Below are positions 1 to 64,000 of a stretch of DNA of 64,000 nt, piece by piece. The notes under the pieces were generated by a model. The model ran no database searches. It had not been told where the DNA came from and saw only the letters and a program-made list of their open reading frames with translations. The position numbers were made by a program, and so were the translations under genes. Location: contig NZ_JYFC01000002.1 in NCBI RefSeq assembly GCF_000938265.1, forward strand, positions 124,001 to 188,000, in the 5' to 3' direction. Origin of the DNA: Agreia bicolorata. GTDB lineage: Bacteria > Actinomycetota > Actinomycetes > Actinomycetales > Microbacteriaceae. Within the stretch, counting starts at the first letter, position 1; each line of letters opens with the position of its first letter.

Positions 1-1091
1 AAGTAGAACTTCGTGCCGTCGAGGCTCGACACGACCCAGCGTCCTTGCTCGACTCCGCTCGTCGGAATGGCCAGCGCGATGTTGCCCGACGCGGAATCTC
101 CTGGAGTCAGTTCGGCGCCGGAATCGATGGCGCCGGGAGGGATCGCGACCGTGTCGTACGGGCTGTACGTCGTGCCGTCGGCTGCCTCGAAGCCGACCAG
201 AACCAACACCGGGTATCCCGTGTCGGTTCCTACGTAGGTGACCGTGATGGGCAGCAGCGCGTACGACGTTCCCGCCGGGGCGGCGGCGTTGAACGAGTTC
301 TCCGCGGCTACTGCTGCGTCGGCGTTGAGTGTGGGCGCGTTGACCGTGACCTTCCACGTCGGCTCGCCCAACTGCGAGAGTTCTACGCTCGATCCGAGCG
401 GTGCGGGGTTCTCCTTCGATCCGACGTCTCCGGCTGCGGGGGCGCCTTGCTCGCCTGTCGATGTGTCGTCGCCCGGCACGACAGGCTCCGAGGTGACCGA
501 CGGGTAGTTGGTCTCGAGGCTGTCGCTCACGCTGGTGAAGAACAGGTTCGTGTACACGATCGACAACACGATCGAGAGCACAAGAGCAAGCAGCGACACG
601 CTGCTTGCAACGATCGCGAGGGTCTTCTTGCGCCCCTTGAGGAAGATCGCAATGACGCCCAGAACCAGCGCTATGAAGGCGAAGAAGCCGGTGATGTAGT
701 TGAGGAAGGGAATGAATGATCCGAGAAGGGCCAGGCTGCCGATGATCAAAGACGAGAGAGCGAGCCCGCCCGGCCCGGTTTTCGGCCGGATCGTTCCAGG
801 TGCATACGGTGCAGCCGGGTACTGGGTGGATGCGTACTGAGCCGACGATGGGTAGGCCTGGGGTGGCTGCGGCGGCGGTGTTCCGTAGTCACTGACCGGC
901 GGCGCGCCCTGAGCCGGGGGAGCCGGCGGAGCAGGGGGAGCAGCCGGGAACTGCGGGACAGTGGGGAACTGCGGCGTGTTCGGCGAACGCGGAGCGCTCG
1001 GTGCGTCGGGAGTCTCAGGAGCGTCGGGGCCAGTCGGAGTCTTGGGCTCGTCGGGACTTCCCGGAAATGCAGGAGGCTGTGTGTCTGGCAT
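1..1091 (-). CDS. Proline-rich N-terminus membrane protein with extracellular DUF4352-like domain (C-terminus cut by window)
   Basis: The minus-strand frame is open from the ATG at 1091 to the window edge, giving 363 codons with no stop, so the C-terminus is missing. Residues 1 to about 100 are rich in Pro, Ala, Gln and Tyr (starting MPDTQPPAFPGS) and should be cytosolic and disordered. Three hydrophobic stretches follow at about 105-175, separated by the basic loop LKGRKK. The rest is an acidic and Thr/Ser-rich linker and a beta-rich domain (GSSVELSQLGEPTWKVTV) of the type seen in DUF4352 or immunoglobulin-like extracytoplasmic domains. This architecture is common in actinobacterial surface proteins of unknown function. 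No function is proposed. Confidence 0.75.
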   Translation of the reverse strand, partial: MPDTQPPAFPGSPDEPKTPTGPDAPETPDAPSAPRSPNTPQFPTVPQFPAAPPAPPAPPAQGAPPVSDYGTPPPQPPQAYPSSAQYASTQYPAAPYAPGTIRPKTGPGGLALSSLIIGSLALLGSFIPFLNYITGFFAFIALVLGVIAIFLKGRKKTLAIVASSVSLLALVLSIVLSIVYTNLFFTSVSDSLETNYPSVTSEPVVPGDDTSTGEQGAPAAGDVGSKENPAPLGSSVELSQLGEPTWKVTVNAPTLNADAAVAAENSFNAAAPAGTSYALLPITVTYVGTDTGYPVLVLVGFEAADGTTYSPYDTVAIPPGAIDSGAELTPGDSASGNIALAIPTSGVEQGRWVVSSLDGTKFY

Positions 1092-1259
1092 GCTCCGAGT
1101 GTGGCAGAGGAGGCGCCACCAGCGACACCCTCATGAGGGGCACGTACGGATCCACGCTTCACATGTCCGATGCCACTTCCAGACGGTCTGTCACGGGCCG
1201 AACGAGACCGGTAGGTCCCGCCACGCGATTCCGCACCGAATCACTGAGAGAGACACGCT

Positions 1260-2084
1260 CTAGCGGAGGGCGGCCCGCGCGAACAGGTCGTTCAGTGTTC
1301 CATAGTCGAGGCCGCCTGCAACGCTCTCGTAGGTGCCGACAGTGAGTAGCTCTTCTGCCGCACGCTGCGCGACGGCGTAGGCCGACTGCGCGACGCCAGA
1401 GCCGAGGCTGACACGTGCCACGCCCAACCGGCCGAGTTCGGTGACGCCGATCGATCCGGGCCCCACCATGACGTTCAGAGGAACGGCGACACCTGCCACG
1501 AGCGCGCTGACCGCGGTCTCGCTTGTCGCCCCCGGTACAAAAATGCCGTCTGCCCCTGCCTCGACATAGAGACGAGCGCGCTCAATAGCCTCGTCGATCT
1601 GCTGTGCTTCTGAACCGTTTCCTGCCAAGAAGACGTCTGTTCGGGTATTGATGAAGAGCTCCACACCGAGGCTGTCGGCTGCGTGTCTCGCGGCAGCGAT
1701 TTTCAGAACGAACTGCGCCGGGTCAGAGTGGCCATCCTCGATATTGATCCCGACAGCGCCCGCCTTCAGCACAGCTGCGACCGTCGCCGCAACGCCCTCG
1801 GGCCGGTCAGAGTAGCCACCCTCGATATCAGCCGTGACCGGTAGATCGACGGCCTCGACGATCCGCGCGATGACAGCTACCGCTGACTCACGATCGAGTT
1901 TGCTTCCATCCGGCACGCCCAGCGACCATGCCACCCCTGCGCTCGTCATCGCGATGGCCCGCGCTCCCGCGCTCTCGGTGATTCTTGCGCTGGCAACGTC
2001 CCACACATTGCTGAGCCTCAGTGGCGTATGTGCCTTATGCAGTGAACGGAAGAGAGCGGCTTTGTCGGTAGCTGATGTGTGCAT
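1260..2084 (-). CDS. Isocitrate lyase/PEP mutase family protein
   Basis: This 274-residue protein has the ICL/PEPM TIM-barrel signature. It starts with NVWDVASARI and SAGVAWSLGVPDG. The metal-site strand TADIEGGYSD is at about residues 83-92. INIEDGH follows, then FINTRTDVFLAG with the conserved Arg. The KKCG(H/R) catalytic loop of true isocitrate and methylisocitrate lyases is absent, so it belongs to the broad PEP-phosphonomutase-like group acting on a 2-oxo or hydroxy acid C-C bond. The length is typical of the family. It lies downstream of phosphoketolase on the same strand with a 133 bp gap. The substrate cannot be read from sequence. Confidence 0.85.
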   Translation of the reverse strand: MHTSATDKAALFRSLHKAHTPLRLSNVWDVASARITESAGARAIAMTSAGVAWSLGVPDGSKLDRESAVAVIARIVEAVDLPVTADIEGGYSDRPEGVAATVAAVLKAGAVGINIEDGHSDPAQFVLKIAAARHAADSLGVELFINTRTDVFLAGNGSEAQQIDEAIERARLYVEAGADGIFVPGATSETAVSALVAGVAVPLNVMVGPGSIGVTELGRLGVARVSLGSGVAQSAYAVAQRAAEELLTVGTYESVAGGLDYGTLNDLFARAALR

Positions 2085-2217
2085 TGCTTCAGTACATCAA
2101 GTCTCTGAGCGACTTTCTGGCGGAAATCGGCCCTCACCAGAACGCACTGCGCTGAGGGGCTGAGTGGCTTTCGCGTCAACGCACAATGCCGAGGCCGAGG
2201 GGGAGCCGTCACGTGCA

Positions 2218-4743
2218 CTAGGTGTTGTCGCCGCCGGTCTCGTCGAGGGCCTGCATGTTCTGCCGGTTCTGCCGGTCGAAACCGACCCCATCCTCGCCCG
2301 ACCATAACCACTGGGCGACCTCGGGAATGTCCTCGCCGTGCTCGCGCGTGTACTGGCGGGCGCGCATGCGGGCATCCTGCATGTTTTGCCGCAGTGCGGC
2401 GGCCTTCGACCCCAGCCCGGGCACCCGATCGATCACGTCGATCACCAGGTGATACCGGTCGAGGTTGTTCAGCATGAGCATGTCGAACGGCGTGGTGGTC
2501 GTGCCGTTCTCGATGAAGCCGCGCACGTGCAGGTTCGCGTTCGCGGCCCGCCGGTAGGTGAGGCGATGGATGAGCCACGGGTAGCCGTGATAGGCGAAGA
2601 CGATGGGCTTGTCGGTTGTGAAGATGGTGTCGAAGTCGCGGTTCGACAGGCCGTGCGGATGCTCGGTCTCGTCTTGCAGGCGCATCAGGTCGATCACGTT
2701 GACGACCCGCACGCGCAGCTCGGGCAGGTGCTTGCGCAGCAGGGATGCGGCCGCGAGTGTTTCGATGGTCGGAATGTCGCCGGCGCACGCGAGCACGATG
2801 TCGGGCTCGTCGCTCGGCCGTTCCGTGCCGGCCCAGTCCCAGATCCCGAGGCCGCGCGTGCAGTGCGCCACCGCCTCCGGCATGCTGAGCCACTGCGGCC
2901 CGGGCTGCTTGCCGGCGACGACCACGTTGATGTAGTCGACGCTGCGCAGGCAGTGGTCGTAGGTCGACAGAAGCGTGTTCGCGTCGACGGGCAGGTACAC
3001 CCGAACGACGTCGGCCTTCTTGTTGACGACGTGGTCGATGAAGCCCGGGTCCTGGTGGCTGAAGCCGTTGTGGTCCTGGCGCCACACGTGGCTCGAGAGC
3101 AGGTAGTTGAGGCTCGAGACCGAGCGCCGCCACGGGATGGACCGGGCGACCTGCAGCCACTTCGCGTGCTGGTTGAACATCGAGTCGACGATGTGGATGA
3201 ACGCCTCGTAGCAGTTGAACAGTCCGTGCCGACCGGTGAGAAGGTAACCCTCGAGCCAGCCCTGGCACTGGTGCTCCGACAGCATCTCCATCACACGCCC
3301 TGCACGGTTCAGGTTCAGATCGACAGGCAGGATCTCGGCGTTCCACTGCTTGTCGGTCGCCTCGTAGACCTCTTGCAGGCGATTGGATGCCGTCTCGTCG
3401 GGCCCGAAGATACGGAAATTGTCGGGGTTCAGGCGAATGACATCGGCGAGCCAGCGTCCCAGAACCTTCGTGGCCTCCGCCGTCTCGTGGCCGGGGGCCG
3501 TGACGTCGATCCCGTACTCGCGAAAGTCCGGCATCCGGAGCTCGCGTCGCAGCAGCCCGCCGTTCGAATACGGCGTGGCGCTCATGCGCAGGTAGCCCTC
3601 GGGCGCGAGACCGGTGACGAACGGCGTTGGTGCGCCCGAGGAGTCGAAGAGTTCCTCCGGCTTGTACTTCTTCATCCACGATTCGAGCAGGCGGGTGTGC
3701 GCCTCGGTGTCGCGTGCGCTCGCCAGCGGCACCTGGTGTGCGCGCCACGTGTTCTCCACGGGCAGGCCGTCGATCTCGGCAGGGCAGGTCCACCCCTTCG
3801 GCGTGCGCAGGATGATCATGGGCCAGCGCGGCGTTCCCTCGATCGTGCCGTCGGCGGCATCCTGCTTGATGGCGGCGATCTCGTTGAGCACGGTGTCGAG
3901 CGTCTCGGCCATGCGGGCGTGCACGAGCAGCGGATCCTCGCCGTCGAAGCCGCCCGACACGATGTGCGGTTTGTGTCCGTAGCCGCGCATGAGCGCGAGC
4001 AGGTCTTCCTCGGGGATTCGGGCGAGCACTGTGGGGTTGGCGATCTTGTAGCCGTTGAGGTGCAGGATCGGCAGAACGACGCCGTCTTGCAGTGGACCGA
4101 TGAACTTGTTCGAGTGCCAGGCTGTGGCGAGCGGGCCGGTCTCGGCCTCGCCGTCGCCGATCACCGCGGCCACGAGCAGGTTCGGGTTGTCGAACGCCGC
4201 CCCGTAGGCGTGCGAGAGGGAGTAGCCCAGCTCGCCGCCCTCGTTGATCGATCCGGGCGTCTCGGGCGCCGCGTGGCTCGGGATGCCGCCGGGAAAGCTG
4301 AACTGGCGGAACAGGCGCCGGATGCCGTCGGTCGACTGGTCGATCGTCGAATAGATCTCTGAGTAGGTGCCGTCGAGATAGGCGTTCGCCACCATGCCGG
4401 GCCCACCGTGGCCGGGGCCCGTGATGTAGAGCGTCGGCAGGGAGCGGTGCCGGATCATGCGGTTGAGGTGGGCGTAGACGAAGTTGAGCCCCGGCGTGGT
4501 CCCCCAGTGGCCGAGCAGGCGCGGCTTTACGTCGTCGCGGCTGAGTGGCCGTTCGAGCAGAGGGTTGTCGAGCAGGTAGATCTGCCCCACCGAGAGGTAG
4601 TTGGCAGCCCGCCACCACGCGTCGACCTGAAGCAGTGCCTCGCCCTCGAGCGGTTCGGCCGGCCGCTGGTACCAGGGATTGTGCGCGTCGCGGGGAATCA
4701 CGGGCGACTGAAGTCCGTCGATGGTGGATGCGGAACCGATCAT
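2218..4743 (-). CDS. xfp: Xylulose-5-phosphate/fructose-6-phosphate phosphoketolase
   Basis: This 841-residue thiamine-diphosphate enzyme cleaves xylulose-5-P or fructose-6-P with phosphate to acetyl-phosphate plus a triose- or tetrose-phosphate. Family features visible are [17 protein letters not shown], the GPGHGGPG loop, the ThDP/Mg motif [15 protein letters not shown] with the following [23 protein letters not shown], and the C-terminal HGLSNRDF. Length matches the family. I chose the ATG at 4743 because AGAGGAG lies about 9 nt upstream, while the in-frame ATG six codons earlier lacks such a site. No acetate kinase or phosphotransacetylase is adjacent. Confidence 0.95.
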
Positions 4744-4818
4744 GGAACGTCTCCTCTGCACTGCACGGGGCTAGTGCTGCTCATCCTAGGTGCGCGGTGT
4801 GCCCATGCGGCAGGGACT

Positions 4819-5157
4819 TTATGCCCGTGGAGGCCGGGATGCGCGCCACGCCTTCCAGCGAGAGACTGCCTTCGCGAGCACGCGCTTCAGCCACTGCCCC
4901 ACGCGGTGCGCGGCGGGGAACTCGGTGCCGAGAATGGCGATGCCAAGGAACACGATGAGCCAGCCCGGGCCGGGCAGGGGCACGAGAATCAAGCCCACGA
5001 TCGCCACGAAGGCGCCCAGCACGCCGACGGCCAGGCGATACGCGAATCGGATGCGCGGGTGCCGCTCGACCCAGGCTCGTGCACGGCGCAGAACGCGGCG
5101 CACCGGATGCTGTGGGCTTTCGCCGATCTCGATCTCTCGGGCGAGGGTGTTGGTCAT
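4819..5157 (-). CDS. PGPGW-motif membrane protein (TIGR02611-like)
   Basis: A small integral membrane protein of 112 residues with two adjacent hydrophobic segments, FAYRLAVGVLGAFVAIVGLILV and WLIVFLGIAILG, joined by the diagnostic PLPGPGW turn. A basic C-terminal tail follows. The function of this actinobacterial family is unknown. An in-frame ATG exists at 5271, but those extra 38 codons run through a copy of the intergenic repeat R1 (read as FDKLSERH), so the ATG at 5157 is preferred. It is divergent from the fructose operon. Confidence 0.75.
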   Translation of the reverse strand: MTNTLAREIEIGESPQHPVRRVLRRARAWVERHPRIRFAYRLAVGVLGAFVAIVGLILVPLPGPGWLIVFLGIAILGTEFPAAHRVGQWLKRVLAKAVSRWKAWRASRPPRA

Positions 5158-5203
5158 CGCCTCACGGTAGGCCTCGACCCTCCCATTTGCCTGAGCGACG
5201 TGG

Positions 5204-5227
5204 CGTTCGCTGAGCTTGTCGAAGGGC
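5204..5227. repeat. R1 intergenic repeat copy
   Basis: The sequence CGTTCGCTGAGCTTGTCGAA plus GGGC matches the R1 consensus TTCCCTGAGC-N-TGTCGAAGGG found at several other intergenic sites in this window. It sits between the PGPGW gene and the fructose operon. Confidence 0.7.
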
Positions 5228-5235
5228 AACCAAAA

Positions 5236-5270
5236 TCTGTGTTTATCTTGCTTTTGCAGGAAAACAGACA
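5236..5270. promoter_or_regulatory. Possible FruR (DeoR-type) operator in the fructose operon leader
   Basis: An AT-rich island in otherwise GC-rich DNA carries the imperfect dyad TCTGTGTTT (5236-5244) and AAAACAGACA (5261-5270), about 70 bp upstream of the DeoR-type regulator start. DeoR regulators usually bind their own operon promoter. The assignment is inference. Confidence 0.4.
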
Positions 5271-5338
5271 TAAAGTCACATCACAACACAGGCACACGCG
5301 GGTTCACGGACGAATCGAAAGACGAGGTCAACGACGAC

Positions 5339-6136
5339 ATGTACGCCATAGAGCGCCATCAGCAGATCGGCGAAAGCATCGGTGCGCGGGGCCGTGTCAC
5401 CGTCGCCGAGCTCTCCGAGCGATTCGGCGTCACGCCCGAGACCGTGCGACGAGACCTTGACCTTCTCGAGCAGCAGGGTGTGCTGCAACGAGTGCACGGC
5501 GGCGCTGTCGCCGGATCGAAGATCAGCCTCGCGGAGTCGACCGTCGCTGTGCGCTCGGACAAGGCGCGCGACTCCAAACTCGTGATCGCTCGCGCGGCCC
5601 TGGGAATGATCGGGGAGTCGTTCCGCGGCTCGATCCTCATCGACGCGGGCACAACGACCGGCGCGCTGGCCGAGTTGCTGGCCGATTGGACCCCGTCGGG
5701 CGGTGTCTTGGGCGGCCATCCACTGACCATCATCACCAACTCCGTGCCCATCGCTGCGCTGCTGCACCTCAACCCGGCCATCGACCTGCACCTGCTCGGC
5801 GGCAGCGTCAGAGGCATCACGAGCGCCGCGGTCGGCGCGTCGACCATCGAACAGCTCGACCGGCTTCGCCCCGACATCGCCTTCATCGGAGCCAACGGCG
5901 TGAGTGCCGGTTTCGGCCTGAGTACTCCTGAAGAGAGGGAGGCGGCGGTCAAGGCCGCGATGATCCGCCGCTCACGCCGCTCCGTTGTGCTCGCCGACTC
6001 GACCAAGCTCGACGAAGAGGCGCTCTACCGCTTCGCGGAACTGCGCGACGTCGACACTCTCGTCTCCGACGTCGACCCCGCCGGAACGCTCTCGGCCGCT
6101 CTCGACGCAGAGGGCGTGGAGGTGATCGTGCCGTGA
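5339..6136 (+). CDS. DeoR-family regulator of the fructose operon
   Basis: 265 residues. The N-terminal DeoR helix-turn-helix is MYAIERHQQIGESIGARGRVTVAELSERFGVTPETVRRDLDLLEQQGVLQRVHGGA (given here only for orientation by its parts: VTVAELSERF, TPETVRRDL and VHGGA). The C-terminal DeoRC sugar-phosphate sensor follows, with ILIDAGTTTGALAELL, the GGSVRG strand and IGANGVSAGFGLSTP. ATG 5339 was chosen because the longer frame upstream runs through the leader. The stop overlaps the fruK start (GTGA), so it is the first gene of the fruK-fruA-ptsH operon. Its effector is probably fructose-1-phosphate, by analogy with FruR proteins. Confidence 0.9.
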   Translation: MYAIERHQQIGESIGARGRVTVAELSERFGVTPETVRRDLDLLEQQGVLQRVHGGAVAGSKISLAESTVAVRSDKARDSKLVIARAALGMIGESFRGSILIDAGTTTGALAELLADWTPSGGVLGGHPLTIITNSVPIAALLHLNPAIDLHLLGGSVRGITSAAVGASTIEQLDRLRPDIAFIGANGVSAGFGLSTPEEREAAVKAAMIRRSRRSVVLADSTKLDEEALYRFAELRDVDTLVSDVDPAGTLSAALDAEGVEVIVP

Positions 6137-7122
6137 TCGTGACCCTCACTGTGAACCCCTCGTTCGACCGCACCGTCGAGCTCGATGCTCCGCTCGAGCG
6201 CGGCCAGGTGCAGCGTGCCGTCGTCACCGGGCAGGAGCCCGGCGGCAAGGGCGTGAACGTCTCGCGGGCCCTGCATGCGGCCGGATGCGACACCCTCGCC
6301 ATACTGCCCGGCGCGTCGACTGACCCGCTGGTCGTGGCGCTCGAGGCGTCGGGCATTCCGACGGCGACCGTGTCGATCGACTCGCCCATCCGCTCGAACA
6401 TAACCCTGGCCGAGCCCGATGGAACGACCACCAAGCTCAACGACCCGGGCGTGCACCTCTCGGAGGCCGTCGTCGCCGAGCTCATCGATGTGGTCGTGGC
6501 GCAGTCCGCGTCTGCGTCATGGCTCGTGCTGGCCGGCTCCGTGCCGCCCGGGGTGGCCGACACGTTCTATGCGACGCTCGTGCGTGCCGTGCGAGCGTCG
6601 CGCGCCGCGCCGCGCATCGCCGTCGACAGCTCGGGTGCGCCCCTGGCGGCTCTTGTCGCCTCCGGCGAGAGGGTCGACCTGATCAAGCCCAACGCCGAGG
6701 AGCTGCTGCAGCTGGCTGAATCGCAGGGTCTCGACACCGGTTCTGCGACCCACGAGCAGCTTGAGGCCGATCCGGAACTCGCGGTCTCGCTGGCGCAGGC
6801 GCTGCTGTCTCCAGCTCTCGGCGCGGTGCTCGTGACTCTCGGTTCACACGGTGCGGTGCTGGTCGACGCTGAGGGGGCCTGGCGTGCCCCGGCTCCTCGG
6901 ATCGTGGCCCGCAGCACTGTCGGGGCGGGCGACTGCTCGCTCGCGGGTTATGTACTCGCAGACCAGCGGGGTGACCTCCCTGCCGGACGCCTCGCCCAGG
7001 CGGTGGCCCATGGTGCCGCCGCTGCCTCACTCCCCGGCACGACAGTGCCGACGCTCGAACAGACACATCCAGGCGACATCGTCGTCACCACGATTCCGCG
7101 CATCGCCGCGGGGCGAATCTAA
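6133..7122 (+). CDS. fruK: 1-phosphofructokinase
   Basis: 329-residue PfkB-family kinase that converts fructose-1-phosphate, the product of the adjacent PTS permease, to fructose-1,6-bisphosphate. Signatures are the start VTLTVNPSFDRTVEL, the substrate loop GGKGVNVSRALHAAG, and the C-terminal PfkB motif STVGAGDCSLAGYV with catalytic Asp. The GTG start at 6133 overlaps the regulator stop by 4 nt. The next gene follows after a 16 nt gap with a good ribosome site. The alternative 6-phosphofructokinase/tagatose kinase is unlikely given the operon. Confidence 0.95.
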   Translation: MIVTLTVNPSFDRTVELDAPLERGQVQRAVVTGQEPGGKGVNVSRALHAAGCDTLAILPGASTDPLVVALEASGIPTATVSIDSPIRSNITLAEPDGTTTKLNDPGVHLSEAVVAELIDVVVAQSASASWLVLAGSVPPGVADTFYATLVRAVRASRAAPRIAVDSSGAPLAALVASGERVDLIKPNAEELLQLAESQGLDTGSATHEQLEADPELAVSLAQALLSPALGAVLVTLGSHGAVLVDAEGAWRAPAPRIVARSTVGAGDCSLAGYVLADQRGDLPAGRLAQAVAHGAAAASLPGTTVPTLEQTHPGDIVVTTIPRIAAGRI

Positions 7123-7138
7123 ACAAAGGAGAACAAGG

Positions 7139-9187
7139 ATGTCTTCACTCATCACCCCCGGGCTGGTGATCCTCGACGAGGATCTCGGCACCGACCGCGC
7201 CGCCGTCATCAGGCGCCTCGCCGAGTTGGTCACGGCATCCGGTCGCGCCAGCGACACCGAGGCGCTGTTCGCGGACGCCTGGGCGCGCGAAAGCAAGACC
7301 GACACCGGAATCCCGGGTGGAATCGCAATTCCGCACTGCCGTTCGACCGCGGTGCTCGAGCCGACCCTGGCCATGGCGCGACCGGCGCCCGCGGTCGACT
7401 TCGGCGCATCCGACGGCCCCGCCGACATCATCTTCTTCATCGCCGCCCCGGATGGCGCAGACCAGGCGCACCTCGTGTTGCTGTCGAAGCTTGCGCGTTC
7501 GCTCATCAAGCCCGAGTTTGTGACCGCCCTTCGCGAGGCGCCGAGCGCCGAGGCGATCGTCGAGCTTGTCGATGGTGCGCTTGCCGACGAGCCGGCCCCG
7601 GCGGCCGCACCTGCCGCGCCTGTTGCTGCGGCCACAGATGCTCCCGTTCCGGATGCTGCGGCCCGGCCCATCCTCGTGGCCGTCACCGCCTGCCCGACCG
7701 GCATCGCGCACACCTATATGGCCGCCGACTCGCTCGTGGCCGCGGCCAAGCGTGCCGGAGCGGAACTGCATGTCGAGACGCAGGGATCATCGAGCGTGAC
7801 GCCGCTCGACCCGGCCGTGATCGCCAGCGCGGTAGCCGTGGTGTTCGCGGTCGACGTCGACGTGCGAGACAAGGGGCGGTTCGCGGGCAAGCCCGTCGTC
7901 CAGTCGCCGGTCAAGCGCGGCATTGACGAGCCCGACAAGATGATCGCCGAGGCCCTCGCCGCGGCCAACGACCCGCAGGCGCGACGCGTCTCGGGAGACG
8001 GCGCCGCGGCATCCACCGGCACCGCGACCGACGAGCACGTGGGCCAGAAGATCAAGCGCTGGCTGCTCACCGGCGTCAGCTACATGATCCCGTTCGTGGC
8101 GGGTGGCGGTCTGCTGATCGCCCTCGGCTTCCTGCTCGGCGGCTACCAGATCAGCGACCACGCGAAGGACATCATCCTTCAGAACAGCCTCTTCAACCTG
8201 CCGGATGGTGGGCTGGGCACGTATCTGGGCGCGGTGGCGTTCGCCATCGGAGCCGCGTCGATGGGCTTCCTAGTTCCCGCGCTCGCTGGCTACATCGCCT
8301 ACGCGATCGCCGACAGACCCGGTATCGCGGTGGGCTTCACCGCCGGCGCTGTCGCTCTTCTGATGAACGCCGGATTCCTGGGCGGTCTCGTCGGAGGTCT
8401 GCTCGCCGGATTCATCGCCTGGGCGCTCGGCCGACTGCAGGTTCCTCGCTGGCTGCGCGGTCTGATGCCCGTGGTCATCATTCCGCTCGTCGGCTCGATC
8501 TTCGCATCCGGCCTCATGGTCATCGTGCTGGGCGGCCCGATCGCGCTCCTGATGACCGGCCTCAGCGATTGGCTGTCGTCTCTCACGGGTGCCAGCGCCA
8601 TTATCTTGGGACTCCTCCTCGGAATCATGATGGCCGCCGACCTCGGTGGGCCCATCAACAAGGTTGCGTACGCCTTCGCCGTCGCCGGGCTCTCGGCGGG
8701 CTCGATCACGAACCAGGCGCCCTGGCAGATCATGGCGGCCGTTATGGCCGCGGGAATGGTTCCGCCGCTGGCGCTTGCCTTCGCCACCGTGCTCGACAAG
8801 AAGCTGTTCAGCCTCGCCGAGCGCGAGAATGGCAAGGCCGCGTGGCTGCTCGGCGCCGCGTTCATCTCGGAGGGCGCGATTCCGTTCGCGGCCGTCGACC
8901 CGCTGCGCGTGATCCCCGCCGGAATCGTGGGCAGCGCCCTCACCGGGGCGATCGTGATGGGCACCGGCGTGACCTCGCAGGCGCCTCACGGAGGCATCTT
9001 CGTGTTCTTCGCCATCGGCAACCTCACCATGTTCATCGTGGCGATCCTCGCCGGAACAATCGTCTCCGGCCTGCTCGTCGTCGCTCTCAAGCGCTGGGTG
9101 CGTCGCCGACCTGTCGAGGGCTCCGCTGTCGGCGACGCCGCACAGTCTTCGACCGCTCGTGTGGGCTCCCCTGTAGCGGCCCGCTGA
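7139..9187 (+). CDS. fruA: PTS fructose-specific EIIABC component
   Basis: A 682-residue fused permease that takes up fructose and phosphorylates it at C1. EIIA comprises residues 1 to about 150, with the phospho-His in IAIPHCRS. An Ala/Pro linker leads to EIIB at about 175-270, with the phospho-Cys loop VAVTACPTGIAHT. EIIC at about 300-660 is a multi-spanning membrane domain with the fructose-family stretches MIPFVAGGGLLIALGF and ADLGGPINKVAY. ATG 7139 follows AAAGGAG at 8 nt spacing. The A-B-C order is the common actinobacterial form. Enzyme I is not in the window and must be encoded elsewhere. Confidence 0.95.
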   Translation: MSSLITPGLVILDEDLGTDRAAVIRRLAELVTASGRASDTEALFADAWARESKTDTGIPGGIAIPHCRSTAVLEPTLAMARPAPAVDFGASDGPADIIFFIAAPDGADQAHLVLLSKLARSLIKPEFVTALREAPSAEAIVELVDGALADEPAPAAAPAAPVAAATDAPVPDAAARPILVAVTACPTGIAHTYMAADSLVAAAKRAGAELHVETQGSSSVTPLDPAVIASAVAVVFAVDVDVRDKGRFAGKPVVQSPVKRGIDEPDKMIAEALAAANDPQARRVSGDGAAASTGTATDEHVGQKIKRWLLTGVSYMIPFVAGGGLLIALGFLLGGYQISDHAKDIILQNSLFNLPDGGLGTYLGAVAFAIGAASMGFLVPALAGYIAYAIADRPGIAVGFTAGAVALLMNAGFLGGLVGGLLAGFIAWALGRLQVPRWLRGLMPVVIIPLVGSIFASGLMVIVLGGPIALLMTGLSDWLSSLTGASAIILGLLLGIMMAADLGGPINKVAYAFAVAGLSAGSITNQAPWQIMAAVMAAGMVPPLALAFATVLDKKLFSLAERENGKAAWLLGAAFISEGAIPFAAVDPLRVIPAGIVGSALTGAIVMGTGVTSQAPHGGIFVFFAIGNLTMFIVAILAGTIVSGLLVVALKRWVRRRPVEGSAVGDAAQSSTARVGSPVAAR

Positions 9188-9238
9188 CCCCTTTTCGAAT
9201 CAACACATTTTCTAATCAACACAGAAACGAGACATCGC

Positions 9239-9508
9239 ATGCCAGAACGCAACGCAACCATCGCCAGCCGCGTCGGACTTCACGCCCGCCCCGCCTCCGT
9301 CTTCATCGAGGCGGTCAAGCGCCAGCCCGTGAAGGTGACCATCTCGAAGGGCGGCAGCACGCCGCTCGACGCCGCGAGCATCCTGTCGATCATGAGCCTG
9401 GGCGCCGCGAACGGCGACATCGTGACCCTCGCAGCCGAGGGTGACGGCGCCGAGGCCGCGCTCGAGGAACTGGCCACGCTGCTCGAGACCGACCTCGATG
9501 CCGAGTAG
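9239..9508 (+). CDS. ptsH: Phosphocarrier protein HPr
   Basis: 89 residues. It carries the phosphoryl group from enzyme I to EIIA. The phospho-His motif GLHARPAS is at residues 13-20 (His15), and the regulatory-Ser region is ASILSIMSLGA. It is the last gene of the fructose operon, 51 bp after fruA. Its presence here suggests that HPr is induced with the fructose system. Confidence 0.95.
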   Translation: MPERNATIASRVGLHARPASVFIEAVKRQPVKVTISKGGSTPLDAASILSIMSLGAANGDIVTLAAEGDGAEAALEELATLLETDLDAE

Positions 9509-9520
9509 GCGTCACTGAAT

Positions 9521-9586
9521 GCACTGAAGTGCGGAGAAGGGCCGCTTCGATCGAAAAGGAAGCGGCCACTCTCCGCACTTCAGTGC
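9521..9586. terminator. Long convergent (bidirectional) terminator hairpin
   Basis: A nested inverted repeat between the converging ptsH and HxlR genes. The outer arms GCACTGAAGTGCGGAGA (9521-9537) and its exact complement (9570-9586) pair over 17 bp. An inner stem GGCCGCTTC (9540-9548) pairs with GAAGCGGCC (9559-9567) around a 10 nt loop. No long T tract is present, so it may act as a bidirectional terminator or RNA 3'-end stabiliser. Confidence 0.8.
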
Positions 9587-9593
9587 GTGTGGG

Positions 9594-10235
9594 TCAGGCA
9601 GCGAGGTGGAACGTGCTCGCGAAGCGACCGAGCAGTTCTCCACGACCGCGGAGCACCTCGACCTGGCCGGTCTCGATGGCACGCCGCGGGGCAAGCTCGC
9701 CCGAAATGAGTCGATGGATGGCCGGGCCTGTCGCGAACGCGATATCGACGGGCCCCTCGCCGCCCGAGACGTCGAGGGCTGAGCCGTTCACCCTGATGAA
9801 CAGTTCTGCGTCACCCAAGCGCGCTGCATACGCTGTGGCCGGCAACTCCAGCGCCACCGCCGGCTGGAAGGCCGACCGCAGATCCATGATCATCGACGCG
9901 GGCGTGATCACTTGCTCGTCACGCGCCTCGCCCATGGCCTTGAAACCCCACGCGCCGAGTGCGAGCACCACCGGTTCGAGCTCCCGACCATAGGGCGTGA
10001 GTTCGTACACGATCACGCGCGAGCGGGGCGCCCGGCGAATCACGCCGGCCGCCTGCAGCTCTTTGAGCCTGGCCGCGAGAATGTTGCTCGGAATGCGCGG
10101 AAGCCCCGCGGCGAGTTCGCCGTAGCGGCGCGGTGCGACGAGCAGGTCACGCACGATGAGCAGCGCCCAGCGCTCGCCGATGAGTTCGACGGCGCGCGAG
10201 ATGCCTGAGTACTGCCCGTAATCTCGTGCGGCCAT
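9594..10235 (-). CDS. HxlR-family transcriptional regulator
   Basis: 213 residues. The winged-helix core is at about 8-95: AVELIGERWALLIVRDLLVAPRRYGEL, NILAARLKELQAAGVI and YELTPYG, the standard HxlR pattern. A C-terminal extension of about 100 residues resembles an SCP2/sterol-carrier-like ligand domain (FIRVNGSALDVSGGEGP), giving a longer protein than the usual 110-120 residue HxlR. ATG 10235 is used because the upstream in-frame ATG would lie inside the VOC gene. It starts 5 bp after the VOC stop, so the two form an operon. Confidence 0.85.
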   Translation of the reverse strand: MAARDYGQYSGISRAVELIGERWALLIVRDLLVAPRRYGELAAGLPRIPSNILAARLKELQAAGVIRRAPRSRVIVYELTPYGRELEPVVLALGAWGFKAMGEARDEQVITPASMIMDLRSAFQPAVALELPATAYAARLGDAELFIRVNGSALDVSGGEGPVDIAFATGPAIHRLISGELAPRRAIETGQVEVLRGRGELLGRFASTFHLAA

Positions 10236-10240
10236 TGACC

Positions 10241-10684
10241 TCAGGCCTGCTCGGCCTGCGGGTTCGCGGCGGCCTCCGGGCCCTGCTCCGCAGCGACCGG
10301 GTCCATCCAACCGAACTCGATGAGGTTGCCGTCGGGGTCGGTGATCTGGCGCTGATACATGAAGCCGTAATCGGATGCCGGCTGCGGCTCGGTGCCGCCG
10401 GCCGCGAGACCGTTCGTCACGGCTTCATCGACCGCGTCGCGGCTGTCAAGGAAGATGGCGGTCGACACTGACGGGTTGACCGCGTTGTCGCCGATCGGCA
10501 GCTTCGTGAATGTCTGGAAGAACTCGCGCACCAGGATCATGAAGTAGTTGTGGCCGTCTTCGACGACGACGCACGCGGCGTTGTGATCGGTGAACTTGGG
10601 ATTGATGCTGAACCCGAGCGACGTGTAGAACGTCTTGGCGCGCTCGAGATCGGTGACAGGCAGGTTGACGAACATCGACTTCAT
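10241..10684 (-). CDS. VOC (glyoxalase-fold) family protein
   Basis: 147 residues. The N-terminal strand MFVNLPVTDLERAKTFYTSLGF and the C-terminal module QITDPDGNLIEFGWMDP form the paired beta-alpha-beta units of the vicinal oxygen chelate fold, close to the lactoylglutathione-lyase-like YaeR/PhnB subgroup. A tail of about 20 residues is Ala/Glu/Gln-rich. AAGGAG lies 8 nt upstream of ATG 10684. It is co-transcribed with the HxlR regulator. The substrate is unknown. Confidence 0.85.
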   Translation of the reverse strand: MKSMFVNLPVTDLERAKTFYTSLGFSINPKFTDHNAACVVVEDGHNYFMILVREFFQTFTKLPIGDNAVNPSVSTAIFLDSRDAVDEAVTNGLAAGGTEPQPASDYGFMYQRQITDPDGNLIEFGWMDPVAAEQGPEAAANPQAEQA

Positions 10685-10782
10685 TGTGGAGCTCCTTGAG
10701 ATACGCGTGGGGTAGCAATGAGTTGATACTTGCAAAAAACAAGTAAGCCGTCAAGAGTCGATTATCGACTGCTTCGAAGAGA

Positions 10783-11760
10783 TCAGAAGCCCTCCGGGTT
10801 TCGCGGCGTGTACGGCGAGGTGAGGTGCTCGAGCTCGGACTCGCTCAGTTCTATGTCGAGCGACGCGATGGCATCGTCGATGTGCTTCTGCTTCGTTGCG
10901 CCCACGATGGGCGCGGTAACGGCCGACTGCTGGCGAACCCAGGCGAGGGCGACCTGGGCGCGCGCGACGCCGCGCTCGCCCGCGATGCCGGCCACGGCAT
11001 CCACGATCGCACGATTCGACGAATCGTCAGACGAGTAGAGGGTGGCCCCGAAGAGGTCTTTGCCCGTGCGCTCGGTCTCGGCATCCCAGTCTCGGGTGAG
11101 CCGGCCGCGCGCCAGCGGCGACCAGGGCAGCACGCCCACCTTCTCATCGATGCAGAGCGGGTGCATCTCGCGCTCCTCCTCGCGCTGCAGCAGGTTGTAC
11201 TGGTCCTGCATCGAGACGAAGGGCGTGAGACTGTTCACCTCGGCGACTCGCTGCGCCTTGGCGAACTGCCACGCCCACATCGACGAGGCGCCGATGTAGC
11301 GCACCTTGCCTGACCGAACGAGGTCGTGCAGGGCGGTCATCGTCTCTTCGATCGGGGTCTCGGCGTCCCAGCGGTGGATCTGGTAGAGGTCGACGTGGTC
11401 GACGCCGAGGCGCCGCAGGCTGTCGTCGATGGCCGACATGATGTGCACCCGCGACAGGCCCCCGCGGTTGGGCGAGTCGCCCATGCGACCGTGCACCTTG
11501 GTGGCGATCACCACGTCGTCGCGCTGGGCAAAGTCGGCCAGGGCGCGGCCCACGATCTCCTCGCTCGAGCCGTCGGAGTAGACATCCGCCGTATCGAAGG
11601 TCGTGATGCCCTGTTCGATGGCCCGGCGGATGAGTGGGCGGCTCGTCTCCTCGTCGAGGGTCCAGGCGTGGTTGCCGCGATCGGGCGTGCCGAAGCTCAT
11701 GCATCCGAGCACGACCTCGCTGATCTTCATTCCGGTGTTGCCGAGGCGTGTGTAGCGCAT
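10783..11760 (-). CDS. Aldo/keto reductase
   Basis: A 325-residue NADPH-dependent (beta/alpha)8 oxidoreductase. The catalytic tetrad is visible: Asp and Tyr in FDTADVYSDGSSEE, Lys in VVIATKVHG and His in LYQIHRWD. The cofactor region VAWVRQQSAVTAPIVGATK lies near the C-terminus. This matches the AKR11/YajO-like group of putative aldehyde reductases. It appears monocistronic, and the substrate is not deducible. Confidence 0.9.
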   Translation of the reverse strand: MRYTRLGNTGMKISEVVLGCMSFGTPDRGNHAWTLDEETSRPLIRRAIEQGITTFDTADVYSDGSSEEIVGRALADFAQRDDVVIATKVHGRMGDSPNRGGLSRVHIMSAIDDSLRRLGVDHVDLYQIHRWDAETPIEETMTALHDLVRSGKVRYIGASSMWAWQFAKAQRVAEVNSLTPFVSMQDQYNLLQREEEREMHPLCIDEKVGVLPWSPLARGRLTRDWDAETERTGKDLFGATLYSSDDSSNRAIVDAVAGIAGERGVARAQVALAWVRQQSAVTAPIVGATKQKHIDDAIASLDIELSESELEHLTSPYTPRNPEGF

Positions 11761-11878
11761 GGTTCGAGGTTACTGCGAGGGTATGGATCTGGGCCTGCGC
11801 CCCTACACTTTCACCGCCCCGAGTGAGAGACCGCGGCCGTCTGAGTGCGCTCGCCCGCCGGCCGCTAGGGTCAGTCGG

Positions 11879-12574
11879 ATGAAGGCAGTGATTCCCAGGA
11901 TCGTCGCCGTCGTGTCGATCGTCGGCGCCGCGGCGGCCGTCGGTGCGCTGCTTGTGCGGTGGATCGGTTATGCGACGGGAGGCGCCATCGACGTCTGTGG
12001 ATCCGAGCGATGGACTCCCTGGACCGTGCAGTACGAATCGACCGGCTCGACTCCGGTGACGGTTGGATTCGGTCTCACCCCTCTCGGGTTGAGCTGCTCT
12101 TCGGGTGGCAACGTCACGTATCCCGACGAGCCGCTCGCCTCGCACCTTGTCGTGCTGGCGCTGATTCTCGTTGTGCTCGCCGTCGCGCTGCTTGTGAGCC
12201 CCGCTTCGTCGCACCCGCGATTCTTCGCCTGGACTGTGGCGATCTCGCTGTGCGCGGCGGGCGTCGCCGTGCCCGCCGGACTCGGCACCGCCGCGTACGC
12301 GATCTCGTTCGCGAAGGCAGGATGGATCGACTGCGGGGTTCCGCCGGTGGTTGTCGTCGGGCGTGGTGCCATCGAAGCGGTCCATGCGTGGTTGACGGTG
12401 TTCTCTGTGGTTCCGACCGGACCTCTCTGCACGTTTGCTTCCCCAGCCGGCGATGTCGCCGTGTTCGAGGGCGATGTGGCGTTCGGCTCCGTCTTTGTGG
12501 TCGCGCTTGCTGTCGCTGCGGCCTTCGCGATCCTGGCGGCCCGATCGAAGCGGAACTCGGCAGGCAGGCGCTAG
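11879..12574 (+). CDS. Four-helix membrane protein of unknown function
   Basis: 231 residues. The N-terminal membrane segment is IVAVVSIVGAAAAVGALLV. An extracytoplasmic loop with two cysteines (CGSERWTPW, LSCSSGG) follows, then helices at about 85-110, 118-145 and 200-222. A second loop contains WIDCGVPP and PLCTFASP, so disulfides are likely. ATG 11879 is preferred. The longer upstream frame has no ribosome site and crosses the divergent AKR start. A TAGGGT box 7-12 nt upstream suggests a very short leader. I do not recognise the family. Confidence 0.65.
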   Translation: MKAVIPRIVAVVSIVGAAAAVGALLVRWIGYATGGAIDVCGSERWTPWTVQYESTGSTPVTVGFGLTPLGLSCSSGGNVTYPDEPLASHLVVLALILVVLAVALLVSPASSHPRFFAWTVAISLCAAGVAVPAGLGTAAYAISFAKAGWIDCGVPPVVVVGRGAIEAVHAWLTVFSVVPTGPLCTFASPAGDVAVFEGDVAFGSVFVVALAVAAAFAILAARSKRNSAGRR

Positions 12575-13644
12575 CGGGCGAGCACCAGGCAGGTGGGGGA
12601 GCCGACCCCGAGTGAATCGACGGGCTCGCCGATCAGGCCGGTCGCGGCATCCAGTGCGAATGTCGTGACCTCGTTCGAGCGCTCGTGGGCCACGCGCAGC
12701 AGCCCGTCGTGAACCAGGTGGTGCCTCGGCCAGTCGCCGCCCGACGGCGATGCCTCGAGTGGGTGCGCGCCCTCGTTGTCGATGCTCAGCACGGCGATGC
12801 GGTTCGAGCCCCTCACACCCACATAAGCGCGGGTCGAATCGGCCGACAACTCGATGTGAGCCGCCGTGTCGCCCTCGGCCGCGCCGCCCTTGATCGCCGG
12901 GGTCTGGTGCACGACGTCGAATCCTGCGTCGTCGTTCGGCGCGAGCGTGAACACCTCGACCGAGTATTCGGTCACGACCAGCACTCGTCCGTCCTGGTGC
13001 AGCGCGAGGTGCCTCGGCCCGGACTCGAACGGCAGCGTCACGAAGCCCGCCCGCACGAGTCCTCGAAGGGGGTCGTGGGTCCAGATGCGCACGACGTCGA
13101 GTCCCAGGTCGGTGGTGAGGATGCGTCCGTCGGGCAGGGTGAGGCTCGCGTGGGCGCGCGAGGGTCGCGCGGTTCCGAGCGCCGGATACGCGGGGTTGCG
13201 GTGGGCGTGCGGGTCGCGCGCGGCGGGGGCGATCGTTCGCGAGACGATGCCGCCCCGGCTGTCGAGGCCGAAGAGGATGACTTGGCCGTCGCCCCAGCAG
13301 GTGACGATCGCGTAGCGTCCGCGCGGGTCGACGGCCACGTGGCATCCGGCATCGCCCGTCGACCAGGCGTCACCGAGAGGCTCGAGGGTCGGGCCGAGCC
13401 CGTCGGTCTCCGCGTCGCCCACCTTGTAGGCCTGCAGAACACCGGCGGCCTCGAATACGGCGTAGAGGACGGGCGCCGTCGGGTGTGTCGCGAGGAATGA
13501 CGGCGAGGCAGCCTCGGCAGCGGTGCCGAGCGATTCGAGGGGGCGCCCCACGGCGGCGTCGAGCAGCTCTATGCCCACGCCGGAGCCACCGGAGTCGGAG
13601 GTGTAGGAGCCGGCCCAGAGGTAGGTACGCGCGTCGACGGTCAC
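12571..13644 (-). CDS. Lactonase family (YbhE-type seven-bladed propeller) protein
   Basis: 357 residues with the repeating blade pattern of the 6-phosphogluconolactonase YbhE family: WAGSYTSDSGGSGVGIELLD, SFLATHPTAPVLYAVFE, CHVAVDPRGRYAIVTCWG, ELSADSTRAYVGVRGSNRI and GDWPRHHLVHDGLLRVAHE. It probably hydrolyses a sugar lactone, possibly 6-phosphogluconolactone. I place the start at GTG 13644 because the first blade begins immediately after it. The in-frame ATG at 13767 would put 41 basic residues over the MarR operator. It is divergent from the MarR gene, and its 3' end overlaps the convergent membrane gene by 4 nt. Confidence 0.85.
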   Translation of the reverse strand: MTVDARTYLWAGSYTSDSGGSGVGIELLDAAVGRPLESLGTAAEAASPSFLATHPTAPVLYAVFEAAGVLQAYKVGDAETDGLGPTLEPLGDAWSTGDAGCHVAVDPRGRYAIVTCWGDGQVILFGLDSRGGIVSRTIAPAARDPHAHRNPAYPALGTARPSRAHASLTLPDGRILTTDLGLDVVRIWTHDPLRGLVRAGFVTLPFESGPRHLALHQDGRVLVVTEYSVEVFTLAPNDDAGFDVVHQTPAIKGGAAEGDTAAHIELSADSTRAYVGVRGSNRIAVLSIDNEGAHPLEASPSGGDWPRHHLVHDGLLRVAHERSNEVTTFALDAATGLIGEPVDSLGVGSPTCLVLAR

Positions 13645-13720
13645 GGGACAATTCTGCCGCACCGGGGCGTGTTCGGATCGTGACCGCGCTTCGAGCTGCC
13701 TTCGCCTGCGATGTGACAAT

Positions 13721-13770
13721 GTAGTTGTTGCTACAAGTAATGTGCGTCTACTTAGTTGTAGCGTCAACTA
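13721..13770. promoter_or_regulatory. Paired MarR-type operators between lactonase and MarR genes
   Basis: Two near-identical 15-mers in opposite orientation: TAGTTGTTGCTACAA (13722-13736) and TTGTAGCGTCAACTA (13756-13770), matching at 13 of 15 positions when one is reversed. Each holds a dyad, TTGT-N4-ACAA in the first and TAGTTG-N6-CAACTA in the second. They lie in the short divergent promoter, so the MarR protein likely controls itself and the lactonase. Confidence 0.7.
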
Positions 13771-13789
13771 TTCCGATAGAATGGTCGGC

Positions 13790-14269
13790 ATGAGTGAGGA
13801 TGTCTGGCTGAGCGATGATCAGCAGCGTGCCTGGGTGCGGTTCATCTCCGTGGTCGAGCGACTTCCGGGGGTGCTCGACACCCAGCTGCAACACGATGCC
13901 GATCTCACCCATTTCGACTACTTCACCCTCGCCATGCTCTCGGAGGCTCCGAACAGAACGCTCCGCATGACCGAGCTCGCCGCGGTTACGAACGCTAGCC
14001 TGCCTCGCCTCTCGCACGTCGTCTCGCGTCTCGAGAAGCGTGGTTTCATCGAGCGCACGCCGTGCCCTGGAGATCGTCGGGCGACGAACGCCCAGCTCAC
14101 GGATTCGGGCTGGGAGAAGGTCGGCGCGACCGCACCAGGTCACGTCGGCACGGTGCGCGACTACGTGATCGACCCGTTGGATGAGCAGGACGTGGCAGAC
14201 CTGCATCGCATTATGGGCAAGATTCTGGGGAAGCTCGACCCCGAGAACAGGTTGCGCGTGCAGCGCTGA
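13790..14269 (+). CDS. MarR-family transcriptional regulator
   Basis: 159 residues with the MarR winged helix at about 35-110: FDYFTLAMLSEAPNRTLRMTELA, ASLPRLSHVVSRLEKRGFIER and the wing CPGDRRATNAQLTDSG. Flanking helices provide dimerisation. The start MSEDVW (13790) is chosen over two upstream in-frame ATGs, which overlap or abut the operator dyad. It is divergent from the lactonase. The ligand is unknown. Confidence 0.85.
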   Translation: MSEDVWLSDDQQRAWVRFISVVERLPGVLDTQLQHDADLTHFDYFTLAMLSEAPNRTLRMTELAAVTNASLPRLSHVVSRLEKRGFIERTPCPGDRRATNAQLTDSGWEKVGATAPGHVGTVRDYVIDPLDEQDVADLHRIMGKILGKLDPENRLRVQR

Positions 14270-14367
14270 CCTCGGTCGGCGACAATGGTTACCGGTGCGG
14301 ACTTCTGCGCCCGGTGTGCCGGTCGCAACTGTCCGTGCCGGCGACAGTCAGCCACGATGGAGGACCC

Positions 14368-16026
14368 ATGAAGCACACCAGCCAGGTCGAGATCGAGCGC
14401 AAATACGACGTCGATGAGAACTCACTCGTTCCCACATTCACGAGCGTCGACGGCATCGAGAGCGTGTCTGTCGATGACGCCGTGCAGCTCGAGGCGGTGT
14501 ACTACGACACCGAGACGCTCGATCTTCTTCGCAAGCGCCACATCGTGCGCCGCCGAGAGGGCGGGGGCGACGAGGGGTGGCATATCAAGCGCCCGGCGGG
14601 AGAAGGTCGCACGGAGCTGCACTGGCCGCTCGACGTCGACGCGGCCGATGCGTCGTCAGACTCGGTGCCCGATTCGGTTCTCGAGCCTGTGCGCGCGATC
14701 GTGCGCGATCGCATCCTGACCCCGCTTGCCCGCATCTCGACCCGGCGCACGGCGACGCATCTCATCGGCGCGGGCGGCGAGGCTGTGGCCGAATTCGCCG
14801 ACGATCAGGTCACGGCGTCGGATGTTCGGGGCGGGGCCGTGCGGGCCTGGCGCGAGTGGGAGGTGGAGCTTCTGCCGGGCGCGCCCGACAGCGAAGAAGA
14901 GCGGACGGCCCTGCTCGACGCCATCGAGGTCGCCGTGCTCGCCGAGGCCGCCACCGTGTCGTCGTCGCCCGCCAAGATCGCACGTGCGCTCGGTCACGAC
15001 TCGCTGAGCGACGCGTTGAAGGATGCCGTGGAGTCTGATGCTATCGAGGCTCAGCGCACAAGTGTCAGTTTGAGTCCCAGTGCGCGCCCAGCGCCCACCT
15101 CCGAGTTGACGTCGAAGAGTCCCGCCGCCGACGTGATCGTCGAAGCGCTGCGCGAACTGGTCGATCAGCTCGAGCAGCTCGATCCTCAGGCCAGGGCCGA
15201 TCAGCCCGATTCCGTGCACCAGATGCGCTCCGTCGTTCGCCGGCTGCGCAGTGTGCTCGCGGCGTACCGTCGGCTGTTCGACGACGAGCGGGTGGCATCG
15301 CTGCGCGATCAGTTGCGCACCCTGGGGGGAGTGCTCGGCACGGCTCGCGACGCCGAAGTCCGCGCGCAGCTCGCCGACGACGAGCTCTCAGAGCTGGGGC
15401 ACCGCACGAGCGACGCCTCGCACCGCCGTCTGGTCGAAGGATCGCTCGAGGACTACCGTCAGGCGCATGCCGCGGCACTGCGCATGCTCTCGAGCGCGGC
15501 CTACTATCGGCTGTTCGATGATCTCGACGACTTCGTGGCGAATCCGCCCCTGTCGGCGCTGGGCGAGAAGCGCACCTCGATCAAGGTCGTCGCCGCCAAG
15601 GTGATCGCGAGCGAACTGGCGCGCCTGCGAAAGCGAGCAGGCGCGGCCGCTTTCGCCGGGGCATCCGGATCGGGCGGCGATGTCGACGCGCGTGGTGACC
15701 GGGCGCTGCACAGCGCCCGCAAGGCGGCGCGCCGACTTCGGTTCGCCGCTGACGCGGTGTCGAAGGGAGGCACAGCCGTGCTCGGCAAGAAGTACCGGCA
15801 CATCTCCCGCGAGGCCGAACGGGTGCAGGATGCGCTCGGCGATCACCGCGACAGTGCGCTGTTCGTTGAGCATCTGCTGCTGAATTCCAACCGCGCCCAT
15901 GCCGCCGGCGAGGACACCTTCGTCTACGGTGCCATGACGGTTCGTGCGCAGAACAGAGGGGCGGCTGCGCTCGATGATTCTCCGAAGGCGCTCAAGCGTC
16001 TCGACAGGCGAGCCGAAAGTCTCTGA
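14368..16026 (+). CDS. CYTH and CHAD domain protein
   Basis: 552 residues. The N-terminal CYTH (triphosphate tunnel) domain is at about 5-200 and begins with the hallmark VEIERKYDV (ExExK). YYDTETLDLL, RRREGGGDEGWHIKRP and the Glu-rich strand REWEVELLPG follow. The C-terminal CHAD helical domain at about 250-540 has conserved His, Arg and Lys residues (SVHQMRSVVRRLRSVL, ALHSARKAARRLRFAADA) that bind polyphosphate. The CYTH domain probably hydrolyses inorganic triphosphate or similar. ATG 14368 has a GGAGG site. It is likely associated with polyphosphate metabolism, as for other CHAD proteins. Confidence 0.9.
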   Translation: MKHTSQVEIERKYDVDENSLVPTFTSVDGIESVSVDDAVQLEAVYYDTETLDLLRKRHIVRRREGGGDEGWHIKRPAGEGRTELHWPLDVDAADASSDSVPDSVLEPVRAIVRDRILTPLARISTRRTATHLIGAGGEAVAEFADDQVTASDVRGGAVRAWREWEVELLPGAPDSEEERTALLDAIEVAVLAEAATVSSSPAKIARALGHDSLSDALKDAVESDAIEAQRTSVSLSPSARPAPTSELTSKSPAADVIVEALRELVDQLEQLDPQARADQPDSVHQMRSVVRRLRSVLAAYRRLFDDERVASLRDQLRTLGGVLGTARDAEVRAQLADDELSELGHRTSDASHRRLVEGSLEDYRQAHAAALRMLSSAAYYRLFDDLDDFVANPPLSALGEKRTSIKVVAAKVIASELARLRKRAGAAAFAGASGSGGDVDARGDRALHSARKAARRLRFAADAVSKGGTAVLGKKYRHISREAERVQDALGDHRDSALFVEHLLLNSNRAHAAGEDTFVYGAMTVRAQNRGAAALDDSPKALKRLDRRAESL

Positions 16027-16067
16027 CCGTCGGCTCGAACTCAGGGAGCGAGGGTTAACATGACCGC

Positions 16068-16550
16068 GTGCCCTTCCTGTCTGATGAAAGTCGCCTCTGG
16101 CTCGCCCGTGTGGCCGAGCTCGACGCTGCCGCTGCCGCATCGCCCCAATCGCCGCCTCCAGCCCTCGACCGCATCCGTGCTGTGCGCATGCTCGCGAGTG
16201 AACTAGAGAAAGACGCCGCCACTCTGCACGCCGTGCGCGAGGCCCGCGCATCCGGAATAACGTGGGAGGACATCTCGGGTGCCGCAGGTCTCGGTGCGGC
16301 GGCCGCGAAGTGGCGCTGGCACGGTACCGACGCCGAGATCCTCGAACGGCACGAGGCAGGCCGCAAGCGCTCGGCACGCCCGAGCAGCGTGCCCACCGAC
16401 CTGCCGGGCATGTCGGTCTCGGAGGCCGCGGTGAAACTCGGCGTGAGTGCCCAGGCCGTATATCTGCGTGTCAGTCGCGGCCTGCTGCGCGCCGAGACGG
16501 TGACACTGCCCGACGGGCGCACGTACAAGAGGGTGTTCCCCGACGAGTAG
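16068..16550 (+). CDS. Small protein with two helix-turn-helix-like segments
   Basis: 160 residues from GTG 16068. Two segments look DNA-binding. SGITWEDISGAAGLGAAAAKWRW (about 62-84) resembles a sigma/Xre-type helix-turn-helix. SVSEAAVKLGVSAQAVYLRV (about 117-136), followed by SRGLLRAETVTLPDGRTYKRV, resembles an excisionase/MerR-like winged helix reading a DNA groove. The N-terminus is an Ala-rich helix. Related actinobacterial proteins are unannotated to my knowledge. It lies 41 bp after the CYTH-CHAD gene on the same strand. Confidence 0.65.
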   Translation: MPFLSDESRLWLARVAELDAAAAASPQSPPPALDRIRAVRMLASELEKDAATLHAVREARASGITWEDISGAAGLGAAAAKWRWHGTDAEILERHEAGRKRSARPSSVPTDLPGMSVSEAAVKLGVSAQAVYLRVSRGLLRAETVTLPDGRTYKRVFPDE

Positions 16551-16643
16551 AGACATCGCGTGCAGATGTGGCGGTGCGCTCGTCGCATAGCGACATGAAG
16601 AGTTCGTGACTGCACACCCTTGCTCGGGTGGTTGGATTGAGTC

Positions 16644-17966
16644 ATGGACTCCAGCACGACCGACGCGTATATCGACGACTTCGCCCGTTTCATCGAGGCA
16701 TCGCCCAGCTCGTATCACGCGGTAGCCGAGGCCGCCCGACGGCTCGACGAGGCAGGGTTCTCGCGGCTCGACGAGGCGAGCGACTGGCCCGCGGCCGGCG
16801 CCGACGGCGGGGCGGCCAGCGCCGAGCCCGCCGCATCCGCCCGGCACTATGTGGTGCGCGACGGCGCGATCATCGCGTGGCTGCGGCCTGCTGAAGCCAC
16901 GGCCACGACGCCGTTCCGCGTTCTCGGATCGCACACCGACTCGCCCGCCTTCAAGCTCAAGCCGAAGCCCACGATCGCGAACCGCGGATGGCTGCAGGCC
17001 GGCGTCGAGGTCTACGGCGGCCCGCTGCTCAACTCGTGGCTAGACCGAGAACTCGAACTCGCCGGTCGGCTCGTCACCCGCGATGGCGTCGAGCATCTCG
17101 TGCGCACGGGGCCGTATCTGCGCATTCCGCAGCTGGCGATCCACCTCGACCGCGAGGTCAACTCCGGCCTCACGCTCGACAAGCAGCGGCACCTGACCCC
17201 CGTCTTCGGCGTAGGCCACGCGGGCGATCTGCTGGCCCACCTCGCGCACCTCGCCGGTGTGCCTGCGTGGGATGTCGCCGGCTACGACCTGCTGACCGCC
17301 GACACCCAGGGGCCTGCTCGCTTCGGCAAAGACGGTGAACTCTTCGCCGCCGGGCGCATGGACAACCTGTCGTCGGTGTACGCGGGACTCGTGGCGCTGA
17401 TCGCGGCTGCCGATGAGACGCAGGCGGAGCAGGAGCACATCAGTGTGCTTGCCGCTTTCGATCACGAGGAGCTCGGCAGCGAGTCGCGCTCCGGCGCATC
17501 CGGCCCGCTGCTCGACGACGTGCTCAGCCGTATCGGGGCCGGTCTCGGCGCCACATCGAGCGACCGTCTGCGCGCGTACGCCGCATCCTGGTGTCTGTCT
17601 GCCGACGCGGGCCACGCGATTCACCCGAATTACCCCGAGCGGCACGATCCCGTGAACACGCCGATCGCGGGCGGCGGTCCGTTGCTGAAGATCAACGCGA
17701 ATCAGCGCTACGCGACGGATGCGTTCGGTGCGGCCCTGTGGGCGCGCGCCTGCGAGCGGGCCGGTGTGAGCTACCAGGAGTTCGTCTCGAACAACGCGGT
17801 TCCGTGCGGATCGACGATCGGACCGCTGACGGCGACGAGGCTCGGAATACGCACGGTCGACGTGGGTGTTCCTCTGCTGTCGATGCACTCGGCGCGCGAG
17901 CTGTGCCACGTGAACGACCCGGTGGCGCTGTCGGCCGCGGTGGGAGCGTTCTTCGCGGGGGCGTAG
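16644..17966 (+). CDS. apeB: M18 family aminopeptidase
   Basis: 440 residues, the normal length for dinuclear-zinc M18 (aspartyl/lysine) aminopeptidases. The metal and catalytic motifs are GSHTDSPAFKLKP (His, Asp), FAAGRMDNLSSVYAG (Asp), AAFDHEELGSESRSGA (catalytic Glu pair), DAGHAIHPNYPE and LLSMHSARELC (His). It releases N-terminal residues from peptides in the cytoplasm, fitting the peptide uptake and proline peptidase genes further downstream. The ribosome site is weak. Confidence 0.93.
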   Translation: MDSSTTDAYIDDFARFIEASPSSYHAVAEAARRLDEAGFSRLDEASDWPAAGADGGAASAEPAASARHYVVRDGAIIAWLRPAEATATTPFRVLGSHTDSPAFKLKPKPTIANRGWLQAGVEVYGGPLLNSWLDRELELAGRLVTRDGVEHLVRTGPYLRIPQLAIHLDREVNSGLTLDKQRHLTPVFGVGHAGDLLAHLAHLAGVPAWDVAGYDLLTADTQGPARFGKDGELFAAGRMDNLSSVYAGLVALIAAADETQAEQEHISVLAAFDHEELGSESRSGASGPLLDDVLSRIGAGLGATSSDRLRAYAASWCLSADAGHAIHPNYPERHDPVNTPIAGGGPLLKINANQRYATDAFGAALWARACERAGVSYQEFVSNNAVPCGSTIGPLTATRLGIRTVDVGVPLLSMHSARELCHVNDPVALSAAVGAFFAGA

Positions 17967-17970
17967 TCAC

Positions 17971-18033
17971 CGTTCCCTGAGCTTGTCGAAGGGGCTCCCT
18001 CCGACCGGCTCCCTTCGGCAAGCTCAGGAAGCG
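17971..18033. terminator. Inverted pair of R1 repeats acting as convergent terminator
   Basis: An R1 copy (17971-17994, CGTTCCCTGAGCTTGTCGAA plus GGGG) faces an inverted R1 copy (18011-18033, CCCTTCGGCAAGCTCAGGAA plus GCG) across 16 nt. Together they form a hairpin of about 20 bp with one or two mismatches. It lies just after the aminopeptidase stop and runs over the last codons of the convergent membrane gene. Confidence 0.7.
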
Positions 18034-18365
18034 GGTGTTCCGTGTGCAGCTCGGAGGATGCGCGCTCCTCGCACGAGACGCCAGATCCCGAAGGGCACCA
18101 GAACCAGGCATAGCACCTTCACGAGCGCAGGCTCCAGTTTCACCGCACACCAGATGCCGACCGCGATGATGGCCGCTCCGGCGACCATGTTGAGCACTCC
18201 GCCGATGCTCCATTGCGCTGTCAGAAGGGCCACGGTCGCGTCGAGGATCCGGTCTGCGAAACCGAGTCCGAGTGCGCTGGCAACGATGTAGACGACGAGT
18301 GCTAACAGCGGAAGTGCCGCAGCGCAGATAAGGGCGATCAGGAGGATGGTGCCCAGCGCGTCCAC
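18024..18365 (-). CDS. Small membrane protein, unknown function
   Basis: 113 residues with three hydrophobic helices (ILLIALICAAALPLLALVVYIVASALG, GGVLNMVAGAAIIAVGIWCAV and VLCLVLVPFGIWRLVRG). It has no recognisable motif. The last few codons (HGTPAS) fall inside the R1 hairpin, so the natural C-terminus may have been changed by repeat insertion. It is downstream of putA on the same strand, 24 bp away, so it could share its transcript. Confidence 0.6.
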   Translation of the reverse strand: MDALGTILLIALICAAALPLLALVVYIVASALGLGFADRILDATVALLTAQWSIGGVLNMVAGAAIIAVGIWCAVKLEPALVKVLCLVLVPFGIWRLVRGARILRAAHGTPAS

Positions 18366-18389
18366 GGACTCAGCGTACCCAACGGGGTG

Positions 18390-21300
18390 CTAGATCAGAC
18401 TGTCGCTCAGGTGGTTCGGTGTGCCGAAGCGGTGCGCCGTGATCGACACCGCCTGCTCGTGCAGGAACGGCAGCAGCTCGACGCGGCCCGACTCCGTGAC
18501 CTCGCCGGCGTACACGGCGAGATCGGGGCGTCCGCCCGTGGCGATCGCAAGCTCGCCGGCAGAGGCACCGACCAGCCGGATCGTCGCATCCGCCATCGTG
18601 TTCGCCCGGGCCAACCACGCCTCGTCACTCTCGATGCGCATGGAGAGGCCACACTCGGCGACGGCGGCGCGCAGCTGCGCGGGGAGCGCGACCGCGGCCG
18701 ACACCTCGATCGGCGCGCCCGAGACGAACGCGGCGGCCAGCACGCGAACGACGGATGCGTCGGTCGCGTCGCTGCCGAATCTTACGGTCACGGGGCGCGG
18801 AACGTAGCGGAACACGTTGCGCTCTGCGCTGAGTCCGGAGACGTCGCGGGCGGTGCCGAACTCCGACGCCCACGCGGCGGCGTCACTGGCGGCGGCCCGA
18901 CGAAGGCTGCCGAAGTCGTCGGCGCTCAGCTCGGTCGCGGCAGCGTCGATGAGTCGACGAACCGAGGCATTGGACACGGGTGCATCGGCATGGCTCACGG
19001 CCGTCTGCCACGATCCGAGGCCGAGCAGGTAGTTCGGCCCGCCGGCCTTCGAGCCGGGGCCGACGACCGACTTCTTCCAGCCGCCGAACGGCTGCCGGCG
19101 CACGATCGCACCGGTCGTTCCGCGGTTCACATAGAGATTGCCGGCCTGGATGCGCGACAGCCACACGCCCAGCTCGGCCGAGTTCAGCGAGTGCAGCCCC
19201 GCGGTGAGGCCGTAGTCGATCTCGTTCTGGATCTCGATCGCCTCCTCGAGCGTCGCTGCCGTCATGATGCCGAGGATCGGGCCGAAGTACTCGGTGAGGT
19301 GGTACTCGGATCCGCGGCGCACTCCTGCGCGAACGCCGGGGCTCCACAGCGCGCCGCTGTCGTCGAGGCGCTTCGGCTCGACGAGCCACTTCTCGCCCTC
19401 GCCCAGGGTGGTGAGGCCAGAGAGCAGCTTGCCCTTCGCCTTCTCGATGATCGGTCCCATCTGCGTGCTCGGGTCGGCCGGGTAGCCGACCGTGAGCGAC
19501 GACACCGCATCCACCAGTTGGGTGCGGAATCGGCGCGAGGTCGCGACCGAGCCGACGAGGATCACGAGGGATGCGGCGGAGCACTTCTGCCCCGCGTGGC
19601 CGAACGCCGAGGCGACCACGTCTTTGACGGCGAGGTCGAGGTCGGCCGACGGCGTCACGATGATGGCGTTCTTGCCGCTGGTCTCGGCGAGCAGGGGCAG
19701 GTCGGGGCGGAACGAGCGGAACAGCTCGGCCGTCTCGTATCCGCCGGTGAGGATCACGCGGTCGACGGCGTCGTGCGCGATGAGCGAGCGGCCGAGGGAC
19801 TGGTCGGCGAGCTGCACGAGGCGCAGCGCCTCGCGGGGGACTCCCGCCTTCCATAGCGCCTCGACCATCACGGCGCCGGAGCGGCGGGCCTGACGGGCGG
19901 GCTTGATGACCACGGCGGAGCCCGCCGCGAGGGCGGCGAGGGTGGAGCCGGCGGGGATCGCCACGGGGAAGTTCCACGGCGGAGCGACGACGGTCAGCGT
20001 GGCCGGCACGAAGGTGGCGCCATCGACGCTGTCGAGCTCGCGGGCGCGCTCAGCGTAGAAGTGGGCGAAGTCGATCGCTTCGGAGACCTCGGGGTCTGAC
20101 TGGTCGAGGGTTTTTCCGGTCTCGCTGGCCATGACCTCCATCAGGTCGGCGCGCGACAGGGCGAGTTCGTCGCCCGCGCGATGCAGCACCTCGGCGCGCT
20201 CGGCGCCGGAGAGCCGACCCCATGCGGTGCCGGCCGTGGCAGCAGTCTGGATGACGGCATCCAGTTCGTTCTCGTCGTGCACGATCGACGCGGCGATCGT
20301 GTCATCGCCCAGCAGCGACGACGGAACGCGGCGCAGGATTTCGAGGCCCCACGCGCGGTTCTGCGGCAGCGCGGGGTCGGTGTCGGGGGTGTTGTCGAAG
20401 CCCGTGTGCGAGGTGGCGGCATCGGGAACCTGGCGGTTCTGCGTGCGGTTCGGCGCCGGCACGGCGTCGTCGAGCTCGGCCAGCGATGCCTCGAAGCGCT
20501 CGCGCTCACGGGTGAACAGTGCCTCGTTCTCGCTGAGTTCGAACACGGCCGACATGAAGTTCTGCTGGCTGGCGCCCTCCTCCAGGCGGCGGATCAAGTA
20601 CGCGATCGCCACGTCGAACTCCTGCGGGTGCACGACCGGTGTGTACAGCAGCAGCGATCCGACCTCGCGGCGCACGGCCTCGGCCTGCCCCTGCGCCATG
20701 CCCAGCAGCATCTCGAATTCGAGGCCGTCGGTCACGCCGCGCTTCTGAGCGAGCAGCCAAGCGAAGGCGATGTCGAAGAGGTTGTGTCCGGCGACTCCGA
20801 TGCGCACGTTGTCGATGCGGTCGGGGTGCAGGGAGTAGTTGACGACGCGCTTGTAGTTGGTGTCGCTCTGCTGCTTCGACGACCAGGTGGCAAGCGGCCA
20901 GCCGTGCAGGCTCGCCTCGACCTCCTCCATGGGCAGGTTCGCGCCCTTGACGATGCGCACCTTCACGCCGGCCCCGCCGGCGGCACGGCGAGCGGATGCC
21001 CAGTCCTGCAGGCGGATCATTGCCGACAGGGCGTCGGGCAGGTAGGCCTGCAGCACGATTCCGGCCTCGAGCTCGTGAAAGCGCGGGTCGTCGAGGATGC
21101 GCATAAAGACCGCCATGGTGAGGTCTAAGTCTTTGTACTCCTCCATGTCGAGGTTGATGAACTTGGCCGGCGTCGCCTTTGCCGCGCGTTCGAACAACGG
21201 GGTGAGGCGTTCGACGATGTGGGCGACGGCTTCGTCGAATGCCCAGGCGGAGTGCGGGGCGACGGTGGAGGAGACCTTGATCGACACGTAGTCGACGTCG

Positions 21301-21878
21301 TCGCGGGCGAGCAGGCGGTGGGTGCCTTCGAGGCGTCGGGCGGCCTCGGCCTCGCCGAGTACTGCCTCGCCGAGGAGATTGACGTTGAGCTTCGTTCCCT
21401 CGCCGTGGCTGCGCAGCTTCGCGATGGCCGAGCCGAGGCGCGCATCGGTGGCGTCGATGATGAGGTGGCCGACCATGCCGCGCAGCACCTTGCGGGCGAT
21501 CGGGATGGCGATGGCCGGCGCGATGGGAGCTGCCAGGCCGCCGAGACGCACGGCGCTCTTCAGATACCAGGGCAGGAATGCCGGCACGTCGGGGGCGAGC
21601 GCGCGCAGATTGCGCGCGGCCACACCGAGGTCTTCGGGGCGCACGACGCCGTCGACGAAGCCGACGGTGAAGTCGAGACCCTTGGGGTCTTTGAGAACGC
21701 CGGCCAGGCGCTGTGCCGATGCGTCGGCGGGAATGACCGCGGCCTCGGTGAGCCAGCGGCGCACGAGGGCGGTGACCGCCTCGGGGGTGGGGAGGTCGGC
21801 GGTGACGTGGGCGGGTGGGCGGGTCGCGGCGTTGGGGGCCTCGATTGTCGCTTCCGGGTTAGAGGCAATGTCGGTCAT
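18390..21878 (-). CDS. putA: Bifunctional proline dehydrogenase / delta-1-pyrroline-5-carboxylate dehydrogenase
   Basis: A 1162-residue trifunctional-length PutA that oxidises proline to glutamate. The FAD-dependent proline dehydrogenase barrel is at about 90-450 (LNVNLLGEAVLGEAEAARR, NLDMEEYKDLDLT, VRIVKGANLPMEE, GVAGHNLFDIAFAW). The NAD-dependent aldehyde dehydrogenase is at about 520-980, with PWNFPVAIPAGSTLAALAAG and the catalytic Cys in AFGHAGQKCSAASLVIL. The C-terminal region of about 170 residues resembles the ALDH-superfamily extension of type B PutA proteins. There is no N-terminal ribbon-helix-helix, so control likely comes from the divergent LysR regulator. Confidence 0.95.
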   Translation of the reverse strand: MTDIASNPEATIEAPNAATRPPAHVTADLPTPEAVTALVRRWLTEAAVIPADASAQRLAGVLKDPKGLDFTVGFVDGVVRPEDLGVAARNLRALAPDVPAFLPWYLKSAVRLGGLAAPIAPAIAIPIARKVLRGMVGHLIIDATDARLGSAIAKLRSHGEGTKLNVNLLGEAVLGEAEAARRLEGTHRLLARDDVDYVSIKVSSTVAPHSAWAFDEAVAHIVERLTPLFERAAKATPAKFINLDMEEYKDLDLTMAVFMRILDDPRFHELEAGIVLQAYLPDALSAMIRLQDWASARRAAGGAGVKVRIVKGANLPMEEVEASLHGWPLATWSSKQQSDTNYKRVVNYSLHPDRIDNVRIGVAGHNLFDIAFAWLLAQKRGVTDGLEFEMLLGMAQGQAEAVRREVGSLLLYTPVVHPQEFDVAIAYLIRRLEEGASQQNFMSAVFELSENEALFTRERERFEASLAELDDAVPAPNRTQNRQVPDAATSHTGFDNTPDTDPALPQNRAWGLEILRRVPSSLLGDDTIAASIVHDENELDAVIQTAATAGTAWGRLSGAERAEVLHRAGDELALSRADLMEVMASETGKTLDQSDPEVSEAIDFAHFYAERARELDSVDGATFVPATLTVVAPPWNFPVAIPAGSTLAALAAGSAVVIKPARQARRSGAVMVEALWKAGVPREALRLVQLADQSLGRSLIAHDAVDRVILTGGYETAELFRSFRPDLPLLAETSGKNAIIVTPSADLDLAVKDVVASAFGHAGQKCSAASLVILVGSVATSRRFRTQLVDAVSSLTVGYPADPSTQMGPIIEKAKGKLLSGLTTLGEGEKWLVEPKRLDDSGALWSPGVRAGVRRGSEYHLTEYFGPILGIMTAATLEEAIEIQNEIDYGLTAGLHSLNSAELGVWLSRIQAGNLYVNRGTTGAIVRRQPFGGWKKSVVGPGSKAGGPNYLLGLGSWQTAVSHADAPVSNASVRRLIDAAATELSADDFGSLRRAAASDAAAWASEFGTARDVSGLSAERNVFRYVPRPVTVRFGSDATDASVVRVLAAAFVSGAPIEVSAAVALPAQLRAAVAECGLSMRIESDEAWLARANTMADATIRLVGASAGELAIATGGRPDLAVYAGEVTESGRVELLPFLHEQAVSITAHRFGTPNHLSDSLI

Positions 21879-21891
21879 GGGTTCAGTATGA

Positions 21892-21941
21892 GATCACAAT
21901 CACATTAGATAAAGTGATCGTTTGTAACCAATAACCATTGG
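21892..21941. promoter_or_regulatory. LysR-type operator dyads in the putA/LysR divergent promoter
   Basis: Two dyads lie in the AT-rich 90 bp spacer: GATCAC (21892-21897) with GTGATC (21914-21919), and CCAAT-N4-ATTGG (21928-21941). LysR regulators normally bind such sites between divergent genes. Site function is inference. Confidence 0.5.
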
Positions 21942-21968
21942 ATTACCCGATGAATGAAAGACGAGACG

Positions 21969-22859
21969 ATGCTCGATGCCCGGCGCCTGCGCATCCTGCG
22001 TGAACTCAAGATCCGCGGCACCCTCGCCGAGGTCGCCGTGGCCATGAATTTCAGCCCATCATCGGTGTCGCAGCAGCTCGCCCTCCTGGAGAAAGAGACG
22101 GGTGTCGAACTGCTGCGCAAGGTCGGCCGGCGCGTGCAGCTCACCCCTCAGGCGGAGATTCTCGTGGCACAGACGGCGGCCATGCTCGAGATTCTCGAGA
22201 GCGCCGAGGCCACTCTCGCAGCATCGCTCACGTCGGTCAGCGGCACCGTGCGGGTCGCCGTTTTTCAATCCGCGGCCCTGGCGCTGATGCCGGATGCGCT
22301 GAGTCTTATGCGCTCCCGGTATCCCGAGGTGCGGGTAGAGATGGTGCAGCGCGAGCCCGAGACGGCGCTTTACGAGACCTGGGCCCGCGACTTCGACATG
22401 GTGGTCGCTGAGGAATATCCGGCGCACGCGGCGCCGCGGCATCCGGAACTCGACAAGAAGTGGCTCACGAGCGATGCCGTGTCTCTCGCCGTTCCTCCCA
22501 CTGATCGGCAGATCCACGGCGTCGACTCGATCGAGGACGCGCACGACCTCCCCTGGGTCATGGAACCGGCGGGCGCCGCCTCACGGCACTGGGCCTTGCA
22601 GCGCTGCCGCATCGCCGGATTCGAGCCCGACGTACGCTACGAGACCGCCGATCTGCAGGCGCAGATTCGCCTGATTGAGTCAGGCAACGCCGTTGCGCTG
22701 ATGCCTGAGCTCGTCTGGGCGGGACGCGAGACGAGCTGCCGGCTCATCGAGCTGGCAGGGGATGCGCGTCGTTCGATCTTCACGTCGGTGCGCGACAGCG
22801 GCGCGCACCACCCGGCGACGCTCGCGTTTCGCGAGGTGCTCGAAGAGGTGGCGAGCTGA
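21969..22859 (+). CDS. LysR-family transcriptional regulator, probable putA regulator
   Basis: 296 residues. The N-terminal helix-turn-helix is at about 1-60 (LDARRLRILRELKIRGTLAEVA, NFSPSSVSQQLALLEKETG). The periplasmic-binding-protein-like effector domain at about 90-290 begins TVRVAVFQSAALALMPDAL. The MLDARRLR start at 21969 matches typical relatives, and an in-frame ATG at 21954 is the alternative. It is divergent from putA, so control of proline oxidation is the simplest proposal. The protein also resembles the wider actinobacterial LysR group regulating amino-acid genes. Confidence 0.88.
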   Translation: MLDARRLRILRELKIRGTLAEVAVAMNFSPSSVSQQLALLEKETGVELLRKVGRRVQLTPQAEILVAQTAAMLEILESAEATLAASLTSVSGTVRVAVFQSAALALMPDALSLMRSRYPEVRVEMVQREPETALYETWARDFDMVVAEEYPAHAAPRHPELDKKWLTSDAVSLAVPPTDRQIHGVDSIEDAHDLPWVMEPAGAASRHWALQRCRIAGFEPDVRYETADLQAQIRLIESGNAVALMPELVWAGRETSCRLIELAGDARRSIFTSVRDSGAHHPATLAFREVLEEVAS

Positions 22860-22872
22860 ACCTCTGGCCAGC

Positions 22873-23271
22873 TCAGCGCTCCGCGGCGCGGGCGCAGATG
22901 ATGCAGAGCGTGGCCTCGGGTCGTGCCTCGAGGCGGGCGAACCCGATAGGCAGGCCGCAGCGCTCGCAGACGCTGTAGTTACCCGCCGTGATGCGGTCGA
23001 GTGCCGCGTCGACCGCCTCCGATGACGCCGCGAGCTCGCCGTGTACACCGTGGATGCGCGACCACTCGCTCGACAGCGTCGGGCCCTCGGGATCGTGCTC
23101 GTCATCGACCGACTCCGCGCCGCGCGCCTCGCGAACGTCGTGGAGCGTCTGCGCGAGCCCACCGAGCTCTGAGTCGATCTCGAGCCGACGCTCGCGCAAC
23201 CGAGCCTCAAGAAGCCGCAGTTCGGCATCCGAGAGCGCTGGTTCGGAGGCTCTTGATTGCACAGTATTCAT
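22873..23271 (-). CDS. TraR/DksA-type zinc-finger protein
   Basis: 132 residues. An N-terminal coiled coil (AELRLLEARLRERRLEIDSEL) leads through an acidic linker to the C4 zinc finger CERCGLPIGFARLEA with CIICARAAE. The CxxC pair spacing is that of DksA/TraR proteins. These bind the RNA polymerase secondary channel or act as general zinc-finger accessory proteins. ATG 23271 is the only sensible start. The gene converges on the LysR gene with a 13 bp gap. Confidence 0.88.
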   Translation of the reverse strand: MNTVQSRASEPALSDAELRLLEARLRERRLEIDSELGGLAQTLHDVREARGAESVDDEHDPEGPTLSSEWSRIHGVHGELAASSEAVDAALDRITAGNYSVCERCGLPIGFARLEARPEATLCIICARAAER

Positions 23272-23329
23272 GCTCGCACGGCCGCGAGACGAGGTGACCC
23301 GTGGCCGCGTAAGGGTCGAGCGCGCCGAC

Positions 23330-23370
23330 AGCGGGCGAGCGCGCCTCCGTGCACGGCGCGCTCGCCCGCT
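23330..23370. terminator. Perfect 16 bp inverted repeat (hairpin)
   Basis: The arm AGCGGGCGAGCGCGCC (23330-23345) is exactly complementary to 23355-23370 across a 9 nt loop. It sits between the Xaa-Pro aminopeptidase stop (23413) and the zinc-finger start (23271), and probably ends the aminopeptidase transcript. There is no T tract. Confidence 0.7.
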
Positions 23371-23412
23371 AAGTGCGCGCTCGGCGGTCAGTCTCCCGCA
23401 ACGGATGCCCCG

Positions 23413-24840
23413 CTACTGCGTCAGCGAGCGCACCCACGCCTCGACGTCGTCGACCTCGACGGGCAGGGCGCCCGAGAGGTTCTCGTAGCCAGATTCCGTG
23501 ATCAGGAGGTCGTCTTCGATGCGCGCGCCGATGCCGCGAAGCTCCTCGGGAAGCGTGAGGTCGTTGGCGTGAAAATAGATGCCTGGCTCGACCGTGAGCA
23601 CCATGCCTGCGACGAGCGGCGTGCGCAGATAGAGCTCTTCGCTCGTCTTCGCGCAGTCGTGCACGTCGAGGCCGAGGTGGTGGCCGTTGCCGCAAATGGC
23701 ATAACGGCGGTGGTACTGGCCCTCGGGGCTCAGCGCCTCCTCGAGCGTTCCGGGCAGGATGCCCCAGCTGTGCAGGCCGCGGGCGATCACGTCGTGCGCA
23801 GCCTCCTGAAAGTCGGAGAACAGCGCTCCCGGCCGCAGCACGCTCAGGGCGGCCGCCCGCGCCTCGAGCACGAGTTCGTACACCCGACGCTGGGCGGGCG
23901 AGAAGGTGCCGGATGCCGGGAAGACGCGCGTGACATCCGCCGTGTAGAGGGTGTCGACCTCGACGCCCGCGTCGAGCAGAACGAGGTGATCGGCACTCAC
24001 CGGGCCGTCGCAGCGCGACCAGTGCAGAGTGGCCGCGTTCGCCCCGGATCCCATGACCGTGGTGTAACCGACACCGTTCGCGCCCTGGCGGGAGTGCCGC
24101 TCGAACGTGGCCTGCAGCCAGCGCTCGCCCCGGCCGGAGATTGCGGTCGGCAGCTCCGCGACGACGGCCGCGAAGCCCTCGACCGTGGCGTCGACCGCAG
24201 CGCGCAGCTGGCCGATCTCCCACTCGTCTTTCACGAGCTTGAGATCGGAGAGGACACGCTCGAGCGCGGGCGAGCTGGCGTCGATGCCGCTCTCGACCAG
24301 CGCGGGTTCGACCGCCCCGGCGCTGAGGACCGCGCCGTCGAGTGCGCGAAGATCGTCGGGGAGCGCGGCGAGCGAGCGCACCTCGATCTGCAGCGCGGTC
24401 GCCCAATCGTCGAGACCGGGAGCGGCGCCGACCCACAGCTCGCCGCGCAGCGCGTCGGTGTAGAAGGCCTCCTCACCCGCGTAGGCGGGTTCGGTGAGGT
24501 AGAGCACGGCGTCGTGGCCGGATGCCGTGGGCCGCATGACGACGACGGCCGCCTCCGCGACGCATCCGGTGAGCCAGGCGAAGTCGCTGTGCGGCCGGAA
24601 GCCGAACTCCGTGTCGTTGGAGCGAACTGCGCTGCGGCCGCTCGCGATGACGAGAGTGTCCGAGGGGAAGCGCTCCGAGAGCCGTGCGCGATGGGAGACT
24701 GCGGCCTCGGCGGCGCCGGGGGTGACCCGGGCCGTGCGATCGGGCTCCGCCCACCCGCTCGCCATGAACTCGCGGAACGTCTCGGAGGTGGGGAGCCGAG
24801 GCATCCGGGGGTCTCGCGGGGCCGGCGAAAGAGTAGTCAT
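23413..24840 (-). CDS. pepP: Xaa-Pro aminopeptidase (M24B)
   Basis: 475 residues. The N-terminal creatinase-like domain is at about 40-180 and the C-terminal pita-bread metallopeptidase at about 200-470. Metal ligands are visible: Asp in HLVLLDAGVEVD and YTADVTRVF, His in GNGHHLGLDVHD, and Glu in LTVEPGIYF and GARIEDDLL. It removes the residue before proline from peptides, supplying proline for PutA. ATG 24840 (MTTLSPAPRD) is chosen. The longer frame adds twelve basic residues without support. Confidence 0.93.
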   Translation of the reverse strand: MTTLSPAPRDPRMPRLPTSETFREFMASGWAEPDRTARVTPGAAEAAVSHRARLSERFPSDTLVIASGRSAVRSNDTEFGFRPHSDFAWLTGCVAEAAVVVMRPTASGHDAVLYLTEPAYAGEEAFYTDALRGELWVGAAPGLDDWATALQIEVRSLAALPDDLRALDGAVLSAGAVEPALVESGIDASSPALERVLSDLKLVKDEWEIGQLRAAVDATVEGFAAVVAELPTAISGRGERWLQATFERHSRQGANGVGYTTVMGSGANAATLHWSRCDGPVSADHLVLLDAGVEVDTLYTADVTRVFPASGTFSPAQRRVYELVLEARAAALSVLRPGALFSDFQEAAHDVIARGLHSWGILPGTLEEALSPEGQYHRRYAICGNGHHLGLDVHDCAKTSEELYLRTPLVAGMVLTVEPGIYFHANDLTLPEELRGIGARIEDDLLITESGYENLSGALPVEVDDVEAWVRSLTQ

Positions 24841-25023
24841 GACTGCAAAGTAGCCCGATCGACGAACACGTTTCAAGCTCGTTACGACGTAGTCAGCCGT
24901 TTGTCCTATGCGTGATGAGTAAAACGACTATTCGTCCACTGATGTCATGTGGCTGACATCTCGCGACGGACTTTCTGCACGGGAATTGACGAGCCGAGCC
25001 GCACTCCGCAACAGTGGGCGATC

Positions 25024-25410
25024 ATGAGCACCCCCTCCGACGCATCCACTGCCGCAGCCCACAGCACCTTCGACGAGTCGATCGACGACACGGTGTTCGA
25101 TATGGTCTCGTCGACGGCCAGCGCGGTCTCGACGACGTCGCCGTCACGCTTTCACTACCGTGAGGATCGTGGCGTCATCTGGGGTGAGTACACCGGCGAC
25201 ACGGTGTCGGTGGGGCGCTTCAGTGGCTACCGGGAACGCGACGTGCTGCACGTGTCATTCGTGCACCTGGGCGTCGACGGATCCACGACCGCGGGCTCGG
25301 CGACCTCAGTCGTCAGTCGCAACCTCGATGGTGTGCTCGAGCTGACCGAGGACTTCGTCGGACCCGACGGGGGAGACCATGTCAGCGTGTGCCGCGAGGT
25401 GCGCGCCTAG
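25024..25410 (+). CDS. Small beta-rich protein of unknown function
   Basis: 128 residues from ATG 25024. The core FHYREDRGVIWGEYTGDTVSVGRFSG has alternating beta-turn units like MORN-type hairpins. It is followed by RDVLHVSFVHL and RNLDGVLELTEDF. Small bacterial proteins with this pattern are often annotated as hypothetical or misnamed N-acetylglutamate synthase. No catalytic residues are evident. The 3' end overlaps the convergent Lrp gene by 29 bp. Confidence 0.65.
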   Translation: MSTPSDASTAAAHSTFDESIDDTVFDMVSSTASAVSTTSPSRFHYREDRGVIWGEYTGDTVSVGRFSGYRERDVLHVSFVHLGVDGSTTAGSATSVVSRNLDGVLELTEDFVGPDGGDHVSVCREVRA

Positions 25411-25966
25411 CATTCTGTGCGCTCTCGGCGCTCTTCGCCCGCTCGTCGCTTGTGCGCACGAACCGCGTCATTCCGTAGCGCTCGCCGGATTGCTGCAGTG
25501 TGTCGCTCTTCTCGGCTCCCATGCGCAGCGACACGTTCGACGCCATCTCGTCCATGATGAAGACGGTCACTGTCGCCTTGACCGAGGGCCACTGCGCCAG
25601 TCGCGTGGCGACGAGATCGTGGATGGCGGCGACTCCCGATCCGCGAACCAGCAGCATGGCGTCGTGCTCTCCGGTCATCACGGTGAACGACTCCAGTTCG
25701 TCGAGACTGGAGAGTCGACTGCGGAAATCGGACCACTGACTCTGTCGCACCGTCACGAACACCATGGCCGCCACGTTCAGGCCGACCGCGGTCGGATCGA
25801 TGTCGGCGTGCACGCCGCGAATGACTCCGTTGCGCACCAGGGACTCGTAGCGCGTGTAGGCATTCGAGCGCGAGATGCCGAGTCGCTCCGACAGCGTCGC
25901 GATCGAGATGCGCCCGTTGTCTCTCAGCATTTCCAGCATGCGCACGTGTGTCTCATCAAGATCCAC
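25382..25966 (-). CDS. Lrp/AsnC-family regulator, probable regulator of the adjacent peptide transporter
   Basis: 194 residues. The AsnC helix-turn-helix is VDLDETHVRMLEML, ISIATLSERLGISRSNAYTRYESLVRNGVI and GVHADIDPTAVGL. The RAM ligand domain follows (SLDELESFTVMTGEHDAMLLVRG, KATVTVFIMDE). The GTG start at 25966 has AGGGGG upstream and places the DNA-binding domain at the N-terminus. The longer ATG frame adds 53 residues of promoter sequence. The C-terminal tail of about 25 basic residues is unusual. It is divergent from the peptide ABC operon. Confidence 0.88.
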   Translation of the reverse strand: MDLDETHVRMLEMLRDNGRISIATLSERLGISRSNAYTRYESLVRNGVIRGVHADIDPTAVGLNVAAMVFVTVRQSQWSDFRSRLSSLDELESFTVMTGEHDAMLLVRGSGVAAIHDLVATRLAQWPSVKATVTVFIMDEMASNVSLRMGAEKSDTLQQSGERYGMTRFVRTSDERAKSAESAQNARRAPRGTR

Positions 25967-26213
25967 TTGCGACCCCCTGTTTTGTCCGTGTCTGCGCCTA
26001 CAGAATCTCTTGTTTAGAGATGTTATGTCGAAATGCGAGGTGTTGTCATCAGTTTGTCCTGACATCGAACGTTCAGATTGACACTTGATCTGTGTGAGAA
26101 GTAATTTCAAGACAACATTCCACATCTGGTTGGTGCAGAATTCACCGAGACCGCACTGACCGCACTGTCACACTCGCCCAGCACCCTTCCTTACCCGATA
26201 GGAGACCACCCTC
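25967..26213. promoter_or_regulatory. Lrp / peptide-operon divergent promoter region
   Basis: 247 bp of AT-richer sequence without genes. It contains the dyad TGTCA (26044-26048) and TGACA (26060-26064), with GTTTGTCCT inside the spacer. GTTTGTCCT recurs at about 24897-24905 in the pepP promoter region, and a related TTTTGTCCG lies at about 25980. These are candidate Lrp sites. The ribosome site TAGGAG precedes the binding-protein gene. Confidence 0.45.
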
Positions 26214-27788
26214 GTGTTGTCACCACTCCGCCGTATCGCAGGCATCGTCGGCATCGCCGTCGTCGCCACGCTCGGCATCACAGCCTGCAGCGCGGGCTCG
26301 AGCGACTCGAGCTCGTCCGGCGGCAAGTCCGTCGTCGTCGACTCGTCGTTCGACCTGAAGACGGCCGACCCCAACCGCGAATACGAGACGACCGGCTCGA
26401 TCGTCGCCAAGGCCCTCTACGAGACCCTCCTCACCTTCAAGGGCGACGACGTCACGAAGCCGATCGACGGACTCGCGAGCTACGAGATGAACGCCGACAA
26501 CACGGTGATGACCCTCACGATGGCCGACGGCCACGTCTTCTCCGATGGCACTCTGGTGACCGTCGACGACGCCGTCTTTTCGCTGCAGCGAGTACAGGGA
26601 ATCAAGGGCAACCCCTCGTTCCTGCTCGAGGGAATCACCGTCGCGAAGACGAGCGACACCACGCTCACGCTCACTTCGGCCACGCCCAACCCGGCGCTTC
26701 CGTACATCCTTCCGAACCCGGCTCTCAGCGTCGTGAACAAGAAGGTCGTCGAAGAAAACGGCGGAACCGCGACCGACGCCGACGGTGCCGAGGCCTACCT
26801 GAACGGCGCATCCGCCGGCTCTGGCCCGTACATGCTCGAGTCGTTCGACGTGGCCTCGCAGGTGGTCTTCACCAAGAACCCGAAGTACACGGGCGACGCT
26901 CCCGCCTACGACCGCGTCGTTCTGCGCAACGTGCAAGGACCGACGCAGAAGCTCAACATCCAGGCCGGTGAGTCGCAGGTCGCCCTCGACCTCAACCCCG
27001 ACCAGGTCGCGGAGCTCGGCGGATCCGACGTGACGGTTCTCTCGAGCCCCTCGCGCTACATGATCTTCCTGCTTCTGAACCAGGACCCGTCGGTCTCGGC
27101 GATCACCAGCAACCCCGACTTCCTCAAGGCGGTCAAGGCCGGCATCGACTACAACAAGATTGTCGACCTCGCCGGTGACGGATCTGTTCAGCCCGGTGGA
27201 TTCATCCCCTCGCTGTTCGTCGGCGCGATCGACGCATCCGACGGCAACCAGCACGATGTCGCCGCCGCCAAGGCGTCGCTCGCCGCATCGGGCTACTCCG
27301 GTGAGGATGTCACGCTCAACTTCCCGAACGACATCACGGTGCAGGGTCTGTCGCTGCAGAGCGTCGCCGAGTCGGTTCAGGCCCAGCTGAAGGAGGTCGG
27401 CATCAACATCGTGCTGGCTCCTGCACCGGTCGCCACCGAGCTGGATGCCTACCGCAACGGCAAGGAGACCGTGGGTCTCTGGTACTGGGGTCCCGACTTC
27501 CCCGACCCGTCGAACTACCTCGCGTTCACGCCCGGCGAGCTCGTCGGCCTGCGCGCCGGTTGGGCTGCTGGTGCAGACCAGACGGTGACCGACCTGGCCG
27601 CCGCTGCCAAGGCTGCTGTCTCGACCGACGAGCGCCAGAGCGCCTACGCCGCGTTGCAGAAGGCGCAGAACGCGAGCGGCCCGTTCGTTCCGCTGCTGCA
27701 GCCGGCACAGAACGTGGTCACCTCGAAGAGCATCACCGCGGTCAGCCTGAACCCGGTCTGGACGATCGATCTTGCCGGAATCAAGTAA
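26214..27788 (+). CDS. Peptide ABC transporter substrate-binding lipoprotein
   Basis: 524 residues, SBP_bac_5 (DppA/OppA-like) family. The signal peptide ends in the lipobox GITAC (Cys about 25), followed by an AGSSDSSSSG linker. The family stretch DLKTADPNREYETTGSIVAKALYETL, then VFSLQRVQG, PSRYMIFLLLNQD and FLKAVKAGIDYNKIV follow. GTG 26214 has TAGGAG at 9 nt. It is the first gene of the operon for two permeases and two ATPases. Peptide is the likely cargo, given neighbouring peptidases and Lrp, but SBP_bac_5 proteins can also bind nickel or sugars. Confidence 0.92.
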   Translation: MLSPLRRIAGIVGIAVVATLGITACSAGSSDSSSSGGKSVVVDSSFDLKTADPNREYETTGSIVAKALYETLLTFKGDDVTKPIDGLASYEMNADNTVMTLTMADGHVFSDGTLVTVDDAVFSLQRVQGIKGNPSFLLEGITVAKTSDTTLTLTSATPNPALPYILPNPALSVVNKKVVEENGGTATDADGAEAYLNGASAGSGPYMLESFDVASQVVFTKNPKYTGDAPAYDRVVLRNVQGPTQKLNIQAGESQVALDLNPDQVAELGGSDVTVLSSPSRYMIFLLLNQDPSVSAITSNPDFLKAVKAGIDYNKIVDLAGDGSVQPGGFIPSLFVGAIDASDGNQHDVAAAKASLAASGYSGEDVTLNFPNDITVQGLSLQSVAESVQAQLKEVGINIVLAPAPVATELDAYRNGKETVGLWYWGPDFPDPSNYLAFTPGELVGLRAGWAAGADQTVTDLAAAAKAAVSTDERQSAYAALQKAQNASGPFVPLLQPAQNVVTSKSITAVSLNPVWTIDLAGIK

Positions 27789-28854
27789 CAGCGTCGCCGC
27801 GAAAGCGGAGAAGCGTAGCGCGCCGGCGGGCATCCCCCCGCTGGCGCGCTACCTCGCCATACGGCTGGGGGTGACGGCCCTGCTTATGCTGGGCGTCACC
27901 CTCGTCACCTTCATTCTCACCAACCTGGTGCCCGCCGACCCTGTGCAGGCGGCCCTCGGCGAGCAGGCGGCGGCGAACCCCGAGATCGTGGCGCAGTTCC
28001 GCGAGAACGCGGGCCTCGACAAGCCGCTGCCGGTGCAGTACTTCACGTATCTCGGCCATCTCTTCCAGGGCGACCTCGGTACCTCCACTCAGACCCGCAC
28101 CTCCGTGGCGACGGAGCTGGGCAAGGCGTTTCCCGCCACCATCGAACTCGCGGTCGGCGCCATCCTGATCTCGGCCATCATCGGAATCGGCCTCGGACTC
28201 TGGGCTGCGCTGCGCCAGCGAACCTTCGTCGACCAGATCATCCGTGTCGTGAGCCTCATCGGGCTCTCGGTTCCGGCGTTCTGGATGGCCCTGCTCGTGT
28301 ATTTCATCTTCTTCTTCCAGCTGCGGCTGTTCCCCGGGTCGGGGCGTCTCGACCCCGCGGCGATCGCGCCCCCGCACGTGACCGGCCTCTACACGGTCGA
28401 CTCGTTGCTGGCCGGGCAGTGGGCCACATTCGGCGACGCCGTCTACCACCTCGTGCTGCCGGCATCCGTTCTCGCCCTCTACACGATCGGCCTGCTCACG
28501 CGCTTCTCGCGCTCGGCCATCCTCGAAGTGCTCGACGCCGACTACGTGCGCGGCGCCCGGGCCAAGGGGCTCACCGGTCGCACTGTTGTGCTCAAGTACG
28601 TGCTGCGCGGCGCCCTCGTGCCCATCATCACGGTGCTCGGCATCGCGTTCGGCTCGTTGCTCAGCGGAACCGTGCTGGTCGAGAAGGTCTACTCGTGGCA
28701 CGGGCTCGGCGAATACGCCTTCTCCTCGGCCACCAAGCTCGACCTGCCCGCCATCATGGGCGTGGGCCTCGTCGTGGGCATCGTCTACATCGGCCTGAAC
28801 TTCATCGTCGACATCGCATACGGCTTCATCGACCCGAGAGTGAGGGCCGCATGA
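27772..28854 (+). CDS. Peptide ABC transporter permease (DppB-like)
   Basis: 360 residues with six membrane helices, starting at RYLAIRLGVTALLMLGVTLVTFILTNLVPADPV. The permease EAA loop is ADYVRGARAKGLTGRTVVLKYVLRGAL, and the C-terminus is FIVDIAYGFIDPRVR, as in DppB/OppB. The TTG start at 27772 overlaps the binding-protein gene by 17 bp. A later start is possible, since the first 25 residues are poorly conserved in type. The stop overlaps the next start (ATGA). Confidence 0.92.
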   Translation: MPESSNSVAAKAEKRSAPAGIPPLARYLAIRLGVTALLMLGVTLVTFILTNLVPADPVQAALGEQAAANPEIVAQFRENAGLDKPLPVQYFTYLGHLFQGDLGTSTQTRTSVATELGKAFPATIELAVGAILISAIIGIGLGLWAALRQRTFVDQIIRVVSLIGLSVPAFWMALLVYFIFFFQLRLFPGSGRLDPAAIAPPHVTGLYTVDSLLAGQWATFGDAVYHLVLPASVLALYTIGLLTRFSRSAILEVLDADYVRGARAKGLTGRTVVLKYVLRGALVPIITVLGIAFGSLLSGTVLVEKVYSWHGLGEYAFSSATKLDLPAIMGVGLVVGIVYIGLNFIVDIAYGFIDPRVRAA

Positions 28855-29759
28855 GCCAGACAACCGCGCCCGCTTCGCAGGCCCAACCGGATGTTCTGGC
28901 TGTGGCTGCCCGACGCCGGCTCCGCTTCCCGGCGGCCCTGCGCAATCCGCTGGCCGTCACAGGAACAGCGATCATCGTCGTCTGGCTGGTGCTCGCCCTG
29001 CTCGCGCCGATGATCAGCCCCGCAGATCCCCTGGCGCAGAACTTCGACCGGCTCCAGCCTCCGAGCGCGGCGCACTGGTTCGGCACCGACCAGCTGGGCC
29101 GGGATGTGCTCGCGCGCGTTCTCGACGGCGCACGCGTGTCGATCATCCTGCCCCTGCTTCTCGTTGTGTCGTCGCTGTTGGTCGGAACGATCGCGGGCTC
29201 GATAGCCGGCTACTTCGGCAAGGTCGCCGACGAGGTCATCATGCGCATCGCCGACCTGGTCTTCGCGTTCCCCACGATCATCCTGGCGATGGTCATCGCC
29301 GCGTCGCTCGGCCCGAGCCTCACCAACGCCGTGATCGCCATGCTGATCGTGTCGTGGCCGGCCTACGCCCGCGTCACCCGATCGCTCGTGGTCGTGGCGT
29401 CGCGCTCCGAGTACGTGGTGGCCGGCCGCCTGCTCGGCAACAGCCCGTTCACCTCGCTCGGCAAAGACATCCTGCCCAACATCATCGCGCCGGTCGTCGT
29501 GCTCGCCACTCTCGATGTCGGCACGGCCATCCTGCTGCTCGCGGGCCTGTCCTTCCTGGGTCTCGGCGCCGTTCCGCCGACTCCCGACTGGGGCGCGATG
29601 GTCTCCGACGGCGTGCAGAACTTCTCGTCGTGGTGGATCTCGGTGTTCCCTGGCCTCGCCATCCTCACCGTCGTTCTCGCGTTCAACTTCCTCGGCGACG
29701 CGCTGCGAGACGGTCTCGACCCGCGCACTGCCGACGCTGTGAAGGGACGCGCACTGTGA
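28851..29759 (+). CDS. Peptide ABC transporter permease (DppC-like)
   Basis: 302 residues. The N-terminal OppC_N segment LRNPLAVTGTAIIVVWLVLALLAPMISPADPLAQ is followed by HWFGTDQLGRDVLARVLDGARVS, typical of DppC/OppC. The loop SEYVVAGRLLGNSPF takes the EAA position, and the C-terminus is NFLGDALRDGLDPRT. ATG 28851 overlaps the preceding stop by 4 nt. The partner permease is the previous gene. Confidence 0.93.
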   Translation: MSQTTAPASQAQPDVLAVAARRRLRFPAALRNPLAVTGTAIIVVWLVLALLAPMISPADPLAQNFDRLQPPSAAHWFGTDQLGRDVLARVLDGARVSIILPLLLVVSSLLVGTIAGSIAGYFGKVADEVIMRIADLVFAFPTIILAMVIAASLGPSLTNAVIAMLIVSWPAYARVTRSLVVVASRSEYVVAGRLLGNSPFTSLGKDILPNIIAPVVVLATLDVGTAILLLAGLSFLGLGAVPPTPDWGAMVSDGVQNFSSWWISVFPGLAILTVVLAFNFLGDALRDGLDPRTADAVKGRAL

Positions 29760-30631
29760 GCACAATCCCTGAAGGTGCATCTTTTGTAGGCAAGCCCAAG
29801 GCATCCGGCGGTCTCAGCATTCGCGACCTGACGCTGTCGATCGGTCGCGGTTCCTCGGCCAAGAACATTCTTCGGGGCATCTCGTTGGATGTTCCGAGCG
29901 GCCAGATCACCGGCCTGGCCGGCGAATCCGGATCGGGTAAAACCATGACGGGCATGACCGTTCTCGGCCTGCAGCCCGCCCAGGCGAAGGTCACCGGAAC
30001 GATCGAGTTCGACGGGCGCAATCTGCTCGAGCTGCCCACGAAGAAGCTCAACACCCTGCGCGGAAACGACATCGCGATGGTGTTCCAAGACCCGACGTCG
30101 AGCCTGCACCCCATGCTCTCGATCGGATCGCAGCTCACCGACCACCTGCGCCAGCACACCGGCATGTCGAAGCGCGAGGCACTCGAACGCGCGCGCGTGG
30201 TGCTCGAGCAGGTCAAGGTTCCCGACCCGGCCGGCGCGCTGAAGAAGTACCCGCACCAGTTCTCGGGCGGACAGCTGCAGAGAGTGGCCATCGCCTCGGC
30301 GATCATGTGCAGCCCCAGCGTGCTCATCGCCGACGAGCCCACCACGGCGCTCGACGTGACCGTACAGGCGGGAATTCTGCGGCTGCTGCGCGAACTCTGC
30401 GACGACCTCGGCCTCGCCATTCTTCTCGTGACCCACGACCTCGGAGTGATGAGCGCCCTCGCCGACACCATCGCGGTCATGCGACAGGGCGAGATCGTGG
30501 AGCACGGAGACCGGTTCCAGGTGATCACTGCGCCGCGCGACCCGTACACGAAGGCGCTGATCGACGCTCTGCCGCACGACGGCTCTGCCGGCTCGGCCCC
30601 GGATTCAGCCTCGACAGGAGATGCGTCATGA
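29756..30631 (+). CDS. Peptide ABC transporter ATP-binding protein (DppD-like)
   Basis: 291 residues with Walker A GESGSGKTM, Q-loop MVFQDPTSSLHPM, signature FSGGQLQRVAIA, Walker B LIADEPTTALD and H-loop VTHDLGV. The GTG start at 29756 overlaps the preceding stop (GTGA). The usual C-terminal CxxxxPLC iron-sulfur-like tail of DppD is absent, since the sequence ends soon after YTKALIDALPHD. It pairs with the next ATPase. Confidence 0.93.
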   Translation: MSTIPEGASFVGKPKASGGLSIRDLTLSIGRGSSAKNILRGISLDVPSGQITGLAGESGSGKTMTGMTVLGLQPAQAKVTGTIEFDGRNLLELPTKKLNTLRGNDIAMVFQDPTSSLHPMLSIGSQLTDHLRQHTGMSKREALERARVVLEQVKVPDPAGALKKYPHQFSGGQLQRVAIASAIMCSPSVLIADEPTTALDVTVQAGILRLLRELCDDLGLAILLVTHDLGVMSALADTIAVMRQGEIVEHGDRFQVITAPRDPYTKALIDALPHDGSAGSAPDSASTGDAS

Positions 30632-31407
30632 CGTCGTTGCTCGAACTCGACAGTGTCAAGGTGAGCTATCGCGTGGCGGGCAAACCCCGGCTCGTGGCGG
30701 TGGATGACGTGAGCCTCTCGCTCGGCACCCGTCAGGTGCTCGGTCTCGTCGGCGAGTCGGGCTGCGGAAAGTCCACGCTCGCACGAGCCATCTGCGGCCT
30801 CGAGGGCCTCGACAGCGGCTCGATCACGTTCGACGGCACGCCCGTGAAACGCCTCGGAATGCGCACCCGCGATCGCAAGCTGTTGCGCATCCAGATGGTC
30901 TTTCAGAACCCCTACGCCTCGCTGAACCCGCGACGCACGATCGGTAAGCAGATCGAAGACGGCCTGCGCGTCAACCCCGATCGCACGGCGTGGACGGTTC
31001 CCGATCTGCTCGCGCACGTCGAATTGGATGCGTCGGCCCGGTCGCGCTTCCCGCACCAGTTCTCGGGCGGGCAGCGCCAGCGCATCGCGATCGCCCGGGC
31101 GATCGCCTCGGGACCGGACCTGCTTGTCGGCGACGAGCCCATCGCATCCCTCGACGCGTCTCTGCAGGCGCGGGTCGCCGGGCTCATGCGCAACCTGGCG
31201 CTCGAGACCGGGGCATCGCTGCTGTTCATCAGCCACGATCTCTCGGTGGTGAGGGTCATCGCCGACGACGTGGCCGTGATGAGCAAGGGCAAGATCGTGG
31301 AGCGCGGCGACGTGAACGAGGTGTGGTCGAATCCGCAGCAGCCGTACACGCAGCAGCTGCTGTCGGCGATTCCGAAGGTCGACGGGCTGGGCATCCTGCC
31401 GGGTTGA
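30628..31407 (+). CDS. Peptide ABC transporter ATP-binding protein (DppF-like)
   Basis: 259 residues with Walker A GESGCGKST, Q-loop MVFQNPYASLNPR, signature FSGGQRQRIAIA, Walker B LVGDEPIASLD and H-loop ISHDLSVV. It is the last gene of the five-gene operon and overlaps the previous stop by 4 nt. The C-terminus YTQQLLSAIPK is typical of DppF/OppF, though the protein is shorter than the usual 320 residues because the oligopeptide C-terminal extension is absent. Confidence 0.93.
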   Translation: MTSLLELDSVKVSYRVAGKPRLVAVDDVSLSLGTRQVLGLVGESGCGKSTLARAICGLEGLDSGSITFDGTPVKRLGMRTRDRKLLRIQMVFQNPYASLNPRRTIGKQIEDGLRVNPDRTAWTVPDLLAHVELDASARSRFPHQFSGGQRQRIAIARAIASGPDLLVGDEPIASLDASLQARVAGLMRNLALETGASLLFISHDLSVVRVIADDVAVMSKGKIVERGDVNEVWSNPQQPYTQQLLSAIPKVDGLGILPG

Positions 31408-31430
31408 CCCCTGCCGTTCCCTGAGCCCCG

Positions 31431-31456
31431 CCGTTCCCTGAGCCTGTCGAAGGGCC
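31431..31456. repeat. R1 repeat copy after the peptide ABC operon
   Basis: CCGTTCCCTGAGCCTGTCGA plus AGGGCC matches the R1 consensus. A truncated second copy, CGTTCCCTGAGCCCC, precedes it at about 31415-31429. Both lie just after the operon stop at 31407. Confidence 0.7.
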
Positions 31457-31473
31457 GGTTCCGTGCCTCCCGT

Positions 31474-31619
31474 CGACTCGGCGCACAAGCGCCCAAACCG
31501 CCGGGGATGGGTGCATGTGCGCCGGCTCGATCACGATGCCCCGATCCACTCGGCGCAGATGCATGTTCCCGGGGTTCTGAGGGTGCATGTGCGGCGAGTG
31601 GATGCGCGGTCCCGTGGGT
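31474..31619. repeat. R2 repeat, full copy 1
   Basis: About 146 bp that align along their length with 34459-34618 (most bases identical by eye). The unit has two consecutive dyads: CGACTCGGCGCACAAGCGCC facing GGGTGCATGTGCGCCGGCTC, and CACTCGGCGCAGATGCATG facing GGGTGCATGTGCGGCGAGTG. It ends with GATGCGCGGTCCCGTGG. No protein is supported here. The region 31408-31656 is otherwise empty. Confidence 0.75.
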
Positions 31620-31656
31620 GCCCGGATCAAGTTCGTCTACCTGCTGCGGCGCGATA

Positions 31657-32424
31657 CTAGTAAAGCGTCGAGGTTTCGTGAGCGGGGGTACATGCCTCTA
31701 CTCGTATGCGTCGGTGAAGGGTGCGCAGCCTCACTGCGATCGTGGTGAAAACGGCGACGAGTAGATACGCGGGGATGAACAGAACGGCGAAAGCCAGGTA
31801 GTACGACGTCGCCGCGAACGGGGCGAGAGCCGATTGCATGACCTGGGTGAACGTCAGACTGATGTACATCGTGTTCTGGGCAACCGTGAGGCAGAGTGGC
31901 AGCGATAGTGCGGCGAAGGACACGGCCCCGAGGATGCGGCTGCTCGAGCGCAGCAGTGCCAGCAGCGCCAGAAGCAGGCCGAGGGTCACGGCGATCAGGC
32001 CCGTGAACGACGAAACTCCCCACGCGGTGGGAACGTTTGTCAGCACTCTGACCGTGGAGGCCAGGGTCAGGATGGCGACCGCAGCGCCCAGAGCCACCGC
32101 GACCGCGCTGAGTCGGGAGTATCGAGTCCGCAGTGCAGGCGAGGCCGCGGACAGCTGTCGGCGGTGCTCCTGCTGCAGTTGGCGTTCTCTCCAGAGCACA
32201 TCGGCGCCCATTCCGGTGAGTGCTCGAGTCAGGATGCTCACTGTGGTGGCGCGGTTCGACTGTTCGGCTGCGACCGCGGCGGCGTTGTGCTCGAAGAGGT
32301 CTGATGCGATCTCGTCCGCGCGGTCCCGCGCTGCAGCCTCAGGCAGGCCTCGTGTGTAGAGAGCGACCCAGCGCAGCACCCAGACGGCCAGACCGGGGTT
32401 CAACAATCCAGGGCGGCCCTTCAC
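31657..32424 (-). CDS. Membrane protein co-transcribed with a PadR regulator
   Basis: 255 residues. An N-terminal helical cytosolic part of about 90 residues (LRWVALYTRGLPEAAARDRADEIASDLFEH) is followed by four membrane helices at about 105-240. The N-terminal pattern resembles the HAAS signalling domain found with PadR regulators in Gram-positive bacteria. The ATG overlaps the PadR stop by 4 nt (ATGA), so the two are translationally coupled. The function is unknown; a PadR-linked membrane stress sensor is a reasonable guess. Confidence 0.75.
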   Translation of the reverse strand: MKGRPGLLNPGLAVWVLRWVALYTRGLPEAAARDRADEIASDLFEHNAAAVAAEQSNRATTVSILTRALTGMGADVLWRERQLQQEHRRQLSAASPALRTRYSRLSAVAVALGAAVAILTLASTVRVLTNVPTAWGVSSFTGLIAVTLGLLLALLALLRSSSRILGAVSFAALSLPLCLTVAQNTMYISLTFTQVMQSALAPFAATSYYLAFAVLFIPAYLLVAVFTTIAVRLRTLHRRIRVEACTPAHETSTLY

Positions 32425-32789
32425 GATGTGGCCAATCGGCCGGGCGCTGGGTTGAAAGCGGCTTTCGCGGCGAGCTTCTCGTTCGCGTGTGCCTGGAGCG
32501 CTCGAGCGCCCGCCGCCGTCACCTCGTAGAGTCGGCGCCGTGGGCGGCCATCACTCTCGGCCGTTTCCGGCGCCTCCCAGACGGCCACGAGCATCCCGCC
32601 CTCGACCAATCGGCCGAGGGTCTTGTAGAGGGTGCCGTGGGCGGTCAGCCCCCGGCTCTCGTCTGATCTCGCGATCGAGGCTGCAATCGTGTACCCGTAG
32701 GGGTCCGTCTCTGATGCGGACAGCTCGACGACTGCAGACAGGATCGAATACTCCATCGGCAGGATCACCCCCGCTTTGCGTCTAGGCAT
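32421..32789 (-). CDS. PadR-family transcriptional regulator
   Basis: 122 residues. The PadR winged helix is visible: LPMEYSILSAVVELSASETDPYGY, SRGLTAHGTLYKTLGRLVEGGML and the wing GRPRRRLYEVTAAGARAL. ATG 32789 (MPRRKAG) is chosen because the next upstream in-frame ATG would run across the operator-like dyad at 32801. The gene is coupled to the downstream membrane protein. Confidence 0.88.
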   Translation of the reverse strand: MPRRKAGVILPMEYSILSAVVELSASETDPYGYTIAASIARSDESRGLTAHGTLYKTLGRLVEGGMLVAVWEAPETAESDGRPRRRLYEVTAAGARALQAHANEKLAAKAAFNPAPGRLATS

Positions 32790-32800
32790 GCTCAAAGAAT

Positions 32801-32816
32801 AGGAAGATAGCTTCCT
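32801..32816. promoter_or_regulatory. PadR operator candidate
   Basis: The dyad AGGAAG-N4-CTTCCT lies 12 bp upstream of the PadR start, in an AT-rich stretch running into CTTTTTGTCAAC. PadR proteins commonly repress their own promoter through such sites. Position and symmetry are seen; function is inferred. Confidence 0.5.
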
Positions 32817-32846
32817 TTTTGTCAACATCGGATTCCGTCTCGACTT

Positions 32847-32894
32847 CTTGTGCTTTCTATCCAGTACAAGTTTGTGCTACCTTGCCAGTACAAG
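32847..32894. promoter_or_regulatory. Tandem 24 bp operator-like repeats upstream of the membrane protein/YtrA operon
   Basis: Two abutting 24 bp units, 32847-32870 and 32871-32894, each have the form (C/T)TTGTGCT-N8-AGTACAAG. The half-sites are TTGTGCT and AGTACAA, an imperfect dyad. They end 42 bp before the ATG at 32937. YtrA-type GntR regulators bind such spaced dyads, and this operon encodes one (33989-34354), so autoregulation is likely. Confidence 0.6.
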
Positions 32895-32936
32895 TAGGCG
32901 GCCCGCACGGGCCTGCTCCCTGTCGCTGGAGGTCGA

Positions 32937-33992
32937 ATGTTCCTGTCTCTGCTCATCACGATCAAGAACCTTATTCCGCCGCCGGAGATAGCGCTGACTC
33001 TGGGTGTCGTACTGTTCGCGCTGTCGTGGATTCGACCTCGACGGATCATCTCTCTGCCGCGAGCCGGTGCCCGCACGGTACTGCTCGCATGGGTCGGGAT
33101 AGCGGGATCGCTGCTCGTCGTCGTCATCGCGACCATCGTGAGTGCCATCGCCGTCGCATCGTACGCACACCCGACATCCGGTTTCGATGGATGGTGGCGC
33201 CGCCCGGTCCCGCTCTTCATCGCGACCGTCGTGGTGGCCATCGCGGCGCTCGCCCTGCGCCGGATGCCGCTGCCCGCCCCGGGCGAGCGGGCGATCGCTC
33301 CTCGTCGACCGTGGCATTCCTTCGTGTCGAGGATGTTGCTCTGGATCTCGGGCATCGCGGCCGCTCTCCTGGCTGTCACGGCGCTCTGGCAGGGCGCCAT
33401 CGGGGTGTCCGCACCCAAGGGTGCTCAATTTCTCGGAAATGTTCCCGTGCCGACCGACTTGCCTATTTTCATGACATTCAACAGCGGGTACGGCTTTGTC
33501 GCAGGCACGGGCTGGCCCAATTACCTGCCCACTCTCGTCGTCTTGGCTGTTGCCGCGGTGGTCTTCGTCGTCGCCCTGCGTACGGACGCCAATCGTCCGC
33601 TGTTTGCCCGGTCGTGGGCATCCAGTGTTCGTGCAGAGCGGGAGCTGACGGCTCGTGTGCTCACGTTCATCCTTCTGGGAGGCCTGATCACGACCCTGGG
33701 TGCGGTGTGGATGCACGCGGGGTCGATCGGACAGGGCATGATCGGGCTGACTGACGTGAGGCTGAATGAGGGGCTCGATGGGTCTGATCCGTCTGCGGAG
33801 CCCGTACTTATCGGGAGTGGCTACTATGCGATCGCCCGGCCCATGAACCTGATCGGCCACTTTCTGCAGGCGGCCGGCGTGGCATTTCTGCTGCGACTCG
33901 CGGTCGACACGGCTCGAGCCTTGGTCGCGTCGCGTCGCGTCGCTGCCGACACCTCGAACCGCGAGGCGACATCCACGGGCGTTCGCCGATGA
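32937..33992 (+). CDS. Seven-helix-type membrane protein paired with a YtrA-like regulator
   Basis: 351 residues with about seven hydrophobic segments: LLITIKNLIPPPEIALTLGVVLFAL, TVLLAWVGIAGSLLVVVIATIVSAI, PLFIATVVVAIAALAL, LLWISGIAAALLAVTALW, TLVVLAVAAVVFVVAL, VLTFILLGGLITTLGAVW and a C-terminal helix at about 310-330. An extracytoplasmic loop (GNVPVPTDLPIFMTFNSGYGF) may bind a ligand. Its end overlaps the GntR start by 4 nt. I do not recognise the family. Confidence 0.75.
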   Translation: MFLSLLITIKNLIPPPEIALTLGVVLFALSWIRPRRIISLPRAGARTVLLAWVGIAGSLLVVVIATIVSAIAVASYAHPTSGFDGWWRRPVPLFIATVVVAIAALALRRMPLPAPGERAIAPRRPWHSFVSRMLLWISGIAAALLAVTALWQGAIGVSAPKGAQFLGNVPVPTDLPIFMTFNSGYGFVAGTGWPNYLPTLVVLAVAAVVFVVALRTDANRPLFARSWASSVRAERELTARVLTFILLGGLITTLGAVWMHAGSIGQGMIGLTDVRLNEGLDGSDPSAEPVLIGSGYYAIARPMNLIGHFLQAAGVAFLLRLAVDTARALVASRRVAADTSNREATSTGVRR

Positions 33993-34354
33993 CCGGCACG
34001 ACCCCGAGTTCCGCCGACGAGATCGCGGCGCTGTTCCGAGGGGCGATCCGCTCGGGCCGCCTCGGCGATGGCGAGCGCCTCCCCACCGTGCGCCAGACGG
34101 CAAAAGACTTCGACGTCGCTCAGGCAACAGCCGCGAAAGCCTATAAAGCCCTCGAGCACGAGGGTCTCGTCGTGACCCGCACCGCGGCAGGAACTCGCGT
34201 TGCACCCGGAGCATCACGAGCTCCGCAGGTGGTCATCGAACGTGCTCGGGCCCTTGCGGAGGCGGGTGAAGGCGCGGGGGTGCCTTTGGATGACGTTGTG
34301 GCCATTCTTCGCGCCGTCTGGATGGCGGACGATGCGGAGCCCGAGAGTCACTGA
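33989..34354 (+). CDS. GntR-family regulator, YtrA-like (short form)
   Basis: 121 residues. The GntR winged helix is at about 8-72 (EIAALFRGAIRSGRLGDGERLPTVRQTAKDFDVAQATAAKAYKALEHEGLVVTRTAAGTRV; key parts are LPTVRQTA and ALEHEGLV). A short helical C-terminal tail of about 45 residues replaces a ligand domain, as in YtrA-type regulators that control adjacent membrane or ABC genes. It is translationally coupled to the membrane protein upstream. Confidence 0.88.
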   Translation: MTGTTPSSADEIAALFRGAIRSGRLGDGERLPTVRQTAKDFDVAQATAAKAYKALEHEGLVVTRTAAGTRVAPGASRAPQVVIERARALAEAGEGAGVPLDDVVAILRAVWMADDAEPESH

Positions 34355-34420
34355 ACGGTCGAGCGCCGGTATCGGATGGGCGCTGATGCGTGCCGTTCCC
34401 TGGGTTCCGCCGTTCCCCGC

Positions 34421-34442
34421 CGTTCCCTGAGTCTGTCGAAGG
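34421..34442. repeat. R1 repeat copy
   Basis: CGTTCCCTGAGTCTGTCGAA plus GG. Two truncated copies (TGCCGTTCCCTGGG, CCGTTCCCCG) precede it, suggesting reduplication of the CGTTCCC end. Confidence 0.65.
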
Positions 34443-34458
34443 ACCCGGCGGGTTGCGG

Positions 34459-34618
34459 CGACTCGGCTCACAAGCACCCAAAACGCCGCCGATGGGTGCA
34501 TGTGCGCCGACTCGATCGGGCGGCGCGCATCCACCCGGCGCAGATGCACGTTCCCGGGGTCCTGAGAGTGCACTTGCGGCGAGTGGATGCGCGGTCGCGT
34601 GGATGCGAGGTCCCGTGG
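34459..34618. repeat. R2 repeat, full copy 2
   Basis: Aligns with 31474-31619 almost end to end: CGACTCGGCTCACAAGCACC, GATGGGTGCATGTGCGCCGA, CGGCGCAGATGCACGTTCCC and GAGTGGATGCGCGGTCGCGT are shared with few changes. An extra GTGGATGCG-type unit is repeated at its right end. Confidence 0.75.
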
Positions 34619-34650
34619 ATGCGCGGAACAGTGCTGCTCCGGCCGGATGC

Positions 34651-34720
34651 GCCGAGCGCGGGTGTTCGGACGCGCCGCGGTGGCGCGGCCACCGCGCTCG
34701 GCGAGAACTCCCGCGTTGGA
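34651..34720. repeat. R3 palindromic repeat, copy A
   Basis: An inner perfect stem CGCGGTGGC (34676-34684) and GCCACCGCG (34688-34696) with a 3 nt loop, flanked by outer arms CGCGGGTGTTC (34657-34667) and GAACTCCCGCG (34705-34715, one mismatch). The same design occurs at 41587-41645, 41839-41897 and 49741-49805. Confidence 0.8.
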
Positions 34721-34812
34721 ATCCGGGCTGCGACGCGATTTGTTGGGGGAGTCGGCAATATCTGTTGCGTCGAAGTGCTTCGCGTCGTACTCTGCTGAGA
34801 GCGCGTTCACAA

Positions 34813-34826
34813 TCGAAGCGCTTAAA
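34813..34826. promoter_or_regulatory. LacI operator upstream of the xyloside regulator
   Basis: TCGAAGCGCTTAAA, a near-palindrome centred on GCGC, matches the perfect TCGAAGCGCTTCGA site found before the binding-protein gene at 35919. It implies autoregulation of the LacI gene that starts 35 bp later. Confidence 0.7.
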
Positions 34827-34860
34827 CAGACCGCACCACCCCAGACACCGGAGTCTTCTG

Positions 34861-35886
34861 ATGGCGACAATCAACGACGTGGCGCAGGCCGCGGGTGTGT
34901 CGATCTCCACGGTGTCTTACGCTCTGTCGGGCAAGCGCTCCATCGCTGCGTCCACGCGCCAGCGCATCATGCGCGCCATCGACGAGCTCGAGTACGAGCC
35001 AAACGCAGGGGCCCGGATGCTTGCGGGTGCCCGCACGAACATCCTCGCCCTGAGCGCGCCCCTCGGCCCCGACGGTCACCTGCCCACGCACATGCGATTC
35101 GTGACGAGCGTGGTCGAGGCGGCGCGGGCGCACGACTACGACGTGCTGTTGCTGGCGACCGACGACGAGGTGTCGGGCATCCGCCGTGCCGCATCGCGGT
35201 CGTTGATCGACGGTGTCGTTGTTATGGGCGTTGCCACCATCGACGAGCGTGTGCCCCTGGTGCGCCGCCTCGGTCTTCCGTCGGCCTTCATTGGAATCCC
35301 TCCGGGCGTCGACGATATGTCATGCATCGACCTCGACTTCGATCGGGCGGGGCGCGACGCGGTGGCCATGCTCGCCGACGCCGGTCACACCTCGATCGGT
35401 GTGATCGGACATCCGCACAGCTACGTCGACCGCGACACCAACTTCATCCGCCGCTTCACGCACGGATTCGATGAGGAGTGCCGGCAGCGCGGTGTGCGCA
35501 CGGCGACCCAGTGGCCGGAGATCGGTCGAACGGGCGGGCAGCAGGCATACGATCTGCTGCGCGAACAGCTTCCCGACATGACCGCGCTCGTCTTTCACTG
35601 CAATGAGCCGATCGTCGAAGGGGCCCTTCGTCGTATCGCCGAGCTGGGGCTTTCGATTCCCGGTGATCTGTCGGTTCTCGCTGCCTGCGCCAGCTATGCG
35701 GCCGACGAACTCGAACCGCCGCTCAGCGCGATCCCCCTTCCTCTCGACGAGATGTGCCATTCGGCCGTCGAGAATGCCCTGGCCCTGGTCGATGCGCTCG
35801 GCGATCCGAAGGTCACGCTGATCGCTCCGACTTTCCTCGACCGCGGCTCCATCGCCGCTCCCGGCCCCGTCGCCAACCAGGCCTGA
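34861..35886 (+). CDS. LacI-family regulator of the alpha-xyloside operon
   Basis: 341 residues. The LacI headpiece ATINDVAQAAGVSISTVSYALSGKRSIAASTRQRI is followed by the hinge region (YEPNAGARMLA) and a periplasmic-binding-like sugar domain (LIDGVVVMGV, MLADAGHTSIGVIGHP, LSVLAACASYAADELEPPL). ATG 34861 has a GGAG 7 nt upstream. The matched operators at 34813 and 35919 flank the gene, indicating that it represses itself and the downstream transporter/GH31 genes until an inducing xyloside binds. Confidence 0.92.
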   Translation: MATINDVAQAAGVSISTVSYALSGKRSIAASTRQRIMRAIDELEYEPNAGARMLAGARTNILALSAPLGPDGHLPTHMRFVTSVVEAARAHDYDVLLLATDDEVSGIRRAASRSLIDGVVVMGVATIDERVPLVRRLGLPSAFIGIPPGVDDMSCIDLDFDRAGRDAVAMLADAGHTSIGVIGHPHSYVDRDTNFIRRFTHGFDEECRQRGVRTATQWPEIGRTGGQQAYDLLREQLPDMTALVFHCNEPIVEGALRRIAELGLSIPGDLSVLAACASYAADELEPPLSAIPLPLDEMCHSAVENALALVDALGDPKVTLIAPTFLDRGSIAAPGPVANQA

Positions 35887-35918
35887 TGTTCGATTCGAAG
35901 GGAGTTCTGCGCGCATTA

Positions 35919-35932
35919 TCGAAGCGCTTCGA
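35919..35932. promoter_or_regulatory. LacI operator of the alpha-xyloside operon
   Basis: A perfect 14 bp palindrome, TCGAAGCGCTTCGA, with the central CG step typical of LacI-family sites. It lies 94 bp upstream of the binding-protein ATG. Confidence 0.8.
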
Positions 35933-36025
35933 CAGCTGTCGATAAGCGTACGCCCGACAGCACCACAGATCGTCGGCACCACCGCCGGAAGACCCGGCAA
36001 CTCATCCCTACAAGGAGGTAGACAC

Positions 36026-37321
36026 ATGAAAATGAAACGCACACTCGCCGTGCTCGCCACGGTGGCCGCCGCGGGAGCACTGCTCTCCGGCTGCTCGACT
36101 GCGGCCCCGGCCGAAGACGGAAAGACCCTGAAGCTCTGGCATTTCGAGAGCGAAGACAGCGCGATGGGAATCGCGTGGAACCAGGCCATCAAGACGTTCG
36201 AGGAGGAGACCGGCGCGAAGGTCGAGTTCGAGGCGAAGAGCTTCGAGCAGATCCGCTCGACGTCGAGCCAGGTGCTCAACTCCAATGAGGCCCCCGACAT
36301 CCTCGAATACAACAAGGGCAACGCCACCGCGGGACTTCTCGCGAGCCAGGGTCTGCTCTCGCCGCTCGATGACGCCGTGAAACAGTACGGCTGGGCAGAC
36401 AAGCTGGCGCCGTCGCTGCAGACGACAGCCAAGTACGACGACAAGGGCGTGATGGGCTCGGGCTCCTGGTACGGAATCCCGAACTACGGCGAGTACGTCG
36501 AGGTCTACTACAACAAGGACATGTTCGCGAAGTACGGCATCGCCGTTCCAACGACCTATGACGAGTTCGAGGTGGCCCTGCAAAAGTTCACCGACAACGG
36601 CGTCACCCCGCTGGCCGAGGCCGGAGCCGAGTATCCGATCGGGCAGCTCTGGTACCAGCTGGCGCTCTCGAAGGGTGACAGGTCGTTCGTCGACGACTAC
36701 CAGCTCTACAAGAACCCGGTCGACTGGCAGGGAACCGAGCTCAGCTACGCCAGCGACAAGCTCAAGGAATACGTCGACAAGGGGTACATCTCGAAAGACG
36801 TGACGGGCCTGAAGGCCGAAGACATGGGAACGTCGTTCATCTCGGGCAAGTACCCGATCATGGTCTCGGGCTCCTGGTGGTACGGCCGCATAATCAAGGA
36901 AGCGACCAGCTTCGACTGGGGAACCTTCCTCTTCCCCGGATCGGAGATGGCTCCTGGATCGAGCGGAAACCTCTGGGTGGTTCCCGAGAATGCCGCCAAC
37001 AAAGACTTGGCGTACAAGTTCATCGACATCACCATGCGCCCCGAGATTCAGGCTCTCATCGGCAACAACGGTGGCGTTCCCGTCGCGGCGAACACCGCAG
37101 ACATCACCGACCCGAAGAGCCAGGAATTGATTGCCAACTTCAACACGCTCACGGAGCGAGACGGACTGGCCTTCTACCCTGATTGGCCCACCTCGACGTT
37201 CTACGACCAGATCGTGGCGGCGACGCAGGAGCTGATCAACGGATCGACTACCCCCGAAGAGATGAACACGCAGCTCGGCGACGAGTACGAATCTGGCGTG
37301 GCGGACATCACCGGCAAGTAG
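36026..37321 (+). CDS. Sugar ABC transporter substrate-binding lipoprotein (xyloside uptake)
   Basis: 431 residues, SBP_bac_1 family. The signal peptide ends with lipobox LLSGC (Cys23). Core features are LKLWHFESEDSAMGIAWNQAIKTFEEETGAKVEFEA, NSNEAPDILEYNKGNATAGL, GSWYGIPNYGEYVEVYYNKDMFAKYGI and GKYPIMVSGSWWYGR. AAGGAGG precedes ATG 36026. It is followed by two permeases and an alpha-xylosidase. No ATPase is present, so a shared MsiK-type ATPase elsewhere is expected. Confidence 0.93.
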   Translation: MKMKRTLAVLATVAAAGALLSGCSTAAPAEDGKTLKLWHFESEDSAMGIAWNQAIKTFEEETGAKVEFEAKSFEQIRSTSSQVLNSNEAPDILEYNKGNATAGLLASQGLLSPLDDAVKQYGWADKLAPSLQTTAKYDDKGVMGSGSWYGIPNYGEYVEVYYNKDMFAKYGIAVPTTYDEFEVALQKFTDNGVTPLAEAGAEYPIGQLWYQLALSKGDRSFVDDYQLYKNPVDWQGTELSYASDKLKEYVDKGYISKDVTGLKAEDMGTSFISGKYPIMVSGSWWYGRIIKEATSFDWGTFLFPGSEMAPGSSGNLWVVPENAANKDLAYKFIDITMRPEIQALIGNNGGVPVAANTADITDPKSQELIANFNTLTERDGLAFYPDWPTSTFYDQIVAATQELINGSTTPEEMNTQLGDEYESGVADITGK

Positions 37322-37332
37322 CCCCTTCCCCT

Positions 37333-37380
37333 CCCTTCGACGGGCTCAGGGACCGCTCGTTCCCTGAGCCCATCGAAGGG
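37333..37380. repeat. Inverted R1 pair between binding-protein and permease genes
   Basis: CCCTTCGACGGGCTCAGGGA (37333 on) and its inverted partner TCCCTGAGCCCATCGAAGGG (ending 37380) form a stem of about 20 bp with one mismatch and a short loop. It lies 12 bp after the binding-protein stop and 43 bp before the permease start. Such a hairpin would favour excess binding protein over permease. Confidence 0.75.
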
Positions 37381-37423
37381 CCCCCTCCAAGAACTCCCTC
37401 AGACCGCACGAAAGGGACTTTCC

Positions 37424-38389
37424 ATGGCAACGCTGCCACCCGCCTCCGTCATTGCACGGAGCCGCCGAGCACCGGAGATGAGCCTGCTCCCCGGCGTGCG
37501 CAAAAGAGGCTTCTGGCTCTACTTGATTCCCGGCCTCGTGCTGTTCACGATCATCGTGCTCGTTCCCCTCATCTGGAACATCTACCTCAGCTTCACGTCG
37601 TATCGCGGCATCCGTCCGCCCGAGTGGATCGGCCTCGATAACTGGGCCAAGCTCATGGGCGACGACAAGTTCTGGGTTTCGTTCCAGAACAGCGTCGCGA
37701 TGATCATCGCGATGGTGGTCGTGCCGACACTGCTCGGCCTGGTGCTTGCTGCGCTGCTCTTCGATCTCGTGGGCAAGAAGTTCGGCGGCAAGTTCGCCAG
37801 CTTTCTGCGCGCCACCTACTACCTTCCACAGATTCTGCCCGTCGCCATCGCCGCCATCGTGATCGGCTGGATCCTGCGGCCCGAGAACGGGGCGCTGAAC
37901 ACGGTTCTGGATGCCATCGGCCTCGGAGCTCTGCAGCACAATTGGCTGGGCAGCCCCGACACCGCACTTCTCAGCGTGATGGTCGTGATGGTCTGGGTGC
38001 AGATCGGCTACCCGGTCGTGATCTTTATGGCGGCCCTGCAACGGGTCGACCCGGAGCTGTACGAGGCCGCCGAGCTCGACGGCGCCAATTGGTTTCAGCG
38101 CTTCACGTCGATCACGGTGAGCATCATCCGGCCCGAGATCTACGTGGTCGTGCTCACCGCCACGATCGCGGCCCTCAAGGTCTTCGGGCCGATCTACGCG
38201 CTCACTCGCGGCGGGCCGGGAGACTCCACGATCGTGCCGAGCTACTACTCGTACAGCGAGTTCTTCCAGAGTCAGCAGGTGGGCTACGGGGCGACGATCG
38301 CCACTGCATTGACCGTCGTGATCGTTGCTCTGACGATCATCTTCATCCTTGCCCAGAACCGCGCAGAACGTCTGGAGAACGAACGCTGA
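37424..38389 (+). CDS. Sugar ABC transporter permease (MalF-type)
   Basis: 321 residues with six membrane helices, beginning KRGFWLYLIPGLVLFTIIVLVPLIWNIYLSFTSY. The EAA loop is LYEAAELDGANWFQRFTSITVSIIRPEI. It belongs to the MalF/UgpA-like group of carbohydrate importers. AAAGGGAC lies upstream of the ATG at 37424. The end overlaps the next start (TGATG). Confidence 0.93.
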   Translation: MATLPPASVIARSRRAPEMSLLPGVRKRGFWLYLIPGLVLFTIIVLVPLIWNIYLSFTSYRGIRPPEWIGLDNWAKLMGDDKFWVSFQNSVAMIIAMVVVPTLLGLVLAALLFDLVGKKFGGKFASFLRATYYLPQILPVAIAAIVIGWILRPENGALNTVLDAIGLGALQHNWLGSPDTALLSVMVVMVWVQIGYPVVIFMAALQRVDPELYEAAELDGANWFQRFTSITVSIIRPEIYVVVLTATIAALKVFGPIYALTRGGPGDSTIVPSYYSYSEFFQSQQVGYGATIATALTVVIVALTIIFILAQNRAERLENER

Positions 38390-39282
38390 TGACTGCCACA
38401 CTGCAACGCCCTTCGACGGGAGCAGGGAACGCCGTGCTCAAGCCGCACCGGCAGAAGCCGCGACGGACCGTCGGTGACTGGATTCTGCTGATCGCCGTCA
38501 TCCTCGTCGCCGCCCTGATCGCCGTGCCGTTTCTCATCATTCTGGTGAACTCGTTCAAATCGCCGTCCGACTACGCCAACGGCGGCCCGCTCAGTCTGCC
38601 CTCGAACATCTACCTCGACGGCATCGTCAACTTCTGGCAGCGGGTGAACTTTCCGGAGAAGCTCTGGAACAGCTTCTTCATCAGCGGAACGGTCGCCGTT
38701 TTCGCGGTGATCGTCTCGGTCTTCAACGCCTACGCCATCGGAATCGGCCGGGTGAAGGGTCGTGTCTGGGTGCTGGTGCTGTTCATGATCGCCAACACCC
38801 TGCCGCAGGAGGCGATGCTCTACCCCCTGTACTTCATGTTCAAACAGGTGGGCCTCTACGACAACGTGTGGAGCGTGATCATCATCTTCACCGTGGTGCA
38901 GAGCGCCTTCGGCACATATCTGCTGTCGGCCGTCTTCGGCACCTTCCCGAAGGAGATCATCGAGGCTGCCTCGCTCGACGGCGCAACCCGCTGGCAGATC
39001 CTTCTGCGGGTCATCGTTCCGATCAGCCGGCCGACCCTCTCGGTGCTGCTCATCTTCTTCTTCATCTGGACCTGGAACGAGTTCCTCATTCCCCTCACGT
39101 TCCTGGTCTCGAACGCCAACCAGACGGTTCCCGTCGCGATCACCGCCCTGCAGGGAGACAGGCTCATGGATGTGACGACCACGAGTGCCTCCGCACTGCT
39201 CGGCCTCATCCCGACGCTCATCTTCTTCCTCATCTTCCAACGAACGCTGACCCGCGGCATTACCGTCGGCTCGACCAAGTAA
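38389..39282 (+). CDS. Sugar ABC transporter permease (MalG-type)
   Basis: 297 residues with six helices. It begins DWILLIAVILVAALIAVPFLIILVNSFKS, and its EAA loop is EIIEAASLDGATRWQILLRVIVPISRPTL. It is the MalG/AraQ-like partner of the previous permease. Codons 7-14 (QRPSTGAG) fall on an R1-like sequence at 38409-38431, so part of the cytosolic N-terminal tail looks repeat-derived. Confidence 0.93.
   Translation: MTATLQRPSTGAGNAVLKPHRQKPRRTVGDWILLIAVILVAALIAVPFLIILVNSFKSPSDYANGGPLSLPSNIYLDGIVNFWQRVNFPEKLWNSFFISGTVAVFAVIVSVFNAYAIGIGRVKGRVWVLVLFMIANTLPQEAMLYPLYFMFKQVGLYDNVWSVIIIFTVVQSAFGTYLLSAVFGTFPKEIIEAASLDGATRWQILLRVIVPISRPTLSVLLIFFFIWTWNEFLIPLTFLVSNANQTVPVAITALQGDRLMDVTTTSASALLGLIPTLIFFLIFQRTLTRGITVGSTK
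38409..38431. repeat. R1 copy inside the permease coding region
   Basis: CCCTTCGACGGGAGCAGGGA plus ACG differs from the R1 form CCCTTCGACGGGCTCAGGGA plus ACG at two adjacent bases only. It is read as part of the permease N-terminal tail. Confidence 0.6.
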
Positions 39283-39300
39283 TTCCTAGTAAGGGCACAC

Positions 39301-41568
39301 ATGAAATTCACCGACGGTTTCTGGCAGGTACGGCCGGGAGTCACCCCGCTCTACGCGCAGGAGGCCTACGACATCTGGCCTGAGGGCGAGAACGGTCTCG
39401 TTGTGACAGCGCCGACCATGGCCATCGAGAAGCGGGGCGATGTACTGAACCGCCCCGTGCTCACCGTGGCGCTATCGTCACCGCTTCCGAACATCATCGG
39501 CGTCAAGGTCTCGCACTTCACCGGTGGTCGCGACGAGCGCGGCTTCGATCTCGTCGGCGCCGAAGAAGGGCACGGCATCGTCTCGATCACCGACCAAAGC
39601 GGTGTGCTCACGTCGGGCGAACTGAGCGTCACGGCGCGGAGAGGCGCGCCCTACGGTCTCGTCTTCGAGGCTGCAGGTCGGGTGCTGACAACGGCGGGCG
39701 CCAAGTCGACCGCGCACATGCAGGTGCGACCGGATGCGCAGCTCGACGGCGCCCCGGTCGGCAATGCGCGCGGCGGCACGGCCCGCGCGTTCGCGCCGAA
39801 CTACACGCTTCAGCAGCTGTCGCTGGGAGTCGGCGAACTGGTCTACGGGCTCGGAGAGCGCTTCGGCCCGCTCGTGAAGAACGGCCAGACCGTCGACATC
39901 TGGAACGCGGACGGCGGAACCTCCAGCGAACAGGCCTACAAGAACGTTCCGTTCTATCTCACCAACCGAGGCTACGGCGTGCTGGTCAACCACCCCGGGC
40001 ACGTGTCGTTCGAGATCGGTTCCGAGTCCGTCGAGCGCGTGCAATTCTCTGTCTCCGGCGAGAGTCTCGAGTACTTCATCATCTACGGTCAGACGCCCAC
40101 CGACATCCTCGAGCGGTACACGGCGTTGACCGGCCGGCCGGCCCACGTGCCGGCCTGGTCGTTCGGGTTGTGGCTCTCGACGTCGTTCACGACCTCGTAC
40201 GACGAGGAAACGGTCTCGTCGTTCATCGACCAGATGGCCGCGCGCGATCTTCCCGTGAGTGTCTTCCATTTCGATTGCTTCTGGATGCGTGAGTTCAACT
40301 GGTGCGACTTCGAATGGGATCCGCGGGTGTTCCCCGACCCTGACGGCATGCTGGAGCGACTGCACAACAAAGGCCTGCGCATGTCTGTGTGGATCAATCC
40401 GTATATCGCGCAGCGTTCTCCGCTCTTCGCCGAAGCGAAGGAGGCCGGCTTCCTTGTGAAGCGCCCCGACGGATCGGTCTGGCAGTGGGACCTATGGCAA
40501 GCGGGCATGGGACTCGTCGACTTCACGAACCCCGGCGCGACAGAGTGGTTCAAAGAGAAGCTGCGCGTGCTGCTGCGTCAGGGAGTCGATGCATTCAAGA
40601 CCGACTTCGGCGAGCGCATCCCGCTCGAGGTCGACTACTTCGACGGCTCGAGCCCGGAGCGCATGCACAATTACTACGCGCAGCTCTACAACAAGGCCGT
40701 GTTCGAGGTGCTCGAAGAGGAGCGTGGTGTGGGGGATGCCGTGCTGTTCGCGCGCTCGGCGACGGTCGGCGGGCAGAGCCTTCCGGTGCACTGGGGCGGT
40801 GACTCCACGTCGAGCTACGAGTCGATGGCCGAGACGTTGCGCGGTGGGCTTTCGCTGGCGTTCAGCGGGTTCGGGTTCTGGAGCCACGACATCGGAGGCT
40901 TCGAAGGAACACCGGATGCCGGTGTCTTCAAACGCTGGACCGCGTTCGGCCTGCTGTCGAGTCACAGCCGTTTCCACGGCTCGAACTCGCATCGGGTGCC
41001 GTGGGCATTCGATGAGGAGGCTGTCGAAGTCACTCGGTTCTTCACGAAGCTGAAGCTCCAGCTGATGCCGTATCTCTACGCGGCGGGGCTCGAGGCCGGT
41101 CGGCGGGGAACGCCGATCCTGCGCCCGATGGCGCTGGAGTTCCCCGAGGACAGGGGCGCCGCCTACCTCGACACCCAGTACATGCTCGGGCACGATCTGC
41201 TGGTGGCGCCCGTGTTCTCGGAATCCGGCGAGGTCGAGTTCTATCTGCCCGCCGGTCGCTGGACGAACTACTTCACCGGCGAGGTGGTACAGGGCGGCGG
41301 CTGGCGCACCGAGCGGCACGGCTTTATGTCGCTGCCCCTCTATGTTCGCGAGTCAGCCGTGCTGCCGATCGGTGCACGCACAGACCGCCCCGACTACGAC
41401 TACCTCGACGGCCTCGAGCTGCGGGTGTACCCGGGGGCAGACGGCGAGACCTCGCTCACGGTCACGAACCCGGACGGCCGCGACGCGACCTTCACGGTGA
41501 CGCGCTCATCGGGCACGGCCACGGTGGCGACGGACTCTGCGGTCGAGGTCACCACCACGGTGCTCTGA
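39301..41568 (+). CDS. yicI: Alpha-xylosidase (glycoside hydrolase family 31)
   Basis: 755 residues, close in length to YicI. The N-terminal beta domain runs to about 250. The catalytic barrel follows, with FHFDCFWMREFNWCDFEWDP, the nucleophile motif FKTDFGERIP (Asp in KTDFGE, at about residue 438) and the acid region HWGGDSTSSYESM. The KTDFGERIP form is the YicI-type alpha-xylosidase signature, as opposed to the DMNE form of alpha-glucosidases. It releases xylose from alpha-xylosides such as isoprimeverose derived from xyloglucan. It follows the permease by 18 bp. Confidence 0.93.
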   Translation: MKFTDGFWQVRPGVTPLYAQEAYDIWPEGENGLVVTAPTMAIEKRGDVLNRPVLTVALSSPLPNIIGVKVSHFTGGRDERGFDLVGAEEGHGIVSITDQSGVLTSGELSVTARRGAPYGLVFEAAGRVLTTAGAKSTAHMQVRPDAQLDGAPVGNARGGTARAFAPNYTLQQLSLGVGELVYGLGERFGPLVKNGQTVDIWNADGGTSSEQAYKNVPFYLTNRGYGVLVNHPGHVSFEIGSESVERVQFSVSGESLEYFIIYGQTPTDILERYTALTGRPAHVPAWSFGLWLSTSFTTSYDEETVSSFIDQMAARDLPVSVFHFDCFWMREFNWCDFEWDPRVFPDPDGMLERLHNKGLRMSVWINPYIAQRSPLFAEAKEAGFLVKRPDGSVWQWDLWQAGMGLVDFTNPGATEWFKEKLRVLLRQGVDAFKTDFGERIPLEVDYFDGSSPERMHNYYAQLYNKAVFEVLEEERGVGDAVLFARSATVGGQSLPVHWGGDSTSSYESMAETLRGGLSLAFSGFGFWSHDIGGFEGTPDAGVFKRWTAFGLLSSHSRFHGSNSHRVPWAFDEEAVEVTRFFTKLKLQLMPYLYAAGLEAGRRGTPILRPMALEFPEDRGAAYLDTQYMLGHDLLVAPVFSESGEVEFYLPAGRWTNYFTGEVVQGGGWRTERHGFMSLPLYVRESAVLPIGARTDRPDYDYLDGLELRVYPGADGETSLTVTNPDGRDATFTVTRSSGTATVATDSAVEVTTTVL

Positions 41569-41578
41569 CCCGCCCGGC

Positions 41579-41651
41579 GCGCCGAACGCGGGTGTTCGCG
41601 CCCGGCGCGGTGGCGTGGCCACCGCGTCTCGCGAGAACACCCGCGCTGGGC
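41579..41651. repeat. R3 palindromic repeat, copy B
   Basis: Outer arms CGCGGGTGTTCGCG (41587-41600) and CGCGAGAACACCCGCG (41630-41645, two extra bases). Inner stem CGCGGTGGC (41606-41614) and GCCACCGCG (41618-41626). Confidence 0.85.
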
Positions 41652-41671
41652 GTGCACGCCAGGCCCGGCGC

Positions 41672-41803
41672 GCCGACTCGATCAGAGGCGTTCAACCGAC
41701 TCGGCGCAGAAGCACCTTCCCGGGCCGCGGAGGGTGCTTCTGCGCCGAGTGGGTGCGCGTTCGAGTGGATGCGCGCCCCGGTGGCCCCCCCCGTGGATGC
41801 GAG
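41672..41803. repeat. R2 repeat, right half with perfect 18 bp hairpin
   Basis: Corresponds to the second half of the full R2 copies (CGACTCGATC ... GTGGATGCGAGG). It contains a perfect 18 bp inverted repeat, ACTCGGCGCAGAAGCACC (41699-41716) with its complement at 41733-41750, separated by 16 nt. Confidence 0.8.
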
Positions 41804-41830
41804 GCCGCCCGGGAGCGGCGCAGCCCCGGC

Positions 41831-41902
41831 GCGCCGAACGCGGGTGTTCTCGCGCAGGGCGGTGGCGTGGCCACCGCGCCGCGCGAGAACACCCGCGCTG
41901 GG
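41831..41902. repeat. R3 palindromic repeat, copy C
   Basis: A perfect 16 bp outer stem CGCGGGTGTTCTCGCG (41839-41854) and its complement (41882-41897), with inner stem GCGGTGGC (41859-41866) and GCCACCGC (41870-41877). It ends 11 bp from the dctA stop. Confidence 0.85.
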
Positions 41903-41913
41903 CACATCCGGCG

Positions 41914-43362
41914 TCAGGGGCGCGGCGCCGCCTTCGTGGGCTCGACTCCCGTGAGGGCGTGCAGTGAGGCGGTCGACGGGACCGCCGGGTCGACGTTCGA
42001 CGCCGTCGAAGGCTCGGCCGGGGCGTCCGACGTGTGCGCATCCGGGTTCATGCTCTTCTCGTCGAACGGGTCGTTGCCGCCCAGGACGTTACGCACCTGA
42101 CCTTTGTCGACCTCGCCGGTCCACGTGCCGACCAGGAGCGTCGCCACAGCGTTGCCGGTGAAGTTCGTCACGGCGCGGGCCTCCGACATAAAGCGGTCGA
42201 TACCCACGATCACGCCCACGCCGTCGACCAGGTCGGGTCGGAACGACTGCAGCCCGCCCGCGAGGGTCGCGAGCCCGGCGCCGGTGACTCCGGCGGCTCC
42301 CTTCGAGGCGATCATCATAAACAGCAGCAGGCCGATCTGCTCGCCGATCGACATGGGGGTTCCCATGGCGCTGGCGATGAAGAGCGAGGCCATCGTCAGG
42401 TAGATGGCCGTGCCGTCGAGGTTGAACGAGTAACCGGTGGGAACCGTGATGCCGACGACGGGCTTCGAGACTCCGAGGTGCTCCATCTTGGCGATGAGGC
42501 GGGGCAGTGCGGCCTCCGACGACGAGGTGCCGACGATGAGCAGGTACTCGCGGGCCAGGTACTTCATGAGCGAGAAGATGTTCACGCCGGTGACGAGCTT
42601 CAGCAGCGTTCCGAGCACAACGATCACGAAGATCGCGCAGGTCACGTAGAAGCCGATCATCAGCGTGGCCAGTGCCACGACGGCACCCCATCCGGTCGAG
42701 CCGACCACACCCGCGATGGCGCCGAACGCACCGAGCGGGGCCACCCAGAGAACCATCGACAGAATGCGGAAGATCAGCGCCTGCAGCGACTTGATCGCGC
42801 CGAGGATCGGGGCGCCCTTGTCGCCCATCTTCTGCAGGGCGAAGCCCACGAGCAGCGCCACGAAGAGGGTCTGCAGGATGCTGCCATCGACGAGCGACGA
42901 GAACAGCGACACGGGAATGATGCCGAGGAAGAAGTCCTGCGTCGACTCCGCCACGATATTGCTGGTGTCGTAGGTCGACGCCGAGATGTCGAGGCCCTCT
43001 CCCGGATGCAGCAGATTGCCCACCACGAGGCCGATCGCCAGGGCGAACGTCGACATCACGATGAAGTAGCCGAGCGCCAGACCGCCGACCTTGCCGACTG
43101 TCGCCGCCTTCGCGATGGATCCGACGCCGATCACGATCGTGCAGAAGATGATCGGGGCGATCATCATCTTGATCAGGCCCACGAAGGCGGTGCCGATCGG
43201 GGCCAGGGTCTTCGCGAATTCGGGAACAACGAGTCCGACGACGATGCCCGCGACCACAGCGATGATCACCGCGATGTAGAGGTAGTGGTTCTTGTCGAGC
43301 TTCTTGCGAGCCTTTCGACCCGCCGGTGCCGATGAGGATGATCGTGCAGATGAGGTGCTCAT
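41914..43362 (-). CDS. dctA: C4-dicarboxylate/cation symporter DctA
   Basis: 482 residues of the dicarboxylate/amino acid:cation symporter family. Helical segments begin HYLYIAVIIAVVAGIVVGLVVPEF. Family motifs are FVGLIKMMIAPIIFCTIVIGVG, the Ser-rich reentrant loop IVGTSSSEAALPRL, GYSFNLDGTAIYL, TSKGAAGVTGAG-like SKGAAGVTGAG and FMSEARAVTNFTGN. DctA (succinate, fumarate, malate) fits better than the glutamate branch, especially with a DcuS/CitA-type two-component system divergent from it. A polar Ala/Pro/Ser tail of about 55 residues is unusual. ATG 43362 is chosen over 43392. Confidence 0.92.
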   Translation of the reverse strand: MSTSSARSSSSAPAGRKARKKLDKNHYLYIAVIIAVVAGIVVGLVVPEFAKTLAPIGTAFVGLIKMMIAPIIFCTIVIGVGSIAKAATVGKVGGLALGYFIVMSTFALAIGLVVGNLLHPGEGLDISASTYDTSNIVAESTQDFFLGIIPVSLFSSLVDGSILQTLFVALLVGFALQKMGDKGAPILGAIKSLQALIFRILSMVLWVAPLGAFGAIAGVVGSTGWGAVVALATLMIGFYVTCAIFVIVVLGTLLKLVTGVNIFSLMKYLAREYLLIVGTSSSEAALPRLIAKMEHLGVSKPVVGITVPTGYSFNLDGTAIYLTMASLFIASAMGTPMSIGEQIGLLLFMMIASKGAAGVTGAGLATLAGGLQSFRPDLVDGVGVIVGIDRFMSEARAVTNFTGNAVATLLVGTWTGEVDKGQVRNVLGGNDPFDEKSMNPDAHTSDAPAEPSTASNVDPAVPSTASLHALTGVEPTKAAPRP

Positions 43363-43551
43363 GGAATGCCTGTCTTTGTGAGGGGCCGCCACAACACCGT
43401 GGCGACTCTGCCTGAACTACTGCGGCAATCCTGCGGGCGGCGGCCAGGCATCCGACGCTTGTGTTCATACTGTTCGCGCCGCGCCTCTGCGCATTCGACG
43501 TCAACGCGTGAGGCGCGTAGCGTATGTCGGCAGGGCGCAAGGGAGCATTCG
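43363..43551. promoter_or_regulatory. Divergent promoter region between dctA and its two-component system
   Basis: 189 bp without genes. The site AAGGGAG precedes the kinase ATG. I see no strong dyad that I would assign to the response regulator, although the location makes this the expected binding region. Confidence 0.4.
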
Positions 43552-45183
43552 ATGAACGGTCGACGACGAAGGGTCAGCATCGCAGCGCGGCTGTTCGCCG
43601 TGCAGGCCGTCTTCGTGATCGTGGCCGTGGGTCTCGCCGTGGTGCTGCTGGCTCTGGATGCCCGTGGCCGGGCCACCGCAGATGCGTCGGCCCGCAGTAT
43701 GGTCACCGCGCAGGCCGTCGCCCACAATCCGTTCGTGATCGAGGCCGTGCAGCAGCCGAATCCCTCCAGCGTGCTCCAGCCCTACGCCGTGACTCTTATG
43801 GATGACACCGACGTCGACTTCATCACCGTGATGGCGCCGGATCGCACGCGCTACACTCACCGCGACCCAGAAGAGATCGGCAAGCCGTTCCTCGGCACGA
43901 TCGCCCCGGCGCTCGCGGGAAAGTCGTTCACCGAGACCTATACCGGCACTCTGGGACCGTCGGTGCGCGCGGTCGCGCCCATCCTGGGTGCTGACGGCAG
44001 GGTCGTGGCTCTCGTCTCGGCCGGCATCACCCTGAGCCAGGTCGACGCCGAGTTCTGGCCGCGAGTGCACCTGCTGCTGGGCGCCGGCGCCGCGATGATC
44101 GCAGTGGGAGCGCTCGTGTCGTGGCTGTTCAGCCGCTATCTGCGCCGGGTCACGGCGGGCCGCGGTGCCGAGGAGCTGGGCCAGGTATTCGCCTACTACG
44201 AGTCGGTGCTGCACTCGGTGCGCGAGGGCCTGGTGCTCGTCGACGATCGCGGGGTTCTCGTTCTCTACAACGACCATGCCGCCGACCTGCTGGGCCTCAC
44301 CGCGGGCGGACCAGAGCGCCCGGTCGACGAGCTCGATATCCCGGGCTCGCTCAAGTCTCTGTTGCTGCAGGAGGGCGAGGCGCGCGACGAGGTCTTCGTG
44401 ACCCGTGACCACGTGCTCGTCGTGAACCATCAGCCGGCCCTGCCGACCGAGGCGCAGCGCGGCTCGGGCCGCATCCGATCGCTGGGCACTGTCACCACAC
44501 TGCGCGATCGCACCGAACTGCTGCGGGTCACGGGCGAGCTCGAGTCGATGCGAACGATGTCGGATGCGCTGCGCTCGCAGACGCACGAGTTCGCAAACAG
44601 GCTGCACACGATCGCGTCACTGCTCGAGCTCGGACGAAGCGACGAGGCGCTGCGTTTCGCCGCAGACGAACTCAACCTCAGCCAGCGCCTCACCGACCGT
44701 GTGCTGGTGTCGATCGACGAGCCCGTGATCGCCGCTCTGATGCTCGGAAAGGCGGCGCAGGCGCGCGAGCGCGGGGTGGCTCTCAAGCTCGAGACGCATC
44801 TCGACCCGGGAACGCAGGGGTTCGAACCGGTTGACGTCGTGACGATTCTCGGCAATCTCGTCGACAACGCGCTCGACGCGGCCGCATCCGGAACCGCTTC
44901 GGGAACCGAGCCGTGGGTCGAGGTCTATCTGGGTCTCGGCGACGGCGAAGACGATCTCGTCGTGCAGGTCTCGGACTCAGGGCCGGGCATCGACTACGAC
45001 GCGCGCGAGCGGGTGTTCGGTCGGGGCTACTCGACGAAAGAGACGGATGCCTTCGGCCGGGGCCTCGGCCTGGCTCTCGTTCGGCAGACGGTCGCGCGTC
45101 TCGGCGGAACCATCGAACTCAGCGAGCACGTGGGCGCAGTGTTCACGGTGACGCTGCCGATGCCGGCTCGGGTCGAGTGGTGA
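43552..45183 (+). CDS. CitA/DcuS-type sensor histidine kinase
   Basis: 543 residues. The first helix is LFAVQAVFVIVAVGLAVVLLAL, followed by the extracytoplasmic PAS-like sensor at about 40-165 (FITVMAPDRTRYTHRDPEEIGKPFLGT, the classic CitA/DcuS dicarboxylate-binding pattern). The second helix is at about 170-195 and a cytosolic PAS at about 215-310. The phospho-His is in SQTHEFANRLHTIASLLELG. The ATPase boxes are LGNLVDNALDAA, VSDSGPGID and GRGLGLALVRQ. It senses external C4-dicarboxylate or citrate and probably induces dctA. Confidence 0.92.
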   Translation: MNGRRRRVSIAARLFAVQAVFVIVAVGLAVVLLALDARGRATADASARSMVTAQAVAHNPFVIEAVQQPNPSSVLQPYAVTLMDDTDVDFITVMAPDRTRYTHRDPEEIGKPFLGTIAPALAGKSFTETYTGTLGPSVRAVAPILGADGRVVALVSAGITLSQVDAEFWPRVHLLLGAGAAMIAVGALVSWLFSRYLRRVTAGRGAEELGQVFAYYESVLHSVREGLVLVDDRGVLVLYNDHAADLLGLTAGGPERPVDELDIPGSLKSLLLQEGEARDEVFVTRDHVLVVNHQPALPTEAQRGSGRIRSLGTVTTLRDRTELLRVTGELESMRTMSDALRSQTHEFANRLHTIASLLELGRSDEALRFAADELNLSQRLTDRVLVSIDEPVIAALMLGKAAQARERGVALKLETHLDPGTQGFEPVDVVTILGNLVDNALDAAASGTASGTEPWVEVYLGLGDGEDDLVVQVSDSGPGIDYDARERVFGRGYSTKETDAFGRGLGLALVRQTVARLGGTIELSEHVGAVFTVTLPMPARVEW

Positions 45184-45196
45184 GCGGGGGCTGCTC

Positions 45197-45889
45197 ATGA
45201 TCAGGGTGCTGATCGTCGAAGACGAGGTGATCACGGCTGAGGCGCACGCTCTCTATGTGGCACGGCTCGACGGATTCGAGGTGGGCGGCGTCGCGCACAC
45301 CGGAGCCGAGGCGGTGCGGCTGCTCAAGGCGTCGCTGGGCGCGGAGGCCGAGCGCATCGACCTGATTCTGCTCGACATGAACCTGCCCGACATCGATGGG
45401 CTCGAACTGTGCCGCCGCATCCGGGCCGGCGGCGTCGACGTCGATGTGATCGCCATCACGGCGGTGCGCTCGGCTGAGGTGGTGCGGGCATCCATCGCGG
45501 CCGGCATCGTGCAGTACCTGATCAAGCCGTTCACCTTCGGCGTGTTCACCGACAAGCTCACGAGCTACCGCGACTTCCGCAGCCTGTTCGCGCAGTCGCC
45601 GACGGTGGCGAGCCAGCGGGATGTCGATGGCGCATTCGCGGCGCTGCGCACCTCGAATGACCCCGGCCTCGGAAAGGGGTTGAGCCCCGAGACGCTCAAC
45701 TCCGTGTCGACACTCCTCGCGGAATCAGGCGGGGGAGTGTCGGCGCGCGAGCTGGCGGAGGAGATCCGCGCGTCGAGGGTCACGGCTCGGCGCTATCTCG
45801 AATACCTGGCCGATTCGGGACGCGCCGACCGGGTGCCTCGCTATGGAACGCCGGGCCGCCCCGAGGTGGAGTACCGCTGGCGGCAGTGA
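45197..45889 (+). CDS. CitB/DcuR-type response regulator
   Basis: 230 residues. The receiver domain at about 1-120 has acidic residues in VEDEVITAEAH, phospho-acceptor Asp in LILLDMNLPD, and Lys in IKPFTFGVF. The C-terminal helix-turn-helix at about 175-225 (VSARELAEEIRASRVTARRYLEYLADSG) is the CitB/DcuR form. It lies 13 bp after the kinase and is its cognate partner. The likely target is the dctA promoter. Confidence 0.92.
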   Translation: MIRVLIVEDEVITAEAHALYVARLDGFEVGGVAHTGAEAVRLLKASLGAEAERIDLILLDMNLPDIDGLELCRRIRAGGVDVDVIAITAVRSAEVVRASIAAGIVQYLIKPFTFGVFTDKLTSYRDFRSLFAQSPTVASQRDVDGAFAALRTSNDPGLGKGLSPETLNSVSTLLAESGGGVSARELAEEIRASRVTARRYLEYLADSGRADRVPRYGTPGRPEVEYRWRQ

Positions 45890-45895
45890 CGCGGC

Positions 45896-46498
45896 CTACT
45901 CCCGGACCGTCGTGACGACGTCGACGATCGAGGGCGCGGGTGGAGCCGATCCGAAGCCGAATGTCACCGGGGGATCGAGCGGAGTCATCGCACCCAGGCT
46001 CTCGCCCGAACGGGTCACGACGACATCATCGAGCGCGCGAATGAGCGTCACGCCGTAGAACTCCTGCCGCCCGTTGCCGGCTGACCCGGCCGTGTGCACG
46101 CCCGCCACGAGGCGGCTCGCGACGGGATCGATGACCCGCAGCCAGGCGGGATGCGTCGCCACCAGAGACGGAACCACCCGCAGCAGCCTGCCAAGCGTCG
46201 AGAGGGCGCCCACGCGCATCCGCACCGACAGATCGCCCGCGGTCACGGCAAGACCGCCGTCGACGCGCCTGGTCGTGACGGGCAAGACCCGCACCTCGTC
46301 GAAGGAGTATGTCGCCGACACGAACTCGGCGATCTCATCGTTGGGCGCGAGAAGGGTTCGGTGCCCGGAGGCGTCTTCGAGCATCACATCGGTGAAGGGG
46401 CCGAGCGGTGACTCCGCCCAGATTCCGATGACGATGCGCGTGCCGGAGGATGTGCCGAAGCCTGCGATGCGACCCGTGAAGCGGTGTTCGGTGACCAT
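45896..46498 (-). CDS. Conserved hypothetical protein
   Basis: 200 residues from ATG 46498 (MVTEHRF). It opens with a beta-rich segment (RFTGRIAGFGTSSGTRIVIGIWAESPLGPFTDVMLED). Helical ARLxxxxxPxW-like stretches (LLRVVPSLVATHPAWLRVIDPVASRLVAGVHTAG) and EFYGVTLIRAL follow. There is no transmembrane helix or known catalytic motif. I do not recognise the family, though its make-up is that of a stable cytosolic actinobacterial protein. A TATGCT box just upstream suggests a short leader. It converges on the response-regulator gene. Confidence 0.65.
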   Translation of the reverse strand: MVTEHRFTGRIAGFGTSSGTRIVIGIWAESPLGPFTDVMLEDASGHRTLLAPNDEIAEFVSATYSFDEVRVLPVTTRRVDGGLAVTAGDLSVRMRVGALSTLGRLLRVVPSLVATHPAWLRVIDPVASRLVAGVHTAGSAGNGRQEFYGVTLIRALDDVVVTRSGESLGAMTPLDPPVTFGFGSAPPAPSIVDVVTTVRE

Positions 46499-46592
46499 CG
46501 GGCCAGCATAGGTCGTGAGCCTTGTACTCGATTCAGGAGGAGAGCGTGGCCTCGTGGAACGTGGCAACGGCGGCGCTCTCCTCTTGAATTGG

Positions 46593-47264
46593 CTACGGCA
46601 CCGCCTGCGCTCGACGCCACTCGTCGGAGCTCAAGGACTCGCGAAGCCGCTCGTGGGTTCCGCGGATGTGCTCGGCGATCAGCGCGGCAGCGAGATCCGC
46701 GTTGCGCGCGCGCACGGCGTCGAGGATGCGAAGGTGCTCGTCGCGAGCATGATCGCGCGAGCCGGCCGAGCTGGCCTCGAGCCAGCGAGTGCGCTCGAGG
46801 CGACGCAGCGACGTCGCAACCGCCGTGCTGAAGAACGGATTGCCGGAGAGCTCGGCCAGACGCGAGTGGAAGTCGCCGCCCGCCCGCACGCTCTCGCCGG
46901 CAGCGTGCACGTCTGCGGTCGACTCGAGTTCATTCTCCAGCGTGTCGAGTTGCTCGTCGGATGCGCGGTGAACGGCGAGCCGCACTGCCGCCGTCTCGAT
47001 AGCCTCGCGGTACTCGGCGAGCTGCGCGATCTCGGCGAGGTCGATCGGCGCGACGGCGAAGCTGCGACCGTCGCGGCGCACAAGTCCCTCGGCCTCGAGG
47101 CGCACGAGAGCCGCCCGCACCGGCGTTCTGGATGCCGCGAACCGCGCCTCGAGGCCCCGTTCGGCCAGGCTTTGGCCGGGCAGCAGGTCGAGAGTGAGGA
47201 TCGCGGAGCGGAGTCGCTCATACAGCTGCGTCGTCTGTGAGGCCCGCTCGGTATCGTCTGTCAT
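46593..47264 (-). CDS. GntR-family regulator, FadR/FCD type
   Basis: 223 residues. The winged helix is at about 10-72 (LYERLRSAILTLDLLPGQSLAERGLEARFAASRTPVRAALVRLEAEGLVRR; key parts LAERGLEARF and TPVRAAL). The FCD ligand domain at about 85-215 has metal-binding His residues (DFHSRLAEL, EHLRILDAV, EHIRGTHERL). ATG 47264 is used, and ATG 47276 is an equal alternative. It is divergent from an MFS transporter with a perfect operator dyad between them. Confidence 0.9.
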   Translation of the reverse strand: MTDDTERASQTTQLYERLRSAILTLDLLPGQSLAERGLEARFAASRTPVRAALVRLEAEGLVRRDGRSFAVAPIDLAEIAQLAEYREAIETAAVRLAVHRASDEQLDTLENELESTADVHAAGESVRAGGDFHSRLAELSGNPFFSTAVATSLRRLERTRWLEASSAGSRDHARDEHLRILDAVRARNADLAAALIAEHIRGTHERLRESLSSDEWRRAQAVP

Positions 47265-47300
47265 GCCTGCGCCCATCTGCCCTGAAGAAACTCGACTTGA

Positions 47301-47325
47301 TTGGTATACCGTAATGGTATACCAA
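47301..47325. promoter_or_regulatory. GntR operator between regulator and MFS gene
   Basis: A perfect dyad TTGGTATACC-GTAAT-GGTATACCAA, with 10 bp arms. The TGGTATACCA half-sites are of the type bound by FadR/GntR regulators. It is 42 bp upstream of the MFS ATG. Confidence 0.8.
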
Positions 47326-47366
47326 TTAACGTGCGTGCTCGAGGAGCCGTACGAAGGAGCAACCCC

Positions 47367-48647
47367 ATGACGTCCACCGCGACAACCCGCACAGCCGGTG
47401 CCATACGCATCCAACCCCGTGCCTGGCTGAACCTCGGGCTCGGTGTGGGCGCCCAGGCCGCCGGAACGGTCTTCATCAATACGCCCGCGTTCCTCATATT
47501 GCTGCTGCACACGCAGCGCGGACTCACCCTGGCGGAGGCCGGGCTGTTGGCCGCGACACCGACCGTGGGAATGGTGCTCACCCTCTTCGCCTGGGGTGCC
47601 CTCGTCGACCGCATCGGAGAGCGCTGGGTGATCACGGTCGGGTTGACTGTCACAGCGATGGCGGCGTTTGCCGCCATGACGGTCGACGGGTATGTCGCCA
47701 TCGGCGCGTTTCTCCTCGTCGGTGGAATGGCTTCGGCGAGCACCAACTCTGCGAGCGGCTCGTTGGTGGTGCGCTGGTTTCCGAGCAGCCGCCGGGGGCT
47801 GGCAATGGGCATCCGCCAGATGGCCGTTCCGCTCGGAGTGACGGTGGCGGCCGTGTCGGTGCCCGTGGCCGCCGAGAGCGGCGGTGTGGCGCTGGCTCTG
47901 CTTGTTCCGGGGCTGATCGCGGCGGTGTTCGCGGTAGCCTGCGGGCTGGGCATTCGCACCGCGCCGCGGGGCGCTTCGGATGCGCGTGCGGCATCCGCCC
48001 TGCCTGCCGCTGCCGCCGGCATCCCCGGCACCGGCGGCGGCGTCGCTGCACCGGTCACGCGAGCCGCCAATCCCTATCGGGGCAGCACCTTTCTGTGGCG
48101 CATCCACGCGGTGTCGGTTCTGCTGGTCGTGCCGCAGTTCACCGTGTCGACGTTCGGCCTGGTGTGGCTGGTCACCGAGCTCGGCTGGAAGCCTCTCGCC
48201 GCGGGCGTGCTCGTGGGCGCAGCACAGTTCGTGGGCGCGATCGGGCGCATCCTCGTGGGGGTGTGGAGTGACAGGCTCGGCAGTCGCGTGCGCCCACTGC
48301 GCTGGGTCGCGATGTCGGCGGGCGTCGTGATGCTGCTGCTCGCCCTGTCGGATGCCGTGGCCTGGGGTGGCGCGGCCGTCGTCTTCGTGATCGCCACGGT
48401 CGTGGTCGTCGCAGACAACGGGCTCGCCTTCACCTCAGTGGCCGAGACCGCGGGGCCTGCGTGGAGCGGCCGGGCTCTCGGGGTGCAGAACACGGGACAG
48501 TACGTTGCCGCCTCGATCGTGGGCCCCGCGGTCGGGGCGCTCATCGGACTCGTGGGCTATCCGCTGGCCTTCGTGGCGGTGGCGCTGTTTCCGGCTGCGG
48601 CGATCGCGCTGGTGCCGCGCATCAGCGAGGAGCGAGACCACCTCTGA
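47367..48647 (+). CDS. MFS transporter
   Basis: 426 residues with about twelve helices. The MFS loop 2-3 signature is GALVDRIGERWVITVG, and a second half-signature is GVWSDRLGSRVRPL. Helix 5 region is RGLAMGIRQMAVPLGVT. The pattern resembles the CynX/NimT and organic-acid (ACS-like) permeases. GAAGGAG precedes ATG 47367. Its substrate is probably the ligand of the divergent GntR regulator, perhaps an organic acid. This is inferred only. Confidence 0.9.
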   Translation: MTSTATTRTAGAIRIQPRAWLNLGLGVGAQAAGTVFINTPAFLILLLHTQRGLTLAEAGLLAATPTVGMVLTLFAWGALVDRIGERWVITVGLTVTAMAAFAAMTVDGYVAIGAFLLVGGMASASTNSASGSLVVRWFPSSRRGLAMGIRQMAVPLGVTVAAVSVPVAAESGGVALALLVPGLIAAVFAVACGLGIRTAPRGASDARAASALPAAAAGIPGTGGGVAAPVTRAANPYRGSTFLWRIHAVSVLLVVPQFTVSTFGLVWLVTELGWKPLAAGVLVGAAQFVGAIGRILVGVWSDRLGSRVRPLRWVAMSAGVVMLLLALSDAVAWGGAAVVFVIATVVVVADNGLAFTSVAETAGPAWSGRALGVQNTGQYVAASIVGPAVGALIGLVGYPLAFVAVALFPAAAIALVPRISEERDHL

Positions 48648-48657
48648 GTCGTCTGTT

Positions 48658-48723
48658 GCCCGCGACGACGGATGTTGCCGGTCGCCCGGGCACATTCGTC
48701 GCTGCCAGCAACATTCACGCGGC
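48658..48723. repeat. R4 palindromic repeat, copy 1
   Basis: Contains CGACGGATGT (48666-48675) facing ACATTCGTCG (48692-48701, one mismatch) around TGCCGGTCGCCCGGGC, then GCTGCCAGCAACATTC. It is the reverse complement of the element at 54150-54228, with only a few differences. Its right end covers the last codons and stop of the DMT gene. Confidence 0.8.
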
Positions 48724-49683
48724 TCCGGTGGCCCGGTCTGTGAGGCGACGGGGCCAGCGGAGTCGACGCTGGGCGAGCAGGATGCCCAGGAACACGAGCA
48801 CGGCACCCAGAGGCTCGTTCCACGAGAGCGTCTCGCCGAGAACCAGGATGCCCAGCGCGACTCCCACGATCGGGGTCAGATAGGTGACGGTGGAGGTCAC
48901 GGTCGGACCCCACGTGAGGAGAACGTTGATGTTCCAGAGGTAGGCGAAGCCGGTGCCCATGATTCCCAGAACGAGAAGGCTGGCGACGATGGCCGGTGTG
49001 AGCTGCACTGCACCGATCGCCACGATCGGCGTGAGCAGCAGCATGATGGCGCCGCCCAGGCCGATCTGCAGAAACGCCGTGGTGACGCCGGATACGCCTC
49101 GGCCCGTGATGAAGCGCCGGAGGTAGCTGAAGGTGAATCCATAGCAGACCGCCGATCCGAGGCAGGCGAGCTGGCCCGCGAGTTCGGTCACGGGCGAGCC
49201 GGTGGCGGCAGCGGTGGGCACGAAGCGCCAGGGCCCGATGATGACGATCACGCCGACGATGCCCACTGCGACGCCCACGACCTGAGCGCGCGAGAGCTTC
49301 TCGACGCGGAACACCAGTGTCGCCATGATCGCGGTGGTGATCGGCGTGACGGCGTTGTAGATGCTGGCGAGGCCGCTCGACACGTACTGCTCGGCCCAGG
49401 CGAACAGCAGATAGGGCAGAACTGACCCCGAGATGGCCACGACCACGAAGTGCGCCCAGACCTTTGGGGAACGCGGCAGTGAGCTGCGAGTGATGAGCAT
49501 CACGATGCCGAGGGCCAGCCCGCCGAGCACCAGACGGCTCCAGGCGACCTGACCGAACGAGGTGCCCTCGAGGGCCACCTTCATAAAGAGAAAGCTGGCA
49601 CCCCACACGATACCCATGGCGGCGAACTGGATGCCGGCCGAGAGGTTCGTGGTGCCCTCGGCGGTGCGGTGCGTGGTGCTCAT
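48715..49683 (-). CDS. EamA/DMT family transporter
   Basis: 322 residues made of two EamA repeats, ten helices in total: FAAMGIVWGASFLFMKVALEG and RLVLGGLALGIVMLI in the first half, LGSAVCYGFTFSYLRRFI and TVTYLTPIVGVALGILVLGETLSWNEPLGAVLVFLGIL in the second. It is likely a metabolite or amino-acid exporter. ATG 49683 is chosen, since the longer upstream frame runs through R3 copy D. The last residues and stop lie in an R4 repeat. Confidence 0.9.
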   Translation of the reverse strand: MSTTHRTAEGTTNLSAGIQFAAMGIVWGASFLFMKVALEGTSFGQVAWSRLVLGGLALGIVMLITRSSLPRSPKVWAHFVVVAISGSVLPYLLFAWAEQYVSSGLASIYNAVTPITTAIMATLVFRVEKLSRAQVVGVAVGIVGVIVIIGPWRFVPTAAATGSPVTELAGQLACLGSAVCYGFTFSYLRRFITGRGVSGVTTAFLQIGLGGAIMLLLTPIVAIGAVQLTPAIVASLLVLGIMGTGFAYLWNINVLLTWGPTVTSTVTYLTPIVGVALGILVLGETLSWNEPLGAVLVFLGILLAQRRLRWPRRLTDRATGAA

Positions 49684-49740
49684 CCACTCACGGTAGCGGT
49701 AACCACGGACATGCCTGAGCGCCCTGGGTCGATACGAGTC

Positions 49741-49805
49741 GAGCGCGGGAGTTCGCGCTGGCCGCGGTGGCTGGGCCACCGCGATGGGCACGAACTCCCG
49801 CGCTC
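49741..49805. repeat. R3 palindromic repeat, copy D
   Basis: A perfect 15 bp outer stem GAGCGCGGGAGTTCG (49741-49755) and its complement (49791-49805), with inner stem CGCGGTGGC (49763-49771) and GCCACCGCG (49775-49783) and a 3 nt loop. It lies between the flotillin stop and the DMT start, both on the minus strand. Confidence 0.85.
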
Positions 49806-49817
49806 GGCGGGATGCTG

Positions 49818-51296
49818 CTAGATGACTGGAGACTCGGTCTCGGTCTCGGTCTCGGCCGCGGGCGGCGTGGCCGTCGCCGGGCGAACGGCGCTGCCGACTC
49901 CCGCGCTGCCGGCGCCAGCGGACTTAGCCGCGAGGCCTCCTCCGATGCCTGCGAGCAGTGCGCTGAGGTCAAGGCCCGTGGCCTGCTTGATGACCTCGGG
50001 TAGTTCTGTCATGTTCTGCGCCACAGACTTCGTGAGCGCGCTCGCGCCGTCTGTCGAGATGATCGAGATGTTGTCGACGTTCGACAGCGGCTCGGCCATA
50101 CGACGTGCCACTTCGGGCATCGCGTCGATCGCTCGGGATGCGAGGGCCTCGCGACTCAACAGGTTCTGCGCCTCGGCGAGCGCCTTGACCGCGGCCGCCT
50201 CGGCCTCACCCTTCGCGCGGGTGGCGGCCGCGTTGGCGTTACCGAGAGCGGTGATCGACTCTGCCTCGTTGACGGCCGCGGTGCGTGCCGCCTCTGCCGT
50301 CTGCTGGCGACGGTAGACCTCGACGTCGACGGCGGCCTTCTCGGTGTCGCGATCAGCCTGGGCCTTCTGCACCGCGGCATAGGCCGCGGCCTCGGCGGGC
50401 TGGCGAACCTCGATGTTGAGTCGCTGCTCGGCGACCTTGGCCTGTTCGACCACGGCCTCGCGCTCCTTGCCGGCCACGAAGGTGGCCTGCTCGGCGCGGG
50501 CGAGTTCACCGGCGGCGTCGGCCTCGGCATTGGCCCGCTCGGTGTCGGCCTTGATCGAGGCGACGCGGATGTCGAGCTCGCGCTGACGCTCAGCCGTGAG
50601 CTGCTCGTTCTCAATGCGCGACAGGGCTGCGGCGCGCACAGTCTCCGCCTCGCGCACCTCGGCGATCTGGCGGGCCTGGGCGGCCTCGGCCCGACCGCGG
50701 TCGGCGAGGTATGTCGAACCCGGCGTCTCGATTTCTCGGATGTTCAGGGTCTCGATCTGCAGGCCCAGCTCGGCGAGCTCGCCCTTGGTCTCGGTGACCG
50801 CGTCTTGTGCAAGCTGGGCGAAGTTCTTCACCAGCTCGTCGACGGCTCGGCCGCCGATGAGGCCACGCAGCGATCCTTCGAGCGACTGCTGCACGATCTC
50901 GGGAAGTTTCGCCTGCTGCAACAGGTAGCGCTGGGCGGCGCGGCGCACGCCGTCTTCGCTGCCCGTGACCTTGAAGTTGACCGTGGCCTTCACCGAGGTG
51001 CGAATGAAGTTGCTGTCGATCGCGGTGACGTCGACCGAGGTCTGGTACTGCTCGAGCGAGAGCTTGAAGCCCTCCTGGAAGATCGGCCAGATGAACGTTC
51101 GCCCACCGATGATGACCTTCTGGGGCGAGGTGATTCCTTCGGCTGCGCCCTTCGCGGCGCCACGGCCGACCACGATGAGTGCCTGGTTCGGCGGAACGCG
51201 GCGGATTCGGCTGGCGATGAAGCCGAGCAACGCCACGATGATGACGATGACGACGACCACCGCGACGATGGACGTGTTGCTGCTGATGAAGTCCAT
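49818..51296 (-). CDS. Flotillin-family (SPFH) membrane scaffold protein
   Basis: 492 residues. The N-terminal membrane anchor is VAVVVVIVIIVALLGFIAS. The SPFH/PHB domain at about 35-220 contains VPPNQALIVVGRGAAKG, GRTFIWPIFQEGFKLSLEQ and the ETKGELAELGLQIETLNI turn. A long Ala/Glu-rich coiled coil runs from about 220 to 400. The C-terminal flotillin segment is PEVARRMAEPLSNVDNISIISTDG. Flotillins organise membrane microdomains. It is co-transcribed with an NfeD-like protein, the standard partner. Confidence 0.92.
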   Translation of the reverse strand: MDFISSNTSIVAVVVVIVIIVALLGFIASRIRRVPPNQALIVVGRGAAKGAAEGITSPQKVIIGGRTFIWPIFQEGFKLSLEQYQTSVDVTAIDSNFIRTSVKATVNFKVTGSEDGVRRAAQRYLLQQAKLPEIVQQSLEGSLRGLIGGRAVDELVKNFAQLAQDAVTETKGELAELGLQIETLNIREIETPGSTYLADRGRAEAAQARQIAEVREAETVRAAALSRIENEQLTAERQRELDIRVASIKADTERANAEADAAGELARAEQATFVAGKEREAVVEQAKVAEQRLNIEVRQPAEAAAYAAVQKAQADRDTEKAAVDVEVYRRQQTAEAARTAAVNEAESITALGNANAAATRAKGEAEAAAVKALAEAQNLLSREALASRAIDAMPEVARRMAEPLSNVDNISIISTDGASALTKSVAQNMTELPEVIKQATGLDLSALLAGIGGGLAAKSAGAGSAGVGSAVRPATATPPAAETETETESPVI

Positions 51297-51330
51297 GTAC
51301 TGGGCTTCCTCTCTGTAGGGGACTGTGGTT

Positions 51331-51819
51331 CTAGGAGGCGGCGCTGTCTTCGATGATCGGCTCTACCTTGACCCGATAGCCGTCTTCTTCGACGACCCGG
51401 ATGCGCGTCTGCGCCGCGATGGTCGCCTCGCTGATGGCGGGTCGCCGTTCGAGTTCGCGCACGTCGTCGAGCCGCACTTCACCGCCGGTGGGGCCGGTGC
51501 TCACCGTCGTGAATCCGACGAGGCCGACCGGCGAGTAGTGGCCACCGCTCTCTTGTTTGGCGATGTGACTGACGAACAGCTGAATGGCGACGAGTGCCAC
51601 GAGTGCGAGGCCCACGGCGATGACATAGGTGAGCCAGGTGGGCAGATCATTCGACACGGTGATGACACCGGCGACACCGAAGATCGCGAGTGCCGCTCCG
51701 ATCGCGATGCCCGAGACCAGGCCATCGCCGATGCCGACGAGATCGAGCAGATCGCCGATGACGATGCTCGTGAGCAGCAGAAGCAGGCCGATCGCGCCGA
51801 CGATGAGAAACGGAAGCAT
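51331..51819 (-). CDS. NfeD-like membrane protein (short form)
   Basis: 162 residues. Hydrophobic helices lie at about 3-25, 33-58 and 65-90 (FLIVGAIGLLLLLTSIVIGDLL, GIAIGAALAIFGVAGVITV, YVIAVGLALVALVAIQLFV). A C-terminal soluble OB-like domain follows (SPVGLVGFTTVSTGPTGGEVRL, ATIAAQTRIRVVEEDGYRVKVEPI). There is no serine-protease ClpP-like domain, so it is the short NfeD class that partners flotillin. The AAAGGTG site supports ATG 51819. Its stop is 34 bp before the flotillin start. Confidence 0.88.
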   Translation of the reverse strand: MLPFLIVGAIGLLLLLTSIVIGDLLDLVGIGDGLVSGIAIGAALAIFGVAGVITVSNDLPTWLTYVIAVGLALVALVAIQLFVSHIAKQESGGHYSPVGLVGFTTVSTGPTGGEVRLDDVRELERRPAISEATIAAQTRIRVVEEDGYRVKVEPIIEDSAAS

Positions 51820-51889
51820 GCGGCACCTTTCGTGTCGTAGCTCCTCTAGCATGCCCTACTCGGGGGTGGGCCTGCCAGGTCGGGTGTGC

Positions 51890-52153
51890 TCAGTCGTAGA
51901 CCCGAACCAGCGACCACTCCCTGTCTGAGGCCGACCAGATCACGTCGAAGACGAAGCTCACGCCGAGTTCGTTGGTTGCCTGGAATCGCCACCCGCGAAC
52001 TCGTGGAGGGTGCGTGACCCGAGACCAGGCGAGATCTTCGATTGGCGTGGGCCTGTCGGAGACGCGCCAGCGCCGACCGTTCCACACCATGCGCGAGGGC
52101 ACGTCGTCGTCGACCCACAGGGTGACCGCTTCGGCTGTGTACGAAATGCTCAT
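51890..52153 (-). CDS. Small conserved protein resembling DUF6504
   Basis: 87 residues from ATG 52153 (MSISYTAEAV). The pattern AVTLWVDDDVPSRMVWNGRRWRVSDRPTPIEDL, followed by GWRFQATNELGVSFVFDVIWSASDREWSLVRVYD, fits the compact beta proteins grouped as DUF6504, often met near translesion polymerase genes in actinobacteria. No such neighbour is here. The longer upstream frame is not supported. The function is unknown. Confidence 0.65.
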   Translation of the reverse strand: MSISYTAEAVTLWVDDDVPSRMVWNGRRWRVSDRPTPIEDLAWSRVTHPPRVRGWRFQATNELGVSFVFDVIWSASDREWSLVRVYD

Positions 52154-52338
52154 CCGCCCCACTCCTTCGAATATGTGTTCGAGTAAAACTCGAGCATACG
52201 CATCCTGCCGCGACACGCCAAGAGCGGGTTTTTTACGAATGAAGTCGTGCTTTGTCAAGTCCCCGGAGGTGGTCTTCGAATGTTCCCTACAGTGGTGCGG
52301 GCCCGCCTTCCGAGGCGTGCGCACCGAAGAAAAGAGCA

Positions 52339-52671
52339 ATGGGAAAACTGATTTACGCGCGATCCGAACTCGAGATCGACATCGCCGACCGGGCGCTGCT
52401 GCACCTTCAACTCGTCATCGGGGCCAAGCTCCGCAGGGGCGAAAGCTTCTTCTTCTCGTGGAAAGAAGATGTCTCTGTGGGAAGTGGTCGTTCGAGCATC
52501 TGGCTGACACCCGCTCTGCCTCTCTACTTTCGCTTCATCGACTCGAACCTCGGCCCGATCAACCGAGAATGGATGGACCTCCTGGCCGCGTCGGCGAACA
52601 GCGGGCAGGGGCTCGTCTACACAGAGGAGCCGGGCGTTCCTCCCACATGGAAACCGCGTGGTCATGTCTGA
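52339..52671 (+). CDS. Small DUF7882-like protein
   Basis: 110 residues from ATG 52339 (MGKLIYARSELEIDIADRALLHLQLVIGAKLRRGESFFFSW; key parts KLIY, ADRALLHL and KLRRGESF). The WKEDVSVGSGRSSIWLTPALPLYFRF segment matches a family restricted mainly to Microbacteriaceae, often labelled ATP-dependent DNA ligase in error. It is too short for any ligase and lacks a KxDG motif. The function is unknown. Confidence 0.7.
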   Translation: MGKLIYARSELEIDIADRALLHLQLVIGAKLRRGESFFFSWKEDVSVGSGRSSIWLTPALPLYFRFIDSNLGPINREWMDLLAASANSGQGLVYTEEPGVPPTWKPRGHV

Positions 52672-52769
52672 GCGGATTGTCTCTCTCTGCGAAGTCGCCC
52701 ACTAGGCCTGTTGCATCGGGCGTTCGGCGACGTACCCTATGCAGGGCAACGAGCAACGGGAGCGATCAG

Positions 52770-52937
52770 ATGGACGACGCAGAGGAGCACGACGAGACTC
52801 CGCCCTCGCCGGCGCGACCTCGTCGCTCGATGAACTCGAAGGCTATCCCCTACGGAACCGAGGAGATGTCGGGCTTCTTCTCTGACGAGTGGGAGTCGGG
52901 CTGGGAGATCAACCACACGGTTGTTCCGCCGCGCTGA
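52770..52937 (+). CDS. 55-residue acidic hypothetical protein
   Basis: Starts at ATG 52770 with GGGAG about 9 nt upstream and ends at 52937. The sequence is acidic and hydrophilic (MDDAEEHDETPPSPARPRRS, then TEEMSGFFSDEWESGWEINH). It follows the DUF7882-like gene by 98 bp, and its stop meets the convergent PPOX gene. There is no recognisable domain. The ribosome site and tight fit support a real small gene, but with moderate certainty. Confidence 0.5.
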   Translation: MDDAEEHDETPPSPARPRRSMNSKAIPYGTEEMSGFFSDEWESGWEINHTVVPPR

Positions 52938-53351
52938 TCAGCCCTCTGTGGGTGCCGGCGTCGCACGCAGTCCGCTGGAACCCAGAAGGCTGTCGACATC
53001 CACCCGGATCACGACCCGCGCCGGGTTGACCCGCGGCTGCCGATACCTGACCGCGTACCGGGCCACGGCATCCGCAACGGCCTCGGCCTCGCGGTCGATG
53101 CGAGCCGGCCCCGACAGGGTGAGCCAACGGATGCCGTCGACCTGGCTCACTGTGGCGTGCCCTGCGCGCTCGATGTTGCGCACCTTCTGCGTGCCGTCGC
53201 CGGTGATGATGCGCAGAACGCCGTCGGCGTAGGTGAATCCCACGGGCACAGAATGGATGCGGCCGCTCGGCGAGATGGTCGACAGGATGGCGAGATGCCG
53301 TTCCGTGACGAACTGCTGGCCCTCCTCGGTCAGGTCGGCTGAGATGCTCAT
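52938..53351 (-). CDS. PPOX-class F420-dependent oxidoreductase-like protein
   Basis: 137 residues with the split-barrel flavin/F420 fold: LTEEGQQFVTERHLAILSTISPSGRIHSVPVGFTYADGVLRIITGDGTQKVRNIERAGHATVSQVDG (key parts LAILSTISPSGR, KVRNIERAG and ATVSQVDG), then WLTLSGPARI. This resembles the Rv-type F420-dependent or biliverdin-reducing enzymes of actinobacteria. The substrate is unknown. ATG 53351 is clear. Confidence 0.85.
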   Translation of the reverse strand: MSISADLTEEGQQFVTERHLAILSTISPSGRIHSVPVGFTYADGVLRIITGDGTQKVRNIERAGHATVSQVDGIRWLTLSGPARIDREAEAVADAVARYAVRYRQPRVNPARVVIRVDVDSLLGSSGLRATPAPTEG

Positions 53352-53380
53352 GATCCACAGGCTACGTCAGGTGTGAGCGG

Positions 53381-54133
53381 ATGCCTGACGGGCATACTGA
53401 GCGGGTGGACGATCGACGACGAACAGTGTTCCAGACCAGTCTCATGAGCGCGCTTCTCGATGGCGTGTACGACGGCGACCTGACGGTGGGTGAACTGCTC
53501 GAGCACGGGGACTTCGGTCTCGGAACGTTCAATGCGCTCGACGGCGAGATGCTCGTGCTCGACGGGGTGTGTCATCGGCTGCGGGCCGACGGATCCGTGG
53601 AGCGAGCATCCAATGATGATCTGACGCCGTTCGCCGTGGTGATGCCGTTCGAGCCGGTGACCGGATTCGACATCACCACGCGCATGTCGCGCGCAGACGT
53701 GGTGGCGCGCATCATCGAGCTCGAGGACTCGCAGAACTACCTGTTCGCGGTGCGGGTGCGCGGCCGCTTCGAATCGGTCGTGACGCGCACGGTCAGGCGG
53801 CAGGAGAAGCCGTATCCGCCGATGCGCGAGGCGGTGAAAGACGAGGCGATCGTCACCTTCGAATCGATCTCGGGAACGGTCGCGGGCTTTCGCACCCCGC
53901 TGTACGAGCGGGGGATCGGTGTTCCCGGCGGACACGTGCACTTCATCGACGACGAGTTGTCGACCGGAGGGCACGTGCTCGACTTCGTTCTGGAACACGG
54001 ACGCGTCGACATCTGCAAGGGTAGTGACCTGCAGTTGAGGCTGCCGCTGAGCACGACGTTCGGGGAGGCCGACCTTGACCCTGCCGACCTCGACGACCAG
54101 GTGCGCAACGCGGAGAACCGCTCGCCTCGGTGA
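53381..54133 (+). CDS. budA: Alpha-acetolactate decarboxylase
   Basis: 250 residues. It converts acetolactate to acetoin. Family features are VFQTSLMSALLDGVYDGDLTVGELLEHGDFGLGTFNALDGEMLVLDG (key parts FQTSLMSALLDG and FGLGTFNALDGEM), the zinc-ligand region GGHVHFIDDELSTGGHVLDF and DICKGSDLQLRLP. GTG 53405 is an alternative start. No acetolactate synthase or butanediol dehydrogenase is adjacent, so acetoin formation may serve pyruvate overflow or branched-chain balance. Confidence 0.92.
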   Translation: MPDGHTERVDDRRRTVFQTSLMSALLDGVYDGDLTVGELLEHGDFGLGTFNALDGEMLVLDGVCHRLRADGSVERASNDDLTPFAVVMPFEPVTGFDITTRMSRADVVARIIELEDSQNYLFAVRVRGRFESVVTRTVRRQEKPYPPMREAVKDEAIVTFESISGTVAGFRTPLYERGIGVPGGHVHFIDDELSTGGHVLDFVLEHGRVDICKGSDLQLRLPLSTTFGEADLDPADLDDQVRNAENRSPR

Positions 54134-54149
54134 TCTTGCCATACCCGCG

Positions 54150-54228
54150 CGCGGCGAATGTTGCCCGCAGCGACGGATGTGCCCGGGCGACCGGCAACAT
54201 CCGTCGCCCGGGGTAACGTGCGTCGCAG
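54150..54228. repeat. R4 palindromic repeat, copy 2 (inverted relative to copy 1)
   Basis: A perfect 11 bp dyad GCGACGGATGT (54170-54180) and ACATCCGTCGC (54197-54207) around a 16 nt GC-rich loop, flanked by CGAATGTTGCCCG. It is the inverted counterpart of 48658-48723. It lies at the left edge of the STAND-gene region, just after the budA stop, and may terminate that transcript. Confidence 0.8.
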
Positions 54229-54532
54229 CCTTGTGGAGCCTGTGTCGCAGTATCCCAGGGCCGAGGATTGCTTGGGCCAGTCAGTAGTTGTTTGGGCGAG
54301 TCAGTAGTTGTTTGGGCGAGCCGGTGGTGCTTCTACACGCGAGCGACTGCTTCTGTACACGCGGAGCGCAGATGACGAGCGGCTGCGCACGATTGCGCGG
54401 CACATTGGGGAACTGCGACGATGAGTCCTGATCTGATGCTCTCCCCAACGGATCGCCGACGCCGCCCGAGCCCTGAAAGATGAACACAGCCCGAGACGCG
54501 TCTACACGTCAACTGATCTTGAGAGGTTTCTG
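54229..54532. other. Gene-free leader region of the STAND gene
   Basis: About 300 bp without a supportable gene. It contains the 20 bp direct tandem repeat at 54281-54320 and two near-repeats of TGCTTCTACACGCGAGCG at about 54328 and 54348. The last 100 bp should hold the promoter, and GAGAGG (54521-54526) is the ribosome site. Confidence 0.6.
54281..54320. repeat. 20 bp perfect tandem duplication
   Basis: TCAGTAGTTGTTTGGGCGAG occurs twice head to tail (54281-54300 and 54301-54320), preceded by the partial match GATTGCTTGGGCCAG. It is AT-richer than its surroundings. Confidence 0.8.
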
Positions 54533-57500
54533 GTGATGATTCCTTCGGTACCGGTCGATGCGACGCAGACCGGAGCGCGAACGCGAGCCCGATTCCGGTA
54601 TCAGGATCGGGTGATCGCACTCACCGTGATACGACTTTTGAACGAGGAATCCCTCGAGTCCGTTCTGGTCGAGTACGGGACCGACGTTACTCTCGAGTAC
54701 ATCGGCGGAGACGTCGAGCTCGTGTCCATCAAATCTCGCGATCCCCACCAACAGGGTTCCATCGGATGGACATGGGATGCATTGAAAAAACAGCATGTCC
54801 TTCATCACCTCTATCAGCTCTGGCGCACTCACCCGCAGGTGAAAACAACGGTCTATTCAGAGGCGCCGCTTCAAGGCGACGCCGTCCGACTGACCGACCC
54901 GGCGACCAAGATCTCGCCCGAGATGCTCTCCCGTGTTGCAAAGCACATCGAAGCGTCGAAAGAAGAGGCGGCAGCGTTCCTTTGCTCCTTCGCCTGGGGG
55001 CCTCCGACGCCCCGCGACTCCGATCTTCTCGTGATCGCGGAACAACAGACCCGCCGATATCTGGAAAAGGAGGGACGTGATCCGAGCGGTGCGGTCGCCG
55101 CGTGCCAAGCCCTGATCGAGGCCATCGAACATGCGAGCACAGGAGACCCGCGAAGAAATCCCTCCGGGCGCCCCACCCGCCGGCAGGTGGACGATGCGCC
55201 ATCCGTTCTGGCGCAGGCACGGAGACTGACTGCCAAGTCGCTTCGGGTCATCGTGCTCTCCGCCGCTGAGGAAGCGACAAAGAAGCGCGCCCGACTGACA
55301 TCCAGCCCCACGTTTGTCGGGCATCCGGAACTCATCACCGACATCGTGAATGCGCTCCGGGATGGTCAGACGTGCGCTCTGGTTGGTCCCCCCGGTGCGG
55401 GAAAGACCAGCATCGCATTCGAAGTCGCGGCGAGATCAAGTCCCCCGTGGGCAGTGCACTTTATTGACGCATCCGGCGCGACAGAACTGGCGTTGTCGCT
55501 CGCCTCCTTCACGGGTGTATCGCCGGAGTCAGACGCCCCTCTGGCACAGACGGCAGCATTCCCCGGAGATGGCGCCGACCTCCTCATCATCGATGGAGTG
55601 ACCGACCCCGAGGTCATCGCCCCATACCTGCGTGCAACGGGCGCAGCCCGAGTGCTAATCACGTCGACGAGCAGCCGGCTGACGGCCAACGTGACCGTGT
55701 TTCCTGTCGAAGGCCTGTCGGCCGAGGACACCTTTGAGTACCTCTCCAAGAACTGGCCCGACGCCGTTGATCTCGCCGAGGACCTGTACAGAGAAACCCA
55801 TGGAAACGCGCTAGCCCTCAGTCAAGCCTCGGGCACGGCGCGCCTTGCTGGCCTGAGCCCGGAGGTCTACCTCCAGACATTGGCGACCTCACCCGTGGCT
55901 GCACTGTCTCTGCGAGGTGAGCGCCCGTCCGATCACACCGTCGCGAAGTCGATCATGCTCGCACTTCAGGTCCTTCAGACGCACTCACCGCAAGCATTCG
56001 ACCTCCTCACCGCCCTGAGCGTCTTCGGGAACGGCCCAGTGGACGTCAGTAGATTCGCCGACAACACCATCCGAGTATTCCTCCCTGGGCGAGATTTCCT
56101 CGAGAAGACGTTCCTTCAGAGCCAACCGCCCACCACCCCGCTGCTCGAGACGCTCCGCGACCCCGCCGGCCGAGCAGAACTCACCGCCGCGCTAGTCGCC
56201 GCCAGCCACGTGCGATGCGTCGGCGAATCTGTGCTTGTCCACCCGCTCGTCCGACGCCTTAACCTTGCGACGGCGGACGACCTCACAATCCCTCTGGAAC
56301 TCGCGATCGGTTCGTTCGACATCTTCGGGCAAGGAACGCCTCGGCGTGGCGGCACCTTCGACGAGCTGCGACTCATCGACGGCGTCCTTGCTCGCTGCAC
56401 TGAACGCGGAATCCTTGGCCCCGCCTATTACCGGGCAGCGCAGCATGCGTCGCTGCTTCTCTCGTCCATCGGTGCTCGCGATCGCGCCCTCGAACTCGCG
56501 GTCGAAGCACACGACTGGGTGCTGCGATCGATAGCCAAGGGCCAAGCGCCAGATGAAATGCGCTTCTTCGCCGATAACGCATACGCGTTGTCACTCAGCA
56601 GCATCGGCAACCACGACGAAAGCGCACAGCTACTTCTCCGGTCGGTCGAGGACATCAATCGCAAGTTGACATACCTGCTCCGCAAGCGCTGGATCACCCG
56701 CATCCCACCCAAAGATGCCAACACAACGAATGCCCTGGCACACGCCAAACTCGAAGCAGTTGCCCACCTCGTTCGTATCGCGGCTGAGTCGGGTGATGCC
56801 TCGCTTGCAGTAGCGATTCAGCTTCCCAGCGACGAAGAAGCCGAGCAATGGCCTGGCGCCACCGAAAGGGCGACGTATTGGACAGCGCGAGCGCGATGGG
56901 AATGGTTTTTTGGGGATCCTGATGCGGCCACCATTGCGGCCCACAACGCTGTCCAGCTTGTCCGGGACGGGCGGGTGCGGAGGGATGTTGCAGCCGAAGC
57001 TCTTGCAGTCGCGTCAGGCAAGTTCCACAACCAAGATCCGCAGGTGCGCGCCAGCCTCGCCGAGGAAGTCCTCAGTACATACACTCAAGAATTCGGTGAC
57101 GGGGCTAAAGACACCATCGAGTACATCGTTCTACTGACCGAGTCCGCCGACGCGCACATCGACAACGGCGACACCGTCGCCGCAAGGCGAGTCGTAGAAG
57201 AAGCCCACCAGCTTTGGACCGAATCATTCGCAGACGACAAGTTCTTGTACGGACGAGTGCTCGCAGCTCGAGGACGGCTGGCCCTCACCGAGGCCATTCA
57301 TGAAGCCGAATCTGTCGCTCGGGTGCTCTCATGTCTAGTCCGGGCTCGCGTAGATCTCCGCACAGCGGTGACGATAGCTGCGGAGATGCCAGGGAGATTC
57401 CCGACGGACCGCGCGTCGATCCTCATCAACTACGCCACCACCCTGGGTTACCTGGAATCCTTTCCCGAAGCAATCGAGGCGGCGGAGCTTGCCTTAGAAC

Positions 57501-57601
57501 TGGATCGGCAGCGCTTCGCCGAAGGTCACCCCGAGATCACCACCGACAAGCAGGTGCTGGAGGGCCTCCACGCGATGCGCGCCACCGCGACACGGCTCTA
57601 G
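54533..57601 (+). CDS. STAND/NB-ARC NTPase with N-terminal Cap4/DUF4297-like nuclease segment and C-terminal helical repeats (putative antiviral NLR)
   Basis: 1022 residues from GTG 54533, with ATG 54536 next in frame. Residues 15-115 resemble the PD-(D/E)xK nuclease of Cap4/DUF4297: Glu47/Asp51 in VEYGTDVTLEY, then VELVSIKSR with Lys67 (SxK in place of the usual QxK/ExK), and WTWDALKKQHVLHHLYQLW. Residues 260-440 form an NB-ARC module, with Walker A GPPGAGKTS (Lys291), Walker B DLLIIDG (Asp354), sensor RVLITSTSSR and GLPLA-like GNALALSQA. About 600-1010 is all-helical with TPR-like repeats (ALSLSSIGNHDESAQLLLRSV, YLESFPEAIEAAELALELD). The gene is visibly AT-richer than its neighbours, alone in its orientation, and next to tRNA-Gly, all consistent with transfer. 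The likely role is phage sensing with abortive DNA cleavage. This is inference. Confidence 0.8.
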   Translation: MMIPSVPVDATQTGARTRARFRYQDRVIALTVIRLLNEESLESVLVEYGTDVTLEYIGGDVELVSIKSRDPHQQGSIGWTWDALKKQHVLHHLYQLWRTHPQVKTTVYSEAPLQGDAVRLTDPATKISPEMLSRVAKHIEASKEEAAAFLCSFAWGPPTPRDSDLLVIAEQQTRRYLEKEGRDPSGAVAACQALIEAIEHASTGDPRRNPSGRPTRRQVDDAPSVLAQARRLTAKSLRVIVLSAAEEATKKRARLTSSPTFVGHPELITDIVNALRDGQTCALVGPPGAGKTSIAFEVAARSSPPWAVHFIDASGATELALSLASFTGVSPESDAPLAQTAAFPGDGADLLIIDGVTDPEVIAPYLRATGAARVLITSTSSRLTANVTVFPVEGLSAEDTFEYLSKNWPDAVDLAEDLYRETHGNALALSQASGTARLAGLSPEVYLQTLATSPVAALSLRGERPSDHTVAKSIMLALQVLQTHSPQAFDLLTALSVFGNGPVDVSRFADNTIRVFLPGRDFLEKTFLQSQPPTTPLLETLRDPAGRAELTAALVAASHVRCVGESVLVHPLVRRLNLATADDLTIPLELAIGSFDIFGQGTPRRGGTFDELRLIDGVLARCTERGILGPAYYRAAQHASLLLSSIGARDRALELAVEAHDWVLRSIAKGQAPDEMRFFADNAYALSLSSIGNHDESAQLLLRSVEDINRKLTYLLRKRWITRIPPKDANTTNALAHAKLEAVAHLVRIAAESGDASLAVAIQLPSDEEAEQWPGATERATYWTARARWEWFFGDPDAATIAAHNAVQLVRDGRVRRDVAAEALAVASGKFHNQDPQVRASLAEEVLSTYTQEFGDGAKDTIEYIVLLTESADAHIDNGDTVAARRVVEEAHQLWTESFADDKFLYGRVLAARGRLALTEAIHEAESVARVLSCLVRARVDLRTAVTIAAEMPGRFPTDRASILINYATTLGYLESFPEAIEAAELALELDRQRFAEGHPEITTDKQVLEGLHAMRATATRL

Positions 57602-58131
57602 CGACCAACCTTTTTGCGCAGCATGTGATGAGCGTGTTTGAACGACCCAGCTGCTCGCTCGCTGCCACGAATGAGTCGTCCATCGACGATCACGTCACAC
57701 CGATTTGAGTCTCGAGATTGAGATTGAGATTGAGATACCGCACGGTGTCGTGAACACAAAGGTCGCGGCTCGATATCGTTCTCGACGTGGTGTGCTTCGC
57801 GGCCCAACGACTCCATCGGCAACCGTCCGCTCATCCCAACGAACGCCCTGACGGTCGAAGTGGACTTCACCTCCCCGTCCTCGAGGAACCAAACGCGCCC
57901 GGCATCCGCAATACGGGATAGCCCGCATCACCGGCCGCACGACATCCCGATGCACCACCAAAGCAATCGCCCGGACACTCACATGAGCGCGGGAGCAAGT
58001 TCATGCTTGCGGGGACCAGCTTGCTCGGCGCGGGGCATCAGGGCGCGACCAAACCCGGATCACAATCACCGATTCAAGGCTGCTCAAGCCCACTCATGCG
58101 ACGAGAAGCGCCGAATATTGCGACAGAACCG
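57602..58131. other. 530 bp region with no supportable gene; degenerate coding-like sequence
   Basis: Lies between the STAND gene and the tRNA. Minus-strand open stretches at 57598-57870 and 57695-57982 (the first containing GREAHHVENDIEPRPLCS) sit in overlapping frames, without ribosome sites or recognisable domains. They look like decayed coding sequence. A short (GAGATT) microsatellite lies at 57714-57736. The composition remains less GC-rich, like the STAND gene. Confidence 0.5.
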
Positions 58132-58205
58132 TGGAGCGGATGACGGGAATCGAACCCGCGCTATCAGCTTGGGAAGCTGAAGTTCTACCATTGAACTACA
58201 TCCGC
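58132..58205 (-). tRNA. tRNA-Gly (anticodon CCC)
   Basis: The minus strand folds as a full cloverleaf. The acceptor GCGGATG pairs with CATCCGC. The D-arm has GTTC/GAAC with the AATGGTA loop. The anticodon stem TCAGC/GCTGA encloses TTCCCAA (anticodon CCC). The T-arm is GCGGG-TTCGATT-CCCGT. The discriminator T and an encoded CCA (58132-58134) follow. The 3' end faces the STAND gene region, the side where islands usually integrate. Confidence 0.95.
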
Positions 58206-58235
58206 GTGGCCTGCGTTCCAGCGGCAGGCATCCAT

Positions 58236-58241
58236 AGCCTA
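58236..58241 (-). promoter_or_regulatory. Possible -10 box of the tRNA-Gly promoter
   Basis: TAGGCT on the minus strand lies about 30 nt before the mature tRNA 5' end, a plausible distance with a short leader. The -35 element is not clear. Confidence 0.35.
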
Positions 58242-58270
58242 ACCGACGATCGGCGGCGCGGCGCGAACCA

Positions 58271-59638
58271 TCAGAGTCGCGCGACCTCGACCACGATGTC
58301 GTCGACAGCCTTGTCGTGCCAGCCGCGCAGCTGTTTCGTCTGATCCCAGTAGACGGATGCGTAGGGCAGCCAGGCGGTGAGGATGCTGCCGATCGTGAAG
58401 GCTGCGAGAATCACCTCGCGCAGCAGCGCTCGGCCGAATCCGATGGGGCCGGGCGACGAGAATCCGGTCACCTCGATGCGCATGATGCGCTTGCCGGGGG
58501 AGGCGCCGCGGGTGCCGACGAGCCAGACCACGACCAGGAGCCAACCGACGTTCAGCGCGGCCACGCCAATGAACGCCAGCGCGATGAGGAGTCCACCCGC
58601 GTCCGGGCTCGACGACGCCGACGACACCGCCGGCCACACGAAAAGCAGCGCGGCGGCGGCTGTGATGAGGATAGAGATGGCCCTGTCGATGAGGAACGCC
58701 CCCGCGCGTCGACCGATCGTGGCCGGCGTGCGCCCCGCGACCATCGTCGGAAGCGGGCGCCATCCCGGATCGCCCGGCGGCACCGGGTATCCGGCCGGGG
58801 CCGGGTACGTGGCAGGCACGGTAGCCGGGTATGCGGGCGTCGTGGCCAGCGGCGTCGGGGTGCGCGCCACGGTCTGTTCGTGCGGCGCTCCGGTAGGTGC
58901 CGATACCGGATGCGACGGGTCGGGTGCCCACTCGAACACCGGCACGGCCGCTGGCCGGGCGGGCGGCTCCGCCAGCGCGGGCGGCATCGAGACGACGAGT
59001 CCGGCGTCGGCGGTAAGCGCGGGAGCGGGCTCCTCGGCGACGGGCTCCGCGGCAACCTGCTCCGCGACGCGGGGCTGTGTCACGGGTTCGGGAGCCGGAC
59101 CTGCATCCGACAGCGAGAACTCGATCGGCTCGGGGCGCGGATCGTCGGCGCGAACTCCGAAGCGGTCGGCGAGCTGAGTGTCGACGATCTCGCCGAGCGC
59201 TTCGAGCAGATCGACGATGCGCTCCTGCACCACAGGATCTCCGCTCGTCAAGGCGATCGACGCGCCCCGCGCATCCGACTCGACGGCAGAGGCGACGGCA
59301 GAGCCCACGGCGGCACCGGCGTCCCTCGAACCGCCGACCACGCGCATGCAGCTAACCCAGAGTTCATCGACCGTGCTCACGGTGAGCTTGTCGACGATCT
59401 CGCGCCCGATGCGCACGCGGGCGTCGCTGCCGAGTCGATCGAGAAGCGCGGGCCATGCCGAGCGCTGCGACTCGTCTGCGAGCACGGGGTATCGGCCCGC
59501 ACGGATCTCGCCGAGCACCACGTTCTGCACACTCGTCAATAGAGCCGCCCAGAGCGGGTCGGATTCGAGCCCCGCGAACTCTGAAGGAAGTGTCGACCGC
59601 GCCGAGAGCACCCGGGAGAACAGGTCGACGGCATCCAT
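58271..59638 (-). CDS. RDD-family membrane protein with long Pro/Ala-rich linker
   Basis: 455 residues. The N-terminal helical soluble domain at about 1-165 (WAALLTSVQNVVLGEIRAGRYPVLADES, KLTVSTVDELWVSCMRVVGG) is followed by a Pro/Ala/Val-rich linker at about 165-315. The C-terminal RDD domain at about 320-450 has RRAGAFLIDRAISILI, RGASPGKRIMRIEV and the RDD third helix LLREVILAAFTIGSIL. RDD proteins can be small transporters. The N-terminal domain is not one I recognise. It lies 65 bp downstream of the tRNA gene on the same strand orientation. Confidence 0.85.
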   Translation of the reverse strand: MDAVDLFSRVLSARSTLPSEFAGLESDPLWAALLTSVQNVVLGEIRAGRYPVLADESQRSAWPALLDRLGSDARVRIGREIVDKLTVSTVDELWVSCMRVVGGSRDAGAAVGSAVASAVESDARGASIALTSGDPVVQERIVDLLEALGEIVDTQLADRFGVRADDPRPEPIEFSLSDAGPAPEPVTQPRVAEQVAAEPVAEEPAPALTADAGLVVSMPPALAEPPARPAAVPVFEWAPDPSHPVSAPTGAPHEQTVARTPTPLATTPAYPATVPATYPAPAGYPVPPGDPGWRPLPTMVAGRTPATIGRRAGAFLIDRAISILITAAAALLFVWPAVSSASSSPDAGGLLIALAFIGVAALNVGWLLVVVWLVGTRGASPGKRIMRIEVTGFSSPGPIGFGRALLREVILAAFTIGSILTAWLPYASVYWDQTKQLRGWHDKAVDDIVVEVARL

Positions 59639-59694
59639 TCGACCACCCTAGTGCGAGCCCTCATCAGCCCGGGAGGGTGTGCACTGGCTAGGCT

Positions 59695-60285
59695 ATGGCC
59701 GTGCTGCTATCCGATCGTGACATCAAAGCCTCTCTCGACGAGGGCCGCATCGGCCTCGACCCCTACCAGCCCGAGCTGATCCAGCCGTCGAGCATCGATG
59801 TGCGCCTCGACCGCTTCTTCAGGCTGTTCGACAACCACAAGTACCCCTTCATCGACCCTGCCGAAGACCAGCCAGAACTCACGCGGCTCATCGAGACGAA
59901 GGCCGACGAGCCGTTCATCCTGCACCCGGGGGAGTTCGTTCTGGGCTCCACCTTCGAGCTCGTGACCCTGCCCGACGACGTGGCGGCGCGGCTCGAGGGC
60001 AAGAGTTCGCTCGGTCGGCTCGGGCTGCTCACACACTCGACCGCCGGATTCATCGACCCCGGATTCTCGGGTCACGTCACCCTCGAGCTGTCGAACGTGG
60101 CGACGCTGCCGATCAAGCTCTGGCCGGGCATGAAGATCGGCCAGCTCTGCTTCTTCCGCTTGTCGAGCCCGGCGGAGAACCCCTACGGTTCGCCAGCCTA
60201 CGGCTCGCGCTACCAGGGCCAGCGCGGGCCCACGGCATCCCGCTCGCACCTGAACTTCCACCGAACAGACGTCTCGCGCGGCTAG
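59695..60285 (+). CDS. dcd: dCTP deaminase (probable bifunctional dCTP deaminase/dUTPase)
   Basis: 196 residues: [47 protein letters not shown], the catalytic Glu in [25 protein letters not shown] and the C-terminal lid [20 protein letters not shown]. It makes dUMP or dUTP for thymidylate synthesis. The length and the extra [17 protein letters not shown] insert match the actinobacterial bifunctional form. GTG 59701 is an alternative, possibly leaderless start, with TAGGCT just upstream. Confidence 0.95.
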
Positions 60286-60369
60286 GCCGAGGCGCGTCCG
60301 CTCCTGTTCGGGGCATCCGCTGCTGGTCGACCCGGCGCGGATGCACCTAGAAGGCGCGGATGCCTCCGG

Positions 60370-61425
60370 CTAGGCTCCGGAGGCAGGGGCCGCCGTGCTT
60401 TGGCGTTCGATCAGGGTCGTTGGGATGACGGCCACTCCGCGCGAGGTGCTGTTGCCGTCGATCTGATCGAGGAGCTTCTCGAGGCACAGCCGGCCCACGG
60501 CGCCGAAGTCCTGGTGAACGGTCGTCAGGGGCGGCCAGAATGAGCTGGCCTCCTGCATGTCGTCGAAGCCGACGACGCTGATGCGGCCGGGCACGGCGAT
60601 GTCGTTCTCGTGAAATGCCCTCATCAGCCCAAGTGCCATCTGGTCGTTCGCCGCAAAGACCGCCGTGACGTCACCGCGTTTCGCAAGTTCGAGGCCGCAG
60701 AGGTAGCCGGAGTTCGTCGTCCAGTCGCCGATGAGAACCTCAGGTACGTCGGCGCCTGCCGCGACCAGAGTCGCCTCCCACGAGTCGCGGCGACGCGACG
60801 CACTGAAAGAGCCTTCCGGCCCTGACACGTGCCAGACGGTTCGGTGACCGAGCTCGAGCAGGTGCCGGGTGGCGTCGCGGGCTCCTGCCGCCTGGTCGGT
60901 GTCGACGACGCTGTACTTGTCGCCCGCGTCGGAGTCGACGATCACCACGGGCAGGCCCGTGGGCAGCGAGACGTCTGAGCGGTCGAGGATATGGGACTCG
61001 ACGATCACGATGATGCCGTCGACGGCGTGCTCACCGAGACGATCGAACGCCCCGAGGAGTTCCACCTGGGTGGGCAGGGCGATGGGGATCAGGGTGATGG
61101 AGTAGCCGGCCTGCGCGGCGGCGGTCGCAATCGCGTCGAGAGTGCGCATGTTGCCGAAGGTCGACAGGGTGAACATGATCACGCCGATCGACTTGAACCG
61201 GCCCGTCTTGAGGGCTCGCGCTGCGCTGTTCGGGCGGTAGCCGATCTCGTTCATCGCCGCCACGACCCTGTCTTTGGTCGACGGATCGACATTGGTCAGG
61301 CCGTTCGCCACCCGCGAGACGGTCTGGGCGGAGACTCCCGCGATCGCTGCCACGTCGGCCATCGAGGGGCCGCGCGGGGGGCGCTGTTGCGCATCTAAGA
61401 CGACATCGTCTGAGCGAGGGTTCAC
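60370..61425 (-). CDS. LacI-family regulator of the downstream sugar ABC operon
   Basis: 351 residues. The headpiece PSMADVAAIAGVSAQTVSRVANGLTNVDPSTKDRVV starts about 20 residues in, followed by YRPNSAARALKTGR and a sugar-binding domain (VDGIIVIVES, LLELGHRTVWHVSGPEGS, TAVFAANDQMALGLMRAFHE, ISVVGFDD). The two operators at 61471 and 61504 lie between it and the divergent permease gene, so it represses that operon and itself. Confidence 0.92.
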   Translation of the reverse strand: MNPRSDDVVLDAQQRPPRGPSMADVAAIAGVSAQTVSRVANGLTNVDPSTKDRVVAAMNEIGYRPNSAARALKTGRFKSIGVIMFTLSTFGNMRTLDAIATAAAQAGYSITLIPIALPTQVELLGAFDRLGEHAVDGIIVIVESHILDRSDVSLPTGLPVVIVDSDAGDKYSVVDTDQAAGARDATRHLLELGHRTVWHVSGPEGSFSASRRRDSWEATLVAAGADVPEVLIGDWTTNSGYLCGLELAKRGDVTAVFAANDQMALGLMRAFHENDIAVPGRISVVGFDDMQEASSFWPPLTTVHQDFGAVGRLCLEKLLDQIDGNSTSRGVAVIPTTLIERQSTAAPASGA

Positions 61426-61470
61426 TGTTCTCCGGAATCTGCGCGATTAATCACAGCTGAGCGTGCCACT

Positions 61471-61517
61471 TGTTTACGTAAACATGCTAGCGTGATCGAA
61501 TCGTGTTTGCGTAAACA
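61471..61517. promoter_or_regulatory. Two LacI operators before the second sugar ABC operon
   Basis: TGTTTACGTAAACA (61471-61484) is a perfect palindrome, and TGTTTGCGTAAACA (61504-61517) matches it with one change. Their centres are 33 bp apart, about three helical turns, so cooperative binding on one DNA face is likely. Confidence 0.85.
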
Positions 61518-61582
61518 TTCCGAAGCTAGAGGATGAGCGCTCACTCCCGACGCGAGACTCAAGAGAAGAATGAGAAAGTGAA

Positions 61583-62518
61583 ATGACGACGGTGTCACAG
61601 AATCGGCCCACGGCGGTCGCGCCGCGGTTGGGCCGAGGTTCCGCTCCGCACAAGGCAAAGCGGGATTGGACAGGCTGGAAGTTCATCGGCCCGTTCATGC
61701 TCATTTTCGCGTTCGTCCTGATCGCTCCGGTGGTGTACTCGATCTACCTGAGCTTCTTCAAGGATCAGCTCGTCGGCGGCAACTCCTTCGTCGGGTTCGC
61801 CAACTACATCCAGGTACTCGGCGACTCCAAGTTCTGGGAATCGCTCGGCCGAGTGTCGATCTTCCTCGTCGTGCAGGTGCCGATCATGCTTCTGCTGGCG
61901 CTGTTCGCCGCGCTGGCCATCGATAGCGCCCGCCTGCACTTCCCGGCGTTCTTCCGCATCAGCATCTTCTTGCCCTACGCCGTGCCGGCCGTCGTTGCGA
62001 CGCTCATGTGGGGATTCATGTACGGCGTGCGCTTCGGCCTCGTCGCCAACATCAACGACTTCTTCGGCATCTCTCTGCCCGACCCGCTCTCGAACAGCTG
62101 GGTACTGGCGTCGATCGGAAACATCGTCACGTGGGAGTTCGTCGGCTACAACATGCTGCTCTTCTATGCTGCTCTTCGGGTCATTCCGACCGATCTCTAC
62201 GAGGCGGCCGAACTCGACGGCGCCAACCATCTGCGCATCATCCGCAACATCAAGCTGCCGGCCCTCCGCCCCGCCATCGTGATCGGAACGATCTTCTCGA
62301 TCATCGGAAGCTTCCAGCTCTTCAACGAGCCGAACATTCTGAAGCCGCTCGCGAAGAACACCATCGTCACGTCGTTCACGCCGAACATGTACGCCTACAA
62401 CCTGTCGTTCTCGGGTCAGCAGTACAACTACGCGGCCACGATCGCGATCATCATGGGCGTCGCCACCGCGGTGATCGCCCTCGTCGTTCAAAACCGCGGC
62501 TCGCGAAAGGAGGTCTGA
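61583..62518 (+). CDS. Sugar ABC transporter permease (MalF-type)
   Basis: 311 residues with six helices, starting GWKFIGPFMLIFAFVLIAPVVYSIYLSFFKDQL. The EAA loop is LYEAAELDGANHLRIIRNIKLPALRPAI. GAGAAAGTGAAATG precedes the start. First gene of a three-gene set (permease, permease, binding protein) whose cargo enzymes must lie beyond the window. The sugar is unknown. Confidence 0.93.
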   Translation: MTTVSQNRPTAVAPRLGRGSAPHKAKRDWTGWKFIGPFMLIFAFVLIAPVVYSIYLSFFKDQLVGGNSFVGFANYIQVLGDSKFWESLGRVSIFLVVQVPIMLLLALFAALAIDSARLHFPAFFRISIFLPYAVPAVVATLMWGFMYGVRFGLVANINDFFGISLPDPLSNSWVLASIGNIVTWEFVGYNMLLFYAALRVIPTDLYEAAELDGANHLRIIRNIKLPALRPAIVIGTIFSIIGSFQLFNEPNILKPLAKNTIVTSFTPNMYAYNLSFSGQQYNYAATIAIIMGVATAVIALVVQNRGSRKEV

Positions 62519-62519
62519 G

Positions 62520-63467
62520 ATGACCCAGGCCACAATTTCCGTTCCGGCAGCAGATGCCCGGTCCAGCAAGCGAGCGTCGTCGCGCGCCACGAGGCACACC
62601 CGCTCGCTCAAAGGTCGTGGCGTGCACCAGCGCCGCTCGATCCTGCTCACTGTCGTCATGGCCGTTATGGTCGTGTACGCGCTCTTCCCCCTGTTCTGGC
62701 TCTTCGTCAGCTCGACCAAGACCCAGTCGGAGCTGCTCAGTTCATTCGGCCTGTGGTTCAGCGGTGACTTCTCGCTGTTCGACAACATCGCGCAGACCCT
62801 GACCTACGGCAACGGAGAATTCGTTCGCTGGTTCGGCAACACGCTGCTGTATGTCGTGGTCGGTGCGGGCGGTGCCACCCTCCTCGCTGCTCTCGGCGGC
62901 TACGGCCTCGCCAAGTTCAACTTTCCCGGCAAGAAGGTCGTCTTCGCCGTCGTGCTCGGGGCGGTCGCCATCCCGGGCACTGCCCTCGCCGTGCCGACCT
63001 TCCTGATGTTCAGTCAGCTGGGCCTGACCAACACACCCTGGTCGATCATCCTGCCCTCGCTGATCAGCCCGTTCGGTCTCTATCTGATCTGGACCTACGC
63101 CCTCGATGCCGTGCCGACCGAGGTGCTCGAGGCTGCGCGCATGGACGGAGCCGGCGAGATGCGCACGTTCTTCACGATCTCGCTGCGCCTGCTCACCCCG
63201 GGCATCGTCACGGTTCTGCTGTTCACCGTGGTGGCCACCTGGAACAACTACTTCCTGCCCTTGATCATGCTGTCGGAGCCCACCTGGTACCCGCTCACGG
63301 TCGGGCTCAATCAGTGGAACGCACAGTCCCAGACCGTGGGAGGCGACGCGATCTACAACCTCGTCGTCACCGGCTCGCTGCTCACGATCGTTCCGATCAT
63401 CGTGGCGTTCCTGTTCTTGCAGAAGTACTGGCAGTCCGGCCTCTCCGCCGGAAGCGTCAAGGCGTGA
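62520..63467 (+). CDS. Sugar ABC transporter permease (MalG-type)
   Basis: 315 residues. The N-terminal cytosolic basic tail (SSKRASSRATRHTRSLKGRG) is followed by six helices (SILLTVVMAVMVVYALFPLFWLFVSS onward). The EAA loop is EVLEAARMDGAGEMRTFFTISLRLLTPGI. The ATG at 62520 is one base after the previous stop, with AAAGGAGG upstream, implying coupled translation. Confidence 0.93.
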   Translation: MTQATISVPAADARSSKRASSRATRHTRSLKGRGVHQRRSILLTVVMAVMVVYALFPLFWLFVSSTKTQSELLSSFGLWFSGDFSLFDNIAQTLTYGNGEFVRWFGNTLLYVVVGAGGATLLAALGGYGLAKFNFPGKKVVFAVVLGAVAIPGTALAVPTFLMFSQLGLTNTPWSIILPSLISPFGLYLIWTYALDAVPTEVLEAARMDGAGEMRTFFTISLRLLTPGIVTVLLFTVVATWNNYFLPLIMLSEPTWYPLTVGLNQWNAQSQTVGGDAIYNLVVTGSLLTIVPIIVAFLFLQKYWQSGLSAGSVKA

Positions 63468-63530
63468 TCCGTATACCTACCCATCCCCAGCATCACCTGT
63501 TCAACACCACAAGGAAGTGAAAGGCACATC

Positions 63531-64000
63531 ATGACGATTCGCAGCACACGACGCCTCCGCAGGGGCGCCGCAGCTCTCACCGGCGTTCTCGCCCTGGGCC
63601 TCGCGCTCTCGGCCTGCTCCTCGGCAGGCGGAAGCGCCGAGACCGGCAACGCCGACGACATCGCAAAGGCTCTCGACACCGAGACCACAATCACGGTGTG
63701 GGCCTGGGCGCCCGCCGTTGAGCAGATCGCCAAGGACTTCGAGAAAGAGCACCCGAAGATCACGGTCAACGTCGTGAACGCCGGTACCGGCAACGACCAG
63801 TACGTGAAGCTGCAGAACGCGATCAAGGCCGGATCGGGCGCTCCCGACGTCGCCCAGATCGAGTACTACGCCCTGCCGCAGTTCGCGCTGAGCGACTCGC
63901 TCGTCGACCTCAAGGGCTTCGGTTTCGACTCCTTCTCTGACAAGTACACCGACAGCACCTGGAATTCGGTGAACCTCGACGGCGGCGTCTACGCCCTGCC
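63531..64000 (+). CDS. Sugar ABC transporter substrate-binding lipoprotein (C-terminus cut by window)
   Basis: 156 codons from ATG 63531 to the window edge with no stop. The signal peptide is basic then hydrophobic (RRLRRGAAALTGVLALGLAL) and ends in lipobox LSAC (Cys about 29), followed by a Ser/Gly linker. The SBP_bac_1 start TITVWAWAPAVEQIAKDFEKEHPKITVNVV, then IKAGSGAPDVAQIEYYALPQF follow. AAGGAAGTGAAAGG lies upstream. It is the binding component for the two permeases before it. Confidence 0.93.
   Translation, partial: MTIRSTRRLRRGAAALTGVLALGLALSACSSAGGSAETGNADDIAKALDTETTITVWAWAPAVEQIAKDFEKEHPKITVNVVNAGTGNDQYVKLQNAIKAGSGAPDVAQIEYYALPQFALSDSLVDLKGFGFDSFSDKYTDSTWNSVNLDGGVYAL

Follow-up and report, generated by a model that had tools for sequence, protein, structure and literature searches.

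Cap4-type effectors on STAND proteins are already known from Avs3 (AVAST type 3; PDB 8dgc). Avs proteins recognise phage proteins, oligomerise and activate their N-terminal nucleases via pairing, and pairing of the Avs3/DUF4297 domain has been described (PMC12198126). AP-ATPase-TPR conflict proteins with assorted effectors, including REase-fold ones in related systems, have been surveyed (PMC7159879, 2020; PMC8195603, 2021), and FxSxx proteins are part of a peptide-processing system (PMC7159879). Nucleases of similar fold are also found under other kinds of control. Lamassu uses three genes, with an SMC-like ATPase switching the nuclease LmuA in trans, Hachiman AbpA/HamA is controlled by a helicase (AbpB/HamB) and CBASS Cap4 by cyclic-nucleotide binding (SAVED), neither of the latter two by a STAND NTPase.

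The present analysis concerns a 1022-aa protein encoded in a 64,000-nucleotide stretch of Agreia bicolorata DNA, hereafter the window. Like Avs3, it places a Cap4-class N-terminal nuclease, a central STAND NTPase and a C-terminal helical-repeat sensor in one protein, but it is half as long (1022 vs about 2000 aa), its NTPase is closest to those of CED-4, APAF-1 and plant NB-ARC proteins, its nuclease motif is SxK, and among the loci found the arrangement occurs in Actinomycetota only. It has the nuclease subfamily of LmuA at its N-terminus, SxK included, but with a fused STAND-TPR switch, and the NTPase-TPR chassis of FxSxx_TPR/FxsT and actinobacterial TIR-STAND-TPR proteins, which are without the Cap4 nuclease domain or have TIR in its place. 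With AbpA/HamA and Cap4 the likeness is in the nuclease-domain fold, AbpA having QxK rather than SxK. The PADLOC set includes Avs models, and none of these (AVAST types 1–5) matched in a PADLOC v2.0.0 scan at E<=1, in which LmuA, HamA, IetA, mad8 and TRIP13 were listed. What distinguishes the protein is an SxK Cap4-like nuclease on an AP-ATPase/TPR chassis, unmatched by the PADLOC Avs models at that threshold. No description of this combination of SxK Cap4-like nuclease, AP-ATPase and TPR was found in the open-licence literature, nor was a Cap4-like, STAND and TPR architecture found in the DefensePredictor and Avs5 papers.

An original prediction, made from the letters of the window, had proposed a 1022-residue single-gene antiviral NLR with a Cap4-like nuclease, an NB-ARC core and TPRs. 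The open reading frame proved intact at the predicted coordinates (Table 1) with a GTG start, an ATG at 54536 being as good a start as the GTG at 54533, with GAGAGG upstream at 54521–54526. All the quoted motifs were found at the predicted residues: E47, D51, VELVSIKSR at 61–69 (K67), GPPGAGKTS at 285–293 (K291), DLLIIDG at 349–355, RVLITSTSSR from 373 and GNALALSQA at 424–432. They are not chance resemblances, as the protein matches the PF14130, PADLOC LmuA and FxSxx_TPR profiles and residues are invariant across 23 divergent family members. The three-part architecture is likewise backed by HMMs, alignment and two structure models.

Table 1. Positions of the gene, its domains and motifs, and the flanking features in the window
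Feature	Position	Strand	Evidence or remark
Acetolactate decarboxylase, left flank	53381..54133	+	kept in sister species
Segment without counterpart here in the sister species examined	54134..58131	+	two different genes here in six of the seven
Cap4-like nuclease / STAND (AP-ATPase, NB-ARC) / TPR protein, 1022 aa	54533..57601	+	HMMs, alignment, model
Predicted N-terminal Cap4/LmuA-type nuclease domain and helical extension, residues 17-255	54581..55297	+	PF14130, PDLC03848, AlphaFold, PDB matches
Invariant E47 and D51, predicted metal-binding acidic residues	54671..54685	+	23-sequence alignment
Active-site strand E62-L-V-S65-I-K67-S-R69 (SxK)	54716..54739	+	S65, K67, R69 invariant
STAND NTPase module, AP-ATPase/NB-ARC type, residues 252-621	55286..56395	+	NF040586; CED-4, RPP1, APAF-1 structure matches
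Walker A GPPGAGKTS, K291	55385..55411	+	G285, G288, G290, K291 invariant
Walker B DLLIIDG, D354-G355	55577..55597	+	L350, D354, G355 invariant
C-terminal helical-repeat (TPR) superhelix, putative sensor, residues 609-1021	56357..57595	+	TPR_12/TPR_2; model hairpins
tRNA-Gly(CCC)	58132..58205	-	foreign segment ends on the right at its 3' end
RDD-family membrane protein, right flank	58271..59638	-	kept in sister species

The N-terminal segment is predicted to be a nuclease domain of the Cap4/LmuA type with a PD-(D/E)xK fold. Pfam Cap4_nuclease (PF14130) matched residues 13–86 above its cut-off (E=2.4e-6, 28.3 bits vs 26.2), and the PADLOC model for LmuA, the Lamassu effector, matched residues 14–153 of the full protein (E=2.6e-9), the isolated domain (PDLC03848, E 1.6e-10) and 23/23 family N-termini; of the families for which the original prediction had suggested an HMM search, Cap4 was matched and Avs was not. 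A PDB sequence search with the single protein gave P-loop noise only. An AlphaFold model of residues 1–256, built on 20 family sequences, had a mean pLDDT of 85.7, and its 19 Foldseek matches in the PDB at E<=0.001 were all to Hachiman AbpA, Lamassu LmuA, CBASS Cap4 or Avs3. Alignment with VIA-align gave Z 16.0 for AbpA/Hachiman (8zue), 14.6 for AbCap4, 14.5 for LmuA and 13.3 for Avs3, with much lower scores for unrelated restriction enzymes, and all PDB neighbours with Z > 12 were nucleases of the Cap4/LmuA/AbpA/Avs3/DUF-HerA class. These matches point to the Cap4-class nuclease fold, and the Foldseek check did not return the unrelated N-terminal fold that would have spoken against the prediction but the Cap4/LmuA/HamA class.

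The active-site strand of this domain departs from the usual pattern. In the alignment of 23 divergent family members E47, D51, V64, S65, K67 and R69 were invariant and E62 nearly so; of the catalytic D...(D/E/Q)xK pattern, D51 and K67 are thus invariant, yet Ser stands in for D/E/Q. AbpA has Gln at the position of S65 (FVQVK), as do other PF14130 proteins of the phylum (TQIK in L074, QQIK in L077 and L078), which suggests that Ser is a trait of a subfamily and not an oddity of one protein, and actinobacterial LmuA with LmuC and LmuB partners has the near-identical strand ELVSVKHR. The count of invariant Ser is partly ascertained, Ser being present in one of the two peptide patterns used to find relatives, and it was therefore re-examined with plasmid tblastn matches found without that pattern, where SxK occurred in 4/6 fetched regions and QxK in 2/6. 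The Ser-x-Lys motif is real and conserved, yet not private to the window protein. The original prediction had seen in it a reason to suspect an undescribed subtype. As SxK is common to actinobacterial Lamassu LmuA and Mokosh-like fusions, it marks the nuclease subfamily rather than this protein, and the case for distinctness moves to the AP-ATPase/TPR chassis.

The central module has the Walker A, Walker B, sensor-1 region, GxP-like motif and NBD-HD-WHD fold of STAND NTPases. NCBIfam FxSxx_TPR (NF040586) matched residues 258–575 (E=5.5e-30, below the model's equivalog cut-off), and K291 of Walker A and D354-G355 of Walker B were invariant in an alignment of 13 STAND-fused sequences. The predicted NB-ARC core was found with all its motifs, but Walker B reads DG, as NACHT proteins usually do, where classical NB-ARC has DD, and for that reason the NTPase is no textbook NB-ARC. 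At E<=1 the Pfam NB-ARC model did not list the window protein; it did match two relatives. In the full-length model (pLDDT 78, pTM 0.60, with uncertain relative placement of the domains) residues 252–621 aligned with CED-4 at Z 24.5 (rmsd 3.1, 305 residues), with the plant NLR RPP1 at Z 20.9 and with the APAF-1 apoptosome at Z 20.3. The predicted helical-repeat C-terminus is clear in this model, where TPR hairpins reach residue 1021 and TPR structures align at Z about 17–23, but weak by sequence (TPR_12, E=2.3e-4). The best Foldseek match of the full model was Avs3 (E 9.8e-12), with a low TM-score that indicates a common domain order and not superposition.

Relatives were sought across 84,980 species genomes in a single scan with the N-terminal alignment and two peptide patterns as queries, and the 20 loci recovered all belong to Actinomycetota. 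Searches with exact peptide patterns of the window protein by itself yielded no relatives in genome-contig or viral-contig collections, and there were none among viral contigs with the N-terminal alignment, or in INPHARED phages. The fusion of Cap4-like nuclease, STAND and TPR occurs at no fewer than 13 other actinobacterial loci, some of them fragments only: single genes in L018–L021, L024, L026, L028, L029 (running off the contig end), L033, L034 and L035, and fragments in L002, on a Rhodococcus plasmid and ended by an IS, and L027. L022 and L030 are frameshifted or truncated family copies. In L025 and L031, whose clade also includes L023, the nuclease is instead joined to a protein-kinase-like domain, and in L031 MkoA-like (E 1.1e-108) and MkoB-like (8.7e-12) genes come after the fusion, for which reason the locus is called Mokosh-like. 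The subfamily also occurs in Lamassu-like operons, such as the three-gene operon of L016, where the partners of LmuA match LmuC (5.5e-10) and LmuB (1.1e-91), and an operon with an SxK LmuA lying 3' of a SIR2-HerA pair in L036; plasmid copies L075–L080 have the gene order of the LmuA three-gene operons. In a tree of nuclease domains, to be read with caution because of its long branches, the window protein pairs with the Rhodococcus plasmid copy (100/98), and the pair sits within a clade of STAND and kinase fusions that is itself supported (100/99). L034 and L035 are placed elsewhere and their NTPase region matches other models, so that fusion to STAND probably had more than one origin. L033 adjoins a second NB-ARC-TPR gene, and PADLOC matches among 74 neighbours of ten STAND loci are mainly to restriction-modification.

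The gene is foreign to its genome and lies next to tRNA-Gly. Its GC3 is 69% vs 82–88% for five other window genes, and GC is 61.8% over the surrounding 4.0-kb segment vs 66.1% over the window. It is present in 1/8 species of the genus and 1/350 genomes of the family, and the N-terminal and NTPase regions were matched in 2/395 genomes of the class, one of them its own. Six of seven sister species have 1.2–1.9 kb between acetolactate decarboxylase and tRNA-Gly, encoding a NarL-like regulator (220–230 aa) and a small membrane protein of about 105 aa, neither of which is present at the insertion site in the window genome; the seventh, G007, is rearranged at this site. The best match to the sister NarL-like regulator anywhere in the window genome is 31% identical, indicating that the ortholog was lost. 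Similarity to sister species restarts at the 3' end of the tRNA gene. The left-edge direct repeat of the tRNA 3' end expected from simple site-specific integration was looked for but not found, there being only a 17-of-22 match at 53649. The inserted segment holds no partner gene, which fits the prediction of a stand-alone gene. PADLOC found no further convincing defence gene among the 52 genes of the window (three weak generic matches), which is not a defence island. Membership of Lamassu was considered and rejected, there being no LmuB or LmuC match among those 52 genes and the neighbours being acetolactate decarboxylase, tRNA-Gly and the RDD protein.

It is likely that the protein is a single-gene, Avs-like bacterial NLR acting against phages or plasmids. 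All clear PDB neighbours of the nuclease domain (AbpA, AbCap4, LmuA, Avs3) are known defence effectors, and the joining of such a domain to an ATP-driven switch and a repeat sensor in one gene probably makes a self-contained alarm. In favour of this reading, too, the neighbours of relatives include a type I restriction system, a TrwC relaxase, an FtsK/SpoIIIE-family gene and, in the case of the Lamassu form, SIR2-HerA. Weighing against it are the Ser at the place of an acidic residue or Gln in the nuclease motif, the absence of a further convincing defence gene from the window, the DG form of Walker B, the weak TPR matches by sequence and the uncertain placement of the domains in the full-length model. 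By analogy with Avs, the TPR superhelix would hold the protein inactive and bind an invader-derived or invader-induced ligand; binding would lead to nucleotide exchange in the AP-ATPase and hence to oligomerisation, bringing the N-terminal nuclease domains together in pairs. The paired SxK nucleases would then cut DNA and so stop phage or plasmid replication, the infected cell probably being arrested or killed as the cost of DNA cleavage.

Other readings deserve weighing against the Avs-like one. The same switch and nuclease could serve as a device for selfish maintenance or for exclusion of plasmids and mobile elements, aimed at competing elements or carrier stability and not chiefly at lytic phages. 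We consider this rather unlikely yet credible, as the closest relative sits on a Rhodococcus plasmid, STAND-fused L019 lies near a TrwC relaxase and L035 near an FtsK/SpoIIIE-family gene, the window gene has foreign codon usage and a position at a tRNA, and Lamassu forms with the same nuclease subfamily occur on Streptomyces plasmids; but STAND relative L026 adjoins type I restriction genes, together with an AIPR gene, and neither an antidote gene nor an integrase was recognised in the inserted segment 54134..58131. It is less probable that the N-terminal domain, though related to Cap4, is catalytically dead and serves in DNA binding or signalling, cell arrest coming from some other activity. 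Ser in place of Gln/Asp/Glu two residues ahead of Lys would suit such a role, and some defence proteins do contain nuclease copies that are inactive, as with the HamA-like domain at the C-terminus of AbpA (PMC12278908). Against this, E47, D51, K67 and R69 are invariant in 23/23 family members across three defence contexts, among them complete Lamassu operons with LmuA as effector nuclease, and the protein has no other visible catalytic domain.

Many actinobacterial STAND-TPR proteins are regulators, and the NTPase and TPRs are closest to the FxSxx_TPR family by profile, which would be in keeping with a metabolic or developmental STAND regulator akin to the SARP/AfsR or FxSxx_TPR proteins. Such a role is nonetheless very improbable, since the profile searches revealed neither HTH nor BTAD nor any further DNA-binding domain typical of regulators, a nuclease domain being present instead, and the best of the NTPase relatives examined were not SARP/LuxR regulators, as might have undone the original prediction, but FxSxx_TPR or TIR-STAND-TPR conflict proteins, two of which carry TIR domains. 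The SARP/LuxR reading was accordingly rejected.

If the protein is indeed an Avs-like NLR, bacteria would have in a compact protein of 1000 residues an equivalent of the plant NLRs and of the APAF-1/CED-4 apoptosome, equipped with an effector that cuts DNA. It is possible, though at somewhat short of an even chance, that it represents a distinct actinobacterial NLR class in which an LmuA-type SxK nuclease came to an apoptosome-type AP-ATPase and TPR by effector swapping among three unrelated chassis, namely the SMC/Lamassu, the Mokosh-like kinase-helicase and the NLR. The presence of one effector subfamily under SMC, helicase/kinase and STAND switches makes effector swapping open to domain-exchange tests, and raises the question of whether a Ser-x-Lys nuclease centre is catalytically active. 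The 2023 PADLOC models would class the gene as a stray LmuA fragment and nothing more.

There were several further observations on these loci. Just upstream of the gene, window positions 54151–54217 form a strong palindrome (folding z -3.6), a REP-like element belonging to an intergenic repeat with many matches in G000, G003 and G004 and almost none in other genus members. In three sister species (L058, L061 and L062, from G001, G004 and G005) 24 bp of the tRNA-Gly 3' end recur once or twice upstream, close beside the tRNA gene and at a spacing of 86 bp; these additional copies are a possible sign of repeated traffic at the site and could be scars of repeated insertion or of tandem duplication. 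L020, L021 and L028 encode STAND-fused proteins of about 1280 aa with an extra C-terminal P-loop-like region (GPxxSGRST...IGIDDADSLL). Positions 9974–15266 of L031 and 9953–17716 of L025 hold an SxK Cap4-like/kinase-like fusion, an MkoA-like helicase and an MkoB-like gene, that is, a Mokosh-like arrangement with a Cap4 effector, the helicase gene of L025 apparently split by an IS-like gene. In L036 the SIR2-HerA pair and the Lamassu-like operon occupy positions 5315–12950 of a Rhodococcus sp. defence island. On the Streptomyces plasmids of L077 (1511–7660) and L078 (1394–7666) a 731–772 aa Cap4 (QxK) protein, which in L077 includes a protein-kinase domain, lies directly upstream of a second, Cap4-like operon of three genes whose nuclease N-terminus reads almost the same.
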